Shown here piece by piece: positions 1-64,000 of a stretch of DNA of 64,000 bases. The stretch is from Henriciella barbarensis (GTDB taxonomy: Bacteria; Pseudomonadota; Alphaproteobacteria; Caulobacterales; Hyphomonadaceae). Location: the NCBI RefSeq assembly GCF_003576345.1, contig NZ_QWGB01000014.1:230847-294846 (forward strand). The letters are read 5' to 3'. The notes below the pieces were generated by a model. It made no database searches, was not told the origin of the DNA, and was given only the letters and a program-made list of their open reading frames with translations. How positions within the stretch are numbered: position 1 is the stretch's first letter; the number at the start of each line of letters is the position of its first letter. Both the position numbers and the translations under genes were made by a program.

Positions 1-265
1 GCGGACCGCCTTGTGGCAGGGCCGTTAGTCCCATACCGGCAGCACTCGTCTCCTTCGCACTCCGCTCATAGGCGGCAATTGCCATCCATGAGCCCTCCCG
101 CTTTGCCAGGCATCTGCCGGGGTCTTTCCGGCAGGCACCTACGCCGCGAGAACCATCTCCACCCGGTCGGTCCGGACCGCCCTGTCTGGTGATGGGAGGC
201 GTGTAGTATGGATCGGGCTTTAGGGGGTGGGGATGGATTTGTTTTGTCCGACAGCCCTGCCTCGC

Positions 266-355
266 CGTCATCCCGGTTTGCGCTCTTGCGCAAGACCGGG
301 ACCCCGCCGCTGCGTCGCGCTTCCTCTGGGTCCCGGCTCAAGGCCGGGATAACGA
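266..355. repeat. Composite palindromic intergenic repeat
   Basis: An imperfect palindrome at 272-300 (CCCGGTTTGCGC, TCTT, then GCGCAAGACCGGG) is followed by a second short stem at 332-348 (CCCGGC, TCAAG, GCCGGG). The outer flanks, CGTCATCCC at 266 and GGGATAACG ending at 354, are nearly inverted copies. The sequence therefore forms nested inverted repeats around a 30-base spacer. Such CATCCCGG / CCGGGATG elements are dispersed in many alphaproteobacterial genomes. That this one is dispersed in this genome is inference, because I see only one full copy in the window. Confidence 0.6.
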
Positions 356-550
356 TAGAGTTGATGGCGCTGAGACGAATTCTGATGGCAGGAGCTGGAC
401 CCTCAGACGGGCTTTCGCCCGTCGAGGGCGACGCGTGCTTTGAGGGTTCGGTTTCAAATACGCGTTACGTTCCGGCGATACCTGCACAGGCTGGTACCCA
501 TTGTGTAAAATTGAAATGGTAGCTGCCGGTTCAGGCAAGGCACCTTGGAT

Positions 551-567
551 CCCCGCCTACGCAGGGG
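551..567. repeat. Short palindromic intergenic repeat
   Basis: CCCCGC at 551-556 pairs with GCAGGGG at 561-567, with one bulged A and a CTAC loop. The preceding TTGGAT completes the familiar TTGGATCCCCGCCT-type intergenic palindrome of alphaproteobacteria. It lies 58 bases downstream of the stop codon of the hotdog gene that ends at 625 and could act as a weak processing or termination stem. Confidence 0.45.
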
Positions 568-624
568 AATTCGGAGATGCGAGGCCCAACGAAATGCTTG
601 AGACCTCAGGTGCCGCTAGATTGC

Positions 625-1113
625 CTAGTCCCGTCGACCGTGGATGGCTTCCACCGTGCGGATGGCTTTCCAAGCGAGGACCTTGACCAGCAGCTTGCCT
701 TCGGCGTTGCGCCATTCGGCCTCGATATAGCCGGTCGATTTCGAGCGATTTACAACGTGGGCGGTGATGGTGATGTCGCCGTGGCTGACCGGGCGGAAGA
801 GCTTGATTTGCAGGTCCTGCGTCGTGAACGCCTCGCCATCGGTAAGGGCAGAGAACATACAGATTGAGACGACGTGATCTGAAAGCGCGCCGACCCAGCC
901 GCCAAAGGCACGACCTGGCTGGATGTCATGGCTGCCATCATTCGGCCAGACATAATGGACGCGGCCCGGCTCGATTTCCTTCAGCCAGTCTTCGGGCATG
1001 ATGCCGAGCTTGGCGATGCCTTTCGGCTTGCTCGGCCAGTCACCAGAGCTGATCCCTTTCAGGAAGCCCTGAAACATCGGCGAATAGTCTTCGGGATTGT
1101 AGGCAAGGCTCAT
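625..1113 (-). CDS. Hotdog-fold acyl-CoA thioesterase-like protein (PaaI type)
   Basis: A 162-residue cytoplasmic protein whose central region (GRAFGGWVGALSDHV, near residues 68-82, followed by a TQDLQIKLFRPV strand) matches the helix-plus-sheet layout of hotdog-fold thioesterases. These hydrolyse acyl-CoA esters, usually as oligomers. The substrate cannot be read from sequence. The start codon overlaps the stop of the upstream tRNA-binding protein gene in an ATGA arrangement (1110-1113), so the two are probably translationally coupled. It is the last gene of a three-gene minus-strand operon with an SDR dehydrogenase. Fold assignment is fairly sure; enzymatic activity is inferred. Confidence 0.75.
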   Translation of the reverse strand: MSLAYNPEDYSPMFQGFLKGISSGDWPSKPKGIAKLGIMPEDWLKEIEPGRVHYVWPNDGSHDIQPGRAFGGWVGALSDHVVSICMFSALTDGEAFTTQDLQIKLFRPVSHGDITITAHVVNRSKSTGYIEAEWRNAEGKLLVKVLAWKAIRTVEAIHGRRD

Positions 1114-1481
1114 GCGAGGCGGGCTCCGTTCGGGACTGGCGTGTCTGGTGCGGCCAGCACAATGGCGCCGCCGTCGTCGGGGAAGCCAAGGGTCAAAACT
1201 TCGGACATGAACTTGCCGATCTGGCGCGGCGGGAAGTTGACCACCGCCATGACCTGTCGACCGACAAGCTGTTCGGGGGTGTAGTGTTCAGTGATCTGCG
1301 CTGACGATTTCTTCTCGCCCACGCCAGGGCCGAAATCGATCAGCAGCCGGATCGCAGGCTTGCGCGCGCCTTCGAGCGGCGCTGCTTCCAGCACGGTGCC
1401 GATGCGGACATCGATCTGGCGGAACGTGTCGAAATCGGTCGGGTCTGCCGGGCCATCGCCCGGCAGGTCTACTTTATGCAT
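1110..1481 (-). CDS. csaA: CsaA-like tRNA-binding domain protein
   Basis: A 123-residue protein made of a single OB-fold tRNA-binding domain of the CsaA/MetRS C-terminal type. It has the FRQIDVRIGTV entry strand, GEKKSSAQIT in the middle, and VMAVVNFPPRQIG and MSEVLTLGFPDD near the end, the usual landmarks of the family. CsaA is described as an export-related chaperone and tRNA-binding protein; which role holds here is unknown. The start MHKVDLPG at 1481 is preferred over an in-frame upstream codon, because the longer version would run into the 3' end of the upstream SDR gene and GGAAAG sits just before the ATG. It lies 13 bases after the SDR stop. Confidence 0.85.
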   Translation of the reverse strand: MHKVDLPGDGPADPTDFDTFRQIDVRIGTVLEAAPLEGARKPAIRLLIDFGPGVGEKKSSAQITEHYTPEQLVGRQVMAVVNFPPRQIGKFMSEVLTLGFPDDGGAIVLAAPDTPVPNGARLA

Positions 1482-1494
1482 AGTCTGGACTTTC

Positions 1495-2265
1495 CTAGAC
1501 GATGACCGAGCCGCCATCGACGACGATCATCTGGCCGGCCATGTATTTGCCTGCGTCAGACGCGAGGAAGATGGCTGCGCCTGCAATGTCGACCGGGTCG
1601 CCAATGCGGCGCATTGGCGTACCTTTCTCGATGCGGGCGGCGTTTTCCGGATTCTCCCAGAGCGCCTTGGCAAAGTCGGTCTTGATGAGCCCGGGGGCGA
1701 CGCAGTTGACGCGGATATTGTGCGGGCCAAGCTCGATGGCATAGTTGCGGGCAAGCTGGAAATCAGCCGCCTTGGAGATGTTGTAGGCGCCGATAACAGG
1801 CGAACCTTTCAGGCCGCCAATCGACGAGATGATCACGATGGCGCCGTCCTTGCGTTCTTTCATCTCCGGCGCGACCATCTGGATCAGCCAGTGATTGGAG
1901 ATGATGTTGTTCGACAGGATCTTCTCAAACTGCTCATCGCCGATCTCTTCCATTGGGCCGTAATACGGGTTGGAGGCGGCGTTACAGACCAGGATGTCAA
2001 TCTTGCCAAAGGAGGCACGCGTTTCTTCGACAAGGTGCTGAAGTTCTTCCTTGGAGGAGATGTTGGCGGGCACCGAGATCGCCGTGCCAGTGCCGTGCTT
2101 ATCGTTCAGGGCTTCGGCAACTTCCTGGCAAGGGCCAGGCTTGCGGGAGGAGATGACGACTTTCGCGCCTTGCTCGGCCATCTGTTCGGCGATGGACTTG
2201 CCGATGCCGCGCGACGACCCGGTGATAAGCGCGACCTTGCCGGTGAGATCGAAAAGACTGGCCAT
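1495..2265 (-). CDS. Short-chain dehydrogenase/reductase (SDR)
   Basis: A classical 256-residue NAD(P)-dependent oxidoreductase. The cofactor motif TGSSRGIG is near residue 16, NAAS near 90 takes the place of the NAG motif, catalytic Ser lies in the IISSIGG strand, and YNISK supplies the Tyr/Lys pair. An in-frame ATG lies four codons upstream at 2277, but the GGAGGAAACC within that extension is an excellent ribosome binding site for the ATG at 2265, so I choose MASLFDLTG. The substrate is unknown. Context in a small operon with a thioesterase suggests fatty-acyl or alcohol metabolism. Confidence 0.88.
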   Translation of the reverse strand: MASLFDLTGKVALITGSSRGIGKSIAEQMAEQGAKVVISSRKPGPCQEVAEALNDKHGTGTAISVPANISSKEELQHLVEETRASFGKIDILVCNAASNPYYGPMEEIGDEQFEKILSNNIISNHWLIQMVAPEMKERKDGAIVIISSIGGLKGSPVIGAYNISKAADFQLARNYAIELGPHNIRVNCVAPGLIKTDFAKALWENPENAARIEKGTPMRRIGDPVDIAGAAIFLASDAGKYMAGQMIVVDGGSVIV

Positions 2266-2373
2266 GGTTTCCTCCATTTATTTCACATGTGCAGTATCTG
2301 GCGCCGCACCATATTCAAATCGCGCGCGCTGCCAATCCCCGATGCTGAAGGCAAGGACACATTGGTTAGCCTG

Positions 2374-2718
2374 CTATTTCTTCTTCGGTTTGCCGACAGT
2401 GTTGTTATCCACATAGAGGTCGGAAAACGAAAAATGCTTCAGAGCCGAAATAGGCAAAACCCGAAACACGACGAGAAGCGCTGTGGGCATGAGGGAGCCG
2501 ATCGTGAATAGTCCGCCATACTTGTAACCGGTCGAAGCGCGCGTGCTCTCGACGCACTCGTCTTCCCGCAGTTCAAACATGTTGCAGTGGTTGCCAAACT
2601 GATCCTCAAATCTTGGAAGTTCGAAAAACCAATATGCGGAAAGCATTAGAGCGAGCCCCAACACAAACGAGGCAATCAGTAGATTTCTGCGAAAGACGGG
2701 ACTTGGGTTCGTAATCAT
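2374..2718 (-). CDS. Hypothetical small membrane protein
   Basis: A 114-residue protein that I do not recognise. It has two predicted membrane segments, one near residues 12-31 ([20 protein letters not shown]) and one near 72-92, joined by a loop with two cysteines ([12 protein letters not shown]), and a basic tail ending GKPKKK. The start at 2718 overlaps the stop of the upstream DUF423 reading frame in an ATGA configuration, which supports both the start and translational coupling. The upstream gene appears frameshifted, so coupling may still come from its distal frame. Confidence 0.6.
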
Positions 2719-3070
2719 GAACGAAGGGCTGCGACCGCGAAAAGGGCCCAGCCTGCAAGCAGGCCGAGACCGCCAATCGGGGTGATCGCGCCAAACCAGC
2801 GCGGTGCGCCGAGTGCCATGGCGTAGAGCGTTCCGGAGAAGATTACGGCGCCGATGATCATATCGCCCAGCCGCCGGTCGAGAAAAGCCCTGTGCGTCCG
2901 GACAGGCTTGCTGCAAAGACCGCCACTGCGTGTACGAGTAGATAGAGCGTGGCGGTTTCCCACCAGCCACGGCTCTCCGGTGTGAACCGGCCAGACATGC
3001 CATGGGCGCCGAATGCGCCAAGGGCGACACCGGCAAAACCAAGGACTGAAGCGATAAGGGTCAACGCCAT
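2715..3070 (-). pseudogene. DUF423 family membrane protein, apparent frameshift
   Basis: The first part (from ATG 3070, after a GGAGG site) reads [20 protein letters not shown], the usual N-terminus of DUF423 inner-membrane proteins. It runs to [10 protein letters not shown] and then hits a stop at 2858. The second half of the family pattern ([17 protein letters not shown], then [16 protein letters not shown]) continues at once in another frame down to 2715. Gaining one base or losing two near 2858-2864 would restore a protein of about 118 residues, the normal family length. Either this is a real recent mutation or a sequencing/assembly error. The function of DUF423 is not established. Confidence 0.8.
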
Positions 3071-3133
3071 TCTGGGCCTCCGCCCCCTACTCTTAAGGCA
3101 GGTAGATACACGCCTTCAACGGCTCATTCGGCC

Positions 3134-4636
3134 TCAGGCGGCGTTGGCTTCCGATTTGCGGACAAGCTGGCCAGAGGCGTCCTCATAGACGAGTGAAGCC
3201 TCATCGAGGTCAACCTCCGGCAGGGCGTCCTTTTCGTGCCAGTAGTCCTGCGTGTGCTGCCATTCCGGATGATCGATCCGCTTGGGCATCAGATGCTCTC
3301 CGCGCTGGAGATAGCCGGGATTGAAGTCGACCGCGTCCATCCAGCTGATCCGCTCGAGCGAGCGCTCGCTGGCTGGGATTTCCGGGCGCACTTCAGAGGC
3401 GCCGGTCTTCTCCATATGCTCCAGCAGGCGGACCATGAAGTCACCGAGCAGGTCGACGCGCAAGGTCCAGCTGGCGCGGAAATATCCGAAGACGAAGAGC
3501 ATGTTTGGCACATCCTCCACCATCATGCCGCGCCAGGTGAGGCGTTCATTGAAGTCCACTGCCTCGCCATCGAGGACAAAGGGGATGTTGCCGAGGAATT
3601 TCAGATTGAAGCCCGTCGCCGTGATGATGATGTCGGCTTCGAGCACTTCGCCGGATTTCAGCTTGATGCCTTCTGGGACAAACCGGTCGATATGGTCGGT
3701 CACGACGCTGGCCTGGCCTTCGCGCACTGCGTGGAAGAAGTCGCCGTCGGGCACGAAGGCGATACGCTGGCGCCATGGCCGGTAGTCCGGCGTGAACGGC
3801 GCCATGTCGCAATCTTCGCCCATGACGGCCTTGATGTTGTCGAACAGCATTTTTTTCACGGCATCCGGGTCAGACCGTGCGGCGGCTGTGAAGTCGCGTT
3901 GATCGGTCAGCGCCTTCTTGCGAATGATGGCGTGGATCCACTCCTCATCGATTTCCAGGCGGCGGAGTTCGTCGGCAAGGTCGTTCGCGTTACGCCCGGT
4001 CGAGAAATAGGTGGGTGACCTCTGGAGCATGGTGACGTGTTCGCAGGCCTTCGCGATGTTCGGCACGAGTGTCGCCGCGGTTGCGCCAGAACCAATGACA
4101 ACGACTTTCTTGCCTGAAAGGTCGATATCGTCCGGCCAGTCCTGCGGGTGGACGATCTCTCCCTTGAAGCTGTCCATCCCGTCCCAGTCAGGCGTGTAGC
4201 CCTTGTCTAGGTCGTAGTAGCCCTGGCACATCCAGAGGAAGCGCGCCTTTATGGTGTGCTCGCCATCGGGCGTTTCATAGGTGACGGTGTAGAGCTTTTC
4301 CGCCGAGGACCATTCGGCCTTCGTGATCTTGTGATTGTAATGGATGAGCGGGGCAAGATCGTTCTCTTCGATGAACTCTTCCATATAGGTGAGGATCTCT
4401 TGGGCAGTCGCAATGGGTGGGCCTGTCCAGGGCTTGTCGCGGTAGCCGAAGGTGTAGAGATCACTGTCAGAGCGAATGCCGGGATAGGTGTGGACTTTCC
4501 ATGTGCCGCCAAAGCCGTCTAGTGCTTCGAAGACGGCCAGTTTCTTGCCCGGGCAGCGGGCCTTGATATGCCGGGCAGCCCCGACGCCGGAAATGCCGGC
4601 ACCGACAATGAGCACATCGAGAATCTGTTCGCTCAT
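3134..4636 (-). CDS. Flavin-dependent (Baeyer-Villiger type) monooxygenase
   Basis: A 500-residue FAD/NADPH monooxygenase. The first Rossmann motif is GAGISGVG near residue 12 (FAD) and the second is IGSGATAATL near residue 182 (NADPH). Between them, near residues 154-164, FKGEIVHPQDW matches the type I Baeyer-Villiger fingerprint FxGxxxHxxxW. Such enzymes insert oxygen into ketones or oxidise soft heteroatoms; the substrate is unknown. The start follows a strong GGGAGGACAGGT site. It is a single gene among acyl-CoA and SDR genes, consistent with catabolism of ketones, terpenoids or steroids. The class assignment is firm. Confidence 0.88.
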   Translation of the reverse strand: MSEQILDVLIVGAGISGVGAARHIKARCPGKKLAVFEALDGFGGTWKVHTYPGIRSDSDLYTFGYRDKPWTGPPIATAQEILTYMEEFIEENDLAPLIHYNHKITKAEWSSAEKLYTVTYETPDGEHTIKARFLWMCQGYYDLDKGYTPDWDGMDSFKGEIVHPQDWPDDIDLSGKKVVVIGSGATAATLVPNIAKACEHVTMLQRSPTYFSTGRNANDLADELRRLEIDEEWIHAIIRKKALTDQRDFTAAARSDPDAVKKMLFDNIKAVMGEDCDMAPFTPDYRPWRQRIAFVPDGDFFHAVREGQASVVTDHIDRFVPEGIKLKSGEVLEADIIITATGFNLKFLGNIPFVLDGEAVDFNERLTWRGMMVEDVPNMLFVFGYFRASWTLRVDLLGDFMVRLLEHMEKTGASEVRPEIPASERSLERISWMDAVDFNPGYLQRGEHLMPKRIDHPEWQHTQDYWHEKDALPEVDLDEASLVYEDASGQLVRKSEANAA

Positions 4637-4728
4637 ACCTGTCCTCCCTTGGACTTTTATGAAGTCAGACTAGCACTGCGGGAGGGCGGCCGAATAGGGA
4701 GCTATGCGTATGACGTAGCGGGAGGCGG

Positions 4729-5148
4729 CTAATTCGCCGCGGGGATGGAATAGGTCACAATACCGTGGCTGGCGACCTTGTCGGAGCCTTCAGCGCGAAT
4801 CTCTACCTCCGCGACAGCGAGGGTTTTTCCCATTTTCATGAGCTGTGCTTCGGCGATGACCGCCTCCCCGATACACGGGCGCAAAAAGTTGATGTTGAGA
4901 TTGCTCGTCACCGTCATCGGCGTGATGCCGAGACGTGTGAATATGGCCATATAGGTCACGCTGTCGGCCATGGTCATCTGCGTCGGGCCGGAGATGTAGC
5001 CGCCGGGGCGCAAGTGTTCCGGCCCCGCCTTGAGGCGCATGATGGCGTGGCCATCCTCCATCAGGATAACTTCCGAGCGATTCTGGGAGCTGTTGAAGGC
5101 CTTGGCGAGAAAGGCGTTTGCTTCCTCTACGGTTACTTTCGTCGTCAT
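4729..5148 (-). CDS. PaaI-family hotdog thioesterase
   Basis: A 139-residue hotdog-fold protein of the phenylacetate thioesterase type. RPGGYISGPTQMTMADSVTY, near residues 47-66, is the helix region where PaaI enzymes carry HGG and the catalytic acidic residue; Asp is present in MADS. NLNINFLRPC is the following strand. A longer frame begins at 5280, but it overlaps the divergent VOC gene, and MTTKVTVEEANAF at 5148 gives the normal family length. It likely hydrolyses acyl-CoA thioesters in the cytoplasm; the substrate is not known. It is divergent from the VOC gene at 5247. Confidence 0.8.
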   Translation of the reverse strand: MTTKVTVEEANAFLAKAFNSSQNRSEVILMEDGHAIMRLKAGPEHLRPGGYISGPTQMTMADSVTYMAIFTRLGITPMTVTSNLNINFLRPCIGEAVIAEAQLMKMGKTLAVAEVEIRAEGSDKVASHGIVTYSIPAAN

Positions 5149-5246
5149 ATCTGTCCCCGCGTCAGTGATTGATCCCGGTCTCCGGTTTCGACAGTGTAGG
5201 CAAGAGGAAGGACCCGCCAAGAGGTCACGACAGGGAAGGAAACCGG

Positions 5247-5651
5247 ATGTACGATCCGCTGGAGGGGTCACACACGGCACCGAAATTTGCTGCGCCCGAC
5301 CCGGGTGATGCTGCCGCCTGGTATGAAAAGCATCTGGGCTTTCGTACCGCCGTCTTCGACGATGGGAATTACGCGATCGTCCGGCGCGGCAAGCTGGCGC
5401 TTCATCTGTGGAAATGCGCTGACCGGGCGATCGCAGAAAACACGGCCTGCTACACGGAAATCGCCTGTGTCGAGCATCTCGACCTGCTTCATGCCGAATG
5501 GCTGGAGGCGTCGACCTATGGCGATTTCGTGCCGGGGCGCATTGAGGCTGAACCGAAGGATCAGCCCGGCCACGGCATGCGCGAATTTCACCTCTGGGAC
5601 CCTGCCGGAAACCTTATCGGGTTCGGCGCAAGTATCGAAAAGAAAGGCTAG
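5247..5651 (+). CDS. VOC superfamily (glyoxalase/bleomycin-resistance-like) protein
   Basis: A 134-residue vicinal-oxygen-chelate fold protein. AAWYEKHLGFRT near residue 20 and MREFHLWDPAGNLIGFG at the C-terminus are typical first-helix and last-strand signatures of the bleomycin-resistance/glyoxalase group. The metal or ligand preference cannot be told, and a resistance role should not be assumed. The start at 5247 follows GGGAAGGAAACC; an upstream in-frame start at 5169 would add a basic, non-homologous tail. It ends five bases before the next gene, so the two probably form an operon. Confidence 0.78.
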   Translation: MYDPLEGSHTAPKFAAPDPGDAAAWYEKHLGFRTAVFDDGNYAIVRRGKLALHLWKCADRAIAENTACYTEIACVEHLDLLHAEWLEASTYGDFVPGRIEAEPKDQPGHGMREFHLWDPAGNLIGFGASIEKKG

Positions 5652-5656
5652 CCAAT

Positions 5657-6754
5657 ATGCTCACTTGGGGCGACGAATACCCGATCCACCAGACACCTGA
5701 ACCTGTCTGGGTCGCAGGGTCCGACCGTAACTTTTACGATCGATATTTCTTCAATGGATATTCGAAGGACGGCTCTGTCTTCTTCGGCGCAGCCTATGGG
5801 GTTTATCCGCATCTGAATATCATGGACGGGGCATTCTCTGTTCTGAAAGACGGTGTGCAGCATTCGGTCCACCTGTCGCGCGTCATGCACCATGAGCGTA
5901 TGGATACGCGCGTCGGGCCGATGAAGATCGACGTGCTCCAGCCACTTCAGTCAGTGAAGATCACGCTGGAAGGTGCTGAAGGAATTTCTGGCGAGCTGAC
6001 CTTTGAGGGGCGCCACTTCCCGGTCGAGGAGCCGCGTTTCCAGCGCCGGTCAGGATCGCGCACGGTGATGGATGTCACCCGCATGACGCAGAACGGTCAC
6101 TGGAATGGCTGGATCGAAATCGACGGCGAGCGCATAGACGTGTCCAGCTATTACGGCACGCGCGACCGCAGCTGGGGTATCCGGCCTATCGGGGCGCAGG
6201 ACCCGCAGCCGGTCGTCCCGGAAAAGCCATTCCAGTTCTACTGGGTCTGGACGCCGCTCAATTTCGAGAATCTCGCTGTCTATTTCCACGTCAATGAGGA
6301 CGAGAAGGGTGACAGCTGGAACACCCGTTCCGTGCTGGGCATGGACGGCGCGGACGCAGAGGGGCTGATGCATCTCGATAGCCCGAAGTTCACTGCAGAA
6401 TATGAGGCTGGCACGCGGCGGATCAGCAAGGGCCTCCTTGAGGTAACCGACACTCAGGGCCGCCTGCACAAGGTTCACTATGAGCCGCAGTCAATCTTCC
6501 AGATGAAAGGGCTCGGCTATGGCCATCCAAACTGGGGGCACGGCGTCTATAAAGGCGAATATGCGATCGAGCGAGAAGACTTCAAACCTGGCGTCATGAC
6601 CTGGAAAGAGCCGACCAACCTTCATATCCAGGCGATCTCGAAGGTCACCCATGAGGGACCGGACGGAAAATCGTCAGAGGGGATCGGCGCGCTGGAGCAG
6701 CTCTTTATCGGGCCTCATGCGCCATCCGGCTGGAAGGACGTGCTGGACGCCTAG
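5657..6754 (+). CDS. Uncharacterised CrtC/AttH-like (lipocalin-type) protein
   Basis: A 365-residue protein with no signal peptide and many aromatic strands. The central YYGTRDRSWGIRPIG near residues 165-179 followed by a FYWVW strand recalls the carotenoid-hydratase/AttH-like double lipocalin group and related uncharacterised families (DUF7064/7065 type) in actinobacteria and alphaproteobacteria. These often sit near lipid or steroid catabolism genes, and no reaction is established for this branch. It directly follows the VOC gene. Its stop codon (6752-6754) overlaps the stop codon of the convergent epimerase gene (6751-6753), leaving no room for a terminator. Confidence 0.6.
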   Translation: MLTWGDEYPIHQTPEPVWVAGSDRNFYDRYFFNGYSKDGSVFFGAAYGVYPHLNIMDGAFSVLKDGVQHSVHLSRVMHHERMDTRVGPMKIDVLQPLQSVKITLEGAEGISGELTFEGRHFPVEEPRFQRRSGSRTVMDVTRMTQNGHWNGWIEIDGERIDVSSYYGTRDRSWGIRPIGAQDPQPVVPEKPFQFYWVWTPLNFENLAVYFHVNEDEKGDSWNTRSVLGMDGADAEGLMHLDSPKFTAEYEAGTRRISKGLLEVTDTQGRLHKVHYEPQSIFQMKGLGYGHPNWGHGVYKGEYAIEREDFKPGVMTWKEPTNLHIQAISKVTHEGPDGKSSEGIGALEQLFIGPHAPSGWKDVLDA

Positions 6755-7728
6755 CCCCAGAGGTCTCTTGAGGGCGGAAATACGGTTCCGCCCTCATATT
6801 TCAGGCCATGCTCGACATCCTTTGAGAGCCAGAGCGGGCCATCGAGATCGATGGCGTCGGCAAGCGTGCCAAGCAGGACGGCTGGCGCCATGCTGACGGA
6901 GCCTGCCACCATACAGCCGACCATGACGCCGAGGCCGCATGCTTTGGCCTCACGCACCATGGCGAGGGCTTCGGTCAGGCCACCCGTCTTGTCGAGCTTG
7001 ACGTTGACGGCGTCATAAAGGCGGGCAAGGTCTTGGACCTGTTCGCGCGTATGGGCGCTTTCATCGGCGCAGATCGCCACCTCTGGAGGACGTTTCAGCA
7101 GGGCTGCGTCCTTACCCGCCGCGAAAGGCTGTTCGATCAGGACGACACCGAGACGGGCAGCTTCTCTGGCAAGGCCGGGCAGGGCGCCTGCTTCGAGCTG
7201 CTCGTTCGCATCAAGGATCAACCTGGCGTCCGGGCGAGCCTCATGCACGGCGCGCACGCGGTCTATGTCACCATCGCCGCCTAGTTTGACCTTGAGCAGT
7301 TTGCCCTGCGCCTCACGCGCCGCGTTCGCCATTTCATCTGCGCTGGCGAGAACGACCGTCACGGCAGTTTCGAGCGGGACTGGTTCCGGCAGCCCGGCAA
7401 GTTGCCAGACAGGCTTGCCGGTTCGCTTGGCCTCAAGATCCCACATTGCGCAGTCGACGGCGCAGCGCGCTGCGCCCGGCGGCATGAGGGTTTGGAGGTC
7501 TATACGGCTGAGGCCACCCTCGATTTCCGCGCGGTGCTTTTCAATGGCGGCGATGACGCTTTCGACTGTTTCGCCGTAGCGGCCGTAAGGCACGCTTTCA
7601 CCGCGGCCGGTAAAGCCGTCCTGTTGCAGCGTCACCAGCACTGATTCGGCTGCTGTCTTTGCACCACGTGAGATGGAAAACGCCCGCGCCAGCGGGGACG
7701 AAACGTGCTCAATTGAAAGCGTAATCAT
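6751..7728 (-). CDS. Dipeptide epimerase-like enolase-superfamily enzyme
   Basis: A 325-residue enolase-superfamily protein of the muconate-lactonizing subgroup, closest in layout to L-Ala-D/L-Glu epimerases. LLKVKLGGD carries the KxK-type general-base lysine, ILDANEQ, IEQPF and ICADES give the three metal-binding acidic residues, and VNVKLDKTGGL carries the opposite lysine. Such enzymes epimerise dipeptides, for instance in murein-peptide recycling, but substrates vary widely. I choose ATG 7728 (MITLSIEH) over a TTG at 7734. It is divergent from the Mla operon. Confidence 0.83.
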   Translation of the reverse strand: MITLSIEHVSSPLARAFSISRGAKTAAESVLVTLQQDGFTGRGESVPYGRYGETVESVIAAIEKHRAEIEGGLSRIDLQTLMPPGAARCAVDCAMWDLEAKRTGKPVWQLAGLPEPVPLETAVTVVLASADEMANAAREAQGKLLKVKLGGDGDIDRVRAVHEARPDARLILDANEQLEAGALPGLAREAARLGVVLIEQPFAAGKDAALLKRPPEVAICADESAHTREQVQDLARLYDAVNVKLDKTGGLTEALAMVREAKACGLGVMVGCMVAGSVSMAPAVLLGTLADAIDLDGPLWLSKDVEHGLKYEGGTVFPPSRDLWG

Positions 7729-7829
7729 ATGCAATAAGCTCTAGCTCTATTGCCGGATGTTGTAAGCAGCTTGCTGTCATGCTCAAGGTCCGCGCGCGCA
7801 TACGCCTAGAGCGAGGTACAGGAACCGGC

Positions 7830-8957
7830 ATGCCAGACAGGCCCGAATATGAGCTGAGCACCGACGCCTCGCGCGGCAGGCTCAGCGTGTCCGGCGACTG
7901 GACGGTCCACACGATCGGAAAGATTTCAGAGCCGCTCGCGGCGGAGGACACTTCGGGTTTCGAAGGCCTTGAGGTGGATTGTTCGCAGCTTGGAAAGCTC
8001 GATACCGCAGGTGCCTTCATCATCGACCGTTTTGCCTGCAGGTCAGGTGGCGGCACAGTCAAACCCGTCAATGCGAGCGAGCAGGCTACGGCTCTTTTGA
8101 AACAGGCTGCCGAGTTGCGACCGGAGGCCGATGACGAACTGAACAAGAAAGAGTTCGGTGTCGTTGACCTGCTGGAGCGGACCGGCCGCGCCACGATGCA
8201 TTTTATCGACGAAACCGTCGAAACCCTGTCCTTTCTGGGCGAAACCATCATGGCGATGGCGCACATCGTAACCCGTCCTTCAAAGATGCGGTGGACGGCG
8301 CTTGTATCTGTCATGGAGGATTCGGGCCTCGACGCGGTACCGATCGTCGCCTTTCTCTCATTCTTCGTTGGCATGGTGGTTGCCTTTATCGGCGCGACGA
8401 CACTGTCGGAGTTCGGTGCCACGATCTTCACGGTCGAGCTGGTCGGGATCGCAATCCTGCGCGAGTTTGGCGTCATCCTGACAGCCATCATCCTCGCCGG
8501 CCGTACAAATTCCGCATTTACCGCCCAGATCGGCGCGATGCGAATGCGCCAGGAGGTCGATGCGATGACAACGCTGGGCCTCAACCCCATGGATGTGCTC
8601 GTCGTGCCACGGGCCTTTGCGATGCTCATCATGACGCCGGTCCTGACATTGATTGCCATCCTGTTCGGTGTCGGCGGTGGCGCGTTCGTCAGCTGGCTGG
8701 CGCTCGATATCAATCCAACCGTGTTCATGAACCGCTTGCAGAGCTATGTTCCGATTGAGAATTTCTGGGTCGGTATGTCGAAGGCGCCCGTCTTCGGGCT
8801 GGTCGTGGCGCTGATCGGCTGTCGCCAGGGCTTGATGGTGGGTGGCAGCGTTCAGTCGCTCGGCCAGTCGACCACGAAGTCGGTTGTCCAGGCGCTGTTT
8901 TCGATCATCGTCATCGATGCGCTGTTTGCCGTCTTCTATCTGGAGCTTGGCATATGA
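7830..8957 (+). CDS. mlaE: MlaE-family lipid ABC transporter permease with N-terminal STAS domain
   Basis: A 375-residue protein. Residues about 1-100 form a STAS-like domain (LDTAGAFIIDR is the characteristic helix start), which in E. coli is the separate protein MlaB. The rest is the MlaE permease with several membrane spans and the conserved EFGVILTAIILAGRTNSAFT and GLNPMDVLVVPR segments. It acts in the inner membrane in phospholipid trafficking to or from the outer membrane. The start at 7830 follows AGGAACC; a longer start at 7779 lacks a good site. Its end overlaps the ATPase gene by four bases (ATGA). First gene of a four-gene operon. Confidence 0.9.
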   Translation: MPDRPEYELSTDASRGRLSVSGDWTVHTIGKISEPLAAEDTSGFEGLEVDCSQLGKLDTAGAFIIDRFACRSGGGTVKPVNASEQATALLKQAAELRPEADDELNKKEFGVVDLLERTGRATMHFIDETVETLSFLGETIMAMAHIVTRPSKMRWTALVSVMEDSGLDAVPIVAFLSFFVGMVVAFIGATTLSEFGATIFTVELVGIAILREFGVILTAIILAGRTNSAFTAQIGAMRMRQEVDAMTTLGLNPMDVLVVPRAFAMLIMTPVLTLIAILFGVGGGAFVSWLALDINPTVFMNRLQSYVPIENFWVGMSKAPVFGLVVALIGCRQGLMVGGSVQSLGQSTTKSVVQALFSIIVIDALFAVFYLELGI

Positions 8958-9724
8958 GCGAGGACATCGCGATCAAGGTCCGCGGACTGACCACAGCCTA
9001 CGGCACACATGTTGTGCATGACGAGCTCGATCTGGACGTTAAGCGGGGAGAGATCCTCGGTGTGATCGGCCCTTCAGGTACTGGCAAGTCCGTTCTGCTG
9101 CGCGCGATTGTCGGGCTCAAGCGGCCAGAAACCGGCACGGTCGAAGTCTTCGACAGAAATGTCACCGACCTTGAGGGCGATGATCTCAGGGAGGTGCAGA
9201 ACCTCTGGGGTATCATGTTCCAGGACGGTGCGCTGTTTTCGAACCTGACCGTGCGTGAGAACGTTATGGTCCCCATGCGCGAGCACACAGACCTTCCAGA
9301 GCCGTTGATGAAGCAGCTCGCCGATCAGAAGCTTCGCATGTCCGGTCTCGATGATAGCGCAGGGCCTAAATTCCCGTCTGACCTTTCGGGCGGCATGCGC
9401 AAACGGGCGGCGCTGGCGCGCGCTCTTGCCCTTGATCCGCCTATCCTTTTCCTCGACGAGCCGACGGCCGGGCTCGACCCGATCACCGCAGCAGGTTTTG
9501 ATACGCTGGTGCGCGAACTACAAAGCGCGCTGTCACTGACGGTGTTTCTTGTGACGCATGATGTCGACACGCTGGTTGCGACGTGTGACCGGATCGCGGT
9601 ACTTGGCCGTAAGAAGGTCATCGCGACAGGGCCCATTGAAGAGCTGCGCCGTAATGACGACCCCTGGATACAGGACTATTTCTGCGGCCCGCGTGGGCGG
9701 GCAGCACAGGCTGGAGAGAGCTGA
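8954..9724 (+). CDS. mlaF: MlaF-type ABC transporter ATP-binding protein
   Basis: A 256-residue ABC ATPase. Walker A is GPSGTGKS near residue 37, the signature is LSGGMRKRAALARA near 143, and Walker B is ILFLDEPTAGLDP near 164, with the switch His in VTHD. It energises the MlaE permease encoded immediately upstream, with which it overlaps by four bases, and its stop overlaps the start of the MCE protein gene (TGATG). Order and overlaps make assignment to an Mla-type phospholipid transporter secure. The direction of transport cannot be read from sequence. Confidence 0.93.
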   Translation: MSEDIAIKVRGLTTAYGTHVVHDELDLDVKRGEILGVIGPSGTGKSVLLRAIVGLKRPETGTVEVFDRNVTDLEGDDLREVQNLWGIMFQDGALFSNLTVRENVMVPMREHTDLPEPLMKQLADQKLRMSGLDDSAGPKFPSDLSGGMRKRAALARALALDPPILFLDEPTAGLDPITAAGFDTLVRELQSALSLTVFLVTHDVDTLVATCDRIAVLGRKKVIATGPIEELRRNDDPWIQDYFCGPRGRAAQAGES

Positions 9725-10686
9725 TGGAAACACGCGCAAACTATGCGCTGATTGGCGCATTCGTCATCATCGCTGCGCTGGCGGCCCTCGGTTTTGTCCT
9801 GTGGCTCGGCCAGTCGCAATTCAACCGCGACTATGATGTCTACGACGCCGTCTTTGAAGGTCCGGTCACGCTCGAAGAGGGCGCGTCGGTCCGGTATATC
9901 GGCATCAAGGTCGGCGAAGTCAGTTCTATCGGTATTGATCGCAATGACGCGTCCAAGGTCCGCGCGCGCCTGCGCATCGATAATGAGACCCCGGTGAAGA
10001 CCGACTCAACCGCCTCTATCGAATTCGCGGGTATCACGGGCGTGACCTTCATTCAGATCAATGCGGGAGAGCCGGAGGCTGAATGGCTGAAGCGCGCATC
10101 GAACGAGAACATTCCGGAGATCAAAACCGAGTCCAACCCGCTGAGCGCGCTCGTCTCCAGCGGCACTGAAGTCATGGGCCGGGCAACGTTGGCACTTGAG
10201 CGGATCGATGAACTTCTGAGCCAGGATAATATCGATGCCGTTTCCAACACCGTGCAGAACGTCGAAGCGATTACTTCGGCGCTGAGCGGTAATGGCGAGA
10301 TCTTTACGGATGTGAATGACCTTCTCCAGAACGCTAACACGGCCGCCCGGAGCTTTGATCAGGCTTCGCGCGATCTTGGCCAGCTCGGCCGGGATGCAAG
10401 TGTCGAGGTCAAACGGCTCGGCGAGGAAATCTCTGCCATCACCGAAGACCTCGAAGGCGTGACGACCTCTGCCCAGTCTGCAATCGAACGCGTAGAGGGA
10501 GCTGTCGACTCGGCGGCCACTGTCATTGAAGGACCGGGCACCGATGCTGTGGTCGACTTCCGTATCGTTGCGCAGGATCTGCGTGTCCTCATCGCCCGGC
10601 TTGACCGACTGACACGGGAAATCGAGCAGAACCCGCAAGGCCTCTTGCGGAGTGATCCACTGCCATATGAGAAGGATGGAGAATGA
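9724..10686 (+). CDS. mlaD: MlaD-like MCE-domain substrate-binding protein
   Basis: A 320-residue inner-membrane-anchored periplasmic protein. One N-terminal membrane helix (ALIGAFVIIAALAALGFVLW, near residues 8-27) is followed by a single MCE domain (about 40-117) with VRYIGIKVGEVSSIGI as the landmark. A long region rich in heptad-like segments (about 140-285) is probably a coiled-coil or helical barrel extension, which makes it longer than E. coli MlaD at about 180 residues. MCE proteins form hexameric rings that conduct lipids. It overlaps the ATPase gene by one base and the downstream lipoprotein gene by four. Confidence 0.9.
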   Translation: METRANYALIGAFVIIAALAALGFVLWLGQSQFNRDYDVYDAVFEGPVTLEEGASVRYIGIKVGEVSSIGIDRNDASKVRARLRIDNETPVKTDSTASIEFAGITGVTFIQINAGEPEAEWLKRASNENIPEIKTESNPLSALVSSGTEVMGRATLALERIDELLSQDNIDAVSNTVQNVEAITSALSGNGEIFTDVNDLLQNANTAARSFDQASRDLGQLGRDASVEVKRLGEEISAITEDLEGVTTSAQSAIERVEGAVDSAATVIEGPGTDAVVDFRIVAQDLRVLIARLDRLTREIEQNPQGLLRSDPLPYEKDGE

Positions 10687-11306
10687 CCTCCAAGAAAAGC
10701 TTCTGGCCCGCGAGCGCGATCGCCATCGTGATGGTCGCTGGCGGCTGTGTGTCCGTCCTGCCCGAGCAACCCAAGCCTGAAGCCGTTTACCGGCTGGCTG
10801 AGCCGGAGGCGCTTGCGGAACTGCGTACACATGTGGTGATCCACGAGCCCGATGCGCCGCGCCTTTTTGCGTCGCGTACGATCACCTCGCAAAGCCCTGA
10901 TGGCGGACTTAAAGTTGTCGCTGGAGTGGCCTGGGCCGACCGGGCCACACGCATGTTCCAGGTGACGATGCTCGATGCCTTCAAGGGCGATGGTCCGGGC
11001 CTTGCGGTTGATGATGTAACCGGCGTCAGCGGCGAGTATGAGCTGTACTGGCGCGTCTCAGAATTCTCTCTCGAAGGAACACAAGGCGTGTGTGGGCTTC
11101 AGCTTACACTGCTGGATGGGCGAAGCCGTGTGCCTGTGGCCCAGACGTCTGTGTCTGCGCGCGCTCAAGCGACATCGAAGGGTGACCTTGCCCGCGCACG
11201 GGCGCTCTCGGATGCAGGGCGGCTATGCGTCGAGAAAGCGGCGGGTTTCATCGCAGAGCGGGCCGTGCCTGCCGGAACCGACGCGGACGACAGTCCCGCG
11301 GATTAA
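10683..11306 (+). CDS. ABC-type transport auxiliary lipoprotein (PqiC/YmbA-like)
   Basis: A 207-residue lipoprotein. The signal sequence ends in VAGGC with Cys22 as the lipidation site, and the mature part has the mixed sheet pattern of the ABC_trans_aux family, the outer-membrane partner of MCE transporters in many proteobacteria. It starts within the last codons of mlaD (four-base overlap) and closes the operon. Its stop codon abuts, with no gap, the stop codon of the convergent histidine kinase gene. The role, bridging the MCE ring to the outer membrane, is inferred from family and position. Confidence 0.82.
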   Translation: MTSKKSFWPASAIAIVMVAGGCVSVLPEQPKPEAVYRLAEPEALAELRTHVVIHEPDAPRLFASRTITSQSPDGGLKVVAGVAWADRATRMFQVTMLDAFKGDGPGLAVDDVTGVSGEYELYWRVSEFSLEGTQGVCGLQLTLLDGRSRVPVAQTSVSARAQATSKGDLARARALSDAGRLCVEKAAGFIAERAVPAGTDADDSPAD

Positions 11307-13676
11307 TCAGGCAATTGCGACGCTGGGGCGAGCCGTTGTCTTGCTGACTGGCAGGTAGAAGCTGACCATGGTGCCCTTGCCGACTTCACTGGCGATCGAT
11401 AACCGGCCGCCATGCATTTCGGCGAAGGATTTGGTGAGGGCAAGGCCGAGACCGGTGCCCTCATAATTGCGCTCGCGCGTTTCATGGACCTGCTCAAAAG
11501 GCTGTGCGAGCCGTGGCAGATGTTCTTTCGGTATGCCGACACCTGTGTCGCGCACCGCGACCCTCACGAAGTCGCCCTTGTCCTGAACAGCAACTATTAC
11601 TTTGCCGCCTTCATCTGTGAACTTGATCGCGTTCGAGAGCAGGTTGAGGACCATCTGGCGAACGGCGCGGTGGTCTGCGTCAACTTCTGGCAGGTTATCA
11701 GGTGCCTGTAGCGAAAGATCGACGCTCTTTTCCTCTGCCTTGCGCCGTATCATGCGCACGGCTGCATCGACGGGGTCCACAAGGTCGATCGGTTTCGGAT
11801 CGATCGTCATCTTGCCCGCCTCGATCTTGGCGATGTCGAGAATGTCATTGATCATGTCGAGAAGATGCTGGCCAGACGTCAGGATATCGCGCGCATAGTC
11901 ACGGTAACGTTCATCACCGAGGGCGCCATACATCTCGTTGACGAGGATTTCGGAGAAGCCGTTGATCGCGTTTAGCGGCGTGCGCAACTCGTGGCTCATA
12001 TTGGCGAGAAATGCGCTTTTGGAATCAGCTGAGCGTTCGGCTTTGGCCTTCTCTTCATTATATTTATGCGCAAGCTCTGCGTTGTGACCTTCAGAGCGGG
12101 CGAGTTCCTGAACGGCGGCGCTGAGTTTCTTTTTCTGGCGGATGAGTTCGTCTTCACTCTTTACGTCCTGCGTGACGTCCAGCCCGAATGTGATGACCCC
12201 GCCAGCGGGTGAGCGCCGCTCGACGACCTTGATCCATTGCCCTGTCGAGAGGCCGACAATGGTCGTGTTCGGGTCTTCTTCCGAACCACGCTCACTGACC
12301 GTGTTCGCGGTGCGAGCCAGCATGATGGTTTCGTATGCGACGCCGACCCGGACGACATCCTCCAGCTGGAAAAGCTGCGCGAAAGCCTTGTTCCAGAACG
12401 TGAGCCTGCGCCGATTGTCCCACAGGGCGAACGGGCAGGGAAAGCTCTCAATGGCAAGACGCAGGCGCGCTTCGGAAGAGCGCTGGCGCTCTCTTTGCCG
12501 CACAACTTCGGTAACGTCGAAAACAACGCCGCTCATGGTTGGCTGGGCGCTATGGTCCAGCCGGTCCATGCTGCCACGAAACTCAACCCAGGTTTCGCCG
12601 CGCGACATCTTGGTGGCCACATCGACGGACATGGGCTTGCCGCTCCTGCACGCATCAATCGCGCGCTGGAAGTTTTCGCGATGCTCGGGAAATACCTGAT
12701 CCATAAATTCGGACAGGTGAAGCTCGCCGGCGAGCTGGAGCCCGAAGAGCCGGGCCGTCTGATCATTGATCCAGACCTTGCCTGCCTCAGGTGTGATCTG
12801 CCAGGCGCCAACCTGACTGTTCTCCGCCGCGGTTGCGACGCGCACAACGCCAGGAGCTTCGCGCTGGGCCTCTTCCGTCTCAGGTCTGGCACCACGAGCT
12901 GTCCGGTAAAGACCAAAGACAGCAAGGGCAGGTGCTCCGAGCAGGATGGCGTACAGGAGAAACTGAAGGGCGTTGGCCTGCGTGAGGAGCGGGCCTGAGC
13001 GGTTGAGACACAGCCGGAAGTTCGCACCTGCGACATCAGAGCAGGCCGTCAGCGAGCGATTGGTCAGGCCCTGCCAGCGGTAGTTGCCCTGACCGTTGAG
13101 GACGGCCGCATTTGGAGGCAGAACGTTCTCACCGCCTATAGAGACAGTGCGGTCACCGCTGAGAATGATCCGCTGGGATGCGTTTGCGCCCGTCAGCCAT
13201 TTGTCGAACGACGCCCTGGAGATGATGCCGGACCCATCGTTCAGCGCGTGCACCAGCATGATTTCATTATTCGGCGTGACGCGCATGCGTAGGCCAGAAG
13301 CGATCATGTCGCGCGCGCGGTTTGCAAGCTCGCGGTTCCGCTGATCGTTAGACCTCCCGGCAGCCTGAATGGAGATCACGCTGTCGACGCCAATATCGCT
13401 TGCGTCGATACTACCGACACTGCGCCCGGCCCCTCTTAATTGATTGAACTGCTCGGCCGTCCGGTCAGCCGCGGCATTCAGGGCATGGGCGGTCAGAAGC
13501 GCATCGCGCTCAGCCAGGCGAAGGGCATTGGCATCACGGGTTGTCTGGGCGTTCCAGGCGACCATTGCGATAGAGGCCGCCAAGATCGCGAATGTGACGA
13601 CCAGAACCGCAGGAGAGGCCGCGCGGCCTTCAGCGCTCCGCTTGGGACGCTTCTCGCTGTCTGTCCGCTTCGCCAA
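11307..13676 (-). CDS. PleC/DivJ-like membrane sensor histidine kinase
   Basis: A 789-residue inner-membrane kinase. Membrane helices near residues 20-42 and 235-257 flank a periplasmic domain of about 190 residues. Then come two PAS-like regions (about 280-395 and 400-500), a coiled-coil linker, a HisKA box with phospho-acceptor His562 in SHELRTPLN, and a HATPase domain with GVGIPKEHL and GTGLGLALT. NEMYGALGDERYRDYARDI after the H-box is characteristic of the PleC/DivJ kinases that control alphaproteobacterial cell-cycle phosphorelays. There is no receiver domain and no adjacent response regulator, so it is an orphan kinase. Translation starts at TTG (13676), with AGGGG eight bases upstream. 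Confidence 0.88.
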   Translation of the reverse strand: MAKRTDSEKRPKRSAEGRAASPAVLVVTFAILAASIAMVAWNAQTTRDANALRLAERDALLTAHALNAAADRTAEQFNQLRGAGRSVGSIDASDIGVDSVISIQAAGRSNDQRNRELANRARDMIASGLRMRVTPNNEIMLVHALNDGSGIISRASFDKWLTGANASQRIILSGDRTVSIGGENVLPPNAAVLNGQGNYRWQGLTNRSLTACSDVAGANFRLCLNRSGPLLTQANALQFLLYAILLGAPALAVFGLYRTARGARPETEEAQREAPGVVRVATAAENSQVGAWQITPEAGKVWINDQTARLFGLQLAGELHLSEFMDQVFPEHRENFQRAIDACRSGKPMSVDVATKMSRGETWVEFRGSMDRLDHSAQPTMSGVVFDVTEVVRQRERQRSSEARLRLAIESFPCPFALWDNRRRLTFWNKAFAQLFQLEDVVRVGVAYETIMLARTANTVSERGSEEDPNTTIVGLSTGQWIKVVERRSPAGGVITFGLDVTQDVKSEDELIRQKKKLSAAVQELARSEGHNAELAHKYNEEKAKAERSADSKSAFLANMSHELRTPLNAINGFSEILVNEMYGALGDERYRDYARDILTSGQHLLDMINDILDIAKIEAGKMTIDPKPIDLVDPVDAAVRMIRRKAEEKSVDLSLQAPDNLPEVDADHRAVRQMVLNLLSNAIKFTDEGGKVIVAVQDKGDFVRVAVRDTGVGIPKEHLPRLAQPFEQVHETRERNYEGTGLGLALTKSFAEMHGGRLSIASEVGKGTMVSFYLPVSKTTARPSVAIA

Positions 13677-13757
13677 GAGCGTGCCCCTTAATAACCCAGT
13701 CCACCTTCCTGCATGACCAGAAAAGCTTTTCGTTAGGGTTAATAGGGGCTTGCCGCC

Positions 13758-16355
13758 CTAACCGAGGGCGCGGGCGAGAATGTCGGAGGCGTTCTTCGAT
13801 AGCGACTGAGACTGGAGGTCTTTCAGCACTTTCTCCGCGCTGGCCTTCGCGACCGGCTCCAGCTTGCGCCACTGCTCAAAGCTGGTGAGCAGGCGGGCGG
13901 CGAGGGCCGGGTTTCGCTTGTCGGCATCAAGGATGATGTCCCCAATAACCTTGTGGCCCTCACCGTCGCGGGCATGGAAGGCGGCCAGGTTCGTCATCGA
14001 GAAGGCCGCCGCGACCGACCGCACCCGGTTCGGGTTGGAAAGGTCGAAGTCGGTATGTTGCGACAGGCGGCGGGCATCGTCAGCCGTGCCCTGACCCGCC
14101 TGAACGGCAAACCATTTGTCGATGACCAGCGGGTTCTCTTTCCAGGTTTCGTAGAAGGTCTGGATCGCTTCGTCGCGCTCTTGCGTCTGGAAAGGCACGA
14201 GAGTGCGCAGACAGGCAAGGCTTTCGGTCATGTTAGGCGCCGCATCGAACAGGCTTTTCAGTTTGCGCGAGGCATCGGCAGTGTCGAGTGCACCTGTCAG
14301 TCCGATCATCGCAGAGCGCAGGGCGCGGATGCCAGCCTGCTCGGCATTTGGCTCAAATGGGGCAGGGGACGGCGCGGCAAGAATGCGTTCAGCGTCGGCT
14401 TTCAAATTCTCGCCGAGGGCCTTGCGCAGGCGTTTGCGCGCATCATTAAGGCCGGCCGGGTCCACAGGTTCGCGGTGCTGGAAGAGTTCACCGATATCGG
14501 GCAGCGCAGTCAGCAACGCCGCAAAGGCTGGGTCACTCTCGTTTGAACGCACCGCATCGCCAAGCGCGCCAACGAGCGCTTCTTCAGGCGGCGATTGCGG
14601 GTTGTCGAGAAGGCGGAAGATTTCCGTGCGTGCCAGGGTCTGGAAATTATCCCATATGTTGAACGGGTCAGTCTCGGCGGCTGCAAGCTCCAGTAGCGCC
14701 TCATTGGAAAGCTCGCGGTCGATGCGGACCGGTGCGCTGAACTGGCGATTGATGGAGAGAAGTGGCTTGTCGCTGGTGCCCGTCAGTTTGAGGTCGACGG
14801 TCATTTTCTCGTCTTCGAGAACGATGACGCCTTCGCCATTCTCCCAACCTTCGACGCTGAGATGCGCGCCCTTGCCGTCGAGCAGGGCGGTGCGAAGCGG
14901 GATCGGCACAGGCTCTTTGGTCGGCTGACCGGGCGTTGCTGGCGTCTTCTGTGAAAGAGTGAGGGTCAGCGTGCTATTGGCGGCGTCCCAGCTTTCCTCG
15001 ACCTTCACTTCAGGCGTGCCTGCCTGGGCGTACCAGCGGCGGAACTGGCTAAGGTCCTTGCCCGAGGCTTTCTCAAAGCAGCTGTAGAAGTCCTCAATCG
15101 TTGAAGCCGTGCCGTCATACTCATCGAAGTAGATTTGCATGCCCCTGTCGAACGCGTCCATCCCGATAAAGACGGTCAGTGCGCGGATTAGTTCTGAGCC
15201 CTTTTCATACACGGTTGCCGTGTAGAGATTGTCGATGGAGGCATACTTGTCTGGGCGAACCGGATGCGCCAGTGGGCCGGCATCTTCAGCGAACTGACGC
15301 GCACGCAGACGCATGACGTCCTTGATGCGCTGGACAGGGCGAGAGCGCAGATCAGACGAAAACTCCTGATCACGGAAGACGGTGAGGCCCTCCTTCAGGC
15401 AAAGCTGGAACCAGTCTCGGCAGGTGATGCGGTTGCCGGTCCAGTTGTGAAAATATTCGTGGCCAACAATGCTTTCGATCGCTTCGAAGTCAGCATCGGT
15501 CGCGCTTTCCTGACTGGCAAGCACATAGGCCGAGTTGAAGATGTTGAGGCCTTTGTTCTCCATGGCGCCGAAATTGAAGTCTCGGACGGCGACGATGTTG
15601 AAGACGCCAAGATCGTAGGCGCGGCCGAAACGCTCCTCATCCCATTTCATGGAAGCCTTGAGGCTTTCCATCGCCCATTCGGCGCTCTTGGCTTGACCTT
15701 TGTCGACATAGACACCGAGGTCGACATGGTCGCCATTCATCGTGGTGAAGGTGTCACGCCAGACGTCATAATCGCCTGCGCAGAGGGCGAAGAGATAGGA
15801 TGGCTTTGGGTGCGGGTCGTCCCATTCGGCAAAGTGGCGCCCATCTGAATGGTCGCCGCTTTCGCCCGGTGTGCCATTGGAGAGGAGGATGGGGTATTTC
15901 GATTTGTCCGCATCCATACGCACATGGAAGCGGCTCATCACGTCGGGACGGTCAGGCCAGTAGGTAATGTGGCGAAAGCCGGTCGCCTCGCACTGGCTAC
16001 AGAAACGCCCACCGGAGATATACAGACCTGAGAGCGCCGTATTGGCAGATGGATTGATTGTGACGTCGGTTTCGAGAACAAACGCGTCCGGGACTTCTTT
16101 GATCGTCAGCGTTTCGTCCGTCAGCTCATAGGCGTCCGGACCGAGTGGCTTGCCGTCGAGGCGAATGTCGTTGAGCTTGAGTTTGACGCCGTCCAGAACA
16201 AACGGGCCGGGCTGCGTGCGGCGTACATTCATGCGCGCCTTCACCCGTGTCGCCGCCGGTTCGAGAGAGAAGTCCAGCGAGACCTGATCGATCTCGAATG
16301 GATAGGGTGTGTACTCTTCCAGCTTTACCGAAACGGGCGTGTCTGTGCGCAACAT
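13758..16355 (-). CDS. pepN: Aminopeptidase N (M1 family)
   Basis: An 865-residue M1 metallopeptidase of the E. coli PepN type. The exopeptidase motif GAMEN is at residues 263-267. The zinc site HEYFH is at 299-303, followed after 18 residues by the third ligand Glu in LKEGLTVF. The C-terminal helical domain characteristic of PepN (about 540-865) is complete. It removes N-terminal residues from peptides in the cytoplasm during protein turnover. The start is preceded by GAGGATAAACC. Length and motifs are standard. Confidence 0.95.
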   Translation of the reverse strand: MLRTDTPVSVKLEEYTPYPFEIDQVSLDFSLEPAATRVKARMNVRRTQPGPFVLDGVKLKLNDIRLDGKPLGPDAYELTDETLTIKEVPDAFVLETDVTINPSANTALSGLYISGGRFCSQCEATGFRHITYWPDRPDVMSRFHVRMDADKSKYPILLSNGTPGESGDHSDGRHFAEWDDPHPKPSYLFALCAGDYDVWRDTFTTMNGDHVDLGVYVDKGQAKSAEWAMESLKASMKWDEERFGRAYDLGVFNIVAVRDFNFGAMENKGLNIFNSAYVLASQESATDADFEAIESIVGHEYFHNWTGNRITCRDWFQLCLKEGLTVFRDQEFSSDLRSRPVQRIKDVMRLRARQFAEDAGPLAHPVRPDKYASIDNLYTATVYEKGSELIRALTVFIGMDAFDRGMQIYFDEYDGTASTIEDFYSCFEKASGKDLSQFRRWYAQAGTPEVKVEESWDAANSTLTLTLSQKTPATPGQPTKEPVPIPLRTALLDGKGAHLSVEGWENGEGVIVLEDEKMTVDLKLTGTSDKPLLSINRQFSAPVRIDRELSNEALLELAAAETDPFNIWDNFQTLARTEIFRLLDNPQSPPEEALVGALGDAVRSNESDPAFAALLTALPDIGELFQHREPVDPAGLNDARKRLRKALGENLKADAERILAAPSPAPFEPNAEQAGIRALRSAMIGLTGALDTADASRKLKSLFDAAPNMTESLACLRTLVPFQTQERDEAIQTFYETWKENPLVIDKWFAVQAGQGTADDARRLSQHTDFDLSNPNRVRSVAAAFSMTNLAAFHARDGEGHKVIGDIILDADKRNPALAARLLTSFEQWRKLEPVAKASAEKVLKDLQSQSLSKNASDILARALG

Positions 16356-16438
16356 GGTTTATCCTCTGTCATCGTCCTGCATGACAGATAGGATGTCTTC
16401 TGGGGGCTCTCAATCACCTGTGGTGGGCCGGGCTGAGT

Positions 16439-17017
16439 TTACTCTGCAGCCTGTCTTGGCGCACTTGCGACATCATAGATGTGGCGCAGGGCGTCCTTGG
16501 CGGGTTTCAGCAGCGCCTTCATCTCGTCAGGCACCTGGTCCGGGTGGCGGGCAGTATATTCTGCTAGCTTGCGCACCATGGACAGTAGTTGCGGCGAATT
16601 CACGATAAGCCGGGCCTGGTATTCGATTTTTTGAGGGTCGCGGTCATACTCCGACCCTGGCACGCGCCAGCCGCCCCAGTCATTTTCATCGGTCATGACG
16701 ACCGGAAAGGTGCCCGGAAAAGGGTGGCCAGAGACGTCATCGCTTTCCTGCCAGCGATTCTTAGCACGCTGGATGCGCCAGTGTTCGGTCGTCGGATCTT
16801 CTTCCATCCGCGACTTGGAGCGCCCGTGCATCACTTCTTCAGAGACGAGCTCTGGAGCGGAAAACTCACGGCCGAGCCCTACATCATAGGTCACGCGCAG
16901 GGGCTCTTCGACGTCCTTTACCCAGTGCGGGATGACTTTTTCGATGATTCCCCATGTGCCCACGGGCTTGATGAAAACCCGCTGCGACTTGTGAAACAGT
17001 GCCTTGGCCATTCGCAT
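16439..17017 (-). CDS. Conserved-looking hypothetical protein
   Basis: A 192-residue soluble protein with no signal peptide. I do not recognise the family. It is rich in Trp and charged residues (IPHWVKDVEEPLRVTYDVG, WGGWRVPGSEYDRDP) and the codon pattern looks genuine. Two candidate starts exist, ATG 17017 and ATG 17011; the GGGAG upstream favours 17011 on spacing, so the first two residues are uncertain. It sits alone between pepN and the divergent acyl-CoA dehydrogenase pair. Confidence 0.6.
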   Translation of the reverse strand: MRMAKALFHKSQRVFIKPVGTWGIIEKVIPHWVKDVEEPLRVTYDVGLGREFSAPELVSEEVMHGRSKSRMEEDPTTEHWRIQRAKNRWQESDDVSGHPFPGTFPVVMTDENDWGGWRVPGSEYDRDPQKIEYQARLIVNSPQLLSMVRKLAEYTARHPDQVPDEMKALLKPAKDALRHIYDVASAPRQAAE

Positions 17018-17186
17018 ACTCCCGTCTGCGCGTTGCTATCGCACAGCAGTTTTGAGACGCGGTGAAACAGGTCGATAAAATTTGACCCAATTCGCCGCAG
17101 CTTCCTTACCCTGCGATACCGCTTTTCGGCCGCCCAGACCGCGCTATGGTTCGGTTCTAGAGGCTTACAAAGGGAGATGAGGTCGT

Positions 17187-18302
17187 ATGAATTTCGACTT
17201 TTCAGAGGACCAGAAATTTCTCGCGGGCGAGGCGCGCAAATTTCTCAATGCACAGTGCACCACCGCGCATGTCCGTGAGGTGCTGAACGATGACGACAAG
17301 AGCCACCATGAAGGTGTCTGGAACAAGGTCGTCGAGATGGGCTGGATCGGTACGGCCATTCCGGAAGAGTATGGCGGGCTTGGTCTCGGCATGCTGGAGC
17401 TTTGCGTGATCGCTGAAGAAATGGGTCGCGCGCTGGCGCCGGTGCCGTTCGCATCGACCACGTATTTCTTCGCAGAAGCGCTCAAGGCAGCTGGCTCCGA
17501 AGACCAGAAAAAGGACGTCCTCGAGAAGGTCGTTAGCGGCGAAGTTGTCGGCTGTTACGCGGCCAGCGAAGGGCCGGGTAATCCGGAGCCATCCAAGCTG
17601 AAAACCACATTCGATGGCTCGAAGCTGACTGGCACGAAGATCCCGGTAACTGACGGCGACATTGCGACCCATGCTGTCGTGCTTGCCAAGGAAGGCTCTG
17701 GTGCGAGCCTCGTGCTGGTCGACCTCACCGGTGAGGGCGTCAGCCGCAAGAAGGTCAGTACGCTTGAGCCTACGCGGAGCCACGCGGAAATCACATTTGA
17801 CGGTGCCCCGGCTCAGCGTCTCGGGAAGGCTGGCGAGGGTGAAGACTACCACAATCGCGTGCTCGATCATGCAGCGGTGCTGCTGGCGTTTGAACAGCTT
17901 GGCGGCGCAGACCGGTGCCTCGAAATGGCGACCGAGTTTGCAAAGGATCGCTACGCCTTTGGCCGCCCGATTGGCGGCAACCAGGCGATCAAGCACAAGC
18001 TCGCTGACATGTACGTAAAGAACCAGGTCGCCCGTTCGAACTGCTACTATGGCGCGTGGGCGCTTTCGACCGATGCGTCAGAGCTTCCAGAGGCTGCGGC
18101 ATCATCCCGCCTTGCGGCCAGTGAAGCCTACTGGTTTGCTTCGAAGGAGAATATCCAGACGCATGGTGGCATGGGCTTCACCTGGGAAGTCGACTGTCAC
18201 CTCTTCTATCGCCGGGCCAAGCTGCTTGCGGTTCAGGCTGGGTCGCCCAAGGTCTGGAAAGAGAAACTCGTTAGCGCACTTGAGCGCAAGAACGCCGCCT
18301 AG
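17187..18302 (+). CDS. Acyl-CoA dehydrogenase, short (non-catalytic-type) subunit
   Basis: A 371-residue acyl-CoA dehydrogenase fold protein with the usual helical, beta-barrel and helical parts; IQTHGGMGFTWE near residue 322 is a family landmark. At the position where isovaleryl-CoA-type enzymes carry the catalytic Glu, it reads LDHAAVLLA with Ala. This fits the subunit lacking the base in heteromeric alpha2beta2 dehydrogenases such as the mycobacterial ChsE pairs. It lies 11 bases upstream of the long subunit gene and is paralogous to the gene at 62469-63590. It probably acts on a branched or cyclic side-chain acyl-CoA. Residue alignment was done by eye. Confidence 0.85.
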   Translation: MNFDFSEDQKFLAGEARKFLNAQCTTAHVREVLNDDDKSHHEGVWNKVVEMGWIGTAIPEEYGGLGLGMLELCVIAEEMGRALAPVPFASTTYFFAEALKAAGSEDQKKDVLEKVVSGEVVGCYAASEGPGNPEPSKLKTTFDGSKLTGTKIPVTDGDIATHAVVLAKEGSGASLVLVDLTGEGVSRKKVSTLEPTRSHAEITFDGAPAQRLGKAGEGEDYHNRVLDHAAVLLAFEQLGGADRCLEMATEFAKDRYAFGRPIGGNQAIKHKLADMYVKNQVARSNCYYGAWALSTDASELPEAAASSRLAASEAYWFASKENIQTHGGMGFTWEVDCHLFYRRAKLLAVQAGSPKVWKEKLVSALERKNAA

Positions 18303-18313
18303 GAGGACTTTAA

Positions 18314-19516
18314 ATGGACTTCAACGACACAAAAGAAGAAGCCGAATTCCGCGTCGAAGCACGCAGCTTCCTTGAGAAACACCTGAAACCAAAAGACGCC
18401 AATTCCCCGCGCCGCCCGTCAGGTGAGGACTTCCTGAAGCGCGCCAAGGAATGGCAGAAAACCAAAGCCGAAGGCGGCTTTGCGCAGATTACCTGGCCCA
18501 AGGAATGGGGCGGCCGTGGTGGTTCGTCCATGCAGCAGGTCATCTGGAACCAGGAAGAGAGCAAGTTCGACGCGCCAACCGGCCCATTCACCATCGGCCT
18601 TGGCATGTGTGTGCCGACCGTCATCGCGTTCGGCTCTGACGAACATAAGAAGCGCTATGTCGAAAAGGCCCTGCGCGGCGAGGAAATCTGGTGCCAGCTC
18701 TTCTCTGAGCCGGCTGCAGGTTCTGACGTTGCGGGTGTGAAGACGCGCGCCATCAAGGATGGCGATGAGTGGGTCATCAATGGCCAGAAGGTGTGGACCA
18801 CCGGCGCGCACTTCTCGGACTACGGTATCGTGCTGACCCGCACCGACCCAAAGGCTCCAAAGCATAAGGGCCTGACCATGTTCATCGTGGACATGCACCA
18901 GCAGGGCGTTGAAGCGAAGCCGATCCACCAAGCATCCGGCGGGCGTGAATTCAACGAAGTCTACTTCACGGATGTCCGGATCCCGGATTCTGATCGTCTG
19001 GGCGAGGTTGGCGACGGCTGGAAGGTCGCGTTGGTCACGCTGATGAATGAGCGTCTGGCTGTTGGCGGTTCGCCGGGCCCGGACTGGAAGGAGATCATGG
19101 AATATGCCCGCGATACGGGTTCCCTGAGCGATCAGGCTTTCCGTGAAAAACTTGCAGACTGGTATGTTGCAGCGCAGGGCTACAGCCTGACCAAGTTCCG
19201 CACCCAGACCGCTCTGTCGCGCGGTGGTACGCCGGGGCCTGAAAACTCCATCGGCAAGATCATCACCGCAAACCAGCTTCAGGATATCTGTAACTCGGCC
19301 ATCGAGATGCAGGATCATTACGGCATCATGAATGATACCGACACGATGCCTGCGAATGCGCTGTTCCAGCAGAGCTTCATGTGGGCGCCGGGCCTTCGCA
19401 TTGCCGGCGGTACCGACGAGATCCTGAAAAATATTATCGCCGAGCGCGTTCTGGGCCTGCCCCAGGATGTCCGCGTGGACAAGAAAGTGCCCTTTGACGA
19501 ATTGAAACAGGGCTAG
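18314..19516 (+). CDS. Acyl-CoA dehydrogenase, long (catalytic-type) subunit
   Basis: A 400-residue acyl-CoA dehydrogenase. Glu246 in LMNERLAVGG aligns with the catalytic base of isovaleryl-CoA-type and ChsE4-type enzymes. The alternative Glu site of medium-chain enzymes is absent (RIAGGTDEI near residue 373). VWTTGAHFSDYGIVLTRTDP and KHKGLTMFIVDM are typical beta-domain segments. With the preceding short subunit, transcribed together after an AGGAGGAC site, it likely forms an FAD-bearing heterotetramer that desaturates a bulky acyl-CoA. A long/short pair of the same type occurs at 61191-63590. Confidence 0.87.
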   Translation: MDFNDTKEEAEFRVEARSFLEKHLKPKDANSPRRPSGEDFLKRAKEWQKTKAEGGFAQITWPKEWGGRGGSSMQQVIWNQEESKFDAPTGPFTIGLGMCVPTVIAFGSDEHKKRYVEKALRGEEIWCQLFSEPAAGSDVAGVKTRAIKDGDEWVINGQKVWTTGAHFSDYGIVLTRTDPKAPKHKGLTMFIVDMHQQGVEAKPIHQASGGREFNEVYFTDVRIPDSDRLGEVGDGWKVALVTLMNERLAVGGSPGPDWKEIMEYARDTGSLSDQAFREKLADWYVAAQGYSLTKFRTQTALSRGGTPGPENSIGKIITANQLQDICNSAIEMQDHYGIMNDTDTMPANALFQQSFMWAPGLRIAGGTDEILKNIIAERVLGLPQDVRVDKKVPFDELKQG

Positions 19517-19537
19517 TCAGGTCTCTCCTTGCGAATG

Positions 19538-19564
19538 CGGGCGCAGGTGTTAAGCCTGCGCCCG
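19538..19564 (+). terminator. Stem-loop after the acyl-CoA dehydrogenase pair
   Basis: CGGGCGCAGG pairs perfectly with CCTGCGCCCG over ten bases around a seven-base loop (TGTTAAG), 21 bases after the dehydrogenase stop codon. The following TTACGCGTTCTTTT is only moderately T-rich, so this may be a weak intrinsic terminator or an mRNA 3'-end stabiliser. Confidence 0.6.
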
Positions 19565-19589
19565 TTACGCGTTCTTTTGGGGAGTTTTC

Positions 19590-20273
19590 ATGAAACGTCT
19601 ACTGACCTGTGCCGCTGCCGCGCTCGCTGTCGGTACTCCCTTGGTTCAGGCGCAGGAGGCCACCCAGCCGCAGCGCGCCCAGGCCGCTGCGCCGAACCCC
19701 ATGATCGTCGCGCTGCAGGGGCTGCAGGTCGCCGTTCTCTCCAATCCTGACGGCGGTATCGCATCCGTGCAGTCGGAAGAGGGCGACCCAGCCATCGTGG
19801 TGTTTCTGACGCCCGGCGCGGCGCAGGCCCAGCTCGCACCGCTTGAAGACCAGTCGATGAAGATCCGTATTGTCGATCTTGGCAGGCTTCTCCTTGACTG
19901 GAAGGGGGCGATCATCTTTCAGGGGTCGCAGGGCGAAATTGCCAATGCGCGTGAACTGACCCCTGAAGTCGGCGACTTCATGGCACCGGTTTTCTTTGTC
20001 ACGAGCGGCAGTCTTGAGGTTCAGCTGCAGACGGCCGAGGGGCCGGTCACCCCGGTCATGACGAGCTACTCGGACGCGCAGGCGCTTTCTGAAAAACTGG
20101 CTGGCAGCGACGAAACGGCGAACGACCCGGTCAATATCATCCCGATTGAGTTTGCGACCTTCCTTCAGGCCATCGAGGACCATGGTCAGGATGTCGGCTA
20201 TCGGTTCTTCACCCATCCTGAGACGGTTATCGCTATAAATCAGAGCCAGCGCGCCGAAGCGTCCGGGCAATAA
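19590..20273 (+). CDS. Periplasmic protein, possibly Tic22-like
   Basis: A 227-residue exported protein. A signal peptide of about 21 residues ends VQA, with the mature part starting QEATQ. The mature part has two similar-looking segments, DPAIVVFLTPGAAQAQLAP and MAPVFFVTSGSLEVQ followed by DAQALSEKL, a pattern reminiscent of the Tic22 fold. That family resemblance is only by eye and weak. The start follows GGGGAG. It is probably a separate transcription unit after the stem-loop at 19538. Confidence 0.6.
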   Translation: MKRLLTCAAAALAVGTPLVQAQEATQPQRAQAAAPNPMIVALQGLQVAVLSNPDGGIASVQSEEGDPAIVVFLTPGAAQAQLAPLEDQSMKIRIVDLGRLLLDWKGAIIFQGSQGEIANARELTPEVGDFMAPVFFVTSGSLEVQLQTAEGPVTPVMTSYSDAQALSEKLAGSDETANDPVNIIPIEFATFLQAIEDHGQDVGYRFFTHPETVIAINQSQRAEASGQ

Positions 20274-20393
20274 TCGCCACCAATTCTAGCTTCCGTGACG
20301 CGATCATTGCGGGACTTTTCATTGAATGCCAGAGTTTGCCCTGATGAGAGGCCGACGCATGAATGGTGCGGCCCGCAAAGCAGGATGCGCGAC

Positions 20394-21362
20394 ATGCCCG
20401 AATTTTTTAATGTAGAGACGAACGGCATCAAATTGCGGGTCGCCGCAGAGGGCCCAGCGGATGGGTCGCTTGTCCTCTTCGTGCACGGTTTTCCGGAAAG
20501 CTGGTATTCCTGGCGCCATCAGCTGACCGCGCTTGGTGATGCTGGATATCGCGCGGTTGCTGTCGATGTGCGCGGCTATGGGGGCTCTGATAAGCCAGAG
20601 CCTGTCGAAGCCTATGACATGGAAACGATCACGGCTGACATCGCAGGGGTCGCGAAAGCGCTTCAGCCTGATGGGCCGGCTGTGGTCGTTGGTCACGACT
20701 GGGGCGCGCCCATCGCCTGGAATGCAGCGCTTCTCTATCCAGACCAGTTCCGGGCTGTGGCCGGCCTTTCGGTCCCGTATGTTCCGCTCGGGGACAAGCC
20801 AGCCATTCAGGTCTTTCGCGAGTTCTTTACCGCGCGTGGCATGTTCTTCTACCAGGTCTATTTCCAGGATCAGGGCCCGCCGGAGGCGGAACTGGAAGCT
20901 GATCCCGCCGCGACCATTCGGAAATTCTACTACGCCATATCAGGCGATGCGCCCGACGGCACATGGCCGATCGACAAGAAGCATGGCGATACGCTTCTCC
21001 ACCGGCTGCCTGAGCCAGACATGCCGCTGCCTTGGCTGAACGAGGAAGACGTCGCCTATTACGACTCACAGTTCAGGCAGTCAGGCTTTCGCGGCCCACT
21101 CAACCGATACAGAAATCATGAGCGCGATCATGCCTTTCTGACGGCACGGGATGACAGCAAGATCTACCAGCCCAGCCTGTTCATTGGCGGTACGCGCGAT
21201 CTGGTTCTGAAGATGTTTCCAGGCGATCCGGTGGAGGCGATGAAGCCTAATTTGCCAAACCTGAAAGCCGCGCACCTGCTAGAGGGTTGCGGCCACTGGA
21301 CCCAGCAGGAGCGTCCGGATGAAGTGAACGCGATCCTGCTGGACTGGTTGAAATCACTCTGA
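20394..21362 (+). CDS. Alpha/beta hydrolase, soluble epoxide hydrolase type
   Basis: A 322-residue alpha/beta hydrolase. HGFPESW supplies the oxyanion hole, the nucleophile elbow is GHDWGA (Asp), TRDLV carries the probable acid, and GCGHWTQQERP the catalytic His. The HGxP motif and aspartate nucleophile are diagnostic of epoxide hydrolases, and the cap domain has several Tyr residues suitable for epoxide activation. It hydrolyses an epoxide to a diol; the natural substrate is unknown. I choose MPEFFNVET at 20394, with AGGA at a good distance; longer starts exist. Its 3' end overlaps the convergent M20 gene by nine bases. Confidence 0.85.
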   Translation: MPEFFNVETNGIKLRVAAEGPADGSLVLFVHGFPESWYSWRHQLTALGDAGYRAVAVDVRGYGGSDKPEPVEAYDMETITADIAGVAKALQPDGPAVVVGHDWGAPIAWNAALLYPDQFRAVAGLSVPYVPLGDKPAIQVFREFFTARGMFFYQVYFQDQGPPEAELEADPAATIRKFYYAISGDAPDGTWPIDKKHGDTLLHRLPEPDMPLPWLNEEDVAYYDSQFRQSGFRGPLNRYRNHERDHAFLTARDDSKIYQPSLFIGGTRDLVLKMFPGDPVEAMKPNLPNLKAAHLLEGCGHWTQQERPDEVNAILLDWLKSL

Positions 21363-22730
21363 CGCCGTCTCGTTGAAGAGGGCGAGCGCCGCGGCCGTCA
21401 TCGACGTGACGCCGGTTTCAATGGTTGGCGGTGCGTCCGGCGCAAAGAAGGGTGAATGGAGCGAGGGAAGTGGCAGTGGGCCGCCCTGTGCGCTTTCGAA
21501 CTTTTCGGGGTTCACGGCGCCGAGCCAGAAGATGAGGCCCGGCACATCTTCTTCGGTACGGCCATACTGAGAGAAATCCTCGCCGCCCATGACGGGTGTC
21601 ACCTCGCTGACATTGTCTTCCCCTATGGCGGCGCGGATGGCTGTCATCGCTTTGTCCGTGAGGGCAGGCGTGTTGTAGGTCGACGGCGTGTAGTCATTAT
21701 CGATGGAAATTTCAGGTTCCGGCGCACCGAAGGCTTCAGCCTGTGCTTTGGCGATCCGCGTGATGCCATCGAGCAGAAGCTGGCGTGTGGCATCGTCATA
21801 GGAGCGGACGGTCAGCAAAAGCTCCGCACCATCCGAAATGATGTTGTGCTTAGCGCCGGCCGTGAACGAGCCGACTGTGACAACCGCAGGCGTTTGCGGG
21901 TCGACGTTACGGGACACAAGCGTCTGCAATGCCATGACGATGGATGAGCCGATGACGATCGGGTCCTTCGTCGTGTGCGGATAGGCACCATGACCGCCGA
22001 CGCCTTTGACCAGGATATCTACACTGTCGACATTGGCTAGGGCATAGCCAGACGAATAGGAGACCGTGCCTGCGGGCGTCCCAGCGCTGACATGAAGCGC
22101 CAGATTATAATCAGGTAGCGGAAAATCCTGATACAGACCTTCCTCAAGCAGAGCTTTCGCGCCAAGGCCCAATTCTTCCGCAGGCTGAGCAAGCATCACC
22201 AGCGTGCCGGACCAGTCGTCCTTGTTCTCGATCAACTCACGTGCGGTACCGACCCAGCTGGTCATGTGAATGTCGTGACCACATGCGTGCATGACCGGGC
22301 TTTCCACGCCAGTCCAGGTCGTGCTGACGACTTCTGAAGCATAGTCGAGACCGGTCTGTTCGGGGACTGGCAGGGCGTCCATGTCTGCCCGGATCAGGAC
22401 GGTCGGGCCTTCGCCGTTTTCGAGCACGCCGACGACGCCATAACCGCCCACGCCTTCGCGGATCGTGCCTTCGTCGCGCTGCGACTTCACGCGCGTCCAT
22501 TCATCGCCAAGTCCCGTGGTGACAGTAAAGCCAAGCGCTTTGAGCTCGGCTGCCATGATCGAGGCCGAGGTCGATTCCTTGAAAGACAGCTCTGGGTTGG
22601 CGTGCAGCCAGGTATAGAGTTCAACAAGGTCGGTACCTGGTTCCGGGACTGATTGCTGCGCAAAGGCTGGCGTCGACAGCATCATGCAGAGAGCGGAGGC
22701 GCAGGCGGTCAGTTTCAGTCTGGAAACCAT
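21354..22730 (-). CDS. Exported M20-family amidohydrolase
   Basis: A 458-residue metallohydrolase with an N-terminal signal peptide (MVSRLKLTACASALC through PAFA). Metal-site motifs typical of M20D amidohydrolases are present: DMDALPV, HACGHDIHM and a Glu-Glu pair in PAEELGLGA, with a dimerisation domain near GVGGHGAYPHTTKDP. Relatives hydrolyse N-acyl amino acids or hippurate-like amides, here apparently in the periplasm. The start at 22730 is chosen because the longer frame adds a non-homologous basic tail, and AAAGGGA precedes the ATG. Confidence 0.85.
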   Translation of the reverse strand: MVSRLKLTACASALCMMLSTPAFAQQSVPEPGTDLVELYTWLHANPELSFKESTSASIMAAELKALGFTVTTGLGDEWTRVKSQRDEGTIREGVGGYGVVGVLENGEGPTVLIRADMDALPVPEQTGLDYASEVVSTTWTGVESPVMHACGHDIHMTSWVGTARELIENKDDWSGTLVMLAQPAEELGLGAKALLEEGLYQDFPLPDYNLALHVSAGTPAGTVSYSSGYALANVDSVDILVKGVGGHGAYPHTTKDPIVIGSSIVMALQTLVSRNVDPQTPAVVTVGSFTAGAKHNIISDGAELLLTVRSYDDATRQLLLDGITRIAKAQAEAFGAPEPEISIDNDYTPSTYNTPALTDKAMTAIRAAIGEDNVSEVTPVMGGEDFSQYGRTEEDVPGLIFWLGAVNPEKFESAQGGPLPLPSLHSPFFAPDAPPTIETGVTSMTAAALALFNETASE

Positions 22731-22806
22731 GGTCTTGTCCCTTTTCGTTTTTGTTAGGGGGAACACTATCAGACTTTCGCAGTGCGGCCAGAGACGGGGC
22801 CGAATA

Positions 22807-23433
22807 TCAGTTCCGGTCCGCCGAGAGGTGGATGTCCGGCTCATAGCCTGCCGCGAGCGCCCCAAGGGTCGCATGCGGCGTAAGCACCTTGACCGAAACT
22901 GTTGGCGCGGTCACGGGACGTCGATAACCCTCAAAGCTCCATGGCAGGCAACGATCACCTAGCTTCAGCCATGCTCCTCCATCCCAATCGAAAATGGCGC
23001 CATCTGGAAGTGCGTCGGCTTGTGCGAACTCTGCCATCGCCTTGCCGCGCAGTCGTTCCTGTACTTCGCCAGCGATCAGGCCGTCGATGTCTGCAACGCT
23101 GGCGGATTTGTCCAGGACGCCCGCCTGGACGAGCGCGTCCTTGAAGGCGCGTGCCTCCTCACGCCGACACTCAAAGCAAGGCCTGTGTCCAGCTGCGAGC
23201 GCCGTTGCCTCGTCAAGAAAGAAGAGCTCAGTATACTTGCCGGGCGCCATCAGTTCGCGTTTGCGGCCCTTGAAGTCGAGGCGGCAGATAATCCACTGCC
23301 TGCTCTTCCAGTGCGTACGCTTCAGCGTCCGGTCTGTGGTGTGAAAGCAGCCGCCACGGTTTCCCATGAACGTTCCACGCGCTGGGTCTGCATGGATCGC
23401 GGCATACGGATCGACGCGGTTCTGCAGCGGCAT
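22807..23433 (-). CDS. Conserved-looking hypothetical protein with HRPCFEC motif
   Basis: A 208-residue cytoplasmic protein. I cannot name its function. GNRGGCFHTTDRTLKRTHW near the N-terminus and GHRPCFECRREEA near residue 85 are the striking parts; the two close cysteines after HRP resemble the zinc-binding cysteine segment of Ada-type proteins, but this may be coincidence. The ATG at 23433 lies one base after the metG stop codon on the same strand, so it is probably co-translated with MetRS. Confidence 0.65.
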   Translation of the reverse strand: MPLQNRVDPYAAIHADPARGTFMGNRGGCFHTTDRTLKRTHWKSRQWIICRLDFKGRKRELMAPGKYTELFFLDEATALAAGHRPCFECRREEARAFKDALVQAGVLDKSASVADIDGLIAGEVQERLRGKAMAEFAQADALPDGAIFDWDGGAWLKLGDRCLPWSFEGYRRPVTAPTVSVKVLTPHATLGALAAGYEPDIHLSADRN

Positions 23434-23434
23434 G

Positions 23435-25177
23435 TCAGCTTTCGCCGCCGAACCGCTCTGTCCACTCAGCGACCTGCTCATCTTCGATCTTTCGGAAGAG
23501 AACGTCTGGCGGCGAGATTTCGTGGCCGCGCGGCAGGGCATCAAGTAGCGCGGGAATATCGGCAAAGGCCTCTTCGCTCAGCGTGCGCCGGTCTTCTGGC
23601 ACGCCCAGCGCATTGAGGATCATCGCGGCCGCTTCGGGGATGATGGGCTGCGCAATGATACCGAACAGGGCAGCCAGGTTCAGGCCAGCGCGCACGCCAA
23701 TTGCAGCTGCATCGACATCATTCTTGTACTTCACCCACGGCTCAGCCTTGGTGAGGTATTCGTTGCCTGCCGCCCAGATGGCGCGTGTTTCTGCAGCCGC
23801 CTTACGGAAGTCCATATTCTCGTAGTGCAGAACGAGCTGTGGCAGGCGGGTCTGAAGCTCTGCGACCATCCAGCTTTCCGCGTCGCCGGCTTCGCCGCCC
23901 TCCGGCACCTTGCCGTCAAATTTGGACGCGCAGTATTTCGTGATCCGGTTGACGAAATTGCCGAGCACATTGGCAAGGTCTGAATTGATCGCGGACTGGA
24001 AGCCTTCCCACGTAAACGCCGCGTCCGAGCCTTCAGGCGCATTCGCCGTCAGATACCAGCGCCAGTAATCGGCTGGCAGCAGGTCCAGCGCCTGGTCCAT
24101 GAAAACGCCGCGCTTGTTGGAGGTCGAGAATTTCCCGCCATACCAGGTGACCCAGTTGAAGGCTTTCAGCCGGTCAACCAGCTTCCAAGGCTCCTGCGAG
24201 CCAAGGATCGTTACCGGGAAGCCTACCGTGTGGAAGGCGACATTATCCTTGCCCATGAACTGGACATAATCGACTTCATCAGCGCCCTCATCCGTGCGCC
24301 ACCAACGGCGCCAGGCTTCCGGTTCGCCCTCGGCCTTCGACCATTCCTCAGTTGCGGCAATGTATTCGATCGGTGCATCGAACCAGACATAGAAAACCTT
24401 GGTCTCAAAACCCTCGCGGATCGACCCGTCGGATTTGGTGACCGGTACGCCCCAAGCAAGGTCGCGCGTGATCGCGCGGTCGCGCAGACCTTCGTCAAGC
24501 CATTTCAGCGCTATGGAGCGCGCGAGCGGTGGCCAGTCTGTCGCCGCCTCAATCCAGTCACGGATGCGGTCCTGCATCTGCGACTGGAGCAGGAAGAGGT
24601 GGCGCGTCTCGCGCACTTCGACATTTTTTGAGCCTGAAACGGCTGAATACGGATCGATCAGGTCCACCGGGTCGAGCAGGCGTCCGCAATTGTCGCACTG
24701 GTCGCCGCGCGCTTTCTCGAACTCGCAATGTGGACAGGTGCCCTCGACATAGCGGTCTGGCAAGAAGCGTTGATCTTCGATCGAATAGACCTGGCGCATG
24801 GTGCGCTCTTCGATCAGGCCGTTGGCTTCAAGCACATGCGCGAAATGCTGGGTGAGCGCTGCGTTCTCGTCGCTACACGAGCGGCCGAAGTGATCATAGG
24901 AAAGTAGAAAATCCTCGCCTGCCTTCTTCTGGATATCGTGCTGCTCATCAACATATTGGCGGACCGGGACATTGGCGGCTTGCGCGGCGAGCTCTGCTGG
25001 CGTGCCGTGCTCATCAGTCGCGCAGATGTAAAGAACGTCATGGCCGCGAAGCCGCTGAAACCGTGAATAGACGTCTGCTGGCAGCATCGATCCCGCGAGA
25101 TTGCCCAGGTGCTTGACCCCGTTGATGTAGGGCAGGGCAGAGGTGACCAGAATTCGGCGGGGGGCGGACTTCGTCAT
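23435..25177 (-). CDS. metG: Methionyl-tRNA synthetase
   Basis: A 580-residue class I synthetase that charges tRNA-Met. The HIGH-type motif is HLGN in [18 protein letters not shown] zinc site of two CxxC knuckles ([18 protein letters not shown]) marks the two-knuckle MetRS class. The KMSKS-type loop reads KFSTSN, a known variant in some bacterial lineages rather than a defect. There is no C-terminal OB-fold tRNA-binding domain; a CsaA-like domain protein is encoded separately at 1110-1481. The start at 25177 gives the standard N-terminus; an upstream in-frame start adds an unrelated tail. Confidence 0.93.
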
Positions 25178-25285
25178 TATAGCTTCCGTCAATCTCGATT
25201 TGGGCGCATCATCCTCGGCGCCAAGCTGTAAGGGGGCACTCTTAGGCGTGGCAGACAAAAAATGAAACGGGTTTAGGAGGAAACA

Positions 25286-25747
25286 ATGCCACGTCTTGCA
25301 GGCATCAATCTGGTGGGTGTGCTGGTCTCAGCCATCCTCATCTATTTTATCGGCTTTCTCTGGTACGGATTGCTCTTTTCCGAAGTGTACATGAGCGCCC
25401 ATGGCATCTTCATCAATGACGCTGGAGACGCGATAAGCTTCCTGACCTCGGGCGGTGTCGCGACTGAGGGCCAGGAGGACGCCAATCCGATGTGGATGCT
25501 GGGCGGATTTCTTGTGCCCGTCATTCTGTCGTTCGGCTTCGCGTGGCTGATGCGCAAAAGCGGCGTGGCAGGTCTCGGTGCAGCCGTGTCGTTCGGTCTG
25601 ACGCTGTCGCTCCTGATCGGCGTTCCCTTAATGGCGTATGATTTTTTCTATACGCCGTGGCATTCAGCTGGCGGCCTCCTGGTCGACCTGTCTCATACCG
25701 TCGTGACATTCGTCGTTGGGTGCGCAGTGCTTTCAAAACTGGACTGA
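25286..25747 (+). CDS. DUF1761 family membrane protein
   Basis: A 153-residue inner-membrane protein with four predicted helices (near residues 8-30, 70-90, 96-116 and 130-150). [15 protein letters not shown] at the N-terminus is characteristic of DUF1761. No function is established for the family. It is preceded by an ideal AGGAGGAAACA site and is divergent from metG, so the 110 bases between them should hold both promoters. Confidence 0.8.
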
Positions 25748-25759
25748 AGACCGCAAGAA

Positions 25760-25787
25760 GCCCCGGCATGTTCTGTAATGCCGGGGC
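25760..25787. terminator. Bidirectional stem-loop between convergent genes
   Basis: GCCCCGGCAT pairs perfectly with ATGCCGGGGC around an eight-base loop. It lies just after the DUF1761 stop and close to the end of the convergent OmpA-like gene. There is no run of T on either side, so termination would be weak or factor-assisted. Confidence 0.55.
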
Positions 25788-25815
25788 CTATGGCCGTGGT
25801 AAATGCTATCTGCGC

Positions 25816-26259
25816 CTAGCTTATCCTGGCCGGAACAGTCTGCAGCTCGATGTCCACGGTTCTGGACATGACGGAATTGCCAAGATCAGTGTTCATCGCC
25901 ACGTCCGATGCGCGAATGCCTTGGGCAAGCAGTTCCTTCATGACGCTTGCCCGACGATCTTCGGCGAGCCCAATGACGGGCGCTTCAGTGGAACTGTCGC
26001 CAGCGATCGCCGTCGTGTTAAGGCGCTGTACTGAGCAGCCTGCCAGTTGTTCGCTCACCTCGCTGATGGCATCGCGCGCAAACGGGGTGAGTGTCGCTGT
26101 GCCGGGCTCAAAATAGATTTTCAGCCGGACAAGGTCACAGCCTGAGGGCTGCGGGGCGTAATAAGGCTCTGTCGGTGGAGGCGTACGCGTCTCGTCTGCG
26201 AAAGCAGGGCCACCCGCCAGCGCGAGGCCCATCATGCAGGGCAGGATATAGCGTTTCAT
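25816..26259 (-). CDS. Small exported OmpA-like domain protein
   Basis: A 147-residue periplasmic protein. A 21-residue signal peptide (MKRYILPCMMGLALAGG through AFA) precedes a domain with VRLKIYFEPGTATLTPFARD, the first strand-helix of OmpA/MotB-type peptidoglycan-binding folds, and a later ITA...GDSS, LAEDRRASVMKELLAQG pattern matching the second half. Two cysteines (in GCDL and GCSV) could form a disulfide. The AAGGAGC site fixes the start at 26259; the longer open frame runs antisense through the tRNA gene and is not real. Confidence 0.72.
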   Translation of the reverse strand: MKRYILPCMMGLALAGGPAFADETRTPPPTEPYYAPQPSGCDLVRLKIYFEPGTATLTPFARDAISEVSEQLAGCSVQRLNTTAIAGDSSTEAPVIGLAEDRRASVMKELLAQGIRASDVAMNTDLGNSVMSRTVDIELQTVPARIS

Positions 26260-26399
26260 CTCAGTGCTCCTTGCTGACACACTGAAGACAGAACGCACTT
26301 CCCGCAAAATGGTGCCGAAAAACGTTAATATCCGGCGCTGCAATGAGCTTGCAAAGGGAACTTGCCCCGCCATCCTGCACGGCGTAAAGGGCAAGTGTT

Positions 26400-26475
26400 G
26401 CCGGTATAGCTCAGCTGGTAGAGCACCTGATTTGTAATCAGGGGGTCGGGGGTTCAAGTCCCTCTGCCGGCACCA
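26400..26475 (+). tRNA. tRNA-Thr (anticodon UGU)
   Basis: The 76-base cloverleaf is complete. The acceptor strand GCCGGTA pairs with TGCCGGC, the D-arm is GCTCAGCTGGTAGAGC, the anticodon stem CCTGA/TCAGG encloses TTTGTAA with anticodon TGT, and the T-arm has GGTTCAAGTC. The 3' CCA is encoded. It is the integration target of the genomic island that follows: its last 16 bases plus TT are duplicated at 40375-40392. Confidence 0.95.
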
Positions 26476-26477
26476 TT
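26460..26477 (+). repeat. attL: left direct repeat of the genomic island
   Basis: CCCTCTGCCGGCACCATT covers the 3' end of tRNA-Thr plus two bases. An identical 18-base copy is at 40375-40392. Its position inside a tRNA 3' end and directly before a tyrosine integrase gene is the classical arrangement of an integrated island. Confidence 0.9.
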
Positions 26478-26714
26478 ATGACGCTCTCACGACGCTGAAA
26501 TCGCTGTGTTTATTGGGGTTTGGCAAATCCTTTTGATACACTAATGGGTACACAGCGATATGACATTCAGCGTTTCAGGCGAGGTCGCCTGCTGCTATTT
26601 CACAAAGCTCAGGACTAGCAGCTCACCCCTTCAAAGACATCTTGGTCGGTTCCTCGAAGTCTGCCTCAAGGCAACTTTGAAGACGGTTGACGTATGTGCG
26701 GAGGGTATTCGGAC

Positions 26715-28145
26715 ATGCTCATGAAGATAGACTACCTTCAGCGCCGTGGAGGCAAGCTTCGGTATCGCCGCCGCATCCCCGAGGACATCAGGCCCTACTT
26801 CGGCGGACGGGCTGAGATTGTTCAATCGCTAGGGCTCAATGCCGGGGACGAAGCAAAAGCCATTGCGCTAATCAAGCGAATTGACCGCGATATCTCGGTT
26901 CAGTTCCTCGAGGCGGCGAGAGCTGCTCATCGTAAAGAGGATCCTGCTGTCTTGGCAAAGCTTGCCGAGGAATGGGCGATTGCTAACAAGTTTCTAGGCG
27001 TTGACAGGTCTGGTTTGGAGAACCCCTACGATCCCAAGGGGCCATCCAATTATGATACTTGGCTGGACGGAACTATTCACGCAGCTGAACAGAAGATCGG
27101 CACAGAGCGCGAACTGGATCTGTCGGACCTGAGCCTTGAGGATCAGTATCGCATTGAAACGGTGAAGTCCGGTAAGCGCGTCACAGCGCCTCTCACAATC
27201 GAGACCGCCATTGAGACTTACGCTACCATGAGGCACGCGGGCGAGCTTCCAAAGGCAGAAAGCGCCGCGTTCAGCCAGCTTCGCGAATGGCTAGGAAAAT
27301 CTTCGACTCGCTACCTTTCTGAGTTGAGCCGCTCAATGGCGCGAGAGTTTCTGGGACATCTAGCGAATGCCCGGCAGCAGCGAGCAGGGACCATACGGCG
27401 TCGATTGAACTCTCTGAGGGCGCTGTGGAGCTTCTCGATCGACCACTATGAGCTGACCTTTGCGAACCCGTGGGCGCGCTTGGAGGTGCCTGTGGCTACG
27501 GAGCTGAAGCCCGTTGAAGAGCGCCTGCCATTTAATGCGGCGCATTGGGACAAGATCGATACCCTCCTCATGCAGGCTTCGGGCGACATCAGAGATGTTC
27601 TTCTCCTCCTAAAGTTTACGGGATGCCGCCCACTGGAGATTGCTGGACTGGCTGTAGACGACGTCGTGAGGATGGACGGCCTAACGTGTCTGCGTATCCG
27701 CAAGAATGAGTTCAGGCGCATCAAGAACCGCGAAAGCGATCGCTTGGTACCCTTGGTCGACCCACAAGCCGTATCGGTTATTGAGAGACGTCTGGGTGAA
27801 ACAGGATCGCTCTTCCCTGAAACTTTGCACGGAACCTCAAATCTCAGCGCGAGGCTGAACCATGCCATCCGAAAGGCAGGTATTCCTCAATCCTCACGAC
27901 TGACAGCTTACTCCATTCGTCACTCGGTTACTGAAGCGCTGCGCGTCGCGGGTGCACCTGATCATCACATGAAGGCCATACTCGGGCACGCCGATGCAAC
28001 CACGACCGCGCGGTACGGTGCTGGCGGTGTCGACGTTTCAGATCTCGCGCGTAGCTTACAGATGGCCCAAGCTCACCTTGGTAAGGTGCCACTCCACATT
28101 TATGAAGCTGAAGAGCTGCTCGATGTAGACGCTACGCCCATCTAG
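26715..28145 (+). CDS. Tyrosine-recombinase integrase of the island
   Basis: A 476-residue site-specific recombinase. The N-terminal part has the YLQRRGGKLRYRRRIPEDI arm-binding-like segment seen in many alphaproteobacterial island integrases, and a core-binding SAM-like domain lies near residues 180-260. The catalytic domain shows Arg305 (TGCRPLEI), SIRHSVTEAL with the second Arg and a His (the usual first His of box II is Tyr), ILGHADATTTARYG, and nucleophile Tyr434. ATG 26715 with GGAGG ten bases upstream is preferred. It reads away from the tRNA-Thr attachment site and should catalyse integration and excision of the 26460-40392 segment. Confidence 0.92.
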   Translation: MLMKIDYLQRRGGKLRYRRRIPEDIRPYFGGRAEIVQSLGLNAGDEAKAIALIKRIDRDISVQFLEAARAAHRKEDPAVLAKLAEEWAIANKFLGVDRSGLENPYDPKGPSNYDTWLDGTIHAAEQKIGTERELDLSDLSLEDQYRIETVKSGKRVTAPLTIETAIETYATMRHAGELPKAESAAFSQLREWLGKSSTRYLSELSRSMAREFLGHLANARQQRAGTIRRRLNSLRALWSFSIDHYELTFANPWARLEVPVATELKPVEERLPFNAAHWDKIDTLLMQASGDIRDVLLLLKFTGCRPLEIAGLAVDDVVRMDGLTCLRIRKNEFRRIKNRESDRLVPLVDPQAVSVIERRLGETGSLFPETLHGTSNLSARLNHAIRKAGIPQSSRLTAYSIRHSVTEALRVAGAPDHHMKAILGHADATTTARYGAGGVDVSDLARSLQMAQAHLGKVPLHIYEAEELLDVDATPI

Positions 28146-28368
28146 GAAAACCTGCGCTGATTGAAGGAGCGCGACCAAAAGTTGTCGTATAGGAGAAACC
28201 AGCTGGGTTACCTCGGTGGTTGCCGAGAACCCCGCGTAAAAGAGAAAGCGGCAGCGGCATCGATTTCTAGCGCAAAAATCTGAGCGCCGTCTAGATCTCG
28301 TGATCGTGTCGCTTTCCCCCCCTGGGGTAGGTGCTTGTTCGGCGACGTTCTGCTACCACTTTCCCACG

Positions 28369-28881
28369 ATGCCTGACTACCAGACCCTAATGCGTCCTGT
28401 GTTGCACTATGCCCGAGAGGGAGAGGTCCGCATCAATGACGCGGTCGACAAGATAGCGGATGAGTTTGAACTCTCTCCTGAAGAACGCGAGGAATTGCTT
28501 CCCAGTGGAAGGCAGACCGTCATCTACAATCGGACGCAATGGGCGAAGACATACCTGAAGCAGGCAGGGCTGGTTCGTGCGACCCGTCGTGCACACTATG
28601 AGCTAACTGATCGGGGCCGCGAGGCTTTGGATCAGTCTGCTCAACTTACCAACCGTCACTGTCTGAAGCAGTTCGCTGAGTTTCAAGATTTCCAGTCTCG
28701 ATCCAGATCAGAAGAGGACGTCGCAGAACAGACTGCTGAGCCGTTGGCAGGAACGCTCGATGAGACCCTGCAACGCGCTCACCGGCTCATCAATGAGAGC
28801 CTGCAGAGGACCTACAATATCGGCTGCCGCGACGAAGAGGTACTTTACCTCAAGAAGGTCGATGAGGACTTCTTCGAGTAA
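28369..28881 (+). CDS. Solo Mrr-type N-terminal winged-helix protein (catalytic domain absent)
   Basis: A 170-residue protein whose first about 90 residues match the Mrr N-terminal DNA-binding domain: MPDYQTLMRPVLHYA, LPSGRQTVIYNRTQWAKTYL and YELTDRGREALD are landmarks. In full Mrr restriction enzymes a PD-(D/E)XK catalytic domain follows; here the protein ends about 75 residues later at VDEDFFE, just where that domain would begin. No continuation appears in other frames. It may be a truncated remnant or a solo DNA-binding regulator. No clear ribosome binding site precedes ATG 28369; a GTG at 28300 is an alternative. Confidence 0.7.
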   Translation: MPDYQTLMRPVLHYAREGEVRINDAVDKIADEFELSPEEREELLPSGRQTVIYNRTQWAKTYLKQAGLVRATRRAHYELTDRGREALDQSAQLTNRHCLKQFAEFQDFQSRSRSEEDVAEQTAEPLAGTLDETLQRAHRLINESLQRTYNIGCRDEEVLYLKKVDEDFFE

Positions 28882-29332
28882 CGTCATGTAACGCCTGTGT
28901 ATCACTTTAGGGTTACCCATCTTCCTCGTAGGACGGACCCCATTCCCAAACTTAGTGAGTGTGGGGCTCCGCAGCCGTAATCCCTCGTATTAGGAGACGC
29001 CTGAACACGGCACCTACGCATGGGACTGGAACGCTCGACTGTTTGCTCGTTGATGCGCGTGAGAGACCCACTATCGTTTCGTTCGGTCGGCGAAAGCAAG
29101 GCTTCTGAACGCTTAACCGCCTTGTAAGGACCCACCCAAAGGCATCCCCCAAGGCCTTCACTGAGCCAGTCTCTGAGTGAAGACCATGGATAGGGGGATA
29201 CATCCAACCCCCAATGCTCAGAGAGCGCCTTGTGCCTCTCTTAGCTGAACTCCCGCAATTAGCTGGCCCTGCCTCACTGCGCTCCTCGACGTAGAGGCGG
29301 CTTGCTTTGGCCAACGCCACAGGACTTACCCA
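28882..29332. other. Gap of about 450 bases without a supported gene
   Basis: Two overlapping minus-strand open frames of about 100-120 codons occur here, but neither has a ribosome binding site or a recognisable protein pattern, and their translations look random. I see no tRNA-like or terminator-like structure that stands out. The stretch must hold the promoter for the plus-strand gene at 29333 and could hold an element replication or regulatory site. I cannot support one. Confidence 0.4.
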
Positions 29333-30598
29333 ATGACAAACCGAATGAAGACCAGGCCATGGTGCCCGGATACCGTACCTATGAGCATCGCAGCCGAGCA
29401 GCTCGTAGACTTAGCTCTAGAAGAACAGTTCCAAGCTCGACGGTCTCGTCAGGCTGATCAAGGAAAGGTTGCCCGACGCAGCAAGGGTCTCACCGCCACG
29501 AAGGAGCGTGCGTCTGTGGCAGCGATTACGCTGGATGTGCTGGCCCATCACCAAAGTGGTGACCGCGTCCCCTTCATCTTCAAACTTAACAAAACTTGGC
29601 TCTCCCGAGGCCCTGAGGAGCAGCTAGCTCGCAATCGCGCGGTGGGCGACCGAGTAAGAGACCTGGAGGAGGCAGGATGGCTCCTATGCAATAGGTCGTT
29701 CCGTTTCAACAACTGCTACATGACGCGGCTTCAGGCCGGTCCAAGGCTCATCGAGGCTTCAGAGGCCGTTGGCTTGCAGCTGAACGATATTGGATACGAA
29801 AGCGCTCTCCCAATCATCGAGCTGAAAGGCCCGAAGATCGGTGCTAGGAGAGAAACTCTCCCTCTGCCAAAGTCAGCCCGTGTCGACGCTTACCTAAGGC
29901 AGCTTGCGGAGCTTCAGGCCCATCTGAACAGCGCAAAACTGACAGAAGCAGGGTCTGGTAACTTCCGCATCCACACAAGTTGCCGGGTGGTTTCCCGAAG
30001 CTTTCTTGACGGCTCTCTGGAAAGAGGTGGGCGTCTGAATGGTTCTGCATTCTGGCTCTGCCTACCCAAGGAGCAACGTCGAGCTAACCTACGCATCTCC
30101 GGTGAACCAATCGCCGAAGTCGACATCCGGGCGGCAGTCCCCGCTATAGCGTACGCCTATGTGGGGCAGTCTCCCGACGGCGACCCTTATGCTCTCCCGC
30201 AAGCCCCGGACATACCTCGCGACGCCGTAAAGAAAGTCATGATGCAGATGTTCTGGTCGGAGATTAGCTCCAGATCGCGTCTACCCGACGAAGCCCGTCT
30301 GATGATACCAGACGCCTATACAGCGAAGCATGTCTACAGCCGGATCCGAGAGCGTAACGCACCCATCGCTTCGTTGTTGGGGCGCTCGGACCCCTTAGGT
30401 GCCAAGCTGATGTGGTTTGAGAGTGAGATCATCATGGAGGCGACGCTTCGGTGTTACACAGCGGGCATCCACGCGCTGCCGCTGCACGATGCTCTTTTGG
30501 TTCCCGCGAGTGCCGCTGAGCATGCCAAGGAAATCCTGCAGGCAGCCTTCGTCGACCGGATGAGGAAAACTCCTGAGGTGACGATAGAGCGGTTCTAG
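29333..30598 (+). CDS. Protein with family-A DNA polymerase-like palm motifs (island-encoded)
   Basis: A 421-residue protein. The C-terminal half contains three segments in the order and spacing of polymerase A motifs: EVDIRAAVPAIAYA with Asp264 (motif A-like), RDAVKKVMMQMFW with Arg296 and Lys300 (motif B, O-helix-like), and LPLHDALLVP with His385-Asp386 (motif C-like, compare VHDE). Both metal-binding aspartates are therefore present. There is no 3'-5' exonuclease domain, and the N-terminal half includes a winged-helix-like RNRAVGDRVRDLEEAGWLL. An element-encoded mini-polymerase, primase-polymerase or replication protein is plausible but inferred. AGGA lies just before the start. Confidence 0.55.
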   Translation: MTNRMKTRPWCPDTVPMSIAAEQLVDLALEEQFQARRSRQADQGKVARRSKGLTATKERASVAAITLDVLAHHQSGDRVPFIFKLNKTWLSRGPEEQLARNRAVGDRVRDLEEAGWLLCNRSFRFNNCYMTRLQAGPRLIEASEAVGLQLNDIGYESALPIIELKGPKIGARRETLPLPKSARVDAYLRQLAELQAHLNSAKLTEAGSGNFRIHTSCRVVSRSFLDGSLERGGRLNGSAFWLCLPKEQRRANLRISGEPIAEVDIRAAVPAIAYAYVGQSPDGDPYALPQAPDIPRDAVKKVMMQMFWSEISSRSRLPDEARLMIPDAYTAKHVYSRIRERNAPIASLLGRSDPLGAKLMWFESEIIMEATLRCYTAGIHALPLHDALLVPASAAEHAKEILQAAFVDRMRKTPEVTIERF

Positions 30599-30614
30599 GG
30601 GCTACTCACGAGGC

Positions 30615-30809
30615 TCATCGCCCTTCTTCGCTGGCGCGGTGATTGAGGCGCTTTTCGATGTCCAGCAAGCGGTTGGTCTTCTCGCTGGAAAATCGGATGC
30701 ATATGCCGTCCACGTCGGGCAAGCCTGAAGCATCGGCGACACTTTGGGCAGCTCCAATCGCTTCCTCGTACTCCTGTAGTTCGGCCTCAGTGACCAATTT
30801 GGATGCCAT
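30615..30809 (-). CDS. Small hypothetical protein at the end of the defence cassette
   Basis: A 64-residue acidic, helical protein (LVTEAELQEYEEAIGAAQ) with no recognised domain and no membrane segment. An AGGAGA site nine bases before ATG 30809 supports it as a gene; an overlapping longer frame on the same strand has no such support. It follows the SIR2-like gene by 52 bases on the same strand and is probably the last cistron. An accessory or inhibitor-type role would be speculation. Confidence 0.55.
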   Translation of the reverse strand: MASKLVTEAELQEYEEAIGAAQSVADASGLPDVDGICIRFSSEKTNRLLDIEKRLNHRASEEGR

Positions 30810-30861
30810 CTAGTTTCGTCTCCTGGTTGTGGTGGGCACTGGGTGCACAGGTGCTGTCTGA

Positions 30862-31749
30862 CTACGCTTCCCACGCAGTGCTCTCATAGATGTCTCGATG
30901 GCTGCCGACGCGAACGACCGCCATTCCGAGTGCCTTCAAAAACGGGAAGCGGTGTCGGAGTCGCTCGCTGTCCCGCGCTACATACCAGAGGGGGCGTTTA
31001 ATATCAGGATACTTTCGATGCAGTCTGGCACGTTCTAGGAATAGCCAGCGCATAAAGGTCTCGTCCTTGTGAAAGCCAAAGCCGATCACGGCCATCGGAT
31101 TGAAGAAGAAAGCCTCCAGCCACGACCTTTGCCCAGGCCAGGTCTCTGACTTGCCTTCAACGTAGTTGTGCAAGGCCCGTCTGTTCTTGATCCAGCTCTC
31201 AATCCGGCTGACCGATCCCATATAGTCGACCAGGCCAAGCCTGATGCTTTGCTTGTACCGGATGAAACCATGCGGATGCCAAACCGCGAAGTTGCGGCGG
31301 ACATTCTTGACCTGATTGTATGCGAAATGCGCCCGGAAGGGATAGACATAGACATTCTCGTCTACTCCAAAGAACTCAAGACCGCTTGCCTCTCCAAGAA
31401 GTGCATCGAAGTTCATGGAGAGTATCGGGGTTTGGTTCGACGATGCCCACTTGATGACGCGAGCGTGCACCTCTGAGGGATGCCACAGCTCCATCATCGA
31501 CCGGACTTCGCCCTTCAGGTCTTCTCGACTTTCGTTTGGGGCAGCAAGGTCGAGAATGTCGTACCGCTCCGTGTTCGACATTTCTCTAAGCTCAGAAGTT
31601 GAGAGGATCAGATTTCGGCGCTTTGCAAGCCGGTTGAGAAGATCCTCCCAACTAGCGTTCCCAGAGTCTGCATACTGATTGATGCCATTGCCAAGTAGAA
31701 GGGCAGGCGGGTCATCTTGGTTAAGCACATCATCAAGCGGTGTTGCCAT
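30862..31749 (-). CDS. SIR2-like domain protein (probable NAD-dependent defence effector)
   Basis: A 295-residue protein with the SIR2-like fold motifs of defence-associated NADases: LLLGNGIN near residue 18 (nucleotide-binding loop), SMNFD with Asn113 (equivalent to the TTNYD Asn), WHPHGFI with His158 and His160 (catalytic His candidate), and VIGFGFHKDETFMRWLF (the GxGxxD-type segment). Standalone SIR2-like proteins in defence islands deplete NAD+ on phage infection; activity here is inferred. A TTG four codons upstream is an alternative start. It is 22 bases downstream of the B3-like gene and in the same orientation as the hsd genes. Confidence 0.78.
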   Translation of the reverse strand: MATPLDDVLNQDDPPALLLGNGINQYADSGNASWEDLLNRLAKRRNLILSTSELREMSNTERYDILDLAAPNESREDLKGEVRSMMELWHPSEVHARVIKWASSNQTPILSMNFDALLGEASGLEFFGVDENVYVYPFRAHFAYNQVKNVRRNFAVWHPHGFIRYKQSIRLGLVDYMGSVSRIESWIKNRRALHNYVEGKSETWPGQRSWLEAFFFNPMAVIGFGFHKDETFMRWLFLERARLHRKYPDIKRPLWYVARDSERLRHRFPFLKALGMAVVRVGSHRDIYESTAWEA

Positions 31750-31771
31750 AAGTCTGTGCAATCCTCGTGTA

Positions 31772-32098
31772 TCAGCTTAGCTTCCGGATCTCGTATTCGC
31801 GCTCAACCAGCCACGTGAAAAGCACGAAGTCGCCCTCGTGTACTTTTGCTGCGGCAAAGAACGCACCCACCTCGCTGCGGCAACGCAGGAAGAGCTTGTC
31901 TTCGGGTAGGTCAGTCTGGACCGTGCCGCCTGGTATGAAGGTTACGCTAATCTCACGGCCAGGAGAGGCGGCGTTCGTTCCGCCTATAGCGTCATCCGGG
32001 ATGAGACTAAGAGCGCTGCGCAGATATAAGTGATTGTTACGGATGTTGCCGCCGGTCACTTCAATCACTTTCGCGTCGTAGGTCTTTGCCTGTACCAT
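31772..32098 (-). CDS. Small B3-like (pseudobarrel) DNA-binding-type protein
   Basis: A 108-residue beta-rich protein: NNHLYLRSALSLIPDDAIGG, VTFIPGGTVQTDL, LFLRCRSEVGAFF and EGDFVLFTW succeed one another. This resembles small proteins of the restriction-endonuclease effector/plant B3 DNA-binding fold that are found beside DNA methylases; the resemblance is by eye and needs a profile search. It begins after a GGGAGA site 27 bases downstream of the PD-(D/E)XK gene and ends 22 bases before the SIR2-like gene. It could supply target or modified-DNA recognition to one of its neighbours. Confidence 0.55.
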   Translation of the reverse strand: MVQAKTYDAKVIEVTGGNIRNNHLYLRSALSLIPDDAIGGTNAASPGREISVTFIPGGTVQTDLPEDKLFLRCRSEVGAFFAAAKVHEGDFVLFTWLVEREYEIRKLS

Positions 32099-32125
32099 TT
32101 ATTCTCCCTGAGGTCGCGTCGTGCG

Positions 32126-33007
32126 CTACTGCACGATTTTCACTGTGACGCCCAGTTTCCGCGCGAGCGGCTTCAGGCGCGATGGGAGCGGTTGCTCTAT
32201 GGCGAGCACGACTACGACATTCGTTTCAATGCCGTTAGCTTCCCTCATCGCCTCATACACCGCGCGGTACTTGACGCATTGATAGATGCCGCGCTCCAAG
32301 TCGTGTTCATTTGAGCGACGTGATTTCACTTCAACAAGGCGTATTTCTGCTTTGCCTATGATGCACACATCGACCACATCGCCGGACTTCAGCGAAACCT
32401 CCGGCTCAGGTTTGAGCCAACTCGGCTTGGCGTCGACGAGCGCGGGATTAGCGATAATTCGCTCTTTCAGAGCCTTGTGCTCGGGGCTCTCTGCGTCTCC
32501 GCCTCGGGGCTGACCAGGCGAAGTTGATCGGTCGATCTCAGTCCCTGTCTCAGGTGCCGTCCGGGCTGTGTCAGGCAGCGACGTACCAAATAGAGTCTCT
32601 GCGATCGCGTCCCATTCCTCGAAGGCGTAAACCTCTGCAAGGGCGCGATTGATTAGGTCTTGCCTAAGGCTCTCGCTTCTTTGGATTTGGCTCAATCGCT
32701 TGTTGTAGCGAGCAGCCAGGAACTGATCGGCACCCCCGCTTGCTATTCCGGAACTCTGGTTCACTGCGAGCAGGTTCAGCAGCGGCGCATCTGGAAAGCT
32801 CTCCAGAATGCGTTCCATCAAGGCTCCAACCGGATGACCGATCTGGGTAGAGAAGATGCGGCCCTCAATTTTGAGATCGTGCTCCAATTTCTCAGCGATC
32901 TGTCCGTAAGTGATGGTCGCGTGTTCCTGAGCTGCGGCGACCAAGTAGGCCATTGTATGGGGAAGGCCGTCTGACGTGAGCTGGCTTAGGGTGTATCTTG
33001 GCATCAT
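32126..33007 (-). CDS. PD-(D/E)XK nuclease with Ada/MGMT-like N-terminal domain
   Basis: A 293-residue protein. The C-terminal part has the nuclease core VDVCIIGK ... RLVEVKSRR, with Asp213, Glu226 and Lys228 forming the D...ExK triad, after a GDVVD strand. The N-terminal about 100 residues (TITYGQIAEKL ... IGHPVGALMERILESFPDAP ... NQSSGIASGG) recall the winged-helix part of alkyltransferase-like proteins but lack the PCHR active Cys, so a role in DNA or lesion recognition is possible. The stop of hsdS overlaps its ATGATG start, showing tight coupling to the type I system. The nuclease core is well supported; the N-terminal reading is tentative. Confidence 0.68.
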   Translation of the reverse strand: MMPRYTLSQLTSDGLPHTMAYLVAAAQEHATITYGQIAEKLEHDLKIEGRIFSTQIGHPVGALMERILESFPDAPLLNLLAVNQSSGIASGGADQFLAARYNKRLSQIQRSESLRQDLINRALAEVYAFEEWDAIAETLFGTSLPDTARTAPETGTEIDRSTSPGQPRGGDAESPEHKALKERIIANPALVDAKPSWLKPEPEVSLKSGDVVDVCIIGKAEIRLVEVKSRRSNEHDLERGIYQCVKYRAVYEAMREANGIETNVVVVLAIEQPLPSRLKPLARKLGVTVKIVQ

Positions 33008-34440
33008 GCCGGTTCCTTATGGAGGCGCTTCAGGAGCTCGCTAGCGGGTTCATCCTTTGGGTCCTGCGGGACCAGCTCGCCGCGAAAGGCCTTGGCGAGG
33101 ACGGCGCGGTCCAGTTTGTCGAGACGCCCACGGGAGGAGCGTGCGGCATTCGCCAGTGTGTCGATTTGGGTTAGAGCCTCCTCGACCCGGCGCACGATCA
33201 CTTCTTGTTCCTCAGGCGGAGGCAGAGCGATGTGCATGGCACGAACTTCAGGGAAGTAGATAGTGGTGTGTGTTGTTCCCTTGCCGAACCGCCGGATAGC
33301 GTCGCCCTCGGCCATCAGCACGTACATCAAGTACTTGGGAACGAGGAGTTCGCCGCATGTCCAGGTCACGAAGTCCTGGCTCGTGGCCATCTCTTCACCC
33401 ATGATGAAGACGTATCCTACTGAAGCGGTGCGAGAGAGGCAGACAGTGCCAGCGGGCAGCAGTCGGGACGCGGAGTTATCCAATCCGGCCTGACTCACCG
33501 TCTGCAGCGTCTCGTAGATTGTCTGCCCATGATGGAGCCGGGCGTCTTTGATGCCGATCCATTTGATGCCGCCATGCCAGTACTCGGGCTTCGAGCGGCT
33601 GGGAGTGTGCCCAGTTTCCTGGCGTGCCAGGTGGTTCAAAGCGGCCCATTGCCAGCCTTCGGGTAGTTCTCTCTCAGGTGCGTTGAGCGCCAAACCCCCG
33701 ATACCGTCGACCACGCTGTCTGACGCGACGCGCCCGCCGCGTGGCTGTTCGGGCGGAGTGTAGGTTTGCAAAAGCTCAGGCACTGACAAAGGATGATTGT
33801 TTGTGCGCCAGTCGGTTGTGAGTTTTCCACGAGCGCCCGCCAAGAGCACAGCCTGCCGATACTGCTCGACCAGGGTTTCGACGCGGGTGAGGGCGGTGCG
33901 GGCTTCGGTGGAGGCGGTGGTCAGGCTGTCCAGCTTCTCCACGATCCGCTTCTGCTCGGCGAGTGGGGGGAGGGGTACACGGAATTTCCTAACGTCTGCC
34001 AAGTTCAATCTTGGGACGGCAGTGCCGAGTCTGGACCCGCCGTATTGATCGGTAGCGAGAGGCGACTTCAGAAAGTGCGTGGCGAAGTCGGCGTCCAGCA
34101 GTTGTTTATCAAAACGAATACGGCATGAAGACTGAGTGATGTTTCCACCCGACAGCCACTCTGGTACTCGTGCAATCTTTCCGATGGTCCCGACGATTGA
34201 GAGGATTATGTCACCTGTCTGGAGCGTCGATCGCCGGTATCTGTCTGCGATTTCTGGTGAGGTTCGTCTTATGCTGGCGCGGTCAATTCTGCCCGTTTGA
34301 TCTATCTCCGTAGGCCGGACATAGGGAACGCCGTCCGATACGTTGTCTTTTGGCTGAAGGATGCCATAAATAATCGGCGCATCGCCCTCACAGCAGTTTG
34401 CTAAGTCCGTTTCACTCCAATTGCTTGGCAGCCCACTCAT
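33004..34440 (-). CDS. hsdS: Type I restriction-modification specificity subunit
   Basis: A 478-residue HsdS with two target-recognition domains (about 1-160 and 250-420). Each is followed by a conserved helical spacer; VPLPPLAEQKRIVEKLDSLT and ALPPPEEQEVIVRRVEEALT are the classical TRD-end/coil junctions. It determines the bipartite DNA target and assembles with HsdM and HsdR. Four-base overlaps join it to hsdM upstream (ATGA at 34437-34440) and to the nuclease gene downstream. Both halves look intact. The recognition sequence cannot be deduced. Confidence 0.93.
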   Translation of the reverse strand: MSGLPSNWSETDLANCCEGDAPIIYGILQPKDNVSDGVPYVRPTEIDQTGRIDRASIRRTSPEIADRYRRSTLQTGDIILSIVGTIGKIARVPEWLSGGNITQSSCRIRFDKQLLDADFATHFLKSPLATDQYGGSRLGTAVPRLNLADVRKFRVPLPPLAEQKRIVEKLDSLTTASTEARTALTRVETLVEQYRQAVLLAGARGKLTTDWRTNNHPLSVPELLQTYTPPEQPRGGRVASDSVVDGIGGLALNAPERELPEGWQWAALNHLARQETGHTPSRSKPEYWHGGIKWIGIKDARLHHGQTIYETLQTVSQAGLDNSASRLLPAGTVCLSRTASVGYVFIMGEEMATSQDFVTWTCGELLVPKYLMYVLMAEGDAIRRFGKGTTHTTIYFPEVRAMHIALPPPEEQEVIVRRVEEALTQIDTLANAARSSRGRLDKLDRAVLAKAFRGELVPQDPKDEPASELLKRLHKEPA

Positions 34441-35882
34441 TCCGCTGCGACGAGCGCGTCCTCGTCCTCCCCTTCAAGCTCTGCCGTCAGCGTCTCGATT
34501 GCCGCCATGGCTATCTGCAACTCGCTCATGATGGCAGCTGCGATGTCTTCGGGCTCGCCGATCTCTTCGGTTTCGCTCTCGTCGCGTAGCCAGGTGATGT
34601 CGAGATTGTCCCCACGCGCCTCAATCGCCTCGCGGGTAAAGCAACGGAAACGGCCTTCTTCGCCTTCATCTTGGCGAGCCTCTGCGGCGTAGGCTTCCAC
34701 GAAGGGCTTCAGGTGCTCTGGCGTCAGCGGCGCTGTCTTGCCGAAGGCGGGCATGTTGGCGCGCATGTCATAGACCCAGACTTCCTGCGTGGTCTTCGAT
34801 GCGCCCTCATCGGCTTTCTCAAGGAAGATAACATTGGTCTTCACGCCCTGCGCATAGAAGATGCCAGTCGGCAGGCGAAGAATGGTATGGAGGTTGGCTT
34901 CATCCATGATCTTCTGGCGAAGCTGTTTGCCCTTGCCATCTTCGAAAAGGACATTGTCCGGCACAACGATGGCGGCGCGCCCGCCCGGCTTCAGAGAGCG
35001 CAGGCAGTGCTCTACGAAGGGAAGCTGGTAAGAGCTCACTGAGTGAGTGATGGTCAGGTCATCGCGCGTAGGCCGCCCGCCCGCGGGGCCAAAGGGCGGA
35101 TTGGTGAGGATGAGGTCTGCCTTGGACAGCGAAGCGCCCGCAGGAGACAGGGAGTCAGCCAGTAGGACATGGTCAGAGTCGACGCCGTGCAGGTGCAGGT
35201 TCATCAGGAGAAGGCGGTAGGTGCCTGGCACGTTTTCGATGCCGTGATAGGCGTTGCGCGTCTGGAAGACCTGTTGCTTCTCTGTGAGGTCCAGATAGTC
35301 GTCGGTCTTCCTGCGAATGTGCGTATCAGCAGCGATGATGAAGCCGCCTGTGCCGAGGGCGGGGTCTTGGATGACCTCACCGGGCTGCGGGTCCATCAGC
35401 TCAACCATAGCCTCGATCAGCACGCGCGGCGTGAAGTACTGACCCGCGCCTTTCTTGGTCTCTTCTGCGTTCTTCTGGAGGAGGCCTTCATAGAGGTCCC
35501 CGAAGCTGTCGCGGTCGGCAGAGTACCAGTCCAGCGCGTCGATAGAGGAGACAAGTTTGGCGAGGTTCACAGGTTCGCGTAGGAAGGTGGACGCATTGTC
35601 AAAGATCGCAGAGACACGGCGAGGAAGCTTGTTTTCAGGGTCGCCAAGCTCCGTCAGCAGGCGGCGGTAGTGCGTGAGCTGGTCGATGCCTTCGCGCGCT
35701 GTAATGGTGCTCCAGCGATATTTCTCAGGCAGAAAGTCATCTTCGCGGCCCTGCTCATGCATCATCTTGAGGAAGAGTAGATAGGTGAGCTCTGTGACGT
35801 ATTGCTGATAGGTGATGCCGTCCTTGCGGAGGATCGCACAGAGCCGCCACAGCTTGTTCACGAGATCGGAGGAGGGGTTCAT
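34437..35882 (-). CDS. hsdM: Type I restriction-modification DNA methyltransferase subunit
   Basis: A 481-residue N6-adenine methyltransferase. An N-terminal helical HsdM domain (about 1-130) is followed by the catalytic domain with the SAM-binding motif DPALGTGGFI from Asp173 and the catalytic NPPF at Asn261. With HsdS it methylates the host target. AAGGATA precedes the start. It lies 22 bases after hsdR and overlaps hsdS. Length and motifs are normal. Confidence 0.94.
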   Translation of the reverse strand: MNPSSDLVNKLWRLCAILRKDGITYQQYVTELTYLLFLKMMHEQGREDDFLPEKYRWSTITAREGIDQLTHYRRLLTELGDPENKLPRRVSAIFDNASTFLREPVNLAKLVSSIDALDWYSADRDSFGDLYEGLLQKNAEETKKGAGQYFTPRVLIEAMVELMDPQPGEVIQDPALGTGGFIIAADTHIRRKTDDYLDLTEKQQVFQTRNAYHGIENVPGTYRLLLMNLHLHGVDSDHVLLADSLSPAGASLSKADLILTNPPFGPAGGRPTRDDLTITHSVSSYQLPFVEHCLRSLKPGGRAAIVVPDNVLFEDGKGKQLRQKIMDEANLHTILRLPTGIFYAQGVKTNVIFLEKADEGASKTTQEVWVYDMRANMPAFGKTAPLTPEHLKPFVEAYAAEARQDEGEEGRFRCFTREAIEARGDNLDITWLRDESETEEIGEPEDIAAAIMSELQIAMAAIETLTAELEGEDEDALVAAE

Positions 35883-35904
35883 GGGGTATCCTTAGCGGGC
35901 AATG

Positions 35905-38900
35905 CTAGCCTGTATCCTGGGCAGACCAGACAGCTTCGTTGATGTCACCAAGAACAGACTCGAGGTCACCGTCAAAGGCCTGATTGCTGCGGTTCCAGCC
36001 GCCGAAATGCTGGAAAGCAGGCGCTGACAGCGTCTCGCGGTCTGCCACGGGGTGTTCCTTGAGCGCGTTTCCGATGCGCCTTAGCCATTGGCGCTGCTCT
36101 GATGTCCATGATCGCGACTGGGTCAAGCGCTGGATGGCATTCTCCACCCGCGTCTCATAAGGCACCAGAGGGTCGCCCAGAGCGGCTTGACGGACGAAGC
36201 CCAGAATATGTGCGGCGATATCGGCATTGCGCGCACGGCCATAGGCGGCCCGCAGCATGGGATAGGAGAAGTTCTCCTCATCCAACGCCAGGGCAAGCTC
36301 CTTGAGGCTTTGACGAGTCAACTCTCTAGGTCTCTGCGTTGCGGCTATCATGCCCGCAGAAGCATTGAGATTGTCGCGGATGTAGCGCTCGAAGGCTTCG
36401 ATATAGTCCTCTGGCGTCAAATCGTTTTTGAAGATGTCCTCAATCGCGATGAGCTCATCCTCATGCTCGGAGATGGGTACGCCGGGGCGTCGGCCTTTGG
36501 CGGGCGGCTCATCCAGGGTGGCGATGATCCTCGGGTGCGCCTCAAGATAGGCTGCCAGCTCTGCCGATGACTTCTTCTGGAGCTTGTCGGCGAGTGCTGC
36601 CGCGTTCTCGCCAGTGACGTCCTCAAGCGTTTCTGCCTGCTTGTCTGTGAGCCTTGGCACCCTGCGGCGTACCTTCGCCACGATCTGCTCCTGGACGCGC
36701 TTGCGGCTTGCCTCATCGGGCGCGTTGGCCAGGTCGGCTGCGAGCTGCGTGAAGCTGAGGTGGGGGTTGGTCACGACGGGCCGCATGTCCGTCATGGACT
36801 GCAGGTTGTCGTAGAGGTCGACTGCGTCGAAGATGCGGAACTCGGTCTTGTTGATCTCTGGGCAGAGCCTCGTCGCACGCCCGATCATCTGATCGTAGAG
36901 GATGCGGCTGTTCACGCGGCGCACGAAGACGAGGTTCGTGATTTTCGGGATGTCGACGCCAGTGCTGAGCATATCGACGGTGACAACGTATTTGGGGCGC
37001 GCGTCGCTGCGATAGCGCCGGATCGCGTCTCCAGCACGGTCAGTCTGCCCGGTGATCTTCATGACCAGGTCGTTTGGGACGGCATCCTCGCCATACTCTG
37101 CCTTTAGCTCCTCGTTCAACAAGCGGACCAGAAGATCGGCATGGTCGTCTCGTGCCGCGAAGATCAGCGTCTTGCCGTCTTCATCTGGGGGCACCTCTGA
37201 TGCAATCGTTTGGGCAACCACTCTGTTGAACGGTTCCGTGTAGACGCGCTTGTTAAACTGCTGCACCTCGAAGCCCATGTCGTCAGGTAGTGTCGCGGTG
37301 TCGATCACGCCCGTCGAAGGGTCGAGGATAGAGACCTCTTCGCCGCCCTTGAACGTGATGCCAGCAGTGTTGAGCGCCGTGACAATCCGTTTCGGGGGCA
37401 GGTGATCAGTCAGGTAGCCGTCGACCACGGCCTGACGGTAGCTGTAGCGATAGACAGGTGCGCCGAAGATTTCTGTCGTCTGTAGAGCGGGGGTCGCAGT
37501 CAGACCCACTTTGACGGCGTCGAAGTAGTCGAGCACGCGGCGATACTTCGAGAGATAGTCCTCGGTGGATCTGAACTCGATATCTTCATCGCTGAGCTCC
37601 CCATCCAGTGCGTAGCCCCGGTGGGCTTCATCGACGATCACCAGGTCATACATGCCGGGTGTTGGTCTACCCTCAGAGCTTCTGAAGACCCTCGCCACCA
37701 TGGACTGCACAGTCGCAACGTGAACGCGTGTATCCTCGTCTGGCATGCCATCGTCCGGTCCAATGACACTGTAGGTGTCAGTGAACTTGAGGAGGCCTTC
37801 AAGCTCCGTGTTCGCTAGGCCGTCCTTGGTCTGCTCAGCGAGGGCGTTGCGGTCGACAAGGAAGAGGATGCGCCTGAAGCGGCGGTGCTTGAGCGCTCGG
37901 TACATGAGCGCGATCGCCATACGGGTCTTCCCCGTGCCAGTTGCCATACTGATCAGGGCGGTATCGAGACCCTTTCCTATGGCCTCTTCGATCGCGGCGA
38001 TTGCGTCGCGCTGATAGTAGCGAAGGTTCGCATAGTCGAACGGCTCTTCAGCGAGCGCCTTCTCGCTCATCTGGGGTTCCTGCTCGAGCTTGCTGAGCAA
38101 ATCTCCCGGGGAATGCCACGCAGGAAGATCGCGTGGATGGTTCATTGAGGAGCGAAGGTCCCGGTACCAGATGCCGGACTTTTCCTTGAGCTGCTTGACG
38201 TGTGACCGCCCATTGGTGGCGAAGGCGAAGGGCACCTTGAAGGTTGGCGAGAAGTCACCCTTCGGGTCACGCGGCGCGCCCTCATATGGGGCACCGTCGA
38301 CAAGGTGTGGATAATCAAGATCGCGCGCGTACCGCTCAGCCTGCGCCAGCACGCCGGGGACGTCTTTGCTCTTTCGTTTTGCCTCGATCACGCCAACGCA
38401 GGTCTCGCCAACGAAGAGGGCATAGTCGACGGGTCCGGACTTTGTGGGCCATTCAGCTATGGCCATGCTCTGACCGGGCTGGGGTCGGGTCCCTCGGCTG
38501 TAACGCAAGTTCCTATGGTCCGCGCGCCACCCAGCGTCCTCCAGGGCAGAGTCGATGAGGTCTCTTGTGTCAGCCTCATTGAGCTCTACCTGGTCAGCCG
38601 CCTGGCTCGCCGCCTGACTTAGCTGAGCCTCCGTCGGCGCACCCTCAGATAGGGCCTCAGTGCGTAGTCTTGCGAGTTCTGCCTGAAGCTCTTCGAGCTC
38701 TACAGTCTGGTTCTTTGCCGCTTCAAGGAGACGCTCACGATCCCGTTTGATGGCATCAAGGCGGACAGAGCTGACGGCTTGTGCCTTCTGGGCAGCGCTG
38801 AGTTCCTCTGTGAGCTCTCCCAGCTGCGCCCTGAGGTCCTCGGCAGGGTCTTCGGTCGGGGGCGGGATAAACCGCAGTGACGGGTCGACGGTGATCTTGC

Positions 38901-39270
38901 GGTAGGCGCGTACGTACCACAGCGAAACCTTCTGGGCGAAGCGCAGGCAGGCCAGGGCATCATTAGCTGTCGACTTCAGCTCGTGGTTCGCCTCGTTGCC
39001 CCGCTTGCGGATGAAGTGAAGCATATCCGCGATCGACTTCGGCAAAAGCCCGTTGTTCTGAAGCGCGTTGAGCAGGTCGACCTGCTTGCTTGGGAAGTCC
39101 TGCGTCCGGTTGGAGTGGGCTGCGATCTGCTTGGCAACGGACTCACCGAACTGGCGTGACTTTAGCAGCGACGTGTTCGGGTCCTGCGTGAACAGAGCCT
39201 CCGCCAGAGAAGTCAGCCGATAGAGCAGGGGTTCATGCCCCTCCAGGAATGCAAAGTTGACGCTCTCCAT
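35905..39270 (-). CDS. hsdR: Type I restriction endonuclease subunit (EcoEI-like HsdR)
   Basis: A 1121-residue motor-nuclease. A DUF4145-like N-terminal domain (about 20-110) and a coiled coil (about 130-205) come first. Next is the HSDR_N nuclease with Asp282 and Glu296-Ala-Lys298, then a superfamily 2 helicase with ATGTGKT (Lys448) and DEAH (547-550), GLTATP and IGRATR, and a C-terminal EcoEI_R-type domain. It translocates DNA and cleaves unmethylated foreign DNA with HsdM and HsdS. It is first in the hsdRMS run and only 76 bases downstream of the GIY-YIG gene. It appears intact. Confidence 0.94.
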   Translation of the reverse strand: MESVNFAFLEGHEPLLYRLTSLAEALFTQDPNTSLLKSRQFGESVAKQIAAHSNRTQDFPSKQVDLLNALQNNGLLPKSIADMLHFIRKRGNEANHELKSTANDALACLRFAQKVSLWYVRAYRKITVDPSLRFIPPPTEDPAEDLRAQLGELTEELSAAQKAQAVSSVRLDAIKRDRERLLEAAKNQTVELEELQAELARLRTEALSEGAPTEAQLSQAASQAADQVELNEADTRDLIDSALEDAGWRADHRNLRYSRGTRPQPGQSMAIAEWPTKSGPVDYALFVGETCVGVIEAKRKSKDVPGVLAQAERYARDLDYPHLVDGAPYEGAPRDPKGDFSPTFKVPFAFATNGRSHVKQLKEKSGIWYRDLRSSMNHPRDLPAWHSPGDLLSKLEQEPQMSEKALAEEPFDYANLRYYQRDAIAAIEEAIGKGLDTALISMATGTGKTRMAIALMYRALKHRRFRRILFLVDRNALAEQTKDGLANTELEGLLKFTDTYSVIGPDDGMPDEDTRVHVATVQSMVARVFRSSEGRPTPGMYDLVIVDEAHRGYALDGELSDEDIEFRSTEDYLSKYRRVLDYFDAVKVGLTATPALQTTEIFGAPVYRYSYRQAVVDGYLTDHLPPKRIVTALNTAGITFKGGEEVSILDPSTGVIDTATLPDDMGFEVQQFNKRVYTEPFNRVVAQTIASEVPPDEDGKTLIFAARDDHADLLVRLLNEELKAEYGEDAVPNDLVMKITGQTDRAGDAIRRYRSDARPKYVVTVDMLSTGVDIPKITNLVFVRRVNSRILYDQMIGRATRLCPEINKTEFRIFDAVDLYDNLQSMTDMRPVVTNPHLSFTQLAADLANAPDEASRKRVQEQIVAKVRRRVPRLTDKQAETLEDVTGENAAALADKLQKKSSAELAAYLEAHPRIIATLDEPPAKGRRPGVPISEHEDELIAIEDIFKNDLTPEDYIEAFERYIRDNLNASAGMIAATQRPRELTRQSLKELALALDEENFSYPMLRAAYGRARNADIAAHILGFVRQAALGDPLVPYETRVENAIQRLTQSRSWTSEQRQWLRRIGNALKEHPVADRETLSAPAFQHFGGWNRSNQAFDGDLESVLGDINEAVWSAQDTG

Positions 39271-39346
39271 GCCTGTAGGCCCAGCTCCCTATCGCCCTCG
39301 ATCAACCCGTATCATTACAGGTTTTAACTTTCTAGGCTGAGGTGAG

Positions 39347-40195
39347 TCAGCTTATTTCTTGCCACTCACCATTCGCCGAGCCCCGAATTATGCGAAAGAG
39401 ATGCTCGCCGTCGAACTCGACAGCAATCCAGTTGCCGCGTTGCCAGTATCCACGTGCAGCATCAATTATGTGCGACCACCTAGCATTGTTAAGCCCGCTA
39501 TTGGCGATGGGCTGACCATCAAATTTCCACTTGTTTTGATCGGCGGGCATCCACCTTTCAATCTTGAAGACTCCTTTGCTAAGCCCTCGATCTAGGCCAA
39601 CGGCCACGGCGTCTGAGCGGTTTCGCCAAGTCTCACCGATGCCCCAATCGCCTCGTGTGGCAGCGTAGACGTCGTTGTCCGCCACTTCTTGCAATGCGTT
39701 TTGAATTGGAAAGACATACACTGAGGAAATCGCGTTAGCAGGATCTACCGGTCTAGCTCTCAGAGTCTCTAGCTCGGTGGGCAAAACAGCGCCATGAACT
39801 GCAGCATGATTGCCCGCCCGAGCGTTCAGTAGCTGCCCGTTCTGAGACGCATTGATGCCGCTCATCACTGCAGCCTCAGCGATCTCGGCCTCTCTCTGTG
39901 AGGCGTATCCGCGGCTGACGATTTGCCAATCAACGTACTCGTCTGCATGCCAGATCTCTGCAATGCGCCGCGTCTTGCTGGTATGTTCCTTCGGGTCGCC
40001 GGGGTCCTCCGCCTTCAGCGCTTCATTCAGATGGGATACAGCGCGGGCGCCAACGCCTTCCCCAACGTAGAACACCTTGTTGTCCCTCGGGTCACGTAGA
40101 AGGTAAACATAATGCTTTAGATGTTCGGCTGAGAGTTCGTTAAGAAGCTTCTCATGGTTCTCAATGAGCCCCCTCAGACTTTGTATCTCATGCAT
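39347..40195 (-). CDS. GIY-YIG nuclease-domain protein
   Basis: A 282-residue protein. The N-terminal half is a GIY-YIG domain: HYVYLLRDP and KVFYVGEGVGARAVSH give the GIY and YIG strands (the second as YVGEG), and REAEIAEAAVMSGI contains the probable catalytic Glu, as in LEM-3-like members. The second half (about 150-282), with a WSHIIDAARGYWQRGN strand pattern, is unrecognised. GGAGG eight bases before ATG 40195 argues for this start rather than the ATG at 40210. It lies at the island's right edge, upstream of hsdR on the same strand; it may belong to the defence set or be a separate island gene. Confidence 0.75.
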   Translation of the reverse strand: MHEIQSLRGLIENHEKLLNELSAEHLKHYVYLLRDPRDNKVFYVGEGVGARAVSHLNEALKAEDPGDPKEHTSKTRRIAEIWHADEYVDWQIVSRGYASQREAEIAEAAVMSGINASQNGQLLNARAGNHAAVHGAVLPTELETLRARPVDPANAISSVYVFPIQNALQEVADNDVYAATRGDWGIGETWRNRSDAVAVGLDRGLSKGVFKIERWMPADQNKWKFDGQPIANSGLNNARWSHIIDAARGYWQRGNWIAVEFDGEHLFRIIRGSANGEWQEIS

Positions 40196-40374
40196 GCTGA
40201 CAGCCTCCATTCATCGCCTTGATTAGATAGTTGTCGAATGTCAGCTGAAGAGCAACTTGCTCACCACAAATCGATACACGGGAGCTTGACCATCGGCACA
40301 CTTAGTCATACTTCGAAGACGCCAAATCCCAGTATTCACGGGCGATTGCAGTCCATGAGGCTTTCCGCTGGTCG

Positions 40375-40392
40375 CCCTCTGCCGGCACCATT
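40375..40392 (+). repeat. attR: right direct repeat of the genomic island
   Basis: CCCTCTGCCGGCACCATT is an exact copy of the tRNA-Thr 3' end at 26460-26477. The bases upstream of it do not continue the tRNA, so this is a duplicated fragment, not a second gene. It marks the right boundary of the roughly 14 kb island, and excision would leave one intact tRNA-Thr. Confidence 0.9.
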
Positions 40393-40495
40393 CAAATTAT
40401 ACGTAATTTGCACCGACTGCAGCGTTTGTTGCGAAACCGTCATCTGGTTCGTCTAGTATTCTCGGTCTTTGATAGCGTTGCGTCCGGAGATTCTT

Positions 40496-41395
40496 ATGCG
40501 GTTTGGAGTAGTGCTTGGCCTGGTTCTGCTGGCGGGTTGCGGTGCAAAAGTGCCAGAGATCGATTCTCCTACGCCCGTATTGCCGGACGCGGAAGCGCCG
40601 ACCGTGTTCAGCCGCGCTTATAGCCTGACAGAATCTCCTGACGGGACGATTCGTGTGTTTGCGAAAGAAGCGCGCGATTACACTCATATTTACGAGATGC
40701 GGAAGCAGAAAGACGGTTCCTGGTCAGAGCCCTCCAGGCTCGAATTTCCAACACGGATCAAGCTGACGACCCCATCCTTCAGTCACGCTGACGGCGCGCT
40801 CTATTATTCCTCCGATGCGGACATTTATGAGCGCGGGCAGCGCGATGCGAATATCTGGCGTGTAACAGCTGAAGGCGATGGCTGGGGAACGCCAGAGCCT
40901 CTACCGGCCTCAATCAATTCAGGCGCGGACCAGCTGAATCCCGCGATGGATGCGCAGGGGCGTCTCTACTTCACCGATAATGGTTACGATAGCGCGGGCA
41001 GTCACGACATCTTCGAAGCCAGCATGGACGAAGCGGCCGGCGATTGGACTGTCTCGGCCATGCCCGACGCGTTCAACACCTTCCGGGCTGAAGCACATGT
41101 TGCAGTTGCGCCGGATGGCGGACGGATCTTTTTCTACAGCGCGCGGACGCCCAAACTTGGGAGCGTTGACATCTGGACCGCGGAGCGTGGCCCGGATGGG
41201 ACCTGGGGTGAGCCCCGGAATCTCGGTGAGCCGGTCAACACATCCGGGATCGACTTCGGCGCGGGAATCTCCGGGGACGGATCAATCCTGTTTTTCTCGC
41301 GCGACGGGGAGCTGATGATGATCTCGCTCGATGCGGCGCTTGCAGGCGTCGGGTCGGTGGACGGCATCGATCCGTCGGTGGGTGCCGCAGACTAA
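40496..41395 (+). CDS. PD40/TolB-like beta-propeller lipoprotein
   Basis: A 299-residue lipoprotein. The lipobox LLAGC places lipidated Cys at residue 15. The mature part has repeated propeller-like strands such as LTTPSFSHADGALYYSSD, NPAMDAQGRLYFTDNG, AVAPDGGRIFFYSA and GAGISGDGSILFFSRDGE, the PD40/WD40-like exported repeat. CGGAGA six bases before ATG 40496 fixes the start. It is the first chromosomal gene beyond the island. Its role (envelope scaffold or substrate binding) is unknown. Confidence 0.78.
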   Translation: MRFGVVLGLVLLAGCGAKVPEIDSPTPVLPDAEAPTVFSRAYSLTESPDGTIRVFAKEARDYTHIYEMRKQKDGSWSEPSRLEFPTRIKLTTPSFSHADGALYYSSDADIYERGQRDANIWRVTAEGDGWGTPEPLPASINSGADQLNPAMDAQGRLYFTDNGYDSAGSHDIFEASMDEAAGDWTVSAMPDAFNTFRAEAHVAVAPDGGRIFFYSARTPKLGSVDIWTAERGPDGTWGEPRNLGEPVNTSGIDFGAGISGDGSILFFSRDGELMMISLDAALAGVGSVDGIDPSVGAAD

Positions 41396-41790
41396 GCTCA
41401 CGCTAAGGGCCTTTCACGCTACAAAACCAAACTTGTGGACACTCGAAAAGCGACCGCCTTGTGCAGCATTTTTCAATATGGATCACTTGCGCTACAAGTC
41501 CTGATGGTCTTCCCGAGGCGAATCTCCATGTCTTCGCGTGCTTTTATAGGGCAAGTGTTGCACGGCTAATAGACCGTCATTTGCAACATGCGCAGAAATG
41601 CAGTCTCAATACTATGGTTATATGTATTAATTCACACATGTCATATCCGTGACAGTCATGTGAAGCTTTCATGATGTCGTATTACTGTCTTCGGGCTGTG
41701 TCATAGCGCCCTCGAGATCGGGAGTAGGCAGGGGCTGTTTTCCCCGATCCGTGTGATTTGGACTCAGTTATCCCTGAAGGGGGCTTCTCT
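41396..41790. other. Long intergenic region upstream of the surface lipoprotein gene
   Basis: About 395 bases without a gene, visibly richer in A and T than its surroundings from about 41600 to 41690. It must carry the promoter of the lipoprotein/TonB receptor/type II secretion unit. TGTCATATCC followed by GTGACAG and GTCATG at 41639-41660 has some resemblance to tandem PhoB half-sites, but the match is poor. No rho-independent terminator is evident after 41395. Confidence 0.4.
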
Positions 41791-44670
41791 ATGACAAAGG
41801 CGAACACCATGCGTCTGGCTTTCACGACGAGCGTTCTCGCGCTCGCCGTTGCGGCCTGTTCGGACACCAGCATTTCTTCACCAGGCGCGCCGGCTGTTCC
41901 TCCGCCGCCGCCACCGCCAACTTCGCCGCCCCCACCACCTCCATCTTCTTCCTCGATCCAGCTCATCCCATCTGCGGGTTGCCCGTCTGGCACGACCGAG
42001 ATCACGCTGCCTGCAATCGCTTCTGAAGGCCTTGCCAGTGTTGACGTCTGCGCCATCGGCGACACATCCGGCGGCGAAACGACCATCACCCAGGATGTCA
42101 CGATCCCGGCGGGTGTTTCGGTCGCCATCCGCGGCGCCGTCTTCATCGGGGAGGACGGCGGTACGTCGGCGACCCTGACCCTGGGCGAAGGCGCACGTCT
42201 GTTCGGTGCAGCAGTCGACGGCACCGGCGATGGCTCGGACGATTACATCGTTATCAGCCGCGGTTCACAGATCGATGTGAACGGCACTGCGACCGGCGTC
42301 GTTCGCATGACCGCGCGTGCTGCTGTCAACGACGAAGAGGCTGGTTCCAGCCTCATCGACAACTCGACCAACGCCCAGTGGGGCGGTCTGATCATCAACG
42401 GTTCCGCACCGATCAACGCCTGTATCGACTCAACGGCAACCGGCGGCACGGCGAGCTGTGAGAAATCCGGCGAAGGTGCTTCGGGCCTCTTCGGCGGCGC
42501 GGATGCAGCTGACGACTCCGGTGAAATCAACTATCTCAGCGTTGAGTATGCCGGCGCCCGTCTTACCAACGAAGACGAACTGAACGGCATCGCCTTCCAG
42601 GGTGTCGGCAGCGCAACCGAAGTTTCTCACGTTCAGGTCCACAACAACCTCGATGATGGTATCGAATGGTTCGGTGGCACCGTGAATGCCCGCTACGTCG
42701 TCGTCACTGGCGCTGGCGATGACTCGCTCGACTGGACTGACGGCTGGCAGGGCAATGTGCAGTACGCCGTTGTCTACTCTGACGTCCCGTCCTCCGGCGA
42801 TCCACGCGGAATTGAGGCTGACAACCGCGACGGCGACAATGACAAGGCGCCATTCTCGCGCCCGAACCTCGCCAACTTCACGCTGATTGGCACGTCCGGC
42901 AACCAGCAGGGCATCCTGCTGCGCCGTGGTACGCGCGGTAATATCGTGAACGGTATCGTCGCTGGTGGTTACACGCCGGGCCTCGATATCGATAGCGATC
43001 AGACCTACGCCAACCTCAACGACGACACGCTGAACGTTGAATCGCTCTTCATCGACGCGGCACAGACGCTCGCAACCGATAGCGATGACGGCCCGCTGCC
43101 TGCCTATGCTGCAACGAACAACATCATCGGCGGTGAAAACTCCCTGCAGAACCGTTTCTTCCCGGGCACACAGGAGCTTAACGTTACGGCTTCCAACATC
43201 CTCGACGGCAACTCCTTCTTTGATGATGTGAGCTTCGTTGGTGCCTTCTCTGCGAGCGAGACGCTTGCCAACAACTGGGCAAACTTTGCTCAGACCGGCA
43301 CGCTCTTTGCTCCTGTTGGTTGCCCAATGGGTACTACGGAGGGCGGCACGCTGGACGGCAAGACGCTCTGTCTCGTTCCCGGTGGCAACCTGACCTCCAA
43401 CCTCACCCTCTCAAACGGCGACCAGCTGATTTACGAATTGGACGGTGTCGTTGCTGTGGGTGTGGACCTTGGTCCGGATCCATCCTCACCCCTGCCGGGC
43501 GGCGTCTCTGCAACGCTCACCATCGAGCCGGGCGTCACGGTCGTTGGTGCCGACGCCGACGCTTACCTCATCGTTCGCCGCGGCTCGCGCCTCGTGACCA
43601 ACGGAACGGCGAACGCGCCTGTCGTCTTCACCGCACGCAGCGCGATCGAAAATCCTTCGTCGATCGAAGCTTCAACCAAAGGCATCTGGGGCGGTATCGT
43701 CATCAATGGGCGCGCGCCGATCAACGCCTGTATCGACGCAGGTGCGACCGGCGGTACGGTCAGCTGTGAGAAGTCCGGTGAAGGTGCTTCTGGCCTCTTC
43801 GGTGGCGCGACCTCTACGGATGACAGCGGTCGTCTGCGTTACACCCGCGTTCAGTATGCTGGTACCCGCCTCACCAATGAAGACGAGCTGAACGGCATCG
43901 CCTTCCAGGGTGTCGGTAGCGGTACGGAAGTCAGCTACGTCCAGGTTGCGAACAATCTCGATGACGGCATCGAATGGTTCGGCGGCACGGTCTCTGCAGA
44001 CCACGTGGTCGTCACCGGCGTCGGCGACGACTCCCTCGACTGGACCGATGGATGGACGGGCTCGCTTCAGTACGCGATTGCCTATCCAGGCGTTTCGCCA
44101 GACATGTCGGGCGACCCACGCGGCATCGAAGCTGACAACCGCGACGGTGATAATGACAAGACGCCTATCTCGGCGCCAAACCTTTCGAACTTCACCCTGA
44201 TCAACTCGGGCGACTCGGCCACCCAGCAGGGTGTCCTCCTTCGCCGGGGTACGCGCGGCGTCATCGCTAACGGCATCATCGCTGACTGGTCAGTCGGTCT
44301 CGATGTCGATAGCGACCAAACCTACACCAACGTCGGTGATGGCACGCTGCAGATCAAATCGCTCTTCCTCGACAATACGGAGAACTTCGCGACTGACGGC
44401 GACCGCCCAGGCGGTTCAGGCGAGGGCACGCCAGCCTTCGCTGGCGGTGACAACATCGTCACCGGTGCCAACTCGCTCACTGGCTTCACCTTCGTACCAG
44501 GTGCAGCGGGTGTGGTTCCGGGTGGTACCGAGCTTGGCGTGACGCCATTCGCAGTCGGCGGCATCGGCAACCTCCAGTCGACCTCCTACGTCGGCGCGGT
44601 TGCAGACAGCAACGACGACTGGTTCCTCGGCTGGACCGTCGACGTCGCAGGCGCGGAAACCAGCAAATAG
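41791..44670 (+). CDS. Large surface-type lipoprotein with internal duplication (candidate T2SS substrate)
   Basis: A 959-residue lipoprotein. The signal ends LAVAAC with Cys23 as lipidation site, followed by a Ser/Pro-rich linker with two oligoproline runs (about residues 36-55). The rest consists of two similar halves of roughly 360 residues (annotated as repeats), each with SCEKSGEGASGLFGGA, LTNEDELNGIAFQGVGS, NNLDDGIEWFGGTV and DSLDWTDGW, a pattern suggesting a right-handed parallel beta-helix. It lies directly upstream of a TonB receptor and gspC-N, recalling extracellular lipoproteins exported by type II secretion in Caulobacter. Substrate status is inferred. GGGGG precedes the start. 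Confidence 0.78.
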   Translation: MTKANTMRLAFTTSVLALAVAACSDTSISSPGAPAVPPPPPPPTSPPPPPPSSSSIQLIPSAGCPSGTTEITLPAIASEGLASVDVCAIGDTSGGETTITQDVTIPAGVSVAIRGAVFIGEDGGTSATLTLGEGARLFGAAVDGTGDGSDDYIVISRGSQIDVNGTATGVVRMTARAAVNDEEAGSSLIDNSTNAQWGGLIINGSAPINACIDSTATGGTASCEKSGEGASGLFGGADAADDSGEINYLSVEYAGARLTNEDELNGIAFQGVGSATEVSHVQVHNNLDDGIEWFGGTVNARYVVVTGAGDDSLDWTDGWQGNVQYAVVYSDVPSSGDPRGIEADNRDGDNDKAPFSRPNLANFTLIGTSGNQQGILLRRGTRGNIVNGIVAGGYTPGLDIDSDQTYANLNDDTLNVESLFIDAAQTLATDSDDGPLPAYAATNNIIGGENSLQNRFFPGTQELNVTASNILDGNSFFDDVSFVGAFSASETLANNWANFAQTGTLFAPVGCPMGTTEGGTLDGKTLCLVPGGNLTSNLTLSNGDQLIYELDGVVAVGVDLGPDPSSPLPGGVSATLTIEPGVTVVGADADAYLIVRRGSRLVTNGTANAPVVFTARSAIENPSSIEASTKGIWGGIVINGRAPINACIDAGATGGTVSCEKSGEGASGLFGGATSTDDSGRLRYTRVQYAGTRLTNEDELNGIAFQGVGSGTEVSYVQVANNLDDGIEWFGGTVSADHVVVTGVGDDSLDWTDGWTGSLQYAIAYPGVSPDMSGDPRGIEADNRDGDNDKTPISAPNLSNFTLINSGDSATQQGVLLRRGTRGVIANGIIADWSVGLDVDSDQTYTNVGDGTLQIKSLFLDNTENFATDGDRPGGSGEGTPAFAGGDNIVTGANSLTGFTFVPGAAGVVPGGTELGVTPFAVGGIGNLQSTSYVGAVADSNDDWFLGWTVDVAGAETSK
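41971..43056 (+). repeat. Internal gene duplication, copy A
   Basis: This in-frame segment runs from GCPSGTTE to ESLFID and is matched by copy B (43312-44373). Long blocks are nearly identical at the protein level, for instance LTNEDELNGIAFQGVGS, DDGIEWFGGTV, DSLDWTDGW, GDPRGIEADNRDGDNDK and LLRRGTRG. The first part of each copy is more divergent. Boundaries are approximate. Confidence 0.85.
43312..44373 (+). repeat. Internal gene duplication, copy B
   Basis: This segment runs from GCPMGTTE to KSLFLD and parallels copy A at 41971-43056. The strongest conservation covers the middle two thirds. The duplication lies within a single reading frame, so the protein has two tandem homologous domains. 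Confidence 0.85.
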
Positions 44671-44688
44671 GCCTTTCGAAAAGATCGG

Positions 44689-44725
44689 GGCAGGGCGGTT
44701 TTCTCTCAGGAGAGACTGCCCTGCC
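44689..44725 (+). promoter_or_regulatory. Strong stem-loop after the lipoprotein gene
   Basis: GGCAGGGC (44689-44696) pairs with GCCCTGCC (44718-44725). The interior contains a further TCTCT/AGAGA stem with a CAGG loop. No T-run follows, so it is more likely an mRNA 3'-end stabiliser or partial attenuator than a full terminator. It sits between the lipoprotein stop and the TonB receptor start. Confidence 0.65.
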
Positions 44726-44748
44726 TCATCACATTCAATCGCTCATTC

Positions 44749-44764
44749 GAGAGGGAAACCTCTC
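44749..44764 (+). promoter_or_regulatory. GNRA-tetraloop hairpin before the TonB receptor gene
   Basis: GAGAGG, GAAA, CCTCTC forms a perfect six-base stem closed by a GAAA tetraloop. It ends 17 bases before the receptor ATG, close enough to influence ribosome access or 5' mRNA stability of the downstream cistron. Confidence 0.6.
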
Positions 44765-44781
44765 AGCCCGATGGGGAAGTC

Positions 44782-47481
44782 ATGAAAAAACCCTCTAATT
44801 ACCTGCGCTTCGCATTGCTCGCTGGTGCCTCCGCAGCATGTCTCGCTTCCGCATCGGTTGCGCAGGACACCACCGCCCAGGATACAACTGCAAACGAAGA
44901 GGCGGCTGAAGAGTTGCGCCAGCAAAGCGTTGTTGTCCGCGGCCAGTTCATTCCAGACGAGAAGCGTTCCACGTCTGAGGTTTCAAGCCTTATCGACGCT
45001 GGCGATTTTCAGGTGACCGGAGACAGCGATGCAGCGGCTGCGCTTGCGCGTGTCGCAGGTATCTCCACCGCTCAGGACCGTTTTGTCTATGTTCGCGGTC
45101 TCAATGAGCGCTATTCCAGCGCTACGCTGAACGGTTCCCCGCTGCCAAGCCCTGAGCCACTGCGCCGGGTTGCGCCGCTCGATCTTTTCCCGACTTCGGT
45201 TCTGGAAAGCATTCTGGTTCAGAAGACTTTCTCCCCGCAGCTTCCGGGTGAGTTCGGCGGCGGTCTGGTCGACATCCGCACCAAGGCGGTGCCGGATGAA
45301 GCCTTCTTCGAAATTTCAGCCTCTGTGTCGGGGGACACGGAAACGACGTTCCAGGATGGCCTTCTCTATGACGGCACCGATCAGGACTTCCTCGGTATCT
45401 CCGGCTCTGACCGCGACATGCCGACCATCCCCGAAACGGGCGTCGATTCGGATTTTGCCCGTGCGCTTACGGACAATTCCAGCCTGCTCATTATCCAGGA
45501 AGGCACGGTTCCGGCTGATGTCGGCTTTAGCCTGTCCGGTGGGAATCTCTATGAGCTGAACCAGGACATCTCCATGGGTGTTCTCGTTGCCGCATCGTAC
45601 TCGAATGCCTGGCGCACCCGCCAAGGCACGCGCGGCTTTGCAGACAGCGCGGGCACCGGTCTTTCCGAGCGTTTCAATTACGACTTCTACTCAACGGAAA
45701 ACTCCGTTGATGTGAACGGCTTCGCGACGATTGGCTTCGACCTCTATGACAATCATGAGGTCAAGGGCACGGCGCTTATTGTGCGTTCTTCCGACAAGGA
45801 AGCGCGCACGGTTCAGGGTGTCGATTTTGACGACAATTTTGAACGTGATGACGCGGTTGAATGGTTCGAGCGCCAGCTCTGGACCACGCAGCTCGCCGGT
45901 GAGCATTTCTTCCCCGGCCTGATGGACCTCAAGGTCGAGTGGCGCGCTTCCTATTCCGAAGCGCTTCGCGATGCGCCGTATCAGTTCAACATCCTGTATC
46001 AGGACTCCGGTAACGGCCTGCAGACGCTTTCGAATGCAGCGGACACCACGTTTGGCTTTAGCCGCATCGATGACAGCTCGCGTGATCTCGGTATCGACTT
46101 GGAGCTTCCGCTGACGCTTGGCGGCAGCGATTGCAACTTCTTCTGCGAAACCGATCTTCGGGCCGGTTACGCCTATACGGAGAATGACCGGACGGCGACC
46201 TCGCGCCTCTTTGCGATCGAGGGCCTGCCAACCTCCAGCACGCGCATCGATTACCTGTTCAATGCACTCGCAGGCACTGGCGAACTCGGCGTCAGTTCCA
46301 TCGGCGGTTCGGCTTTCCCGGAACGTTATCAGGCTACGCTTGAAGTGGATGCTGGCTATGTCGGTCTCGACACGCAGATTACGCCATATATTCGCGGCGC
46401 GATTGGTGCCCGCTATGAGCGCGCAATCGAAGTCGTCGACACGCTGGTCATTGGCGCAGATCCATCGACCAACTTCGTTGAGGCCTGCATTGAACGTCAG
46501 CCTGATGGAAGTTGTGAGCACACTGAAGATGTGCTGCCGGCAGCGACGATCACATGGAACCCGTTTGACGAGCTTCAGGTGCGTGCTGGCTATTCCGAGA
46601 CTTTGACCCGCCCCCAATTTCGCGAACTGGCACCAACGGAATTCCTCAACACCGAAACCGATGTGAACTTCCTCGGTAACCCGTTCCTCGTGAACGCTGA
46701 GATCAAGAATTACGACATCCGCGGCGAGTACTATTTTGGTCGCGATCAGTTCATCACGCTTGGCGCGTTCTACAAGGACATGACGCGCCCGATCGAAGAG
46801 ATCAACCAGCGTACCGGTGACACGCCGAAAACGACGTTCATCAACGTGCCAAGTGCAGAGCTTTACGGTGTCGAGATCGAATACGAACAACGCCTGCCGC
46901 TGTTCGACAAGTTCGGCTGGGACTTCTTCCGCGACCGCGACCTGACGATGAAGGCCAACTATACCTGGTCGGAATCTGAAGTGTCGGCAGGCCGCGATCC
47001 GAATGATCTCGGCCTGACCAGCGCAGAATTCTGTGCTCGGTTCGAAGACGAGTGCGTCGTCACCAACCAGCAGCCGCTTGACCCGGAGCCGTTCCTGCTG
47101 CCGGGTGCCGGCCTCATCGATGATGGTCGTCAGCTTCAGGGTCAATCAGAGCATCTCGCCAACTTCCAGCTCATCTATGAAGACGTCGACGCGATGCGCG
47201 AAGTCAGCCTTCTGATGAACTATGCAAGTGAGCGGATCCGTTCGGGTGAGGCGCTGGCCCTGAACATCCCGGCTATCATTGAAGAGCCGCCGGTCACCGT
47301 CGACATCGTCTGGAACCAGGGCTTCATGGCCTGGGGCGGCGAATATGAGTTCTCGCTCAAGGTCGAGAACCTGTTCGGCGACTCGTATGAAGCCTATCAG
47401 ACCGCCGGCGGCGACCGCGTGGATGTTGATGTCTATGACCTCGGCACGTCCATCGGCTTTGGCCTGAAGCGTCGCTTCTAG
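44782..47481 (+). CDS. TonB-dependent outer-membrane receptor
   Basis: An 899-residue outer-membrane transporter. A signal peptide of about 27 residues precedes a plug domain with DRFVYVRGLNERYSSATLNG and PGEFGGGLVDIRTKAV (about 85-175), and a 22-strand-type barrel follows, ending in the terminal Phe signature (GFGLKRRF). No clear TonB box is obvious between the signal peptide and plug. It probably imports a ligand captured or released by the surface lipoprotein encoded just upstream. The substrate is unknown. It is followed, 109 bases on, by the gsp operon. Confidence 0.9.
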   Translation: MKKPSNYLRFALLAGASAACLASASVAQDTTAQDTTANEEAAEELRQQSVVVRGQFIPDEKRSTSEVSSLIDAGDFQVTGDSDAAAALARVAGISTAQDRFVYVRGLNERYSSATLNGSPLPSPEPLRRVAPLDLFPTSVLESILVQKTFSPQLPGEFGGGLVDIRTKAVPDEAFFEISASVSGDTETTFQDGLLYDGTDQDFLGISGSDRDMPTIPETGVDSDFARALTDNSSLLIIQEGTVPADVGFSLSGGNLYELNQDISMGVLVAASYSNAWRTRQGTRGFADSAGTGLSERFNYDFYSTENSVDVNGFATIGFDLYDNHEVKGTALIVRSSDKEARTVQGVDFDDNFERDDAVEWFERQLWTTQLAGEHFFPGLMDLKVEWRASYSEALRDAPYQFNILYQDSGNGLQTLSNAADTTFGFSRIDDSSRDLGIDLELPLTLGGSDCNFFCETDLRAGYAYTENDRTATSRLFAIEGLPTSSTRIDYLFNALAGTGELGVSSIGGSAFPERYQATLEVDAGYVGLDTQITPYIRGAIGARYERAIEVVDTLVIGADPSTNFVEACIERQPDGSCEHTEDVLPAATITWNPFDELQVRAGYSETLTRPQFRELAPTEFLNTETDVNFLGNPFLVNAEIKNYDIRGEYYFGRDQFITLGAFYKDMTRPIEEINQRTGDTPKTTFINVPSAELYGVEIEYEQRLPLFDKFGWDFFRDRDLTMKANYTWSESEVSAGRDPNDLGLTSAEFCARFEDECVVTNQQPLDPEPFLLPGAGLIDDGRQLQGQSEHLANFQLIYEDVDAMREVSLLMNYASERIRSGEALALNIPAIIEEPPVTVDIVWNQGFMAWGGEYEFSLKVENLFGDSYEAYQTAGGDRVDVDVYDLGTSIGFGLKRRF

Positions 47482-47549
47482 ACTGCGTGTGGCAGCTGCG
47501 CCGCACCTCGGCAGGCTTTCAACGCGTATCAGTTAAGATATACCGGAAC

Positions 47550-47572
47550 GGGGGCAGGTTGATCCTGTCCCC
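47550..47572 (+). promoter_or_regulatory. Stem-loop between the TonB receptor gene and gspC
   Basis: GGGGGCAGG pairs with CCTGTCCCC over nine positions (one G-T pair) around a TTGAT loop. No T-run follows. It is a candidate attenuator or processing site that would reduce gsp expression relative to the receptor. Confidence 0.55.
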
Positions 47573-47590
47573 GGACCATTGAGGGATGGT

Positions 47591-48463
47591 ATGAATTTTC
47601 AGGGACGAATATCGCTGCCGGACAATGCCGGGCGCCTGCTCGATGGCGTGCGGACAGTCCTGCAATTCGTTCTTGTTGTCGTCATCGCCATGCTCCTCGC
47701 ACGCATAGGATGGCTGCTTGTTGCGCCATCAGACGCGGTCTCATCGCTGAGGGTGAGTCCGTTGCCGTCACCGATACAGCAGGTCACCAGATCCAGTGCC
47801 CGCGGTGATCTCTCCCTGTTAATGACGACCAACCCGTTCGTTTCCTCGGGCCGGGCGCCAAGCGCTGTCCCCGACGCGCCAGAAACGACGCTGAACCTAA
47901 AACTGGCAGCGATCTTCATGTCGACAGATCCGGCTGCTGACTCGGCGACGATCGTGACGCCCGACAACCGTTCACAGCGGTTCCAGCCCGGTGATGAGAT
48001 CATTCCGGGCACAGAGCTTGTCCGGGTGCTGGGCGACCGGGTCATCATATCGCGAAATGGCGCCGACGAGACGCTCATGCGCGGCGGCCGTGAGTCAGGA
48101 CTTTCGGTTATCGGAGATGCCGGTGATTTGGCTGAAGACCCTTCCACGGCAGAAATGCAGCCTACGCCACTGTTTGAAGCGGGCGTCAGCGCCAGAACGC
48201 TTCTCGCCAGTCTCAACCCTGCCGCCGATATGTCGAACGGCGTTGTTGACGCGTTCGTGCTTCAACCGCGTAGCAACCCGGCGATCATGCAACGGGCCGG
48301 TCTCCAGGCAGGCGACCGCCTGATCCGTATCAACCAAAAACCTGTCCGTGACCTCGACCCCGCAGCGCTCGCTGCGGAATTGAGTTCGGCGCAGACTGTC
48401 AGCGTGACAGTCATGCGTGCCGGGGAGACACAAAATCTCGACATTCGTTTCGAGGAGAGATGA
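47591..48463 (+). CDS. gspC: Type II secretion protein C
   Basis: A 290-residue inner-membrane protein. One membrane helix (TVLQFVLVVVIAMLLARIGW, about residues 20-39) is followed by the HR domain (LNLKLAAIFMSTDP ... SQRFQPGDEIIPGTELVRVL, about 100-150) and a C-terminal PDZ-type domain (MQRAGLQAGDRLIRINQKPV, about 235-285). It links the inner-membrane platform to the GspD secretin. GAGGGA lies upstream of ATG 47591; an in-frame TTG at 47579 is less likely. It leads the gspC-N operon. Confidence 0.88.
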   Translation: MNFQGRISLPDNAGRLLDGVRTVLQFVLVVVIAMLLARIGWLLVAPSDAVSSLRVSPLPSPIQQVTRSSARGDLSLLMTTNPFVSSGRAPSAVPDAPETTLNLKLAAIFMSTDPAADSATIVTPDNRSQRFQPGDEIIPGTELVRVLGDRVIISRNGADETLMRGGRESGLSVIGDAGDLAEDPSTAEMQPTPLFEAGVSARTLLASLNPAADMSNGVVDAFVLQPRSNPAIMQRAGLQAGDRLIRINQKPVRDLDPAALAAELSSAQTVSVTVMRAGETQNLDIRFEER

Positions 48464-48464
48464 C

Positions 48465-50396
48465 ATGATGAAGAAACTCCTCGCGGCTATTGCGATGCTC
48501 GGCCTTGGAGTGCAGCCGATGCCTGCTGAAGCGCAGGGTGGGCGCCACGTACTCAGCCTCGACGATGTCGAGATCACTGCCCTGATCGATGACGTCGCGA
48601 CGATCACCGGCTATACGTTCATCCTGCATCCCGATGTCGGCCGCACGCGTGTAACTGTGCTTTCGCAAACACCGATGACCACGAATGAAGTGTTCGAAGT
48701 CTTTCTTTCGACCCTTCGTGTGAACGGTTTTGCAGCCATTCCCGCAGGCCGCGGTGTCTACCGCGTTGTGCCGGAAGTTCTCGCAGTCGGCGAGGCCGGC
48801 GGACCGGCAAGTGGGCCAAACGCGTTCGTAACTCAGGTTTTCGCGCTCGACAGTTTCGGGGCTGTTGAAGCGGCTCAGATGTTGAAGCCGATCATTGATG
48901 CGCAGGGGCAGGTCGTTGCGAATGCGCGCTCCAACTCAGTGGTCGTTGTCGATTATGCTTCCAACATGCCGCGCATCCGCGAAGTTATTCAGTCACTCGA
49001 TTCTGCAGACCGCTCAGAGCTTCGCACAATATCGCTCAAGAGCGTTCCGGCGCGTGAGATGGAGACAATCCTCGTCAACCTCCTCGGCACGCAGGATGGC
49101 AATGTGCGCGAAAACTTCGAGGTAACTGCCTCGCAGACCAGCAATTCCGTGATCATTCGCGGGGATGCGCCGACCGTCGCGCGGGCCGTTCAGGTCGCGA
49201 CTGAACTCGACGCCGCGGAGCCGACGCGTGACAATATCCGTGTCATCTCTCTCAACAATGCGACGGCGGAAGAGATCGCGCCGGTTCTGGAATCGCTTGC
49301 TGCGACCATGGCGGATCAGCGTGGCCCCGCCGAGAATGCTGCGCCGCCCGCGACCATCGCCGCGCATGTAGAGTCGAACTCTCTTGTGATAAGCGCGACG
49401 CCGGACACACTCCTGGCGATGGAGCGCGTTATCGATGCGCTGGACCAGCGCCGTGCGCAGGTGCTTGTCGAAGCGATCATCGTGGAGATGTCCGACGATA
49501 CGGCGCGCGAGCTTGGTGTTCAGTTCCTGCTATCGGGTACGGGCGACAGCACCACACCTTTTGCATCGACGAATTTTTCCCGTTCCGCGCCGAACCTGCT
49601 GGCGCTTGCTGGCGCGATCATCGACCCCGATATCGGCGGCGGTGAGGGCGGCAACCAGTTCACCAATGCGGCGATCAACTCACTGCTTGGCGTGAATGGC
49701 AGCGTCCTTGGCATCGGCGGTCAGGATGGCGACACACTGTTTGGCGCGATCATCAACGCAGTCGAGCAGGACACGAATTCCCGTGTTCTTTCCAAGCCGT
49801 TCAACATGACGCTCGACAATGGAACATCGTCTCTTCTGGTCGGTCAGGATGTACCGCTGACGTCAGGCGAAGTCCTCGGAAACGACAACTCCAACCCGTT
49901 CCGCACGGTAGAGCGTGAGCAGGTCGGCGTTAAGCTCGAAGTCACGCCCCGTATCTCTTCCGACAGTACGATCCGCCTCGATATCTATCAGGAAGTCTCC
50001 AGCGTCGATGACTTTATCGGCGGCGGCTTCTCGCCCGATATCATCCTGAATACGCGGGAATTCCGCACCAGCCTTCTGGCTGATGATGGCGAGATCATCG
50101 TGCTCGGCGGCCTGATTGAGCAGACAGACTCGACAGTCAATTCCAAGGTGCCGTTCCTGGGCGACATTCCGGTCGCCGGAAATCTCTTCAAGTCCGAAGG
50201 CCGGTCCAATACCCGCACCAATCTGATGATCTTCATCAAGCCGACCATCGTGCGCAGCCGCGGTGATGCCCAGAACGTGACCGCCCGAAACTACAACTAT
50301 ATCCGCGCGCAGGAGCTCCTGCGTGCGCAGGAAGGCGAAATCACCCTCGATACCTTCCTCGACGAAGTGCTCGGCCCACCGGCGACCAGCGAATAG
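48465..50396 (+). CDS. gspD: Type II secretion outer-membrane secretin
   Basis: A 643-residue protein with a signal peptide (through AEA, about residue 24), N0-N3 domains (for instance VFALDSFGAVEAAQMLKPII, SNSVIIRGDAPTVARAVQVA and SNSLVISATPDTLLAMERVI) and a C-terminal secretin barrel with VPLTSGEV and IVLGGLIEQTDS motifs. It forms the multimeric outer-membrane channel. Its start lies one base after the gspC stop. No adjacent gspS pilotin is recognisable, unless the lipoprotein at 58563 serves. Confidence 0.93.
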   Translation: MMKKLLAAIAMLGLGVQPMPAEAQGGRHVLSLDDVEITALIDDVATITGYTFILHPDVGRTRVTVLSQTPMTTNEVFEVFLSTLRVNGFAAIPAGRGVYRVVPEVLAVGEAGGPASGPNAFVTQVFALDSFGAVEAAQMLKPIIDAQGQVVANARSNSVVVVDYASNMPRIREVIQSLDSADRSELRTISLKSVPAREMETILVNLLGTQDGNVRENFEVTASQTSNSVIIRGDAPTVARAVQVATELDAAEPTRDNIRVISLNNATAEEIAPVLESLAATMADQRGPAENAAPPATIAAHVESNSLVISATPDTLLAMERVIDALDQRRAQVLVEAIIVEMSDDTARELGVQFLLSGTGDSTTPFASTNFSRSAPNLLALAGAIIDPDIGGGEGGNQFTNAAINSLLGVNGSVLGIGGQDGDTLFGAIINAVEQDTNSRVLSKPFNMTLDNGTSSLLVGQDVPLTSGEVLGNDNSNPFRTVEREQVGVKLEVTPRISSDSTIRLDIYQEVSSVDDFIGGGFSPDIILNTREFRTSLLADDGEIIVLGGLIEQTDSTVNSKVPFLGDIPVAGNLFKSEGRSNTRTNLMIFIKPTIVRSRGDAQNVTARNYNYIRAQELLRAQEGEITLDTFLDEVLGPPATSE

Positions 50397-50428
50397 ACCG
50401 CAGGCTGCAGCCTGCAGATTGAGTAGAG

Positions 50429-51922
50429 ATGAGCGAGACTGCGACCGAAATCCGAAGCCTCACCTATGCCTTTGCAAAAGACAAAGGCCTCGTGGTCATG
50501 GGCGAAGAAGACGGCGCGATCAGCCTTGGTGTGCGCGCGGGCGCTGACCCTATGGCGATCATTGAAGCGCGCCGTGCGCTCGGTCGTCCGCTACGCTTTA
50601 CTTCCCTCGATGCCGGCCGTTTCGAGCGTGAGCTGTCAGAGGCCTATGCCCGCAGCGCAATCGAGACCGAAGAAGCCGACGCCATGGACAGTCATGGCGA
50701 CCTCCATTCCCTGGTCGACGACATCCCGCAGACAGCTGATTTGCTCGACGGCGATGATGACGCGCCTGTCGTGCGGCTCATCAATGGTCTCATTTACGAA
50801 GCCGTCAAACGCCGCGCTTCCGACGTACATATTGAGCCGCATGAGGATAATCTCTCGGTCCGCTACCGGATCGATGGCGTCCTGCAGGAAGTGCTGACCC
50901 CGTCGCGCAAGCTCGCCGCGCCGCTGACAAGCCGGGTCAAGGTGATGGCGCGTCTCGACATTGCAGAGAAACGTATCCCGCAGGATGGCCGTATCTCGCT
51001 GTCCATTGGCGGCCGCTCCATTGACGTGCGCGTTTCCACGCTGCCATCGCGCTATGGTGAGCGGGTCACGATGCGCCTTCTCGATACGCGCAATGCGCTC
51101 CTCGGCCTTGATGAGCTTGGCATGGACCCGGAAACGCTCGCTCGTTTTCGGACTGTCCTCGCCCAGCCGAACGGCATCACGCTCGTCACCGGGCCGACCG
51201 GGTCCGGCAAGACGAGCACGCTTTATTCGGCGCTGTCAGTGCTGAACAATGGCCAGCGCAATGTGATGACGCTGGAAGACCCGATCGAGTATGGTCTGGA
51301 CGGCATCAGCCAGACACAGATGCACCACAAGGTCGGCCTTACCTTTGCGGCCACTTTGCGCGCGATCCTTCGCCACGATCCGGACGTTGTTATGGTCGGT
51401 GAGGTGCGTGACCTTGAGACGGCAAAAGTCGCGTTCGAGTTCTCGTCGACGGGCCGCCCGGTCCTCTCGACCGTGCACACCAACTCGTCAGTCGGTGCGA
51501 TCCAGCGCCTGCGCGATATGGGCATTGAGCCCTACGTCCTTGCCGCCACCATGCGGGCTGTGCTGGCCCAGCGTCTCGTGCGCAAGCTCTGCGATACCTG
51601 CAAGACGCCGCACGAAGCGACACCTGAAGAAAAAGCGATGTTCGCGATCCCCGAAGGCGAAGTGCACACCTTCTATCGGCCGAACGGCTGCATGGCTTGC
51701 GCCCAGACTGGCTATCAGGGGCGCCTCGGTGTTTATGAACTGCTGCTGGTCGATCAGGAGATGAGACGCCTTATCCGCGAAGACGTGTCCGAGGATGAGC
51801 TGGAAGCGCGTGCATTTGCCGATCACGATACGCTGTTCCGGAATGCTGCGCGCTATGTCACGAGCGGTCAGACCAGCGTCGAAGAAGTCCTTCGCGTCTG
51901 CCGCAAGGATGAGGACGCCTGA
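50429..51922 (+). CDS. gspE: Type II secretion ATPase
   Basis: A 497-residue cytoplasmic hexameric ATPase. The N1E-like domain is short. The core has GPTGSGKTS (Lys261), the Asp box around LEDPIEY, Walker B in DVVMVGEVRD and the His box VLSTVHTN, and a tetracysteine zinc module (CDTC ... CMAC, near residues 390-418). It powers pseudopilus assembly with GspF and GspL. Confidence 0.95.
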   Translation: MSETATEIRSLTYAFAKDKGLVVMGEEDGAISLGVRAGADPMAIIEARRALGRPLRFTSLDAGRFERELSEAYARSAIETEEADAMDSHGDLHSLVDDIPQTADLLDGDDDAPVVRLINGLIYEAVKRRASDVHIEPHEDNLSVRYRIDGVLQEVLTPSRKLAAPLTSRVKVMARLDIAEKRIPQDGRISLSIGGRSIDVRVSTLPSRYGERVTMRLLDTRNALLGLDELGMDPETLARFRTVLAQPNGITLVTGPTGSGKTSTLYSALSVLNNGQRNVMTLEDPIEYGLDGISQTQMHHKVGLTFAATLRAILRHDPDVVMVGEVRDLETAKVAFEFSSTGRPVLSTVHTNSSVGAIQRLRDMGIEPYVLAATMRAVLAQRLVRKLCDTCKTPHEATPEEKAMFAIPEGEVHTFYRPNGCMACAQTGYQGRLGVYELLLVDQEMRRLIREDVSEDELEARAFADHDTLFRNAARYVTSGQTSVEEVLRVCRKDEDA

Positions 51923-51924
51923 TC

Positions 51925-53139
51925 ATGGCTGTCTTCGACTATCAGGCCATCGGAACGGACGGGAAAAAGACGCGCGGCGTCATCACCGCAGATTCCGCCC
52001 GCGCCGCCCGCAAGGAGCTGCGCCTGCGCCAGCTTTCGCCCCTCTCCATTGCTGAGAGCCGGAAGGTCCGCGAGGGCACGTCAGCCACAGGGCACGACCA
52101 GAAATTGGCTGGTAGTGACCTCGTCGTAGCGACCCGGCAGCTTGCGCTTTTGGTCAAAGCGGGGACGCCGGTAGAGGAAGCTATCGGATCGGTCGCCGCA
52201 GAGGCTGAGAAGCCCGCCACCCGCAAGGTGTTTGTCGGTGTGCGATCCTCAATCACCGACGGTCATTCCGTGTCCGAAGCGCTTAACACGGCGCCAAAGG
52301 CTTTCCCGAATTTCTACCGGGCTGTTGTCTCTGCCGGGCAGGCCTCAGGCCGTCTTGATGAAGTGCTTGAGCGCCTTGCCGTTCACCTCGAGAAATCGCG
52401 CAAAATGCGCAACAAGATCCTGTCGGCGCTGATCTACCCAATTGTTCTCGGCGTCATTGCACTGATCGTTGTGACGCTGCTCATGGTCTTCGTTGTGCCG
52501 GCGATCGTCGAGCAGTTCGACACGCTGGGGCAGGATCTTCCGTGGCTCACCGAGGCTGTGATCGCGGTTTCGAATTTCCTGCGCCAGTGGGGCATCGTCG
52601 TCCTATTGCTGCTCATTGCAGGCGTCTGGGGGCTGCGTCGCCTGTTTCGCCAGCCCGGTATTGCTGAAGCGCGTGACCGATTCATTCTTTCGCTGCCTGT
52701 CGTCGGGCGGCTCTCGCGCGGTGTGTCGGCGGCCGCCTTCGCCCGCACTTTCGCAACGCTTTCGGCATCTGGTTCTCCGGTGCCTGACTGTCTCAGTGCG
52801 GCGCGCGGCGCGATGTCGAACGCCGTGTTCCGGAAAGCCACTCTGTCCGTGAGACGCCGGGTGGAAGAAGGCACCGGCCTTGCCCGTGCCATGCGCGCCG
52901 AACGCGTATTCCCGCCCATTCTTCTGCACATGGTCGCGAGCGGCGAGCGCGGCGGCGATCTTGCCGGCATGATGGAGCGGGCTGCCGACTACCTCGAAGA
53001 CGAGTTCGACAATGCGTCGACTGTCGCGCTCGGCCTGCTGGAGCCGATCATGATCGTGATCCTCGCCGGCATCGTCGCGCTGATCGTGCTGTCCATTATG
53101 TTGCCCATTCTTCAGATCAACCAGCTGGCCATCGGCTAG
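51925..53139 (+). CDS. gspF: Type II secretion inner-membrane platform protein F
   Basis: A 404-residue polytopic protein with two GspF domains. FYRAVVSAGQASGRLDEVLERL and PPILLHMVASGERGGDLAGM are the paired family motifs, and three membrane segments (near 170-195, 220-240, 370-395) are visible. It starts two bases after the gspE stop. It anchors the ATPase and pseudopilus assembly in the inner membrane. Confidence 0.94.
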   Translation: MAVFDYQAIGTDGKKTRGVITADSARAARKELRLRQLSPLSIAESRKVREGTSATGHDQKLAGSDLVVATRQLALLVKAGTPVEEAIGSVAAEAEKPATRKVFVGVRSSITDGHSVSEALNTAPKAFPNFYRAVVSAGQASGRLDEVLERLAVHLEKSRKMRNKILSALIYPIVLGVIALIVVTLLMVFVVPAIVEQFDTLGQDLPWLTEAVIAVSNFLRQWGIVVLLLLIAGVWGLRRLFRQPGIAEARDRFILSLPVVGRLSRGVSAAAFARTFATLSASGSPVPDCLSAARGAMSNAVFRKATLSVRRRVEEGTGLARAMRAERVFPPILLHMVASGERGGDLAGMMERAADYLEDEFDNASTVALGLLEPIMIVILAGIVALIVLSIMLPILQINQLAIG

Positions 53140-53159
53140 CGCCAACGGAGACGAAACTC

Positions 53160-53624
53160 ATGTTCGCGAGAAAACACCGTCAGGCACACCATAGGCCACA
53201 GTCGAAAGAAGCAGGCTTTACGCTGACCGAAATCATGGTCGTCGTCTTCATCATCGGCCTTCTGTCGTCAGTTGTGCTGTTCAACGTTCTGGGCGCGCGT
53301 ACCGATGCGCAGGTGAAGACCGCGCGCACGAATGTCACCGCGCTCACCAATGCGCTCGAGCAGTACAGCCTCGATATGTATGATTACCCGACGCAGCAGC
53401 AGGGTTTGGATGCTCTCGTGAATGAGCCGGATGGCGCAAGCACGGCGGGTACTTACCGCTCTGGCGGTTACATCAACTCTGTCCCACTCGACCCGTGGGG
53501 CCGCCCCTTCATCTATGAGCGTCCGGGCGAGAAATCTGGCCGCGCCTACGATCTTTATTCGCTCGGCGCTGACGGTCAGGAAGGCGGCGAGGACGAGAAC
53601 GCAGATATTGGAAACTGGAGCTAG
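53160..53624 (+). CDS. gspG: Type II secretion major pseudopilin
   Basis: A 154-residue prepilin. The leader ends KEAG, followed by FTLTEIMVVVFIIGLL with Glu at mature position 5 and a hydrophobic helix. The C-terminal part has the GspG pattern YDYPTQQQGLDALV, VPLDPWGRPF and LYSLGADGQEGG, the calcium-loop region. It requires a prepilin peptidase (GspO/PilD), which is not encoded in this window. Confidence 0.95.
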   Translation: MFARKHRQAHHRPQSKEAGFTLTEIMVVVFIIGLLSSVVLFNVLGARTDAQVKTARTNVTALTNALEQYSLDMYDYPTQQQGLDALVNEPDGASTAGTYRSGGYINSVPLDPWGRPFIYERPGEKSGRAYDLYSLGADGQEGGEDENADIGNWS

Positions 53625-53627
53625 CGC

Positions 53628-54116
53628 TTGCCGGCAGCGCGCTATCACCTGACCCGGCGCGACGCCGGGATGACGCTGGTCGAGGTGATGATGGTTATCT
53701 TCATCATCGGCCTTGCGACAACGGTTGCCGTGATCACGCTCCCCCCACGTGAGACGGCTGAAGCGCGTATTCTTCGGCAGGTGGAAACCGCCCTCGGACA
53801 GGCCCAGGACCGCGCCGTACTGACGGGAGAGGTCATCGGGCTGCAGCAGACCGAAGCAGGGTTCGAGCTGCTCAGTTGGACCGGTGAAGAGTGGCTTCCT
53901 CTTCAGGGCGGTCTGCTTCGCCTGCCAGCTGATGTGGAGGTCGAAATCCTGCCCCCTGAGGACCAGCGCCGAAGGGCCAGGGAAGCCCCCGAACGCATCG
54001 TTTTCAATCCGCTAGGGCGTGCCGAACCGATTACCCTATCGGTCAGCCGGCGGGGCTGGTCGGAGCGTATTTCGCTCAATTCCGATAGAGAGGTCGCTGA
54101 CAATGCAGACCTCTAG
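53628..54116 (+). CDS. gspH: Type II secretion minor pseudopilin H
   Basis: A 162-residue prepilin with a leader ending RRDAG, then MTLVEVMMVIFIIGLATTVAVI with Glu at position 5, and a beta-rich C-terminal domain. Translation appears to start at TTG 53628, three bases after the gspG stop, with GGAG eight bases upstream; no earlier ATG is available without overlapping gspG. Its 3' end overlaps gspI by 14 bases. Confidence 0.87.
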   Translation: MPAARYHLTRRDAGMTLVEVMMVIFIIGLATTVAVITLPPRETAEARILRQVETALGQAQDRAVLTGEVIGLQQTEAGFELLSWTGEEWLPLQGGLLRLPADVEVEILPPEDQRRRAREAPERIVFNPLGRAEPITLSVSRRGWSERISLNSDREVADNADL

Positions 54117-54534
54117 CAGCCGATCAGAGCGACAACGGGGCTTCAGCCTCGTGGAGACCGTGGCTGCCCTCGGCATCCTGTCGCTCGCGGCCATCCCGTT
54201 AATGCAGCTTGCGACAAACGCTGTGCAGAACACAGGCCGTCTGGAAGTACGCTTGCTCGCCCGAACCACCGCAGAGAACGCCCTGACGCGGGCAGTATCC
54301 AGCCGTGAGCCGATTGAGCTCGGACTCTTTGAAGGAAGTGAGATCCAGATGGGACGGCCCTTTGAATGGGACCTCACCGTCTACCCAACCGATCGCCCGA
54401 CACTATTCCGTTTTGAGGTCAATGTCAGGGAAGAAGGGCGCGATCAGATCCTCGCCCGTCTCATGACGCTGAAGGGGGTTCCTGCACCGAGCACGGCAAG
54501 CGACACCGCAAGCGAAGCGGAGGGCGTCGAATGA
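54103..54534 (+). CDS. gspI: Type II secretion minor pseudopilin I
   Basis: A 143-residue prepilin: a leader ending RQRG is followed by FSLVETVAALGILSLAAIPL with Glu at position 5. NAVQNTGRLEVRLLARTTAENAL matches the GspI/GspV helix end, where family members have long helices with small residues. The start at 54103 follows GAGAGG; the open frame extends upstream inside gspH without homology. It overlaps gspJ by four bases. Confidence 0.9.
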   Translation: MQTSSSRSERQRGFSLVETVAALGILSLAAIPLMQLATNAVQNTGRLEVRLLARTTAENALTRAVSSREPIELGLFEGSEIQMGRPFEWDLTVYPTDRPTLFRFEVNVREEGRDQILARLMTLKGVPAPSTASDTASEAEGVE

Positions 54535-55157
54535 TGCGCACGCCTTTCCAGGCTGGCTTCACACTGGTCGAGACGCTTGTGGCGCTCCTGATCCTGTCCA
54601 TCATGGCGGTGGCGGGCGGGAGCATGCTTCTTGGCGCGACGAGCGCGGGAAAACAGGTGCGCGAGCGCGAAGCCTACATTCGCTCCCTCGATCTGGCGCA
54701 GGCCTATATCCGCGGCGACCTTGAGGCGGCGACACCGCGCGCCGCCGAAACCGCGAGCGGTCGTGGCGGGCCCATGGGTCTTACGGGCGGCGACACCTCG
54801 CAAACTGACGCCCTGATCAGCTTTGTCCGCAATGGCTGGATCAATCCCGAACAGGCAGAGGCGCGCTCTGGCCTTCAGTATATCCGCTATGAGCTGACCC
54901 CAGATGGCGATCTTGTCCGGATCGCCGCGTTACGTCCCGACCCGATTGAGGCAACTCCGACAGTCAGCCAGGTCCTTCTGAGCGGCGTAGAGAGTGTGAA
55001 CCTCACCTTCTGGCGCGGGAATGAAATGTCGCTCTATTGGGAAGGCACCGCAAATGGTGCTCCCACAGGTCTACCGGATCGGATTGATATGGACATCCGT
55101 TTCGACGACCAGCGCTCTCTTCTCATTTCCAGCCTCGCGGGCGGGGTGGGTAGATGA
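54531..55157 (+). CDS. gspJ: Type II secretion minor pseudopilin J
   Basis: A 208-residue prepilin with leader MMRTPFQAG and mature FTLVETLVALLILSIMAVAG, with Glu at position 5. The body has the GspJ-like VNLTFWRGNEMSLYWEG and LPDRIDMDI segments. It overlaps gspI by four bases and gspK by four bases. In the pseudopilus tip it associates with GspI and GspK. Confidence 0.9.
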   Translation: MMRTPFQAGFTLVETLVALLILSIMAVAGGSMLLGATSAGKQVREREAYIRSLDLAQAYIRGDLEAATPRAAETASGRGGPMGLTGGDTSQTDALISFVRNGWINPEQAEARSGLQYIRYELTPDGDLVRIAALRPDPIEATPTVSQVLLSGVESVNLTFWRGNEMSLYWEGTANGAPTGLPDRIDMDIRFDDQRSLLISSLAGGVGR

Positions 55158-56152
55158 GGCCACACGCGCAGAAATCTGAAGAGGGTGTCGCCCTCGTCAC
55201 CGTGCTGATGATTGTCGCGGCCATGTCCGCCGTCGCTGTGACACTGAGCGCAGCCGTCATGTCCGCAACCGCCAGGGCGCGAACGGTCGACGCAGCAAGC
55301 CAGGCTGACTGGCTGGCGCTCGCCTCCGAAGAGGTCGGGCGTGCGCTCATCAAGGAGATGTTCGCCGCCAGCGAAGGGCGCCTGTCCGCAGATATGCCGG
55401 GCTTTGCCGAACCTGTCCGCTTTCCGATAGAGGGCGGTGAAATCATGATGCGCGCCAATGATGGCGGTAATTGCTTCAACGTGAACCGCCTCAGAATAAC
55501 GCCTGCCCGGTCAGACGAAAACGCCGTTGGCGTATCAGGACCGAATGCGGCCGAGGACTATGAGAGTTTGCTAAAGCTCGCGGAAGTTGGCGATCAGAAT
55601 CTGATGGGCCTCGTCTATAGTGCGGCGGACTGGATTGATACCGACCAATCGCCTGGGCTGAATGGAGCAGAGAACGCTTATTACGCCTCGTCTGGTCTCC
55701 AGTATCGCACGCCAGGCCTGCCGATGATTGATGCCTCAGAGCTGCGCGCTGTTCGCTACTACACGCCGGACGTCATGGATGCGCTTGAGCCGCTGGTCTG
55801 CGCCCTGCATGAATCCGAGGAGCAAACGCTCAACATAAACACGCTGACAGCTGCACAGGCGCCGCTTCTCTCGCTTGCCTTCTCTGGTGCCCTCAGTGTC
55901 GAGGCTGCGGGCGACCTCATATTTCAGCGGCCGGTCGGTGGGTGGCCAGATGTCGAGACATTTCTCACGGAGCCTGCAATCCGCCAGATTTCACCCGACC
56001 TGCGCCGAAGCGAATTACTGTCCGTTCAGAGTGAATATGTCCGGGTGCAAGCCGCCATCGATTTTGCGGGCACACGCCGCACAGTGGAGATCATGTATCG
56101 CCGCAATGGCGCGCAGCGCATCGAAACGGTATGGCGGGAGCGTAAAGGATAG
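55154..56152 (+). CDS. gspK: Type II secretion minor pseudopilin K
   Basis: A 332-residue tip pseudopilin. The leader ends SEEG, followed by a hydrophobic VALVTVLMIVAAM stretch with Thr rather than Glu at position 5, as is usual for GspK. It contains the GspK helical domain, with CFNVNRLRI, DWIDTDQSPGLNGAENAYY and LNINTLTAAQAPLLSLAFSG as landmarks. It caps the GspI-J-K complex. Confidence 0.91.
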   Translation: MRPHAQKSEEGVALVTVLMIVAAMSAVAVTLSAAVMSATARARTVDAASQADWLALASEEVGRALIKEMFAASEGRLSADMPGFAEPVRFPIEGGEIMMRANDGGNCFNVNRLRITPARSDENAVGVSGPNAAEDYESLLKLAEVGDQNLMGLVYSAADWIDTDQSPGLNGAENAYYASSGLQYRTPGLPMIDASELRAVRYYTPDVMDALEPLVCALHESEEQTLNINTLTAAQAPLLSLAFSGALSVEAAGDLIFQRPVGGWPDVETFLTEPAIRQISPDLRRSELLSVQSEYVRVQAAIDFAGTRRTVEIMYRRNGAQRIETVWRERKG

Positions 56153-56155
56153 ACC

Positions 56156-57319
56156 GTGGCCAATCTCTATATCCTCATTCCCGCCTCTGAGGCCGGTACG
56201 CCGATTTTCGGGTGGCATACGAACGGAATCTGGCGATTTGCCGAGACGATGCCAGAAGGTACCGACGACTTCTTCCCGGTCGCCATAGTGCCGGGCACCG
56301 CGGCCACGCGTCACGCAGTGCAGATTGCCGCCACCCGCCCCGCTGAAGTGCGTCAGGCAGCCCTTTTCGCTGTCGAGGACGATGTGGCAGAGCCTGTGGA
56401 CCGGCTTCACATTGCGCTTGGTCGTCCTGACGCGGAAGGCGCGCGCGAGGTGCTCGTCACGTCTGCGGCCGACATGGCCCGCTGGATGGCCTGGCTGTCG
56501 GCTCATCAGCTCGGCAATTGCGACCTTGTTTGTACGCATAGCCTCATGCCGGACGATGCCGACGCCTTCGAAGGGCCAGCAGAGATACTTCTTCGCCGCG
56601 AGGGCCGAGGCTTTGCGGTTGATGCGGCGATACCAGATGATGTTCTGCGCCTGATCCATCCGGCACCGGACAGTGTGTACGGCGCATCGCTCGCGCGGCG
56701 GCTTGGCATTCCGCCAGCCGGAGAAGGCGCGCTTTCGGGCGAAGATTACATCAAGACGCTGGCTGGCGTTTATGAAAACGCGGAGCCCGGCTCCATCATT
56801 TCGCTTCGCCAGGGCGTCTATGCCCGGCGTCGGAATATGGGGCTGGACGGCGCTGGTCGCTGGCGCTTCGCTGGGCTGCTTGCGGCTGCAGCGGCAATTC
56901 TCTGGCTTGCCAGCGTCGGCCTCGAAACGGCCGCTTATCAGAATCAGGCAGATAGCCTACGCACGCAAACCGTGGACCTGATTTCAACAGCTGTGCCATC
57001 CGCCAATGGAAATGTGGACGCGGCGCTCACCCAGCTTCGTCAGACGCAGCGCATCGGCACGTCAGCCGTGCGCCCGACCATCGCGTCGGCTGCGCTCTAC
57101 CAGGCGCTGGCAGCTGCAGACGGCGCCGAGATCCGTACGCTGCGCTACGACGCGTCTGCCGGCCAGCTCACCGCGCTCGTGCTGATCGGTAATTATGCGG
57201 AGGCCGATGCCATTGCCGCGCAGCTGGAGGCAGCAGGGCTTGGCGTCACGCTTGGGCAAGCCCGCCAGACGGGAGATCAGGTTCTGGCGGAACTAACGAT
57301 TGAAGGAGCAGGGTCATGA
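56156..57319 (+). CDS. gspL: Type II secretion protein L
   Basis: A 387-residue protein. A cytoplasmic actin-like domain (about 1-235) is followed by one membrane helix (FAGLLAAAAAILWLASVGL, about 240-258) and a periplasmic ferredoxin-like domain. It connects the GspE ATPase to GspM and the pseudopilus. Translation starts at GTG 56156, three bases after the gspK stop; no nearby ATG fits. Sequence conservation in this family is low, so the call rests on topology, length and gene order. Confidence 0.82.
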   Translation: MANLYILIPASEAGTPIFGWHTNGIWRFAETMPEGTDDFFPVAIVPGTAATRHAVQIAATRPAEVRQAALFAVEDDVAEPVDRLHIALGRPDAEGAREVLVTSAADMARWMAWLSAHQLGNCDLVCTHSLMPDDADAFEGPAEILLRREGRGFAVDAAIPDDVLRLIHPAPDSVYGASLARRLGIPPAGEGALSGEDYIKTLAGVYENAEPGSIISLRQGVYARRRNMGLDGAGRWRFAGLLAAAAAILWLASVGLETAAYQNQADSLRTQTVDLISTAVPSANGNVDAALTQLRQTQRIGTSAVRPTIASAALYQALAAADGAEIRTLRYDASAGQLTALVLIGNYAEADAIAAQLEAAGLGVTLGQARQTGDQVLAELTIEGAGS

Positions 57320-57807
57320 GGACCTGGTGGACTGGGCTCACGCTTCGCGAACAACTTCCCATCGGCGCAGCAGGTGCGCTGCTTGCGATCCTGATCATCT
57401 GGTATGGAATTGTCTCGCCGCTCCTGACGGCGCGCGCAGATGCGCGCCTCGACCGTGAGCGGGCCGCATTTGACTTGGCTCAGATAGAACGCCTGCTCGC
57501 CGTCCAGCGCGCGCAAATGCCACTATCAGCTGGTGTCACGTCAGCCGGGCGCGCACCTTACACCGGCGACGCTTTCAAGACCGAAGTCACGCGCGCGGCC
57601 CAGGGCGCTGGCCTGGCGATTTCGCGGCTTCAGGGCGGCGAGGCCGGACGTTTCTCTCTTGTCTTCGAGCAAGCTGATGCGCGCCAGCTATATTACTGGA
57701 TGAATGAAGTGGAAAACCGCCTCGGCGGACGGATAGATCGTATGAGTATTGAGCAGTCTTCAGATGATCGCGTGCGCGCGACAATCGATGTGGTGTCAGG
57801 AGGCTGA
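57316..57807 (+). CDS. gspM: Type II secretion protein M
   Basis: A 163-residue bitopic protein: a short cytoplasmic end, one membrane helix (about residues 18-38), a helical linker, then a small ferredoxin-like periplasmic domain with FKTEVTRAAQGAGLAISRLQ and YYWMNEVENRLGGRIDRMSI, typical of GspM. It overlaps gspL by four bases and partners with GspL in the assembly platform. Confidence 0.85.
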   Translation: MRTWWTGLTLREQLPIGAAGALLAILIIWYGIVSPLLTARADARLDRERAAFDLAQIERLLAVQRAQMPLSAGVTSAGRAPYTGDAFKTEVTRAAQGAGLAISRLQGGEAGRFSLVFEQADARQLYYWMNEVENRLGGRIDRMSIEQSSDDRVRATIDVVSGG

Positions 57808-57813
57808 ACACAT

Positions 57814-58563
57814 ATGCGGGTATTTCTTATCGTTGCTGCACTCATCGCGCTCATCTGGGCTGGCGTGTCTCAAATTCCGCTCGGCTTTGCGCTTCGCCAG
57901 CTTCCGTTGAACGCGATGGGCGTGAACTGGACCCAGTCTGAAGGCACCATCTGGAATGGCCGGATCATGGGGGTCTATCTCAACGGCCAGCCAGTCGGCG
58001 ATATAGATGTCGCGCTCCAGCCGATGTCCCTTGTTACCCTTCATCCGAAGGTCGACTTTCAGTGGGGCGGCGCAGGCGGGCGCGGTGCCGGTACCGTCGG
58101 CATGAGCGGTGATACGATCAGCGCCTCCGACCTACGCATCGAGCAACGCATTTCAGCGATGGAGAGCCTGTCTCCGGAAGTGCGTGCGGCCGGCGGTGTT
58201 TTCCGACTCTCCCAGGGCGCTCTGCGTATCGAAGGCAACCAATGCATCTCGGCGACCGGGCGATTGAGTTCTGATACGCTATCCATTGCAGCCGAGCAGT
58301 TCGGCCGTGAGTTCTCCGACCTGTCAGGCACGCTGGATTGTGTCGACGGCGCGTTCAGCATCGACCTGAATGGCTCTGCGCCAACCGGCGATACTGTGGC
58401 TGTCGCTGCGGAGGCAACGCTCTACGGACGGTCTGAAATCAGGATCGTCGCGAACACCAATGATGATGAGATCGAATCGCTGCTCGCGAGTGCAGGCTTC
58501 AATCGCCGCGATGGCGTCTGGACCTTTATTCGCGAAACGAGCGCATCGGGGCAGGGGACATAA
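57814..58563 (+). CDS. gspN: Type II secretion protein N
   Basis: A 249-residue protein with an N-terminal membrane anchor (about residues 2-20) and a periplasmic beta-rich domain; IPLGFALRQLPLNAMGVNW followed by EGTIWNGRIMGV is the usual start of GspN. Its role in secretion is accessory and not essential in many species. It lies six bases after gspM, and its stop overlaps the next start by one base. Confidence 0.82.
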   Translation: MRVFLIVAALIALIWAGVSQIPLGFALRQLPLNAMGVNWTQSEGTIWNGRIMGVYLNGQPVGDIDVALQPMSLVTLHPKVDFQWGGAGGRGAGTVGMSGDTISASDLRIEQRISAMESLSPEVRAAGGVFRLSQGALRIEGNQCISATGRLSSDTLSIAAEQFGREFSDLSGTLDCVDGAFSIDLNGSAPTGDTVAVAAEATLYGRSEIRIVANTNDDEIESLLASAGFNRRDGVWTFIRETSASGQGT

Positions 58564-59090
58564 TGAAACGAATCGTATCCTCCATCGTAGCTCTGGCAGC
58601 GCTTGCCGCATGCGAAAGCGTCGGCGCCGCGGACAGTACCAAGGTACCAGAAACGCCTCGAGCGGAGCGCTCCGCTGCTGACCAGGCGCTCGCCGCGCAG
58701 GGGCTCGCCCCTGCTGTCAGCGTTATCCCCCAGTCCGGTCTTCAGGCGCAGACGCTCGCAAGCAATGAGTGTGGCCTCTTCCTGTGGAGCAAGACCCAGC
58801 CAGACCGGCTCATCTTCTTCCAGCGCGCCGCGAGCGGTCAGGCACGCATGATCATCGCCAATGAAACCATCGATGCGGTGCAGACAGCGAATCGCGGTGG
58901 CATTTTCGGACAGTTCATGACCAAGCAGGTCTTTCTCACGCCGTCAGGCCAGCAAGTGCTTGTCAGTTTCGAGCCCGGCGAAGAGCTGCAGGGCGGCCAA
59001 CGCATCGATAATGGGCGCCTGACCATCACGGCCGAAGAAGGCTGGCGCACGGTCATTCCAGTGCTCGGCGTAAGCGCCTGCAAGCCCTGA
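58563..59090 (+). CDS. Small lipoprotein at the end of the gsp operon
   Basis: A 175-residue lipoprotein with lipobox LAAC and lipidated Cys17. The mature part is beta-rich with NECGLFLWSKTQPDRLIFF and a C-terminal Cys (SACKP), which could form a disulfide with that internal Cys. I do not recognise the family as GspS or another established pilotin. Its start overlaps the gspN stop (TAATG), so it is co-translated with the secretion genes. A role in secretin assembly or another envelope step of this T2SS is a reasonable inference. Confidence 0.65.
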   Translation: MKRIVSSIVALAALAACESVGAADSTKVPETPRAERSAADQALAAQGLAPAVSVIPQSGLQAQTLASNECGLFLWSKTQPDRLIFFQRAASGQARMIIANETIDAVQTANRGGIFGQFMTKQVFLTPSGQQVLVSFEPGEELQGGQRIDNGRLTITAEEGWRTVIPVLGVSACKP

Positions 59091-59131
59091 AGGGCGCTGC
59101 AACAACATCAACTTGATTGTCTGGGGGGAAG

Positions 59132-59207
59132 TGGCTCCGCGAGTAGGACTCGAACCTACGACCGGGCGATTAACAGTCGCCTGCTCTACCAACTGAGCTA
59201 TCGCGGA
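59132..59207 (-). tRNA. tRNA-Asn (anticodon GUU)
   Basis: Read on the minus strand, the 76-base cloverleaf has acceptor TCCGCGA pairing with TCGCGGA, D-arm GCTCAGTTGGTAGAGC, anticodon stem GGCGA/TCGCC around CTGTTAA (anticodon GTT), and T-arm GGTTCGAGTCC. CCA is encoded. It lies between the end of the type II secretion operon and a minus-strand terminator. Confidence 0.95.
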
Positions 59208-59606
59208 TCACTTGCGAGACGGCTCCAATACCAGAGCAAACGCGCGTGTCAAACACCCTGCTGCAGCGTCTGACAAAAAAAGGGCGGGAGACTGAAAATC
59301 TCCCGCCGAGGCGTTGGGTGATGGTGGGTGTCTCCAAAGAAGACGAGTGTAGATATGAGTCGGAATGGTTAATGCGCCGTAAAAGGATTAACGAAAATCC
59401 CGCTGGGATTCACAATAGACCAGTGACTATCGCCAAACCCTGTCTGCAGTGGGTTTTCGCAAGAGCGTTTCCGACTTCGACGGAAACGCGGAAGCGAGCA
59501 AGGCGAGCCCGGCGCGAATGCGCCGCCCCCGCGGAGCCGCCCGCATCAGCGGGCTGGCGTGAGCGCAAACACACCGACGACCGATCCCGCTGAAAGCGGA
59601 ATTGGT
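59208..59606. other. Hairpin-rich non-coding region
   Basis: About 400 bases without a supported gene. It contains the terminator at 59275-59307, a perfect nine-base stem GCGTTTCCG/CGGAAACGC at 59465-59489, and a run of short GC-rich palindromes at about 59510-59560. A plus-strand open frame here (59246-59593) has no ribosome site and crosses all these hairpins, so I reject it. It may be a structured 3' untranslated region of the enoyl-CoA hydratase operon. Confidence 0.5.
59275..59307 (-). terminator. Strong intrinsic terminator of the minus-strand operon
   Basis: On the minus strand GGCGGGAGA pairs perfectly with TCTCCCGCC around a seven-base loop (TTTTCAG), followed directly by a T-run of seven. 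It ends the transcript that comes from the acyl-CoA dehydrogenase/SDR/enoyl-CoA hydratase operon and insulates tRNA-Asn from it. Confidence 0.88.
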
Positions 59607-60401
59607 CTAGGCGTCCTTGTAGACAGGCTTCCGCTTCTCGATGAAGGCCTGCATGCCTTCCTTGACGTCTTCAGTGCCGGCGCAGAGCACCTGATTCCGG
59701 TTCTCGATCGCCATCGCCGCCTCAAGGCTGGCAGCATCGACGGCCATGTTGAGCCCTTCCTTGGTGAGGCGGAGGCCCATAGGGGAAGTGGCCAGCATCT
59801 CTTCGACAAAGACCTCGCCCGCCGAATCAAGTTCGGCGTCCGGCACAATCTGGTTCACAAGGCCAACGGCCAGCGCGCGGTCTGCATGGATGAACCGGCC
59901 GGTCATCATCAGCTCTGACGCAATCGTCACCCCGACAAGGCGCGGCAGGAAATAGCTCACACCCATATCGCAGGCCGAGAGACCGAGTTTGATGAAAGCG
60001 GCGTTCATTTTCATGCTTTCACCGCCAATGCGGATGTCGGAGGCGAGCGCGAACGCAAATCCACCGCCGCAGGCTGCGCCCTGGACCAGCGAGATAATCG
60101 GCTGCGGACAACGGCGCATCTTGATGTAGACGTCCGCCAGATATCCCTGGAAGCCGAACCCGCCCCCGAAGGGCGTCTCGTTTTCGCCGCGCGCCTTGAT
60201 GTCGAGACCGGCGCAGAATGCGCGCCCAGCGCCCTTCATCACCACGATCCGGCAATCGCGGTTGTGGAACAGGCCGCCGAAATAATCAGACAGCTCACCC
60301 ACCATCTCTGTGTTGATGGCGTTCAGCATGTCCGGGCGGTTGAGCGTCAGGTAATGGACGCCGCCGCGCACCTCGACGCTGATCGTCTTGTAATCGTGCA
60401 T
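59607..60401 (-). CDS. Enoyl-CoA hydratase/isomerase (crotonase family)
   Basis: A 264-residue crotonase-fold enzyme. LNRPDMLNAIN begins the core, AFCAGLDIKARG forms one oxyanion-hole strand and GAACGGGFAFALASDIRI the other. The usual first catalytic Glu position lies in SACDMGVSYFLPR, with Asp. It hydrates or isomerises enoyl-CoA. The ATG at 60401 follows GGGAG; the longer frame is non-homologous. It is the last gene of a four-gene operon with two acyl-CoA dehydrogenases and an SDR, a compact beta-oxidation-like set. Confidence 0.88.
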   Translation of the reverse strand: MHDYKTISVEVRGGVHYLTLNRPDMLNAINTEMVGELSDYFGGLFHNRDCRIVVMKGAGRAFCAGLDIKARGENETPFGGGFGFQGYLADVYIKMRRCPQPIISLVQGAACGGGFAFALASDIRIGGESMKMNAAFIKLGLSACDMGVSYFLPRLVGVTIASELMMTGRFIHADRALAVGLVNQIVPDAELDSAGEVFVEEMLATSPMGLRLTKEGLNMAVDAASLEAAMAIENRNQVLCAGTEDVKEGMQAFIEKRKPVYKDA

Positions 60402-60420
60402 GGAGTTTCTCCCTTTGGCC

Positions 60421-61194
60421 CTAGCGTGAACCCTGGCCGTCATCGACGCGGATGCAGGTGCCCGTGACGGCATCCGAAGACGGGCCGACCAGGAACAGGA
60501 GCGCGGCGTCGAGCTGAGCCGGGTTGCCGATTCGCTTGCGCGGGAAGTGCTGGGCAATGTCGCCCATCCGCTCCAGCATGCCGTCCATCATCTCGGACTC
60601 GAAGGCACCTGGGGCGATGGCGTTGACGTTGATGTGATTGCGGCTCCACTCCACCGACAGCGTCTCTGTAATCCGCACGACAGCGGATTTTGACACCGAA
60701 TAGAGCGCGGCACCGTTGCCAGCATAGTGATAGGCTGCCGCGGATGCGATATTGACGATCCGACCGGGCTTGTCCGCAGCCATGAGGCGGCGAGCCACTT
60801 CACAGCTGAGCACGAACGGGGCGCGGACATTGATGTCCAGCACGCGGTCGATCAGCTCGATATCCATCTTGTGGGCGCGCTGGGCGTCGGGGATACCGGC
60901 ATTGTTGACGAGGATCGTAACAGTGCCGAGGGCCTCTTCAGCCTTTGCAATTGCGGCAACCATCTGGTCGGCGTCTGTCGCATCCATCTGCACGGGCAGG
61001 GCGGTGCCGCCAGCGTCCTTGATTTCCTTCGCCAGTGTTTCCAACCGGTCCAGGCGCCGGGCCGCGATGGCGACCTTGGCGCCCTGACTGGCCAGAACCT
61101 TGGCGAAGCGAAGACCAAGCCCGGACGATGCGCCGGTGACCAGCGCGACTTGTCCGGAAAGGTCAGTCGAATTGTTGGGTAGGGGATAGCTCAT
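60421..61194 (-). CDS. Short-chain dehydrogenase/reductase (SDR)
   Basis: A 257-residue classical SDR: TGASSGLG cofactor loop near residue 20, NNAGIP near 97, catalytic Ser in IASAAAYHY, and YSVSK for Tyr/Lys. It probably oxidises a hydroxyacyl-CoA or alcohol within this operon. Its start overlaps the stop of the upstream acyl-CoA dehydrogenase by four bases, and 19 bases separate it from the hydratase gene. Confidence 0.89.
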   Translation of the reverse strand: MSYPLPNNSTDLSGQVALVTGASSGLGLRFAKVLASQGAKVAIAARRLDRLETLAKEIKDAGGTALPVQMDATDADQMVAAIAKAEEALGTVTILVNNAGIPDAQRAHKMDIELIDRVLDINVRAPFVLSCEVARRLMAADKPGRIVNIASAAAYHYAGNGAALYSVSKSAVVRITETLSVEWSRNHINVNAIAPGAFESEMMDGMLERMGDIAQHFPRKRIGNPAQLDAALLFLVGPSSDAVTGTCIRVDDGQGSR

Positions 61195-62450
61195 GCTTTC
61201 GCCTTTCCGCTTGTCGGGATTTCCTTGAATGGCACGTCTTTGTCGACGCGGATATCGCCCGGCAGGCCAAGCACGCGCTCGCCAATGATGTTGCGCAGGA
61301 TTTCGTCAGAGCCGCCCTCGATCCGGGTAGCAGGAGAGCGCATCAGCATGGCCTGGAAGCGGCCATTCTGTGGGCTGTCCTCATCCCAGACGACGCCAGC
61401 CTCGCCTTGCAGGTCGAGCGCATACATGGCGAGTTCCTGCATCGTTGCGCCAGCGACCAGCTTGCCGATGGAGTTCTCCGGTCCCGGCGTCTCACCTTTC
61501 GAAAGTGCCGAGATTGCGCGCATGCCGGTATATTTCAGGCCGCTTTGCTTGACAGCAAACTGGGCGAGCTTGGAGCGCACGCCAGAATCGGCCGTCGCCG
61601 CTTCGCCGTCGATTTCCATGTCCATGCAGAACTTGAACAGCTCTGGAAAGCCGGTCGACATGCCAGAGCCAATGGACAGGCGCTCATTCATCAGCGTTGT
61701 GAGCGAGACTTTCCAGCCATTCCCGACATCGCCAAGGCGCTGGTCATCAGGGATGCGGACATCATCGAAATAGACCTCATTGAAGCCCGATGCGCCGTTG
61801 GCCTGTTTGATCGGCACGACTTTCACGCCGGGGCTGTCCATGCGCAGGAAGAACATGGTGAGGCCCTTATGCTTCGGCACGTCCGGGTCTGTGCGGGTGA
61901 TCAACAGACCCCAGTCGGAGTTCTGTGCGCCGCTGGTCCAGATCTTCTGGCCATTGATGATCCAGTCGCCGGAGCCGTCGTCGGCCTTCACCGCCTTGGT
62001 GCGTAGGCCAGCAAGGTCAGAGCCGCTGGCAGGCTCAGAGAAGAGCTGACACCAGACTTCCTCGCCGCTTGCGAGTGGGGGCAGCAGGCGCTCTTTCCAT
62101 TCTTCATTGGCCCACTCCATAACAGTCGGGCCGCACATGCCGTGACCGATCGTGAAGAGGCCCGAAAGCACAGAATAGGGGCCTTCTTCCTGGCTCCAGA
62201 TCACGCGCTCCATGGCAGAGCGTGCGCCGCCGCCATATTCCTTTGGCCAATGAAGACAGGCCCAGCCGGCTTCGGCTTTCTTCTTCTGCCATGCCTTGGA
62301 CGCCTTGATCGGGTCTTCGCTTTCGAGGCCATTCGAGCCGAAGCTCGCACGCTTCAGTTCGGCTTCGAGGTGTTTCGGCGCATTCGCGTCCAGCCAGCTG
62401 CGGACCTCTTTGCGAAATTCAGCTTCTTGCGGTGTATCGTTGAAATCCAT
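61191..62450 (-). CDS. Acyl-CoA dehydrogenase, long (catalytic-type) subunit, paralogue
   Basis: A 419-residue acyl-CoA dehydrogenase. Glu256 in LMNERLSIGS aligns with Glu246 of the long subunit at 18314-19516, the expected catalytic base, and the medium-chain-type Glu site is again missing (RIEGGSDEI). N-terminus MDFNDTPQEAEFRKEVRSWL and C-terminus IIGERVLGLPGDIRVDKDVP closely parallel its paralogue. It should pair with the short subunit encoded just upstream on the same strand (62469-63590), forming a second heteromeric dehydrogenase. Confidence 0.88.
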   Translation of the reverse strand: MDFNDTPQEAEFRKEVRSWLDANAPKHLEAELKRASFGSNGLESEDPIKASKAWQKKKAEAGWACLHWPKEYGGGARSAMERVIWSQEEGPYSVLSGLFTIGHGMCGPTVMEWANEEWKERLLPPLASGEEVWCQLFSEPASGSDLAGLRTKAVKADDGSGDWIINGQKIWTSGAQNSDWGLLITRTDPDVPKHKGLTMFFLRMDSPGVKVVPIKQANGASGFNEVYFDDVRIPDDQRLGDVGNGWKVSLTTLMNERLSIGSGMSTGFPELFKFCMDMEIDGEAATADSGVRSKLAQFAVKQSGLKYTGMRAISALSKGETPGPENSIGKLVAGATMQELAMYALDLQGEAGVVWDEDSPQNGRFQAMLMRSPATRIEGGSDEILRNIIGERVLGLPGDIRVDKDVPFKEIPTSGKAKA

Positions 62451-62468
62451 GATGTTTTCCCTTCCCTT

Positions 62469-63590
62469 CTAGGCGGCCGCTTCGACGTTGCCGGCGCTCA
62501 TCCGTTCGATGAGCAGGCTCTCCCAGGTGGAAAGCGAGCCGATTGTCAGGGCCAATGCATTGGAGCGGCGGTAATAGAGGTGGCAGTCGAACGCCCAGGT
62601 GAAGCCCATGCCGCCATGGACCTGGATGTTGTTCTTGGCGCAGTGTTGGAAGGCATTCGTCGCCGAAACACGAGCGGTCGCCGCCGCAATCGGTAGCTCT
62701 GCCGCGCTGGAGGACAGCGCCCAGGCACCATAGTAGCAATTTGAACGCGCCAGCGTGGCCGACACGTACATATCTGCCAGCATGTGTTTGATCGCTTGGA
62801 ATGAGCCGATCTGTCGACCAAAGGCCATACGCTCCAGCGCATAGTCGCGGCCGATCTCAAGCGCGCGGTCTGCGCCGCCCAGCTGTTCAAAACCAATCAG
62901 GATAGCCGCGCGGTCCATGACTTGCGTCGCAATATGCCAGCCATCACCGGCGCTGCCGATACGGGTCGCAGGCGTACCTTCGAAAGTGAGCTTTACCTGT
63001 CCGCGGGTCGGGTCAATCGAATCGAGCGTTTCGCGGCTGACACCACTACCGGACAGGTCGACGAGGCAGAGCGACAGGTCGCTGCCTTCGTTGGCCAGAA
63101 CGATAGCGAAGTCTGCAATTCCGCCATCGGTAATCGGGGCCTTGGTGCCAGACACCGTCTTACCGTCAAAAGTCAGGGCGACTTTCGCAGGTTTCATCCT
63201 GCCAGTGCCTTCACTGATGGCCCAGCAACCAATTGCTTCACCGGCAGAGATCTTCGGCAGCCATTCCTGCTTCTGGTCTTCGCTGCCGGCCTGCATCAGG
63301 CATTCAGCGCCAAGATAGACCGTCGATGCGACGGGCACCGGCGCAAGGACGCGGCCGAGTTCTTCTGCGACGACGCAAAGCTCTAGATGGCCAAGGCCAA
63401 CACCACCATATTCTTCCGGGATTGCCGCGCCCAGCACACCAAGGTCAGCCAGCCCCTGATACAGTTTGGCGTCATACTGGTCATCGCCTTCCAGGATCGC
63501 GCGAACCGCTGCCGGTGGGCAATTCTCCTTCAGGAAGCGTCGCACCTGATCGCGCAACTGTTTCTGTTCATCTGAAAAATCGAGATTCAT
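62469..63590 (-). CDS. Acyl-CoA dehydrogenase, short (non-catalytic-type) subunit, paralogue
   Basis: A 373-residue acyl-CoA dehydrogenase fold protein. As in the 17187-18302 protein, Ala replaces the catalytic Glu (VMDRAAILIGFEQLGG), and IQVHGGMGFTWAFDCHLYYR is the conserved C-terminal landmark. The start MNLDFSDEQKQL at 63590 matches the N-terminus of its paralogue; the open frame upstream to 63680 is not homologous. It is first in the minus-strand operon, 18 bases before the long subunit. Confidence 0.86.
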   Translation of the reverse strand: MNLDFSDEQKQLRDQVRRFLKENCPPAAVRAILEGDDQYDAKLYQGLADLGVLGAAIPEEYGGVGLGHLELCVVAEELGRVLAPVPVASTVYLGAECLMQAGSEDQKQEWLPKISAGEAIGCWAISEGTGRMKPAKVALTFDGKTVSGTKAPITDGGIADFAIVLANEGSDLSLCLVDLSGSGVSRETLDSIDPTRGQVKLTFEGTPATRIGSAGDGWHIATQVMDRAAILIGFEQLGGADRALEIGRDYALERMAFGRQIGSFQAIKHMLADMYVSATLARSNCYYGAWALSSSAAELPIAAATARVSATNAFQHCAKNNIQVHGGMGFTWAFDCHLYYRRSNALALTIGSLSTWESLLIERMSAGNVEAAA

Positions 63591-63793
63591 CGGTGTTGTC
63601 CGTCCCTTTCTGGCCGCGGCTTTGGCGCACGCTGATTTGATTATGGACGGAAATGAGGGCCATGCGGCCGGGTCAGTCAATCATGCCGCCACGTTACGGG
63701 GCGCGGTGAGCTTCAAGCCTCCCGTGGGGAAGGCTTGTCATTCGGGTTTCTGACCGTCAGCGCTAGGAGGCAAACGGTTTAGGGAGAGGAAGC
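63591..63793. promoter_or_regulatory. Divergent promoter region
   Basis: Two hundred bases separate the divergent acyl-CoA dehydrogenase operon and the phosphotransferase gene, so both promoters should lie here. I see no clear operator palindrome. The adjacent gene sets are of the same fatty-acyl catabolic type, so shared control by a FadR/TetR-type repressor is conceivable but not shown. Confidence 0.4.
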
Positions 63794-64000
63794 ATGGACA
63801 CAGGTGTAGACCTCGAGCGGCTCGAATCCTGGATGAATGAGCAATCGCTTGGAACCGGCCCAATCGAGAACGCCGTGCGCCTCGCGGGAGGTACGCAGAA
63901 CATCCTCCTGAAGTTCGACAGGGCAGGGCGCACCTATGTCCTCCGCCGTCCGCCGCTGTCACTGCGTGGTAACTCCAATGAGACGATGCGGCGAGAAGCG
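63794..64000 (+). CDS. Phosphotransferase family protein (ACAD10/11-like APH), partial
   Basis: The first 69 residues of a gene cut by the window edge. MDTGVDLERLESWM, LAGGTQNILLKF and TYVLRRPPLSLRGNSNETMR match the N-lobe of aminoglycoside-phosphotransferase-like kinases of the ACAD10/11 group, which are linked to the catabolism of hydroxy fatty acids. GAGGAAGC precedes ATG 63794. Position next to a divergent acyl-CoA dehydrogenase operon supports a lipid rather than antibiotic role. Confidence 0.75.
   Translation, partial: MDTGVDLERLESWMNEQSLGTGPIENAVRLAGGTQNILLKFDRAGRTYVLRRPPLSLRGNSNETMRREA

Follow-up and report, generated by a model that had tools for sequence, protein, structure and literature searches.

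Results

The window analysed here, a stretch of 64,000 nucleotides from Henriciella barbarensis, carries on its + strand the gene of P0001 (29333..30598, 421 aa), a predicted mini polymerase of the family A/T7 RNA polymerase (RNAP) type from the phrog_4756 / divPolA2 family. The gene lies within a 13.9-kb element, the ends of which are an 18-bp repeat of the 3' end of tRNA-Thr. The integration target is the tRNA-Thr(tgt) gene (26400..26475, + strand); the left boundary repeat, attL (CCCTCTGCCGGCACCATT), occupies 26460..26477 (+) and its identical copy, attR, was located 13,915 bp away at 40375..40392 (+). On the same strand as P0001 are encoded a tyrosine integrase (26694..28145; PF00589 and DUF6538), which is the core partner of the polymerase, and, between the two, a protein with an Mrr N-terminal domain, i.e. 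a winged helix and no nuclease domain (28300..28881; PF14338, E 3.7e-31). The cargo genes occupy the - strand and encode a SIR2-like protein (30862..31761; PF13289, E 1.2e-4, just under the curated cut-off), the type I restriction proteins HsdS (33004..34440; PF01420, E 2e-31), HsdM (34437..35882; PF02384, E 5.9e-72) and HsdR (35905..39270; PDLC03042, E 1.3e-239), and a GIY-YIG nuclease-like protein similar to PD-T4-3 (39347..40210; PF22945, E 1.9e-13; PADLOC PD-T4-3, E 2.2e-20). The restriction operon also includes a gene (32126-33007) for a 293-aa protein without a Pfam match, in which a stretch resembling PD-(D/E)xK nucleases, DVVDVCIIGKAEIRLVEVKSRR, was noticed by eye. Family-model matches revealed neither a replication helicase (HsdR aside) nor a known SSB family in the element, and no iteron-like origin was found beside the polymerase gene in the window.

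Genomes of the same genus confirmed the element boundaries. The flanks of the element meet with a 16 bp overlap in G658 and lie about 25-30 bases apart in G585 and G573; the joined flanks in these three genomes are the empty integration site. In genomes G670, G671 and G672 extra copies of the tRNA-Thr 3' end were seen near the site (window 26400-26477), which suggests a hotspot of integration in the genus. In the same H. barbarensis genome, tRNA-Leu(cag) harbours a second element of about 13.5 kb (G000, contig C9, locus L161:4475-18010), with end repeats that differ by a 1-base slip. Its genes encode an integrase, type I restriction proteins, RNase H and a paralogue of P0001 (29% identical); the paralogue starts 2 bases after the RNase H gene. 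The host genome has nine integrase matches in 3.33 Mb, and the host PolA is encoded by a separate gene.

Residues 215-418 of P0001 matched the PHROG family phrog_4756, annotated as of unknown function (E 4.5e-17), and the same model matched all 23 members of our family alignment A1. No match was found for P0001 in Pfam (including DNA_pol_A, PF00476, at E <= 1), NCBIfam or PADLOC, nor in a phmmer search of PDB sequences. By this measure P0001 does not belong to canonical Pol I (PF00476), and the host PolA is a separate gene. The family profile retrieved from the PDB sequences no more than two mitochondrial RNAPs (E 2), although their motifs B and C lined up with those of the family. Conservation was assessed in an alignment of 121 non-redundant relatives, the identity of which to P0001 is mostly 16-28%. 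The motif A aspartate Asp264 (codon 30122..30124, + strand; EVDIRAAVPAIAYA), aligned with the motif A aspartate of Pol I, is invariant (121/121), as are G233, R234, R250 and Y286. In motif B, the RxxxK of the O-helix (Arg296-Lys300, codons 30218..30232, +; aligned with the Pol I RxxxK), the arginine is present in 119 and the lysine in all of the 120 relatives aligned there, and in motif C both His385 and Asp386 (codons 30485..30490, +; aligned with the T7 RNAP 'IHDSF') are found in 117/117; residue 363 is acidic, D or E, in 117/117. All these near-invariant positions are retained in P0001 and in its same-genome paralogue. The spacing between D264 and K300 (36) and between K300 and D386 (86) falls within the family ranges of 33-74 and 80-132, respectively. 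Hence the original prediction of a 421-residue reading frame with motifs A, B and C in this order had the positions right, and their conservation is far above chance.

In a profile comparison with hhalign, motif A, 'DIH' and motif B of DNA polymerase I fell on D264, D284-P-Y286 and R296...K300, respectively (E 0.038), and motif C of the T7-like RNA polymerases on H385-D386 (E 9.5e-4). Both values are weak, but they beat the column shuffles (12 for each comparison, E 0.19-0.98) and the integrase and resolvase profiles (0.3-0.67); the Pol I value is weak on its own, since the reversed family gave 0.067 against Pol I. Two positions set P0001 apart from most of the family: at motif A +5 it has Val, where 98/121 relatives have His, and at motif B K+8 it has Trp, where 98 relatives have Asn. 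In Pol I the motif A +5 residue is Glu, the ribose gate (PMC7581432). DNA synthesis is thus not assured by these residues, and the sequence alone does not fix the sugar (dNTP or NTP), the template or the mode of priming. The same departures, shared in position by the paralogue, are what might be expected if P0001 were a degenerate, inactive polymerase with a DNA-binding role only; with the near-invariant catalytic positions all kept in both proteins, we regard this as highly improbable.

The AlphaFold2 model of P0001, built with 113 sequences, had a mean pLDDT of 91.1 and a pTM of 0.88. In a Foldseek search of the PDB its top matches were all family A DNA polymerases, and with VIA-align, in which model residues about 157-421 were aligned, the best match was the yeast mitochondrial RNAP (Z 14.3, rmsd 3.2, 242 aligned residues), followed by T7 RNAP and the apicoplast PolA, both at Z 14.2. 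Pol I-type and RNAP-type folds are therefore tied (Z 13-14). Among predicted viral structures, the closest was the 'DNA polymerase' of Rheinheimera phage Barba31A (E 4e-17). According to the model and the motif register, residues 215-418 are a predicted palm and fingers of the family A/T7 RNA polymerase type, in which the fold match would bring Asp264 and Asp386 together at one metal site. The polymerase A palm that had been anticipated from the letters of the gene is thus borne out by a confident model that matches mitochondrial and T7 RNAPs as well as Pol I, and neither the model nor the fold comparison contains an exonuclease domain, as had also been proposed.

P0001 could be a single-subunit RNA polymerase or an RNA-making primase, transcribing or priming the element in the way that T7 RNAP serves its phage: the mitochondrial and T7 enzymes are among the closest Z-scores, motif C reads HD[S/A] as in RNAPs and was best aligned to the T7-like ones, and the N-terminal domain has a weak match to that of T7 RNAP (Z 5.9). 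However, Pol I is equal within the error of Z and fills the top Foldseek ranks, and no recurrent promoter- or iteron-like repeats were found beside the polymerase gene. Gly and Tyr in motifs A and B mark the T7-type RNAPs, and these residues are not conserved in the P0001 family. We consider an RNA-making enzyme unlikely, although the same option was raised by the authors who described divPolA2 (PMC11348598).

The N-terminal domain (residues 1-158; 29333..29806, + strand) was modelled separately with a pLDDT of 87. Foldseek found no confident match for it in the PDB (best E 0.19), and the weak matches, at Z 5-6, were mostly winged helices of the MarR, PadR and Fur type, in addition to the N-terminal domain of T7 RNAP. 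From these weak but uniform matches, the N-terminal half was read as probably a winged helix, DNA-binding-like in character. The original prediction that this half is unlike known polymerases thus stands insofar as nothing in the PDB matches it confidently, and is modified by the probable winged helix and the faint likeness to T7 RNAP.

A single-sequence search of 289 alphaproteobacterial genomes revealed relatives of P0001 in 15, and the phrog_4756 model found them in 25 of 398 genomes of the phylum as opposed to none of 14 control genomes. They also occur on four plasmids and in dozens of large Vibrio, Aeromonas and Pseudoalteromonas phages. One pattern scan of GTDB species genomes yielded 391 relatives, of which 80 were kept; for the search of loci, P0001 alone or a broad alignment retrieved nothing usable and a sub-alignment worked. 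At many of the loci the polymerase gene is flanked by tRNA-end repeats 2.4-14 kb apart, and 28 were taken as elements, an approximate set since some rest on repeats of 17-22 bp only. The only genes generally common to these 28 are those for the integrase and the polymerase. Among the 41 loci with complete flanks, an integrase profile detected a tyrosine integrase within about 10 kb of the polymerase at 37, the median gap being 2.1 kb, and among the 11 control loci of type I HsdR at 3 (Fisher p 8e-5, an indicative value since the loci are related and not fully independent). A serine resolvase was present at 14 of 75 polymerase loci. Integrase and polymerase are thus the only shared core of many small tRNA-gene elements, mostly in alphaproteobacterial genomes.

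The cargo, in contrast to this core, is variable and often defence-like, with model matches to Septu, Gabija and Pycsar, a caspase, a reverse transcriptase and an ABC-3C component; no replication helicase is among the 25 most frequent cargo families. The caspase domain gene at L126:7449-8510, the reverse transcriptase gene at L150:14923-16359 and the NOV_C domain gene at L089:14647-15621 are possible uncharacterised defence genes. Such company raises the option, already included in the original prediction, that P0001 is itself cargo, a polymerase-derived antiphage effector, and other polymerases, e.g. the Abi reverse transcriptases, act in defence (PMC11077055). Nevertheless, besides the integrase the polymerase alone stays when the cargo changes, it is linked to the integrase far more often than the defence-gene control HsdR, members of the family also occur in phage genomes and no PADLOC model matches P0001. 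We rank the defence role low, as quite unlikely, because the polymerase gene behaves as core and not as cargo.

In three relatives an RNase H gene adjoins the polymerase gene on the same strand (L010:2309-2803, L018:2946-3464 and L002:995-1450), a rare arrangement that would be in keeping with RNA-primed replication. Scans for iterons beside the polymerase gene of the relatives gave scattered 9-mers in three copies, at about the frequency seen in shuffled sequences. At L075, L079 and L110, three-copy 9-mers with a GGGGCA/TGCCCC core flank the polymerase gene in some Rhodobacterales elements; these may be due to chance or be a binding site. In the tree of the core region P0001 and its paralogue are sisters (99/89) and belong to a clade with good support that unites chromosomal and plasmid members; the phage members are placed elsewhere, in several places.

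Discussion

Taken together, the data point, a little better than evenly in our judgement, to P0001 as the polymerase of a small tRNA-integrated element, making DNA for the element's own replication and perhaps priming itself. In such a cycle the integrase would cut out the element at the repeats of the tRNA end, P0001 would be guided to element DNA by its N-terminal domain, and synthesis would proceed by a two-metal mechanism at Asp264/Asp386, possibly primed by P0001 itself; the circular form would then persist or be copied before reintegration. The fold model, the near-invariant active site, the exact ends with empty sites, the linkage to the integrase, the core that the 28 elements have in common, the lack of a replication helicase among the 25 commonest cargo families, the RNase H neighbours in three relatives and the precedent of CcPol-MP argue for this role. 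Points against it are that no iteron-like origin and no SSB or replication-helicase partner were recognised, that motif A +5 and motif B K+8 depart from the family majority, that no tested activity was found for the family, and that the barbaviruses with divPolA2 possess a PolB of their own. A role in replication or mobility is favoured over defence because of the tight integrase linkage. The proposal that P0001 is a small palm-type polymerase carried by an integrative element agrees with model, fold searches, conservation and element boundaries alike; the alternative of a defence protein, offered alongside it, has lost ground, the polymerase being core.

A small polymerase free of exonuclease might also fill gaps or repair DNA at excision and integration, or after damage, and not replicate the element. 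Tyrosine recombination in itself leaves no gaps, and the host PolA is present in the same genome. Repair was suggested for divPolA2 (PMC11348598); for P0001 we hold it to be decidedly unlikely.

A class of minimal elements can tentatively be envisaged, in which the core would consist of a tyrosine integrase and a winged-helix/superfamily A fusion performing origin recognition, priming and synthesis; we put this forward as a possibility that is rather doubtful at present. One small enzyme would then cover all three functions in widespread minimal integrative elements. The delimited elements offer a natural assay, since excision, copy number and reintegration can be compared with and without the polymerase. 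If active, P0001 would be unusually small for a palm/fingers polymerase of superfamily A, and it might find practical use as an enzyme that primes itself. It would also bear on the proposal that the ancestor of the Pol I and T7 RNAP lineages looked like a TV-Pol-type enzyme.

The closest known system is divPolA2, a family of barbaviruses and other tailed phages described in a 2024 paper on DNA polymerase swapping. Its palm looks active, an exonuclease is absent, the N-terminal domain has no known relatives and the protein resembles mitochondrial RNAP; the barbaviruses that carry it already encode a regular PolB (PMC11348598). P0001 belongs to this family, because the family profile, searched against MG592441, finds the divPolA2 reference protein AUR84708 at E 3.5e-43. 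P0001 shares with divPolA2 / phrog_4756 the sequence family, the palm motifs A, B and C without exonuclease, the compact N-terminal domain unlike the thumbs of other polymerases and the mitochondrial RNAP resemblance. P0001 is therefore no isolated case but one member of a large known family. Nevertheless, divPolA2 was described only in phages, in variable neighbourhoods beside PolB, whereas the kin of P0001 are the core of tRNA-integrated integrase elements, and P0001 and its paralogue form a subclade apart from divPolA2.

The second comparison concerns TV-Pol, the transposon/virus polymerases of mobile elements defined by Iyer and colleagues in 2008, which have 400-600 residues, a conserved arginine hairpin, two palm aspartates and, in the fingers, an Asp and RxxxK, and which were found, among others, in alphaproteobacterial islands with a lambda-type integrase or resolvase, beside restriction systems (PMC2579912). 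P0001 shares the corresponding residues (R234 or R250, either of which could be the hairpin arginine, D264, D386, D284 and R296-K300), and its family resembles TV-Pol in size and in the integrase/resolvase and restriction context; a D5 helicase, with which TV-Pol can be associated, was not recognised in the window element. Likened by this description, the P0001 family is probably TV-Pol. In phage Ma-LMM01, one of the genomes listed by Iyer and colleagues, the family profile gave a marginal match (E about 1) at MAP_030, which we take, as a guess, to be the TV-Pol of this phage.

The literature search found no biochemistry or tested activity for the P0001 family, and nothing relevant on such elements in Alphaproteobacteria in the mainly open-access journal literature that it covered. 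The sequence family itself is already known (phrog_4756 / divPolA2 and very likely also TV-Pol); new, as far as this search shows, are the connection of phage divPolA2 with tRNA-integrated elements, the precise ends of the element and the interpretation of the N-terminal domain as a probable winged helix. The biochemically studied analogue, and a functional precedent, is the CcPol-MP complex of SCCmec: its polymerase belongs to family A, it primes DNA (PMC7581432) and it has an SSB-like partner (PMC10061031). Like P0001, CcPol-MP and the PolA-SSB primases (SCCmec, Bacillota) are superfamily A polymerases of site-specifically integrating elements, which often carry restriction genes as the window element does; in contrast, they work with an SSB-like partner and a helicase and in most cases contain an exonuclease domain, complete or in part; nothing of this kind was recognised in the window element. 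The pipolins, with their primer-independent PolB (PMC7385651), are likewise integrated elements defined by a polymerase of their own, but of family B and not of family A.

What the first reader, a model, noticed from the sequence alone, without database searches (positions are those of the whole stretch)
30615..34440. Candidate composite defence module: hsdS, nuclease, B3-like protein, SIR2-like protein and small protein in one tight run
The nuclease gene overlaps the hsdS stop, and the B3-like and SIR2-like genes follow at 27 and 22 bases on the same strand. A classical type I system needs only R, M and S. Three conserved-looking extra proteins (DNA recognition, DNA cutting, NAD-depleting fold) are therefore translationally joined to it. 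One hypothesis is a two-stage system in which failure or blockage of the type I enzyme triggers the SIR2-like effector.
Basis: partly seen in the sequence, partly recalled or inferred. Interest (0 to 1): 0.75.

Follow-up and report, generated by a model that had tools for sequence, protein, structure and literature searches.

The report
Type I restriction operon with add-ons
A mobile DNA element carries a classical bacterial restriction system with extra defence genes (a DNA-cutting protein, a small probable DNA-reading protein and an NAD-destroying-type protein) joined to its end; such add-ons are a known habit of these systems, and this trio was not seen together in the relatives compared.

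Summary
The anatomy is as described: hsdS, nuclease, B3-like, SIR2-like and a 64-aa ORF form one minus-strand run (gaps -4, 27, 22, 52), preceded by a GIY-YIG gene, hsdR and hsdM. All sit on a ~13.9-kb element in tRNA-Thr; one congener shows the exact empty site, five more lack the element. The nuclease has a PD-(D/E)XK fold (NucS/EndoMS-like); the SIR2-like model, of low confidence, matches defence SIR2 proteins. The proposed composite module is not conserved: no locus outside the own genome holds two of the three families (90 distinct nuclease, 6 B3-like, 8 SIR2 places). No SIR2 place has an hsd gene nearby. At least 8 of 80 nuclease loci are in restriction operons. The B3-like family stands out: 4 of 6 places lie in restriction loci (McrBC twice, type I with GmrSD, Hma). 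Best reading: a type I scaffold with exchangeable embedded cargo, here a nuclease-B3 pair that may restrict modified DNA, plus an independent SIR2 effector. Embedded defence genes in type I loci, Sir2 and REase-fold included, are in print. Novelty: new variant of a known kind; the B3-like reader idea is the fresh part.

The parts
26400..26475 (+). tRNA-Thr (TGT) gene, integration site
   Evidence: ARAGORN
26460..26477 (+). attL-like 18-bp repeat (last 16 bases of tRNA-Thr plus two)
   Evidence: exact repeat
26694..28145 (+). integrase of the element
   Evidence: phrog_1 integrase 3.4e-30
28300..28881 (+). Mrr N-terminal domain only (Mrr remnant)
   Evidence: PF14338 3.7e-31; complete Mrr relative directly after hsdS in L124
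29333..30598 (+). 421-aa protein, function unknown
   Evidence: phrog_4756 4.5e-17
30615..30809 (-). 64-aa ORF, no relatives in the fetched loci
30862..31749 (-). single-domain SIR2-like protein
   Evidence: PF13289 1.2e-4; conserved GNGI, NF and WH..G positions; folds
31772..32098 (-). B3-like small protein, possibly DNA binding
32126..33007 (-). PD-(D/E)XK nuclease: helical N-terminal part, NucS/EndoMS-like C-terminal domain about 175-293
33004..34440 (-). hsdS
   Evidence: PF01420 2e-31
34437..35882 (-). hsdM
   Evidence: PF02384 5.9e-72
35905..39270 (-). hsdR (NF008521; EcoEI_R_C; DUF4145 near the N-terminus)
39347..40210 (-). GIY-YIG nuclease, PD-T4-3-like
   Evidence: PF22945 1.9e-13; PADLOC 2.2e-20
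40375..40392 (+). attR-like 18-bp repeat
   Evidence: empty site in L157

Best explanation
This is a type I restriction-modification operon on a tRNA-Thr integrative element, with exchangeable defence cargo joined downstream of hsdS. HsdRMS would methylate self DNA and cut unmodified invaders (inferred from family). The nuclease and the B3-like protein most likely act as a pair that restricts DNA which the type I enzyme misses, for instance modified phage DNA, the B3-like protein reading the DNA and the nuclease cutting it (inferred). The SIR2-like protein is an independent effector that would destroy NAD+ when it senses infection (fold supported, activity inferred). They are coupled to hsdS (overlap and short gaps shown, transcript not tested) and travel together (element shown); they need not act as one machine.
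For: Element borders and empty site. Operons with related HsdM carry different extra genes: GmrSD_N + ASCH::B3 (L108), Mrr (L124), 8xMP, DUF4357 and AAA_21 (L128), AAA_21 (L133, L134), AAA_15 (L135), GmrSD (L136). Nuclease in restriction operons in at least 8 of 80 genome loci: L018, L020, L022, L077 share the REase-nuclease-methylase order of plasmid locus L004, L021 has the same methylase in two pieces; L034 and L044 adjoin HsdM, L071 a ResIII protein. B3-like: 4 of 6 distinct places in restriction loci: after McrB-like and McrC genes (L107, PF10117 3.7e-72), B3::DUF4268 directly before McrB-like and McrC genes (L167, 6.3e-67), after GmrSD_N in a type I operon and fused to ASCH (L108), inside an Hma locus (L013). 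Folds. Embedding is an established pattern: TgvAB in a V. cholerae type I operon (PMC11411939), DarTG2 (PMC12255303), passages seen.
Against: No relative shows the nuclease and the B3-like gene side by side, so their pairing rests on adjacency in one genome. The B3::DUF4268 fusion would help only if DUF4268 is nuclease-like, which I recall but did not test, and its DUF4268 part shows no detectable similarity to the nuclease family (hhalign probability 0.1). Two of six B3 places (L106, L109) have no restriction gene as neighbour. The B3 sample is small and the B3 label weak. 45 of 80 nuclease loci have no same-strand ORF of 90 aa or more within about 60 bases, so much of the family seems to work outside such operons. 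Three loci with fairly close HsdM (L121, L127, L130) carry no extra gene in the cluster.
Confidence: 0.55

Rival explanations
1. Two-stage guardian system: the SIR2-like protein (or the nuclease) is held inactive by the type I complex and released when a phage anti-restriction factor blocks it, as PrrC is.
For: SIR2 fold match. Coupling to hsdS. PrrC precedent, and Sir2 genes linked to type I loci reported in PMC3506569 (passages).
Against: None of 8 distinct SIR2 places (L009-L012, L104, L105, L140, L141) has an hsd-like ORF in the fetched stretch (an earlier smaller search had one weak HsdM-like local match far from the SIR2 gene in L010, E 1.7e-4), so no conserved hsd partner is visible. 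No pair recurs.
Confidence: 0.13
2. Passive stacking: unrelated defence genes collected on one mobile element, co-transcribed by accident, each with its own trigger and no cooperation.
For: Families occur singly in unrelated contexts; variable cargo in related hsd operons.
Against: The 4-base hsdS overlap and 22-27-base gaps suggest selected co-expression; B3-like places are in restriction loci more often (4 of 6) than nuclease loci (8 of 80, a lower bound; Fisher p 0.003) or SIR2 places (0 of 8; p 0.015).
Confidence: 0.27
3. The trio plus hsdRMS is a new obligate multi-gene system whose other members are simply rare.
For: Translational coupling in this genome.
Against: No pair in the relatives compared; the nuclease scan found 150 genome relatives, of which only the best 80 were fetched, none with B3-like or SIR2-like genes in the fetched flanks.
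Confidence: 0.05

Closest known systems
TgvAB embedded in the type I R-M operon of V. cholerae VPI-2 (PMC11411939, passages seen, some from the abstract)
   Same: Two extra genes inside a type I operon on a genomic island, giving a second restriction activity against modified DNA.
   Different: TgvAB are GmrSD-type proteins (DUF262/DUF1524) within the cluster; here a PD-(D/E)XK nuclease and a B3-like protein follow hsdS, plus SIR2, and no activity is shown.
PrrC / EcoprrI (PMC12707154 and PMC3506569, passages seen)
   Same: Effector gene within a type I locus, possible backup when restriction fails.
   Different: PrrC is an anticodon nuclease whose hsd linkage is described as conserved; the SIR2 relatives here show no hsd linkage.
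KomC of the Kongming system and other defence SIR2 proteins (structures 9xvc, 8zsf)
   Same: SIR2 domain over the whole protein, best fold match Z 11.7, rmsd 3.9, 231 aligned.
   Different: 14 % identity; none of the 9 island proteins scanned matched a HAM1/ITPase family as a KomB partner would.
Hma, McrBC and GmrSD-bearing loci with B3-like proteins (L013, L107, L167, L108)
   Same: B3-like domain joined to restriction genes, once fused to ASCH and once next to a weak ASCH hit.
   Different: In the window the neighbours are a NucS-like nuclease and SIR2.
EVE/ASCH readers near type I R-M (PMC7641849, passages seen)
   Same: Small reader-type domains stand by type I and COG1743/DUF499 systems.
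   Different: Another domain family; whether that paper treats B3 was not looked up.

Membership tests
Type I restriction-modification system | hsdR, hsdM and hsdS in one run | tested here: met
Type I restriction-modification system | sequence-specific methylation and restriction | not testable with these tools
   needs a methylome and a plasmid restriction assay
PD-(D/E)XK nuclease | conserved acidic and (D/E)XK residues and fold | tested here: met
   E173, D210, D213, E226, K228 invariant in 31 rows; fold match Z 13.9 to 2vld and 13.8 to EndoMS 5gke
SIR2 NADase (defence type) | SIR2 fold over the whole protein | tested here: met
   Foldseek rows 1-6 SIR2 proteins, best E 6.2e-3; rows 1-48 SIR2-bearing (some by recall), Z 11.7 down to 6.0, next row 5.5; model pLDDT only 56
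SIR2 NADase (defence type) | conserved Asn and His of the active site | tested here: met
   N112 and H157 (113 and 158 counting the Met) invariant in a 5-row and a 3-row alignment, window included; their catalytic role is recalled
SIR2 NADase (defence type) | NAD+ hydrolysis | not testable with these tools
   -
B3 DNA-binding domain | B3 profile match or fold | tested here: inconclusive
   1 of 6 members at E 0.093; no relevant PDB sequence hit; fold not predicted
PrrC-type guardian | effector conservatively linked to hsd genes | tested here: not met
   SIR2: 0 of 8 distinct places
[quoted passage not shown]
   inferred from B3-like neighbours McrBC and GmrSD
tRNA-integrated mobile element | integrase, tRNA-end repeat on both sides, empty site in a relative | tested here: met

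The most novel reading that the evidence does not exclude
The B3-like small protein is an undescribed DNA-reading module that different restriction systems (type I, McrBC, GmrSD-bearing, Hma) plug in, free or fused to ASCH or DUF4268; here it arms a NucS-like nuclease to make a new modification-dependent restriction enzyme nested in a type I operon.
Probability: 0.25. Interest if true: 0.62.

Novelty: new variant of a known kind. Interest (0 to 1): 0.42.

Why it matters
It shows a type I operon as a carrier for exchangeable second-line defence genes, and it points to two families without a Pfam, NCBIfam or PADLOC match here (the nuclease and the B3-like protein) that recur inside restriction loci. 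If the B3-like protein reads modified or particular DNA, it would be a shared sensor across restriction types, testable with one binding assay.

Tried and rejected
Composite conserved module: rejected, no co-occurring pair. Nuclease-DUF4268 homology as support for the pair: tested, not found. PDB sequence profiles: B3, 31-row nuclease and 5-row SIR2 alignments gave only unrelated-looking hits; the 4-row SIR2 profile gave weak hits to 7uxt and FAM118B among unrelated ones. Viral scans: single SIR2 query none, B3 alignments none, SIR2 alignment 2 loci, nuclease 6 loci. B3 in phages: none. Further B3 queries in plasmids gave the same two records. Genome samples: nuclease in 1 of 101 relatives and SIR2 in 1 of 385 class genomes, both the own genome. 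Promoter- and terminator-like sites are no more frequent than in shuffles, so transcript ends are not settled. The helical N-terminal part of the nuclease was barely tested. Literature searches; their listings (titles and starts of abstracts) did not show this gene set.
Full report
Observation. The five ORFs exist as described: hsdS 34440-33004, nuclease 33007-32126, B3-like 32098-31772, SIR2-like 31749-30862, 64-aa ORF 30809-30615, all on the minus strand with gaps -4, 27, 22 and 52. The run begins earlier, with a GIY-YIG gene (40210-39347), hsdR and hsdM (gaps 76, 22 and -4). HsdR matches NCBIfam NF008521 and carries a DUF4145 match near its N-terminus.

Element. tRNA-Thr lies at 26400-26475. 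Its last 16 bases plus two are repeated exactly at 40375-40392. An integrase starts at 26694. Of 26 genomes searched with the right flank, 9 matched, the own one included; stretches of 6 of the 8 others were fetched. In G004 (L157) left and right flank meet at one copy of the repeat at 84-85 % identity: an exact empty site. In the other five (L158-L162) both flanks lie beside tRNA-Thr, roughly 0.15 to 2.5 kb apart by the alignment ends, and the island sequence has no match. So all that is described is one inserted element of about 13.9 kb.

Proteins. Nuclease: no match in Pfam, PADLOC or NCBIfam at E 1; 31-row alignment with invariant E173, D210, D213, E226, K228; model pLDDT 90; residues about 175-293 match EndoMS (Foldseek 1.9e-4) and the Pyrococcus repair endonuclease 2vld (Z 13.9, rmsd 2.0, 105 aligned), which I recall as NucS. 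SIR2-like: PF13289 in 4 of 5 aligned members, best 1.1e-4; model weak (pLDDT 56, three sequences). No Foldseek match reaches E 0.001, but rows 1-6 (E 6e-3 to 4e-2) are SIR2 proteins and the next row is E 0.25; in the second look rows 1-48 are SIR2-bearing proteins, some so named by recall, KomC first (Z 11.7), falling to 6.0, where Z below 8 alone means little. B3-like: only PF02362 at 0.093 in 1 of 6 members.

Co-occurrence. The nuclease alignment found 150 genome relatives, of which the best 80 were fetched, plus 5 plasmid loci and 6 viral loci. One search covered the ORFs of all 167 fetched loci with profiles of the three families and with the window's proteins. Outside the own genome it found the nuclease family in 91 loci (90 distinct), the B3-like family in 14 loci (6 distinct places) and the SIR2 family in 10 loci (8 distinct places, L012 being a fragment). 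No locus holds two of the families. Flanks reach 10 kb or so at most and several contigs are short, so distant co-residence is not excluded. No SIR2 locus shows an hsd-like ORF at E 1e-3; a smaller search gave one weak local HsdM-like match in L010, over 5 kb from the SIR2 gene (E 1.7e-4). L009's SIR2 gene lies before DUF3883, DUF6088 and AbiEii genes; in L140 it follows ORFs that I read as AbiEi/AbiEii from recall. The B3 and SIR2 profiles were built from some of the very members counted.

Nuclease contexts. 45 of 80 have no same-strand ORF of at least 90 aa within about 60 bases on either side. At least 8 of 80 are in restriction operons; only 10 neighbours were scanned with Pfam. L018, L020, L022 and L077 have the REase-nuclease-methylase order of plasmid locus L004 (annotated BPTD_3080 family endonuclease and DNA methyltransferase; 54-57 % identity of the REases, 47-56 % of the methylases); L021 has the methylase in two pieces (66 and 83 %); L034 and L044 adjoin HsdM and L071 a ResIII protein. 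L026 and L074 have an hsd-like ORF at a distance.

B3 contexts. Found in 4 of 349 phylum genomes besides the own one, one new genome among 66 of the order, and two records of Bradyrhizobium barranii plasmids. L107: after an AAA_5 (McrB-like, my label) and a McrC gene (PF10117 3.7e-72), with hsdR and hsdM further on. L167: B3::DUF4268 between a helicase-nuclease gene and AAA_5 plus McrC genes. L108: hsdR-hsdM-hsdS-GmrSD_N-[ASCH::B3]. L013: inside an Hma locus (HmaA and HmaB E 0), next to a weak ASCH hit (0.007, below its cut-off). L106: between ORFs that I recognise as Gap and Pgk. L109: neighbours without Pfam match. That is 4 of 6, against 8 of 80 nuclease loci (Fisher p 0.003) and 0 of 8 SIR2 places (p 0.015); the nuclease figure is a lower bound, no single blind rule was used, and the numbers are small.

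Cargo in related hsd operons. Of 20 loci examined, 19 gave an hsdM; L139 did not. By that ORF table, extra ORFs lie in the cluster in L108, L123, L124, L125, L126, L128, L129, L131, L132, L133, L135 and L136 (12 of 19). L121, L127 and L130 have none, L122 is broken by a transposase-like ORF, the extra ORFs of L137 and L138 look like chance, and in L134 the cluster breaks at a split hsdS with an AAA_21 gene directly after the second part. Identified cargo: GmrSD (L108, L136), Mrr (L124), AAA_21 (L128, L133, L134), AAA_15 (L135), 8xMP (L128), DUF4357 (L128, L132). L133-L138 have more distant HsdM (39-48 % identity), and L135-L138 another gene order. The window holds an Mrr N-terminal remnant on the other strand, with relatives in L121 and L124, the one in L124 directly after hsdS: a hint of cargo turnover.

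Literature. PMC3506569 (passages) states that many type I and III R-M systems encompass Sir2 and REase-fold proteins among predicted toxins, and proposes that immunity components restrain linked toxins. PMC11411939, PMC12255303, PMC12707154 and PMC7641849, all passages only, describe embedded or adjacent genes in type I loci. So the kind is known; this exact set was in none of the listings.

Verdict. Real operon on a real element, one well-supported and one fairly supported fold, a combination not found elsewhere in the relatives compared. The best reading is a type I scaffold with embedded cargo; the nuclease-B3 pair as a modification-dependent restriction unit is an inference, and the two-stage SIR2 model remains possible but unsupported.

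Noticed in passing
window 28300-28881: Mrr N-terminal domain without its catalytic domain; a complete Mrr relative sits directly after hsdS in Acetobacter plasmid locus L124.
   Followed up: partly
window 39347-40210: GIY-YIG nuclease related to PADLOC PD-T4-3 starts the same-strand run, 76 bases before hsdR.
   Followed up: partly
window 29333-30598: 421-aa protein (phrog_4756) with a relative near another type I locus in L132; possibly a mobile-element protein.
   Followed up: no
L004, L018, L020, L021, L022, L077: Recurrent restriction operon in which the window's nuclease family lies between or beside a BPTD_3080-type endonuclease and its methylase.
   Followed up: yes
L167:3357-10933: Helicase-nuclease, B3::DUF4268 fusion, AAA_5 and McrC genes in one run: an McrBC-type locus with a B3-like component.
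   Followed up: partly
L142, L144-L147: The nuclease family appears in viral contigs without B3-like or SIR2-like genes.
   Followed up: no
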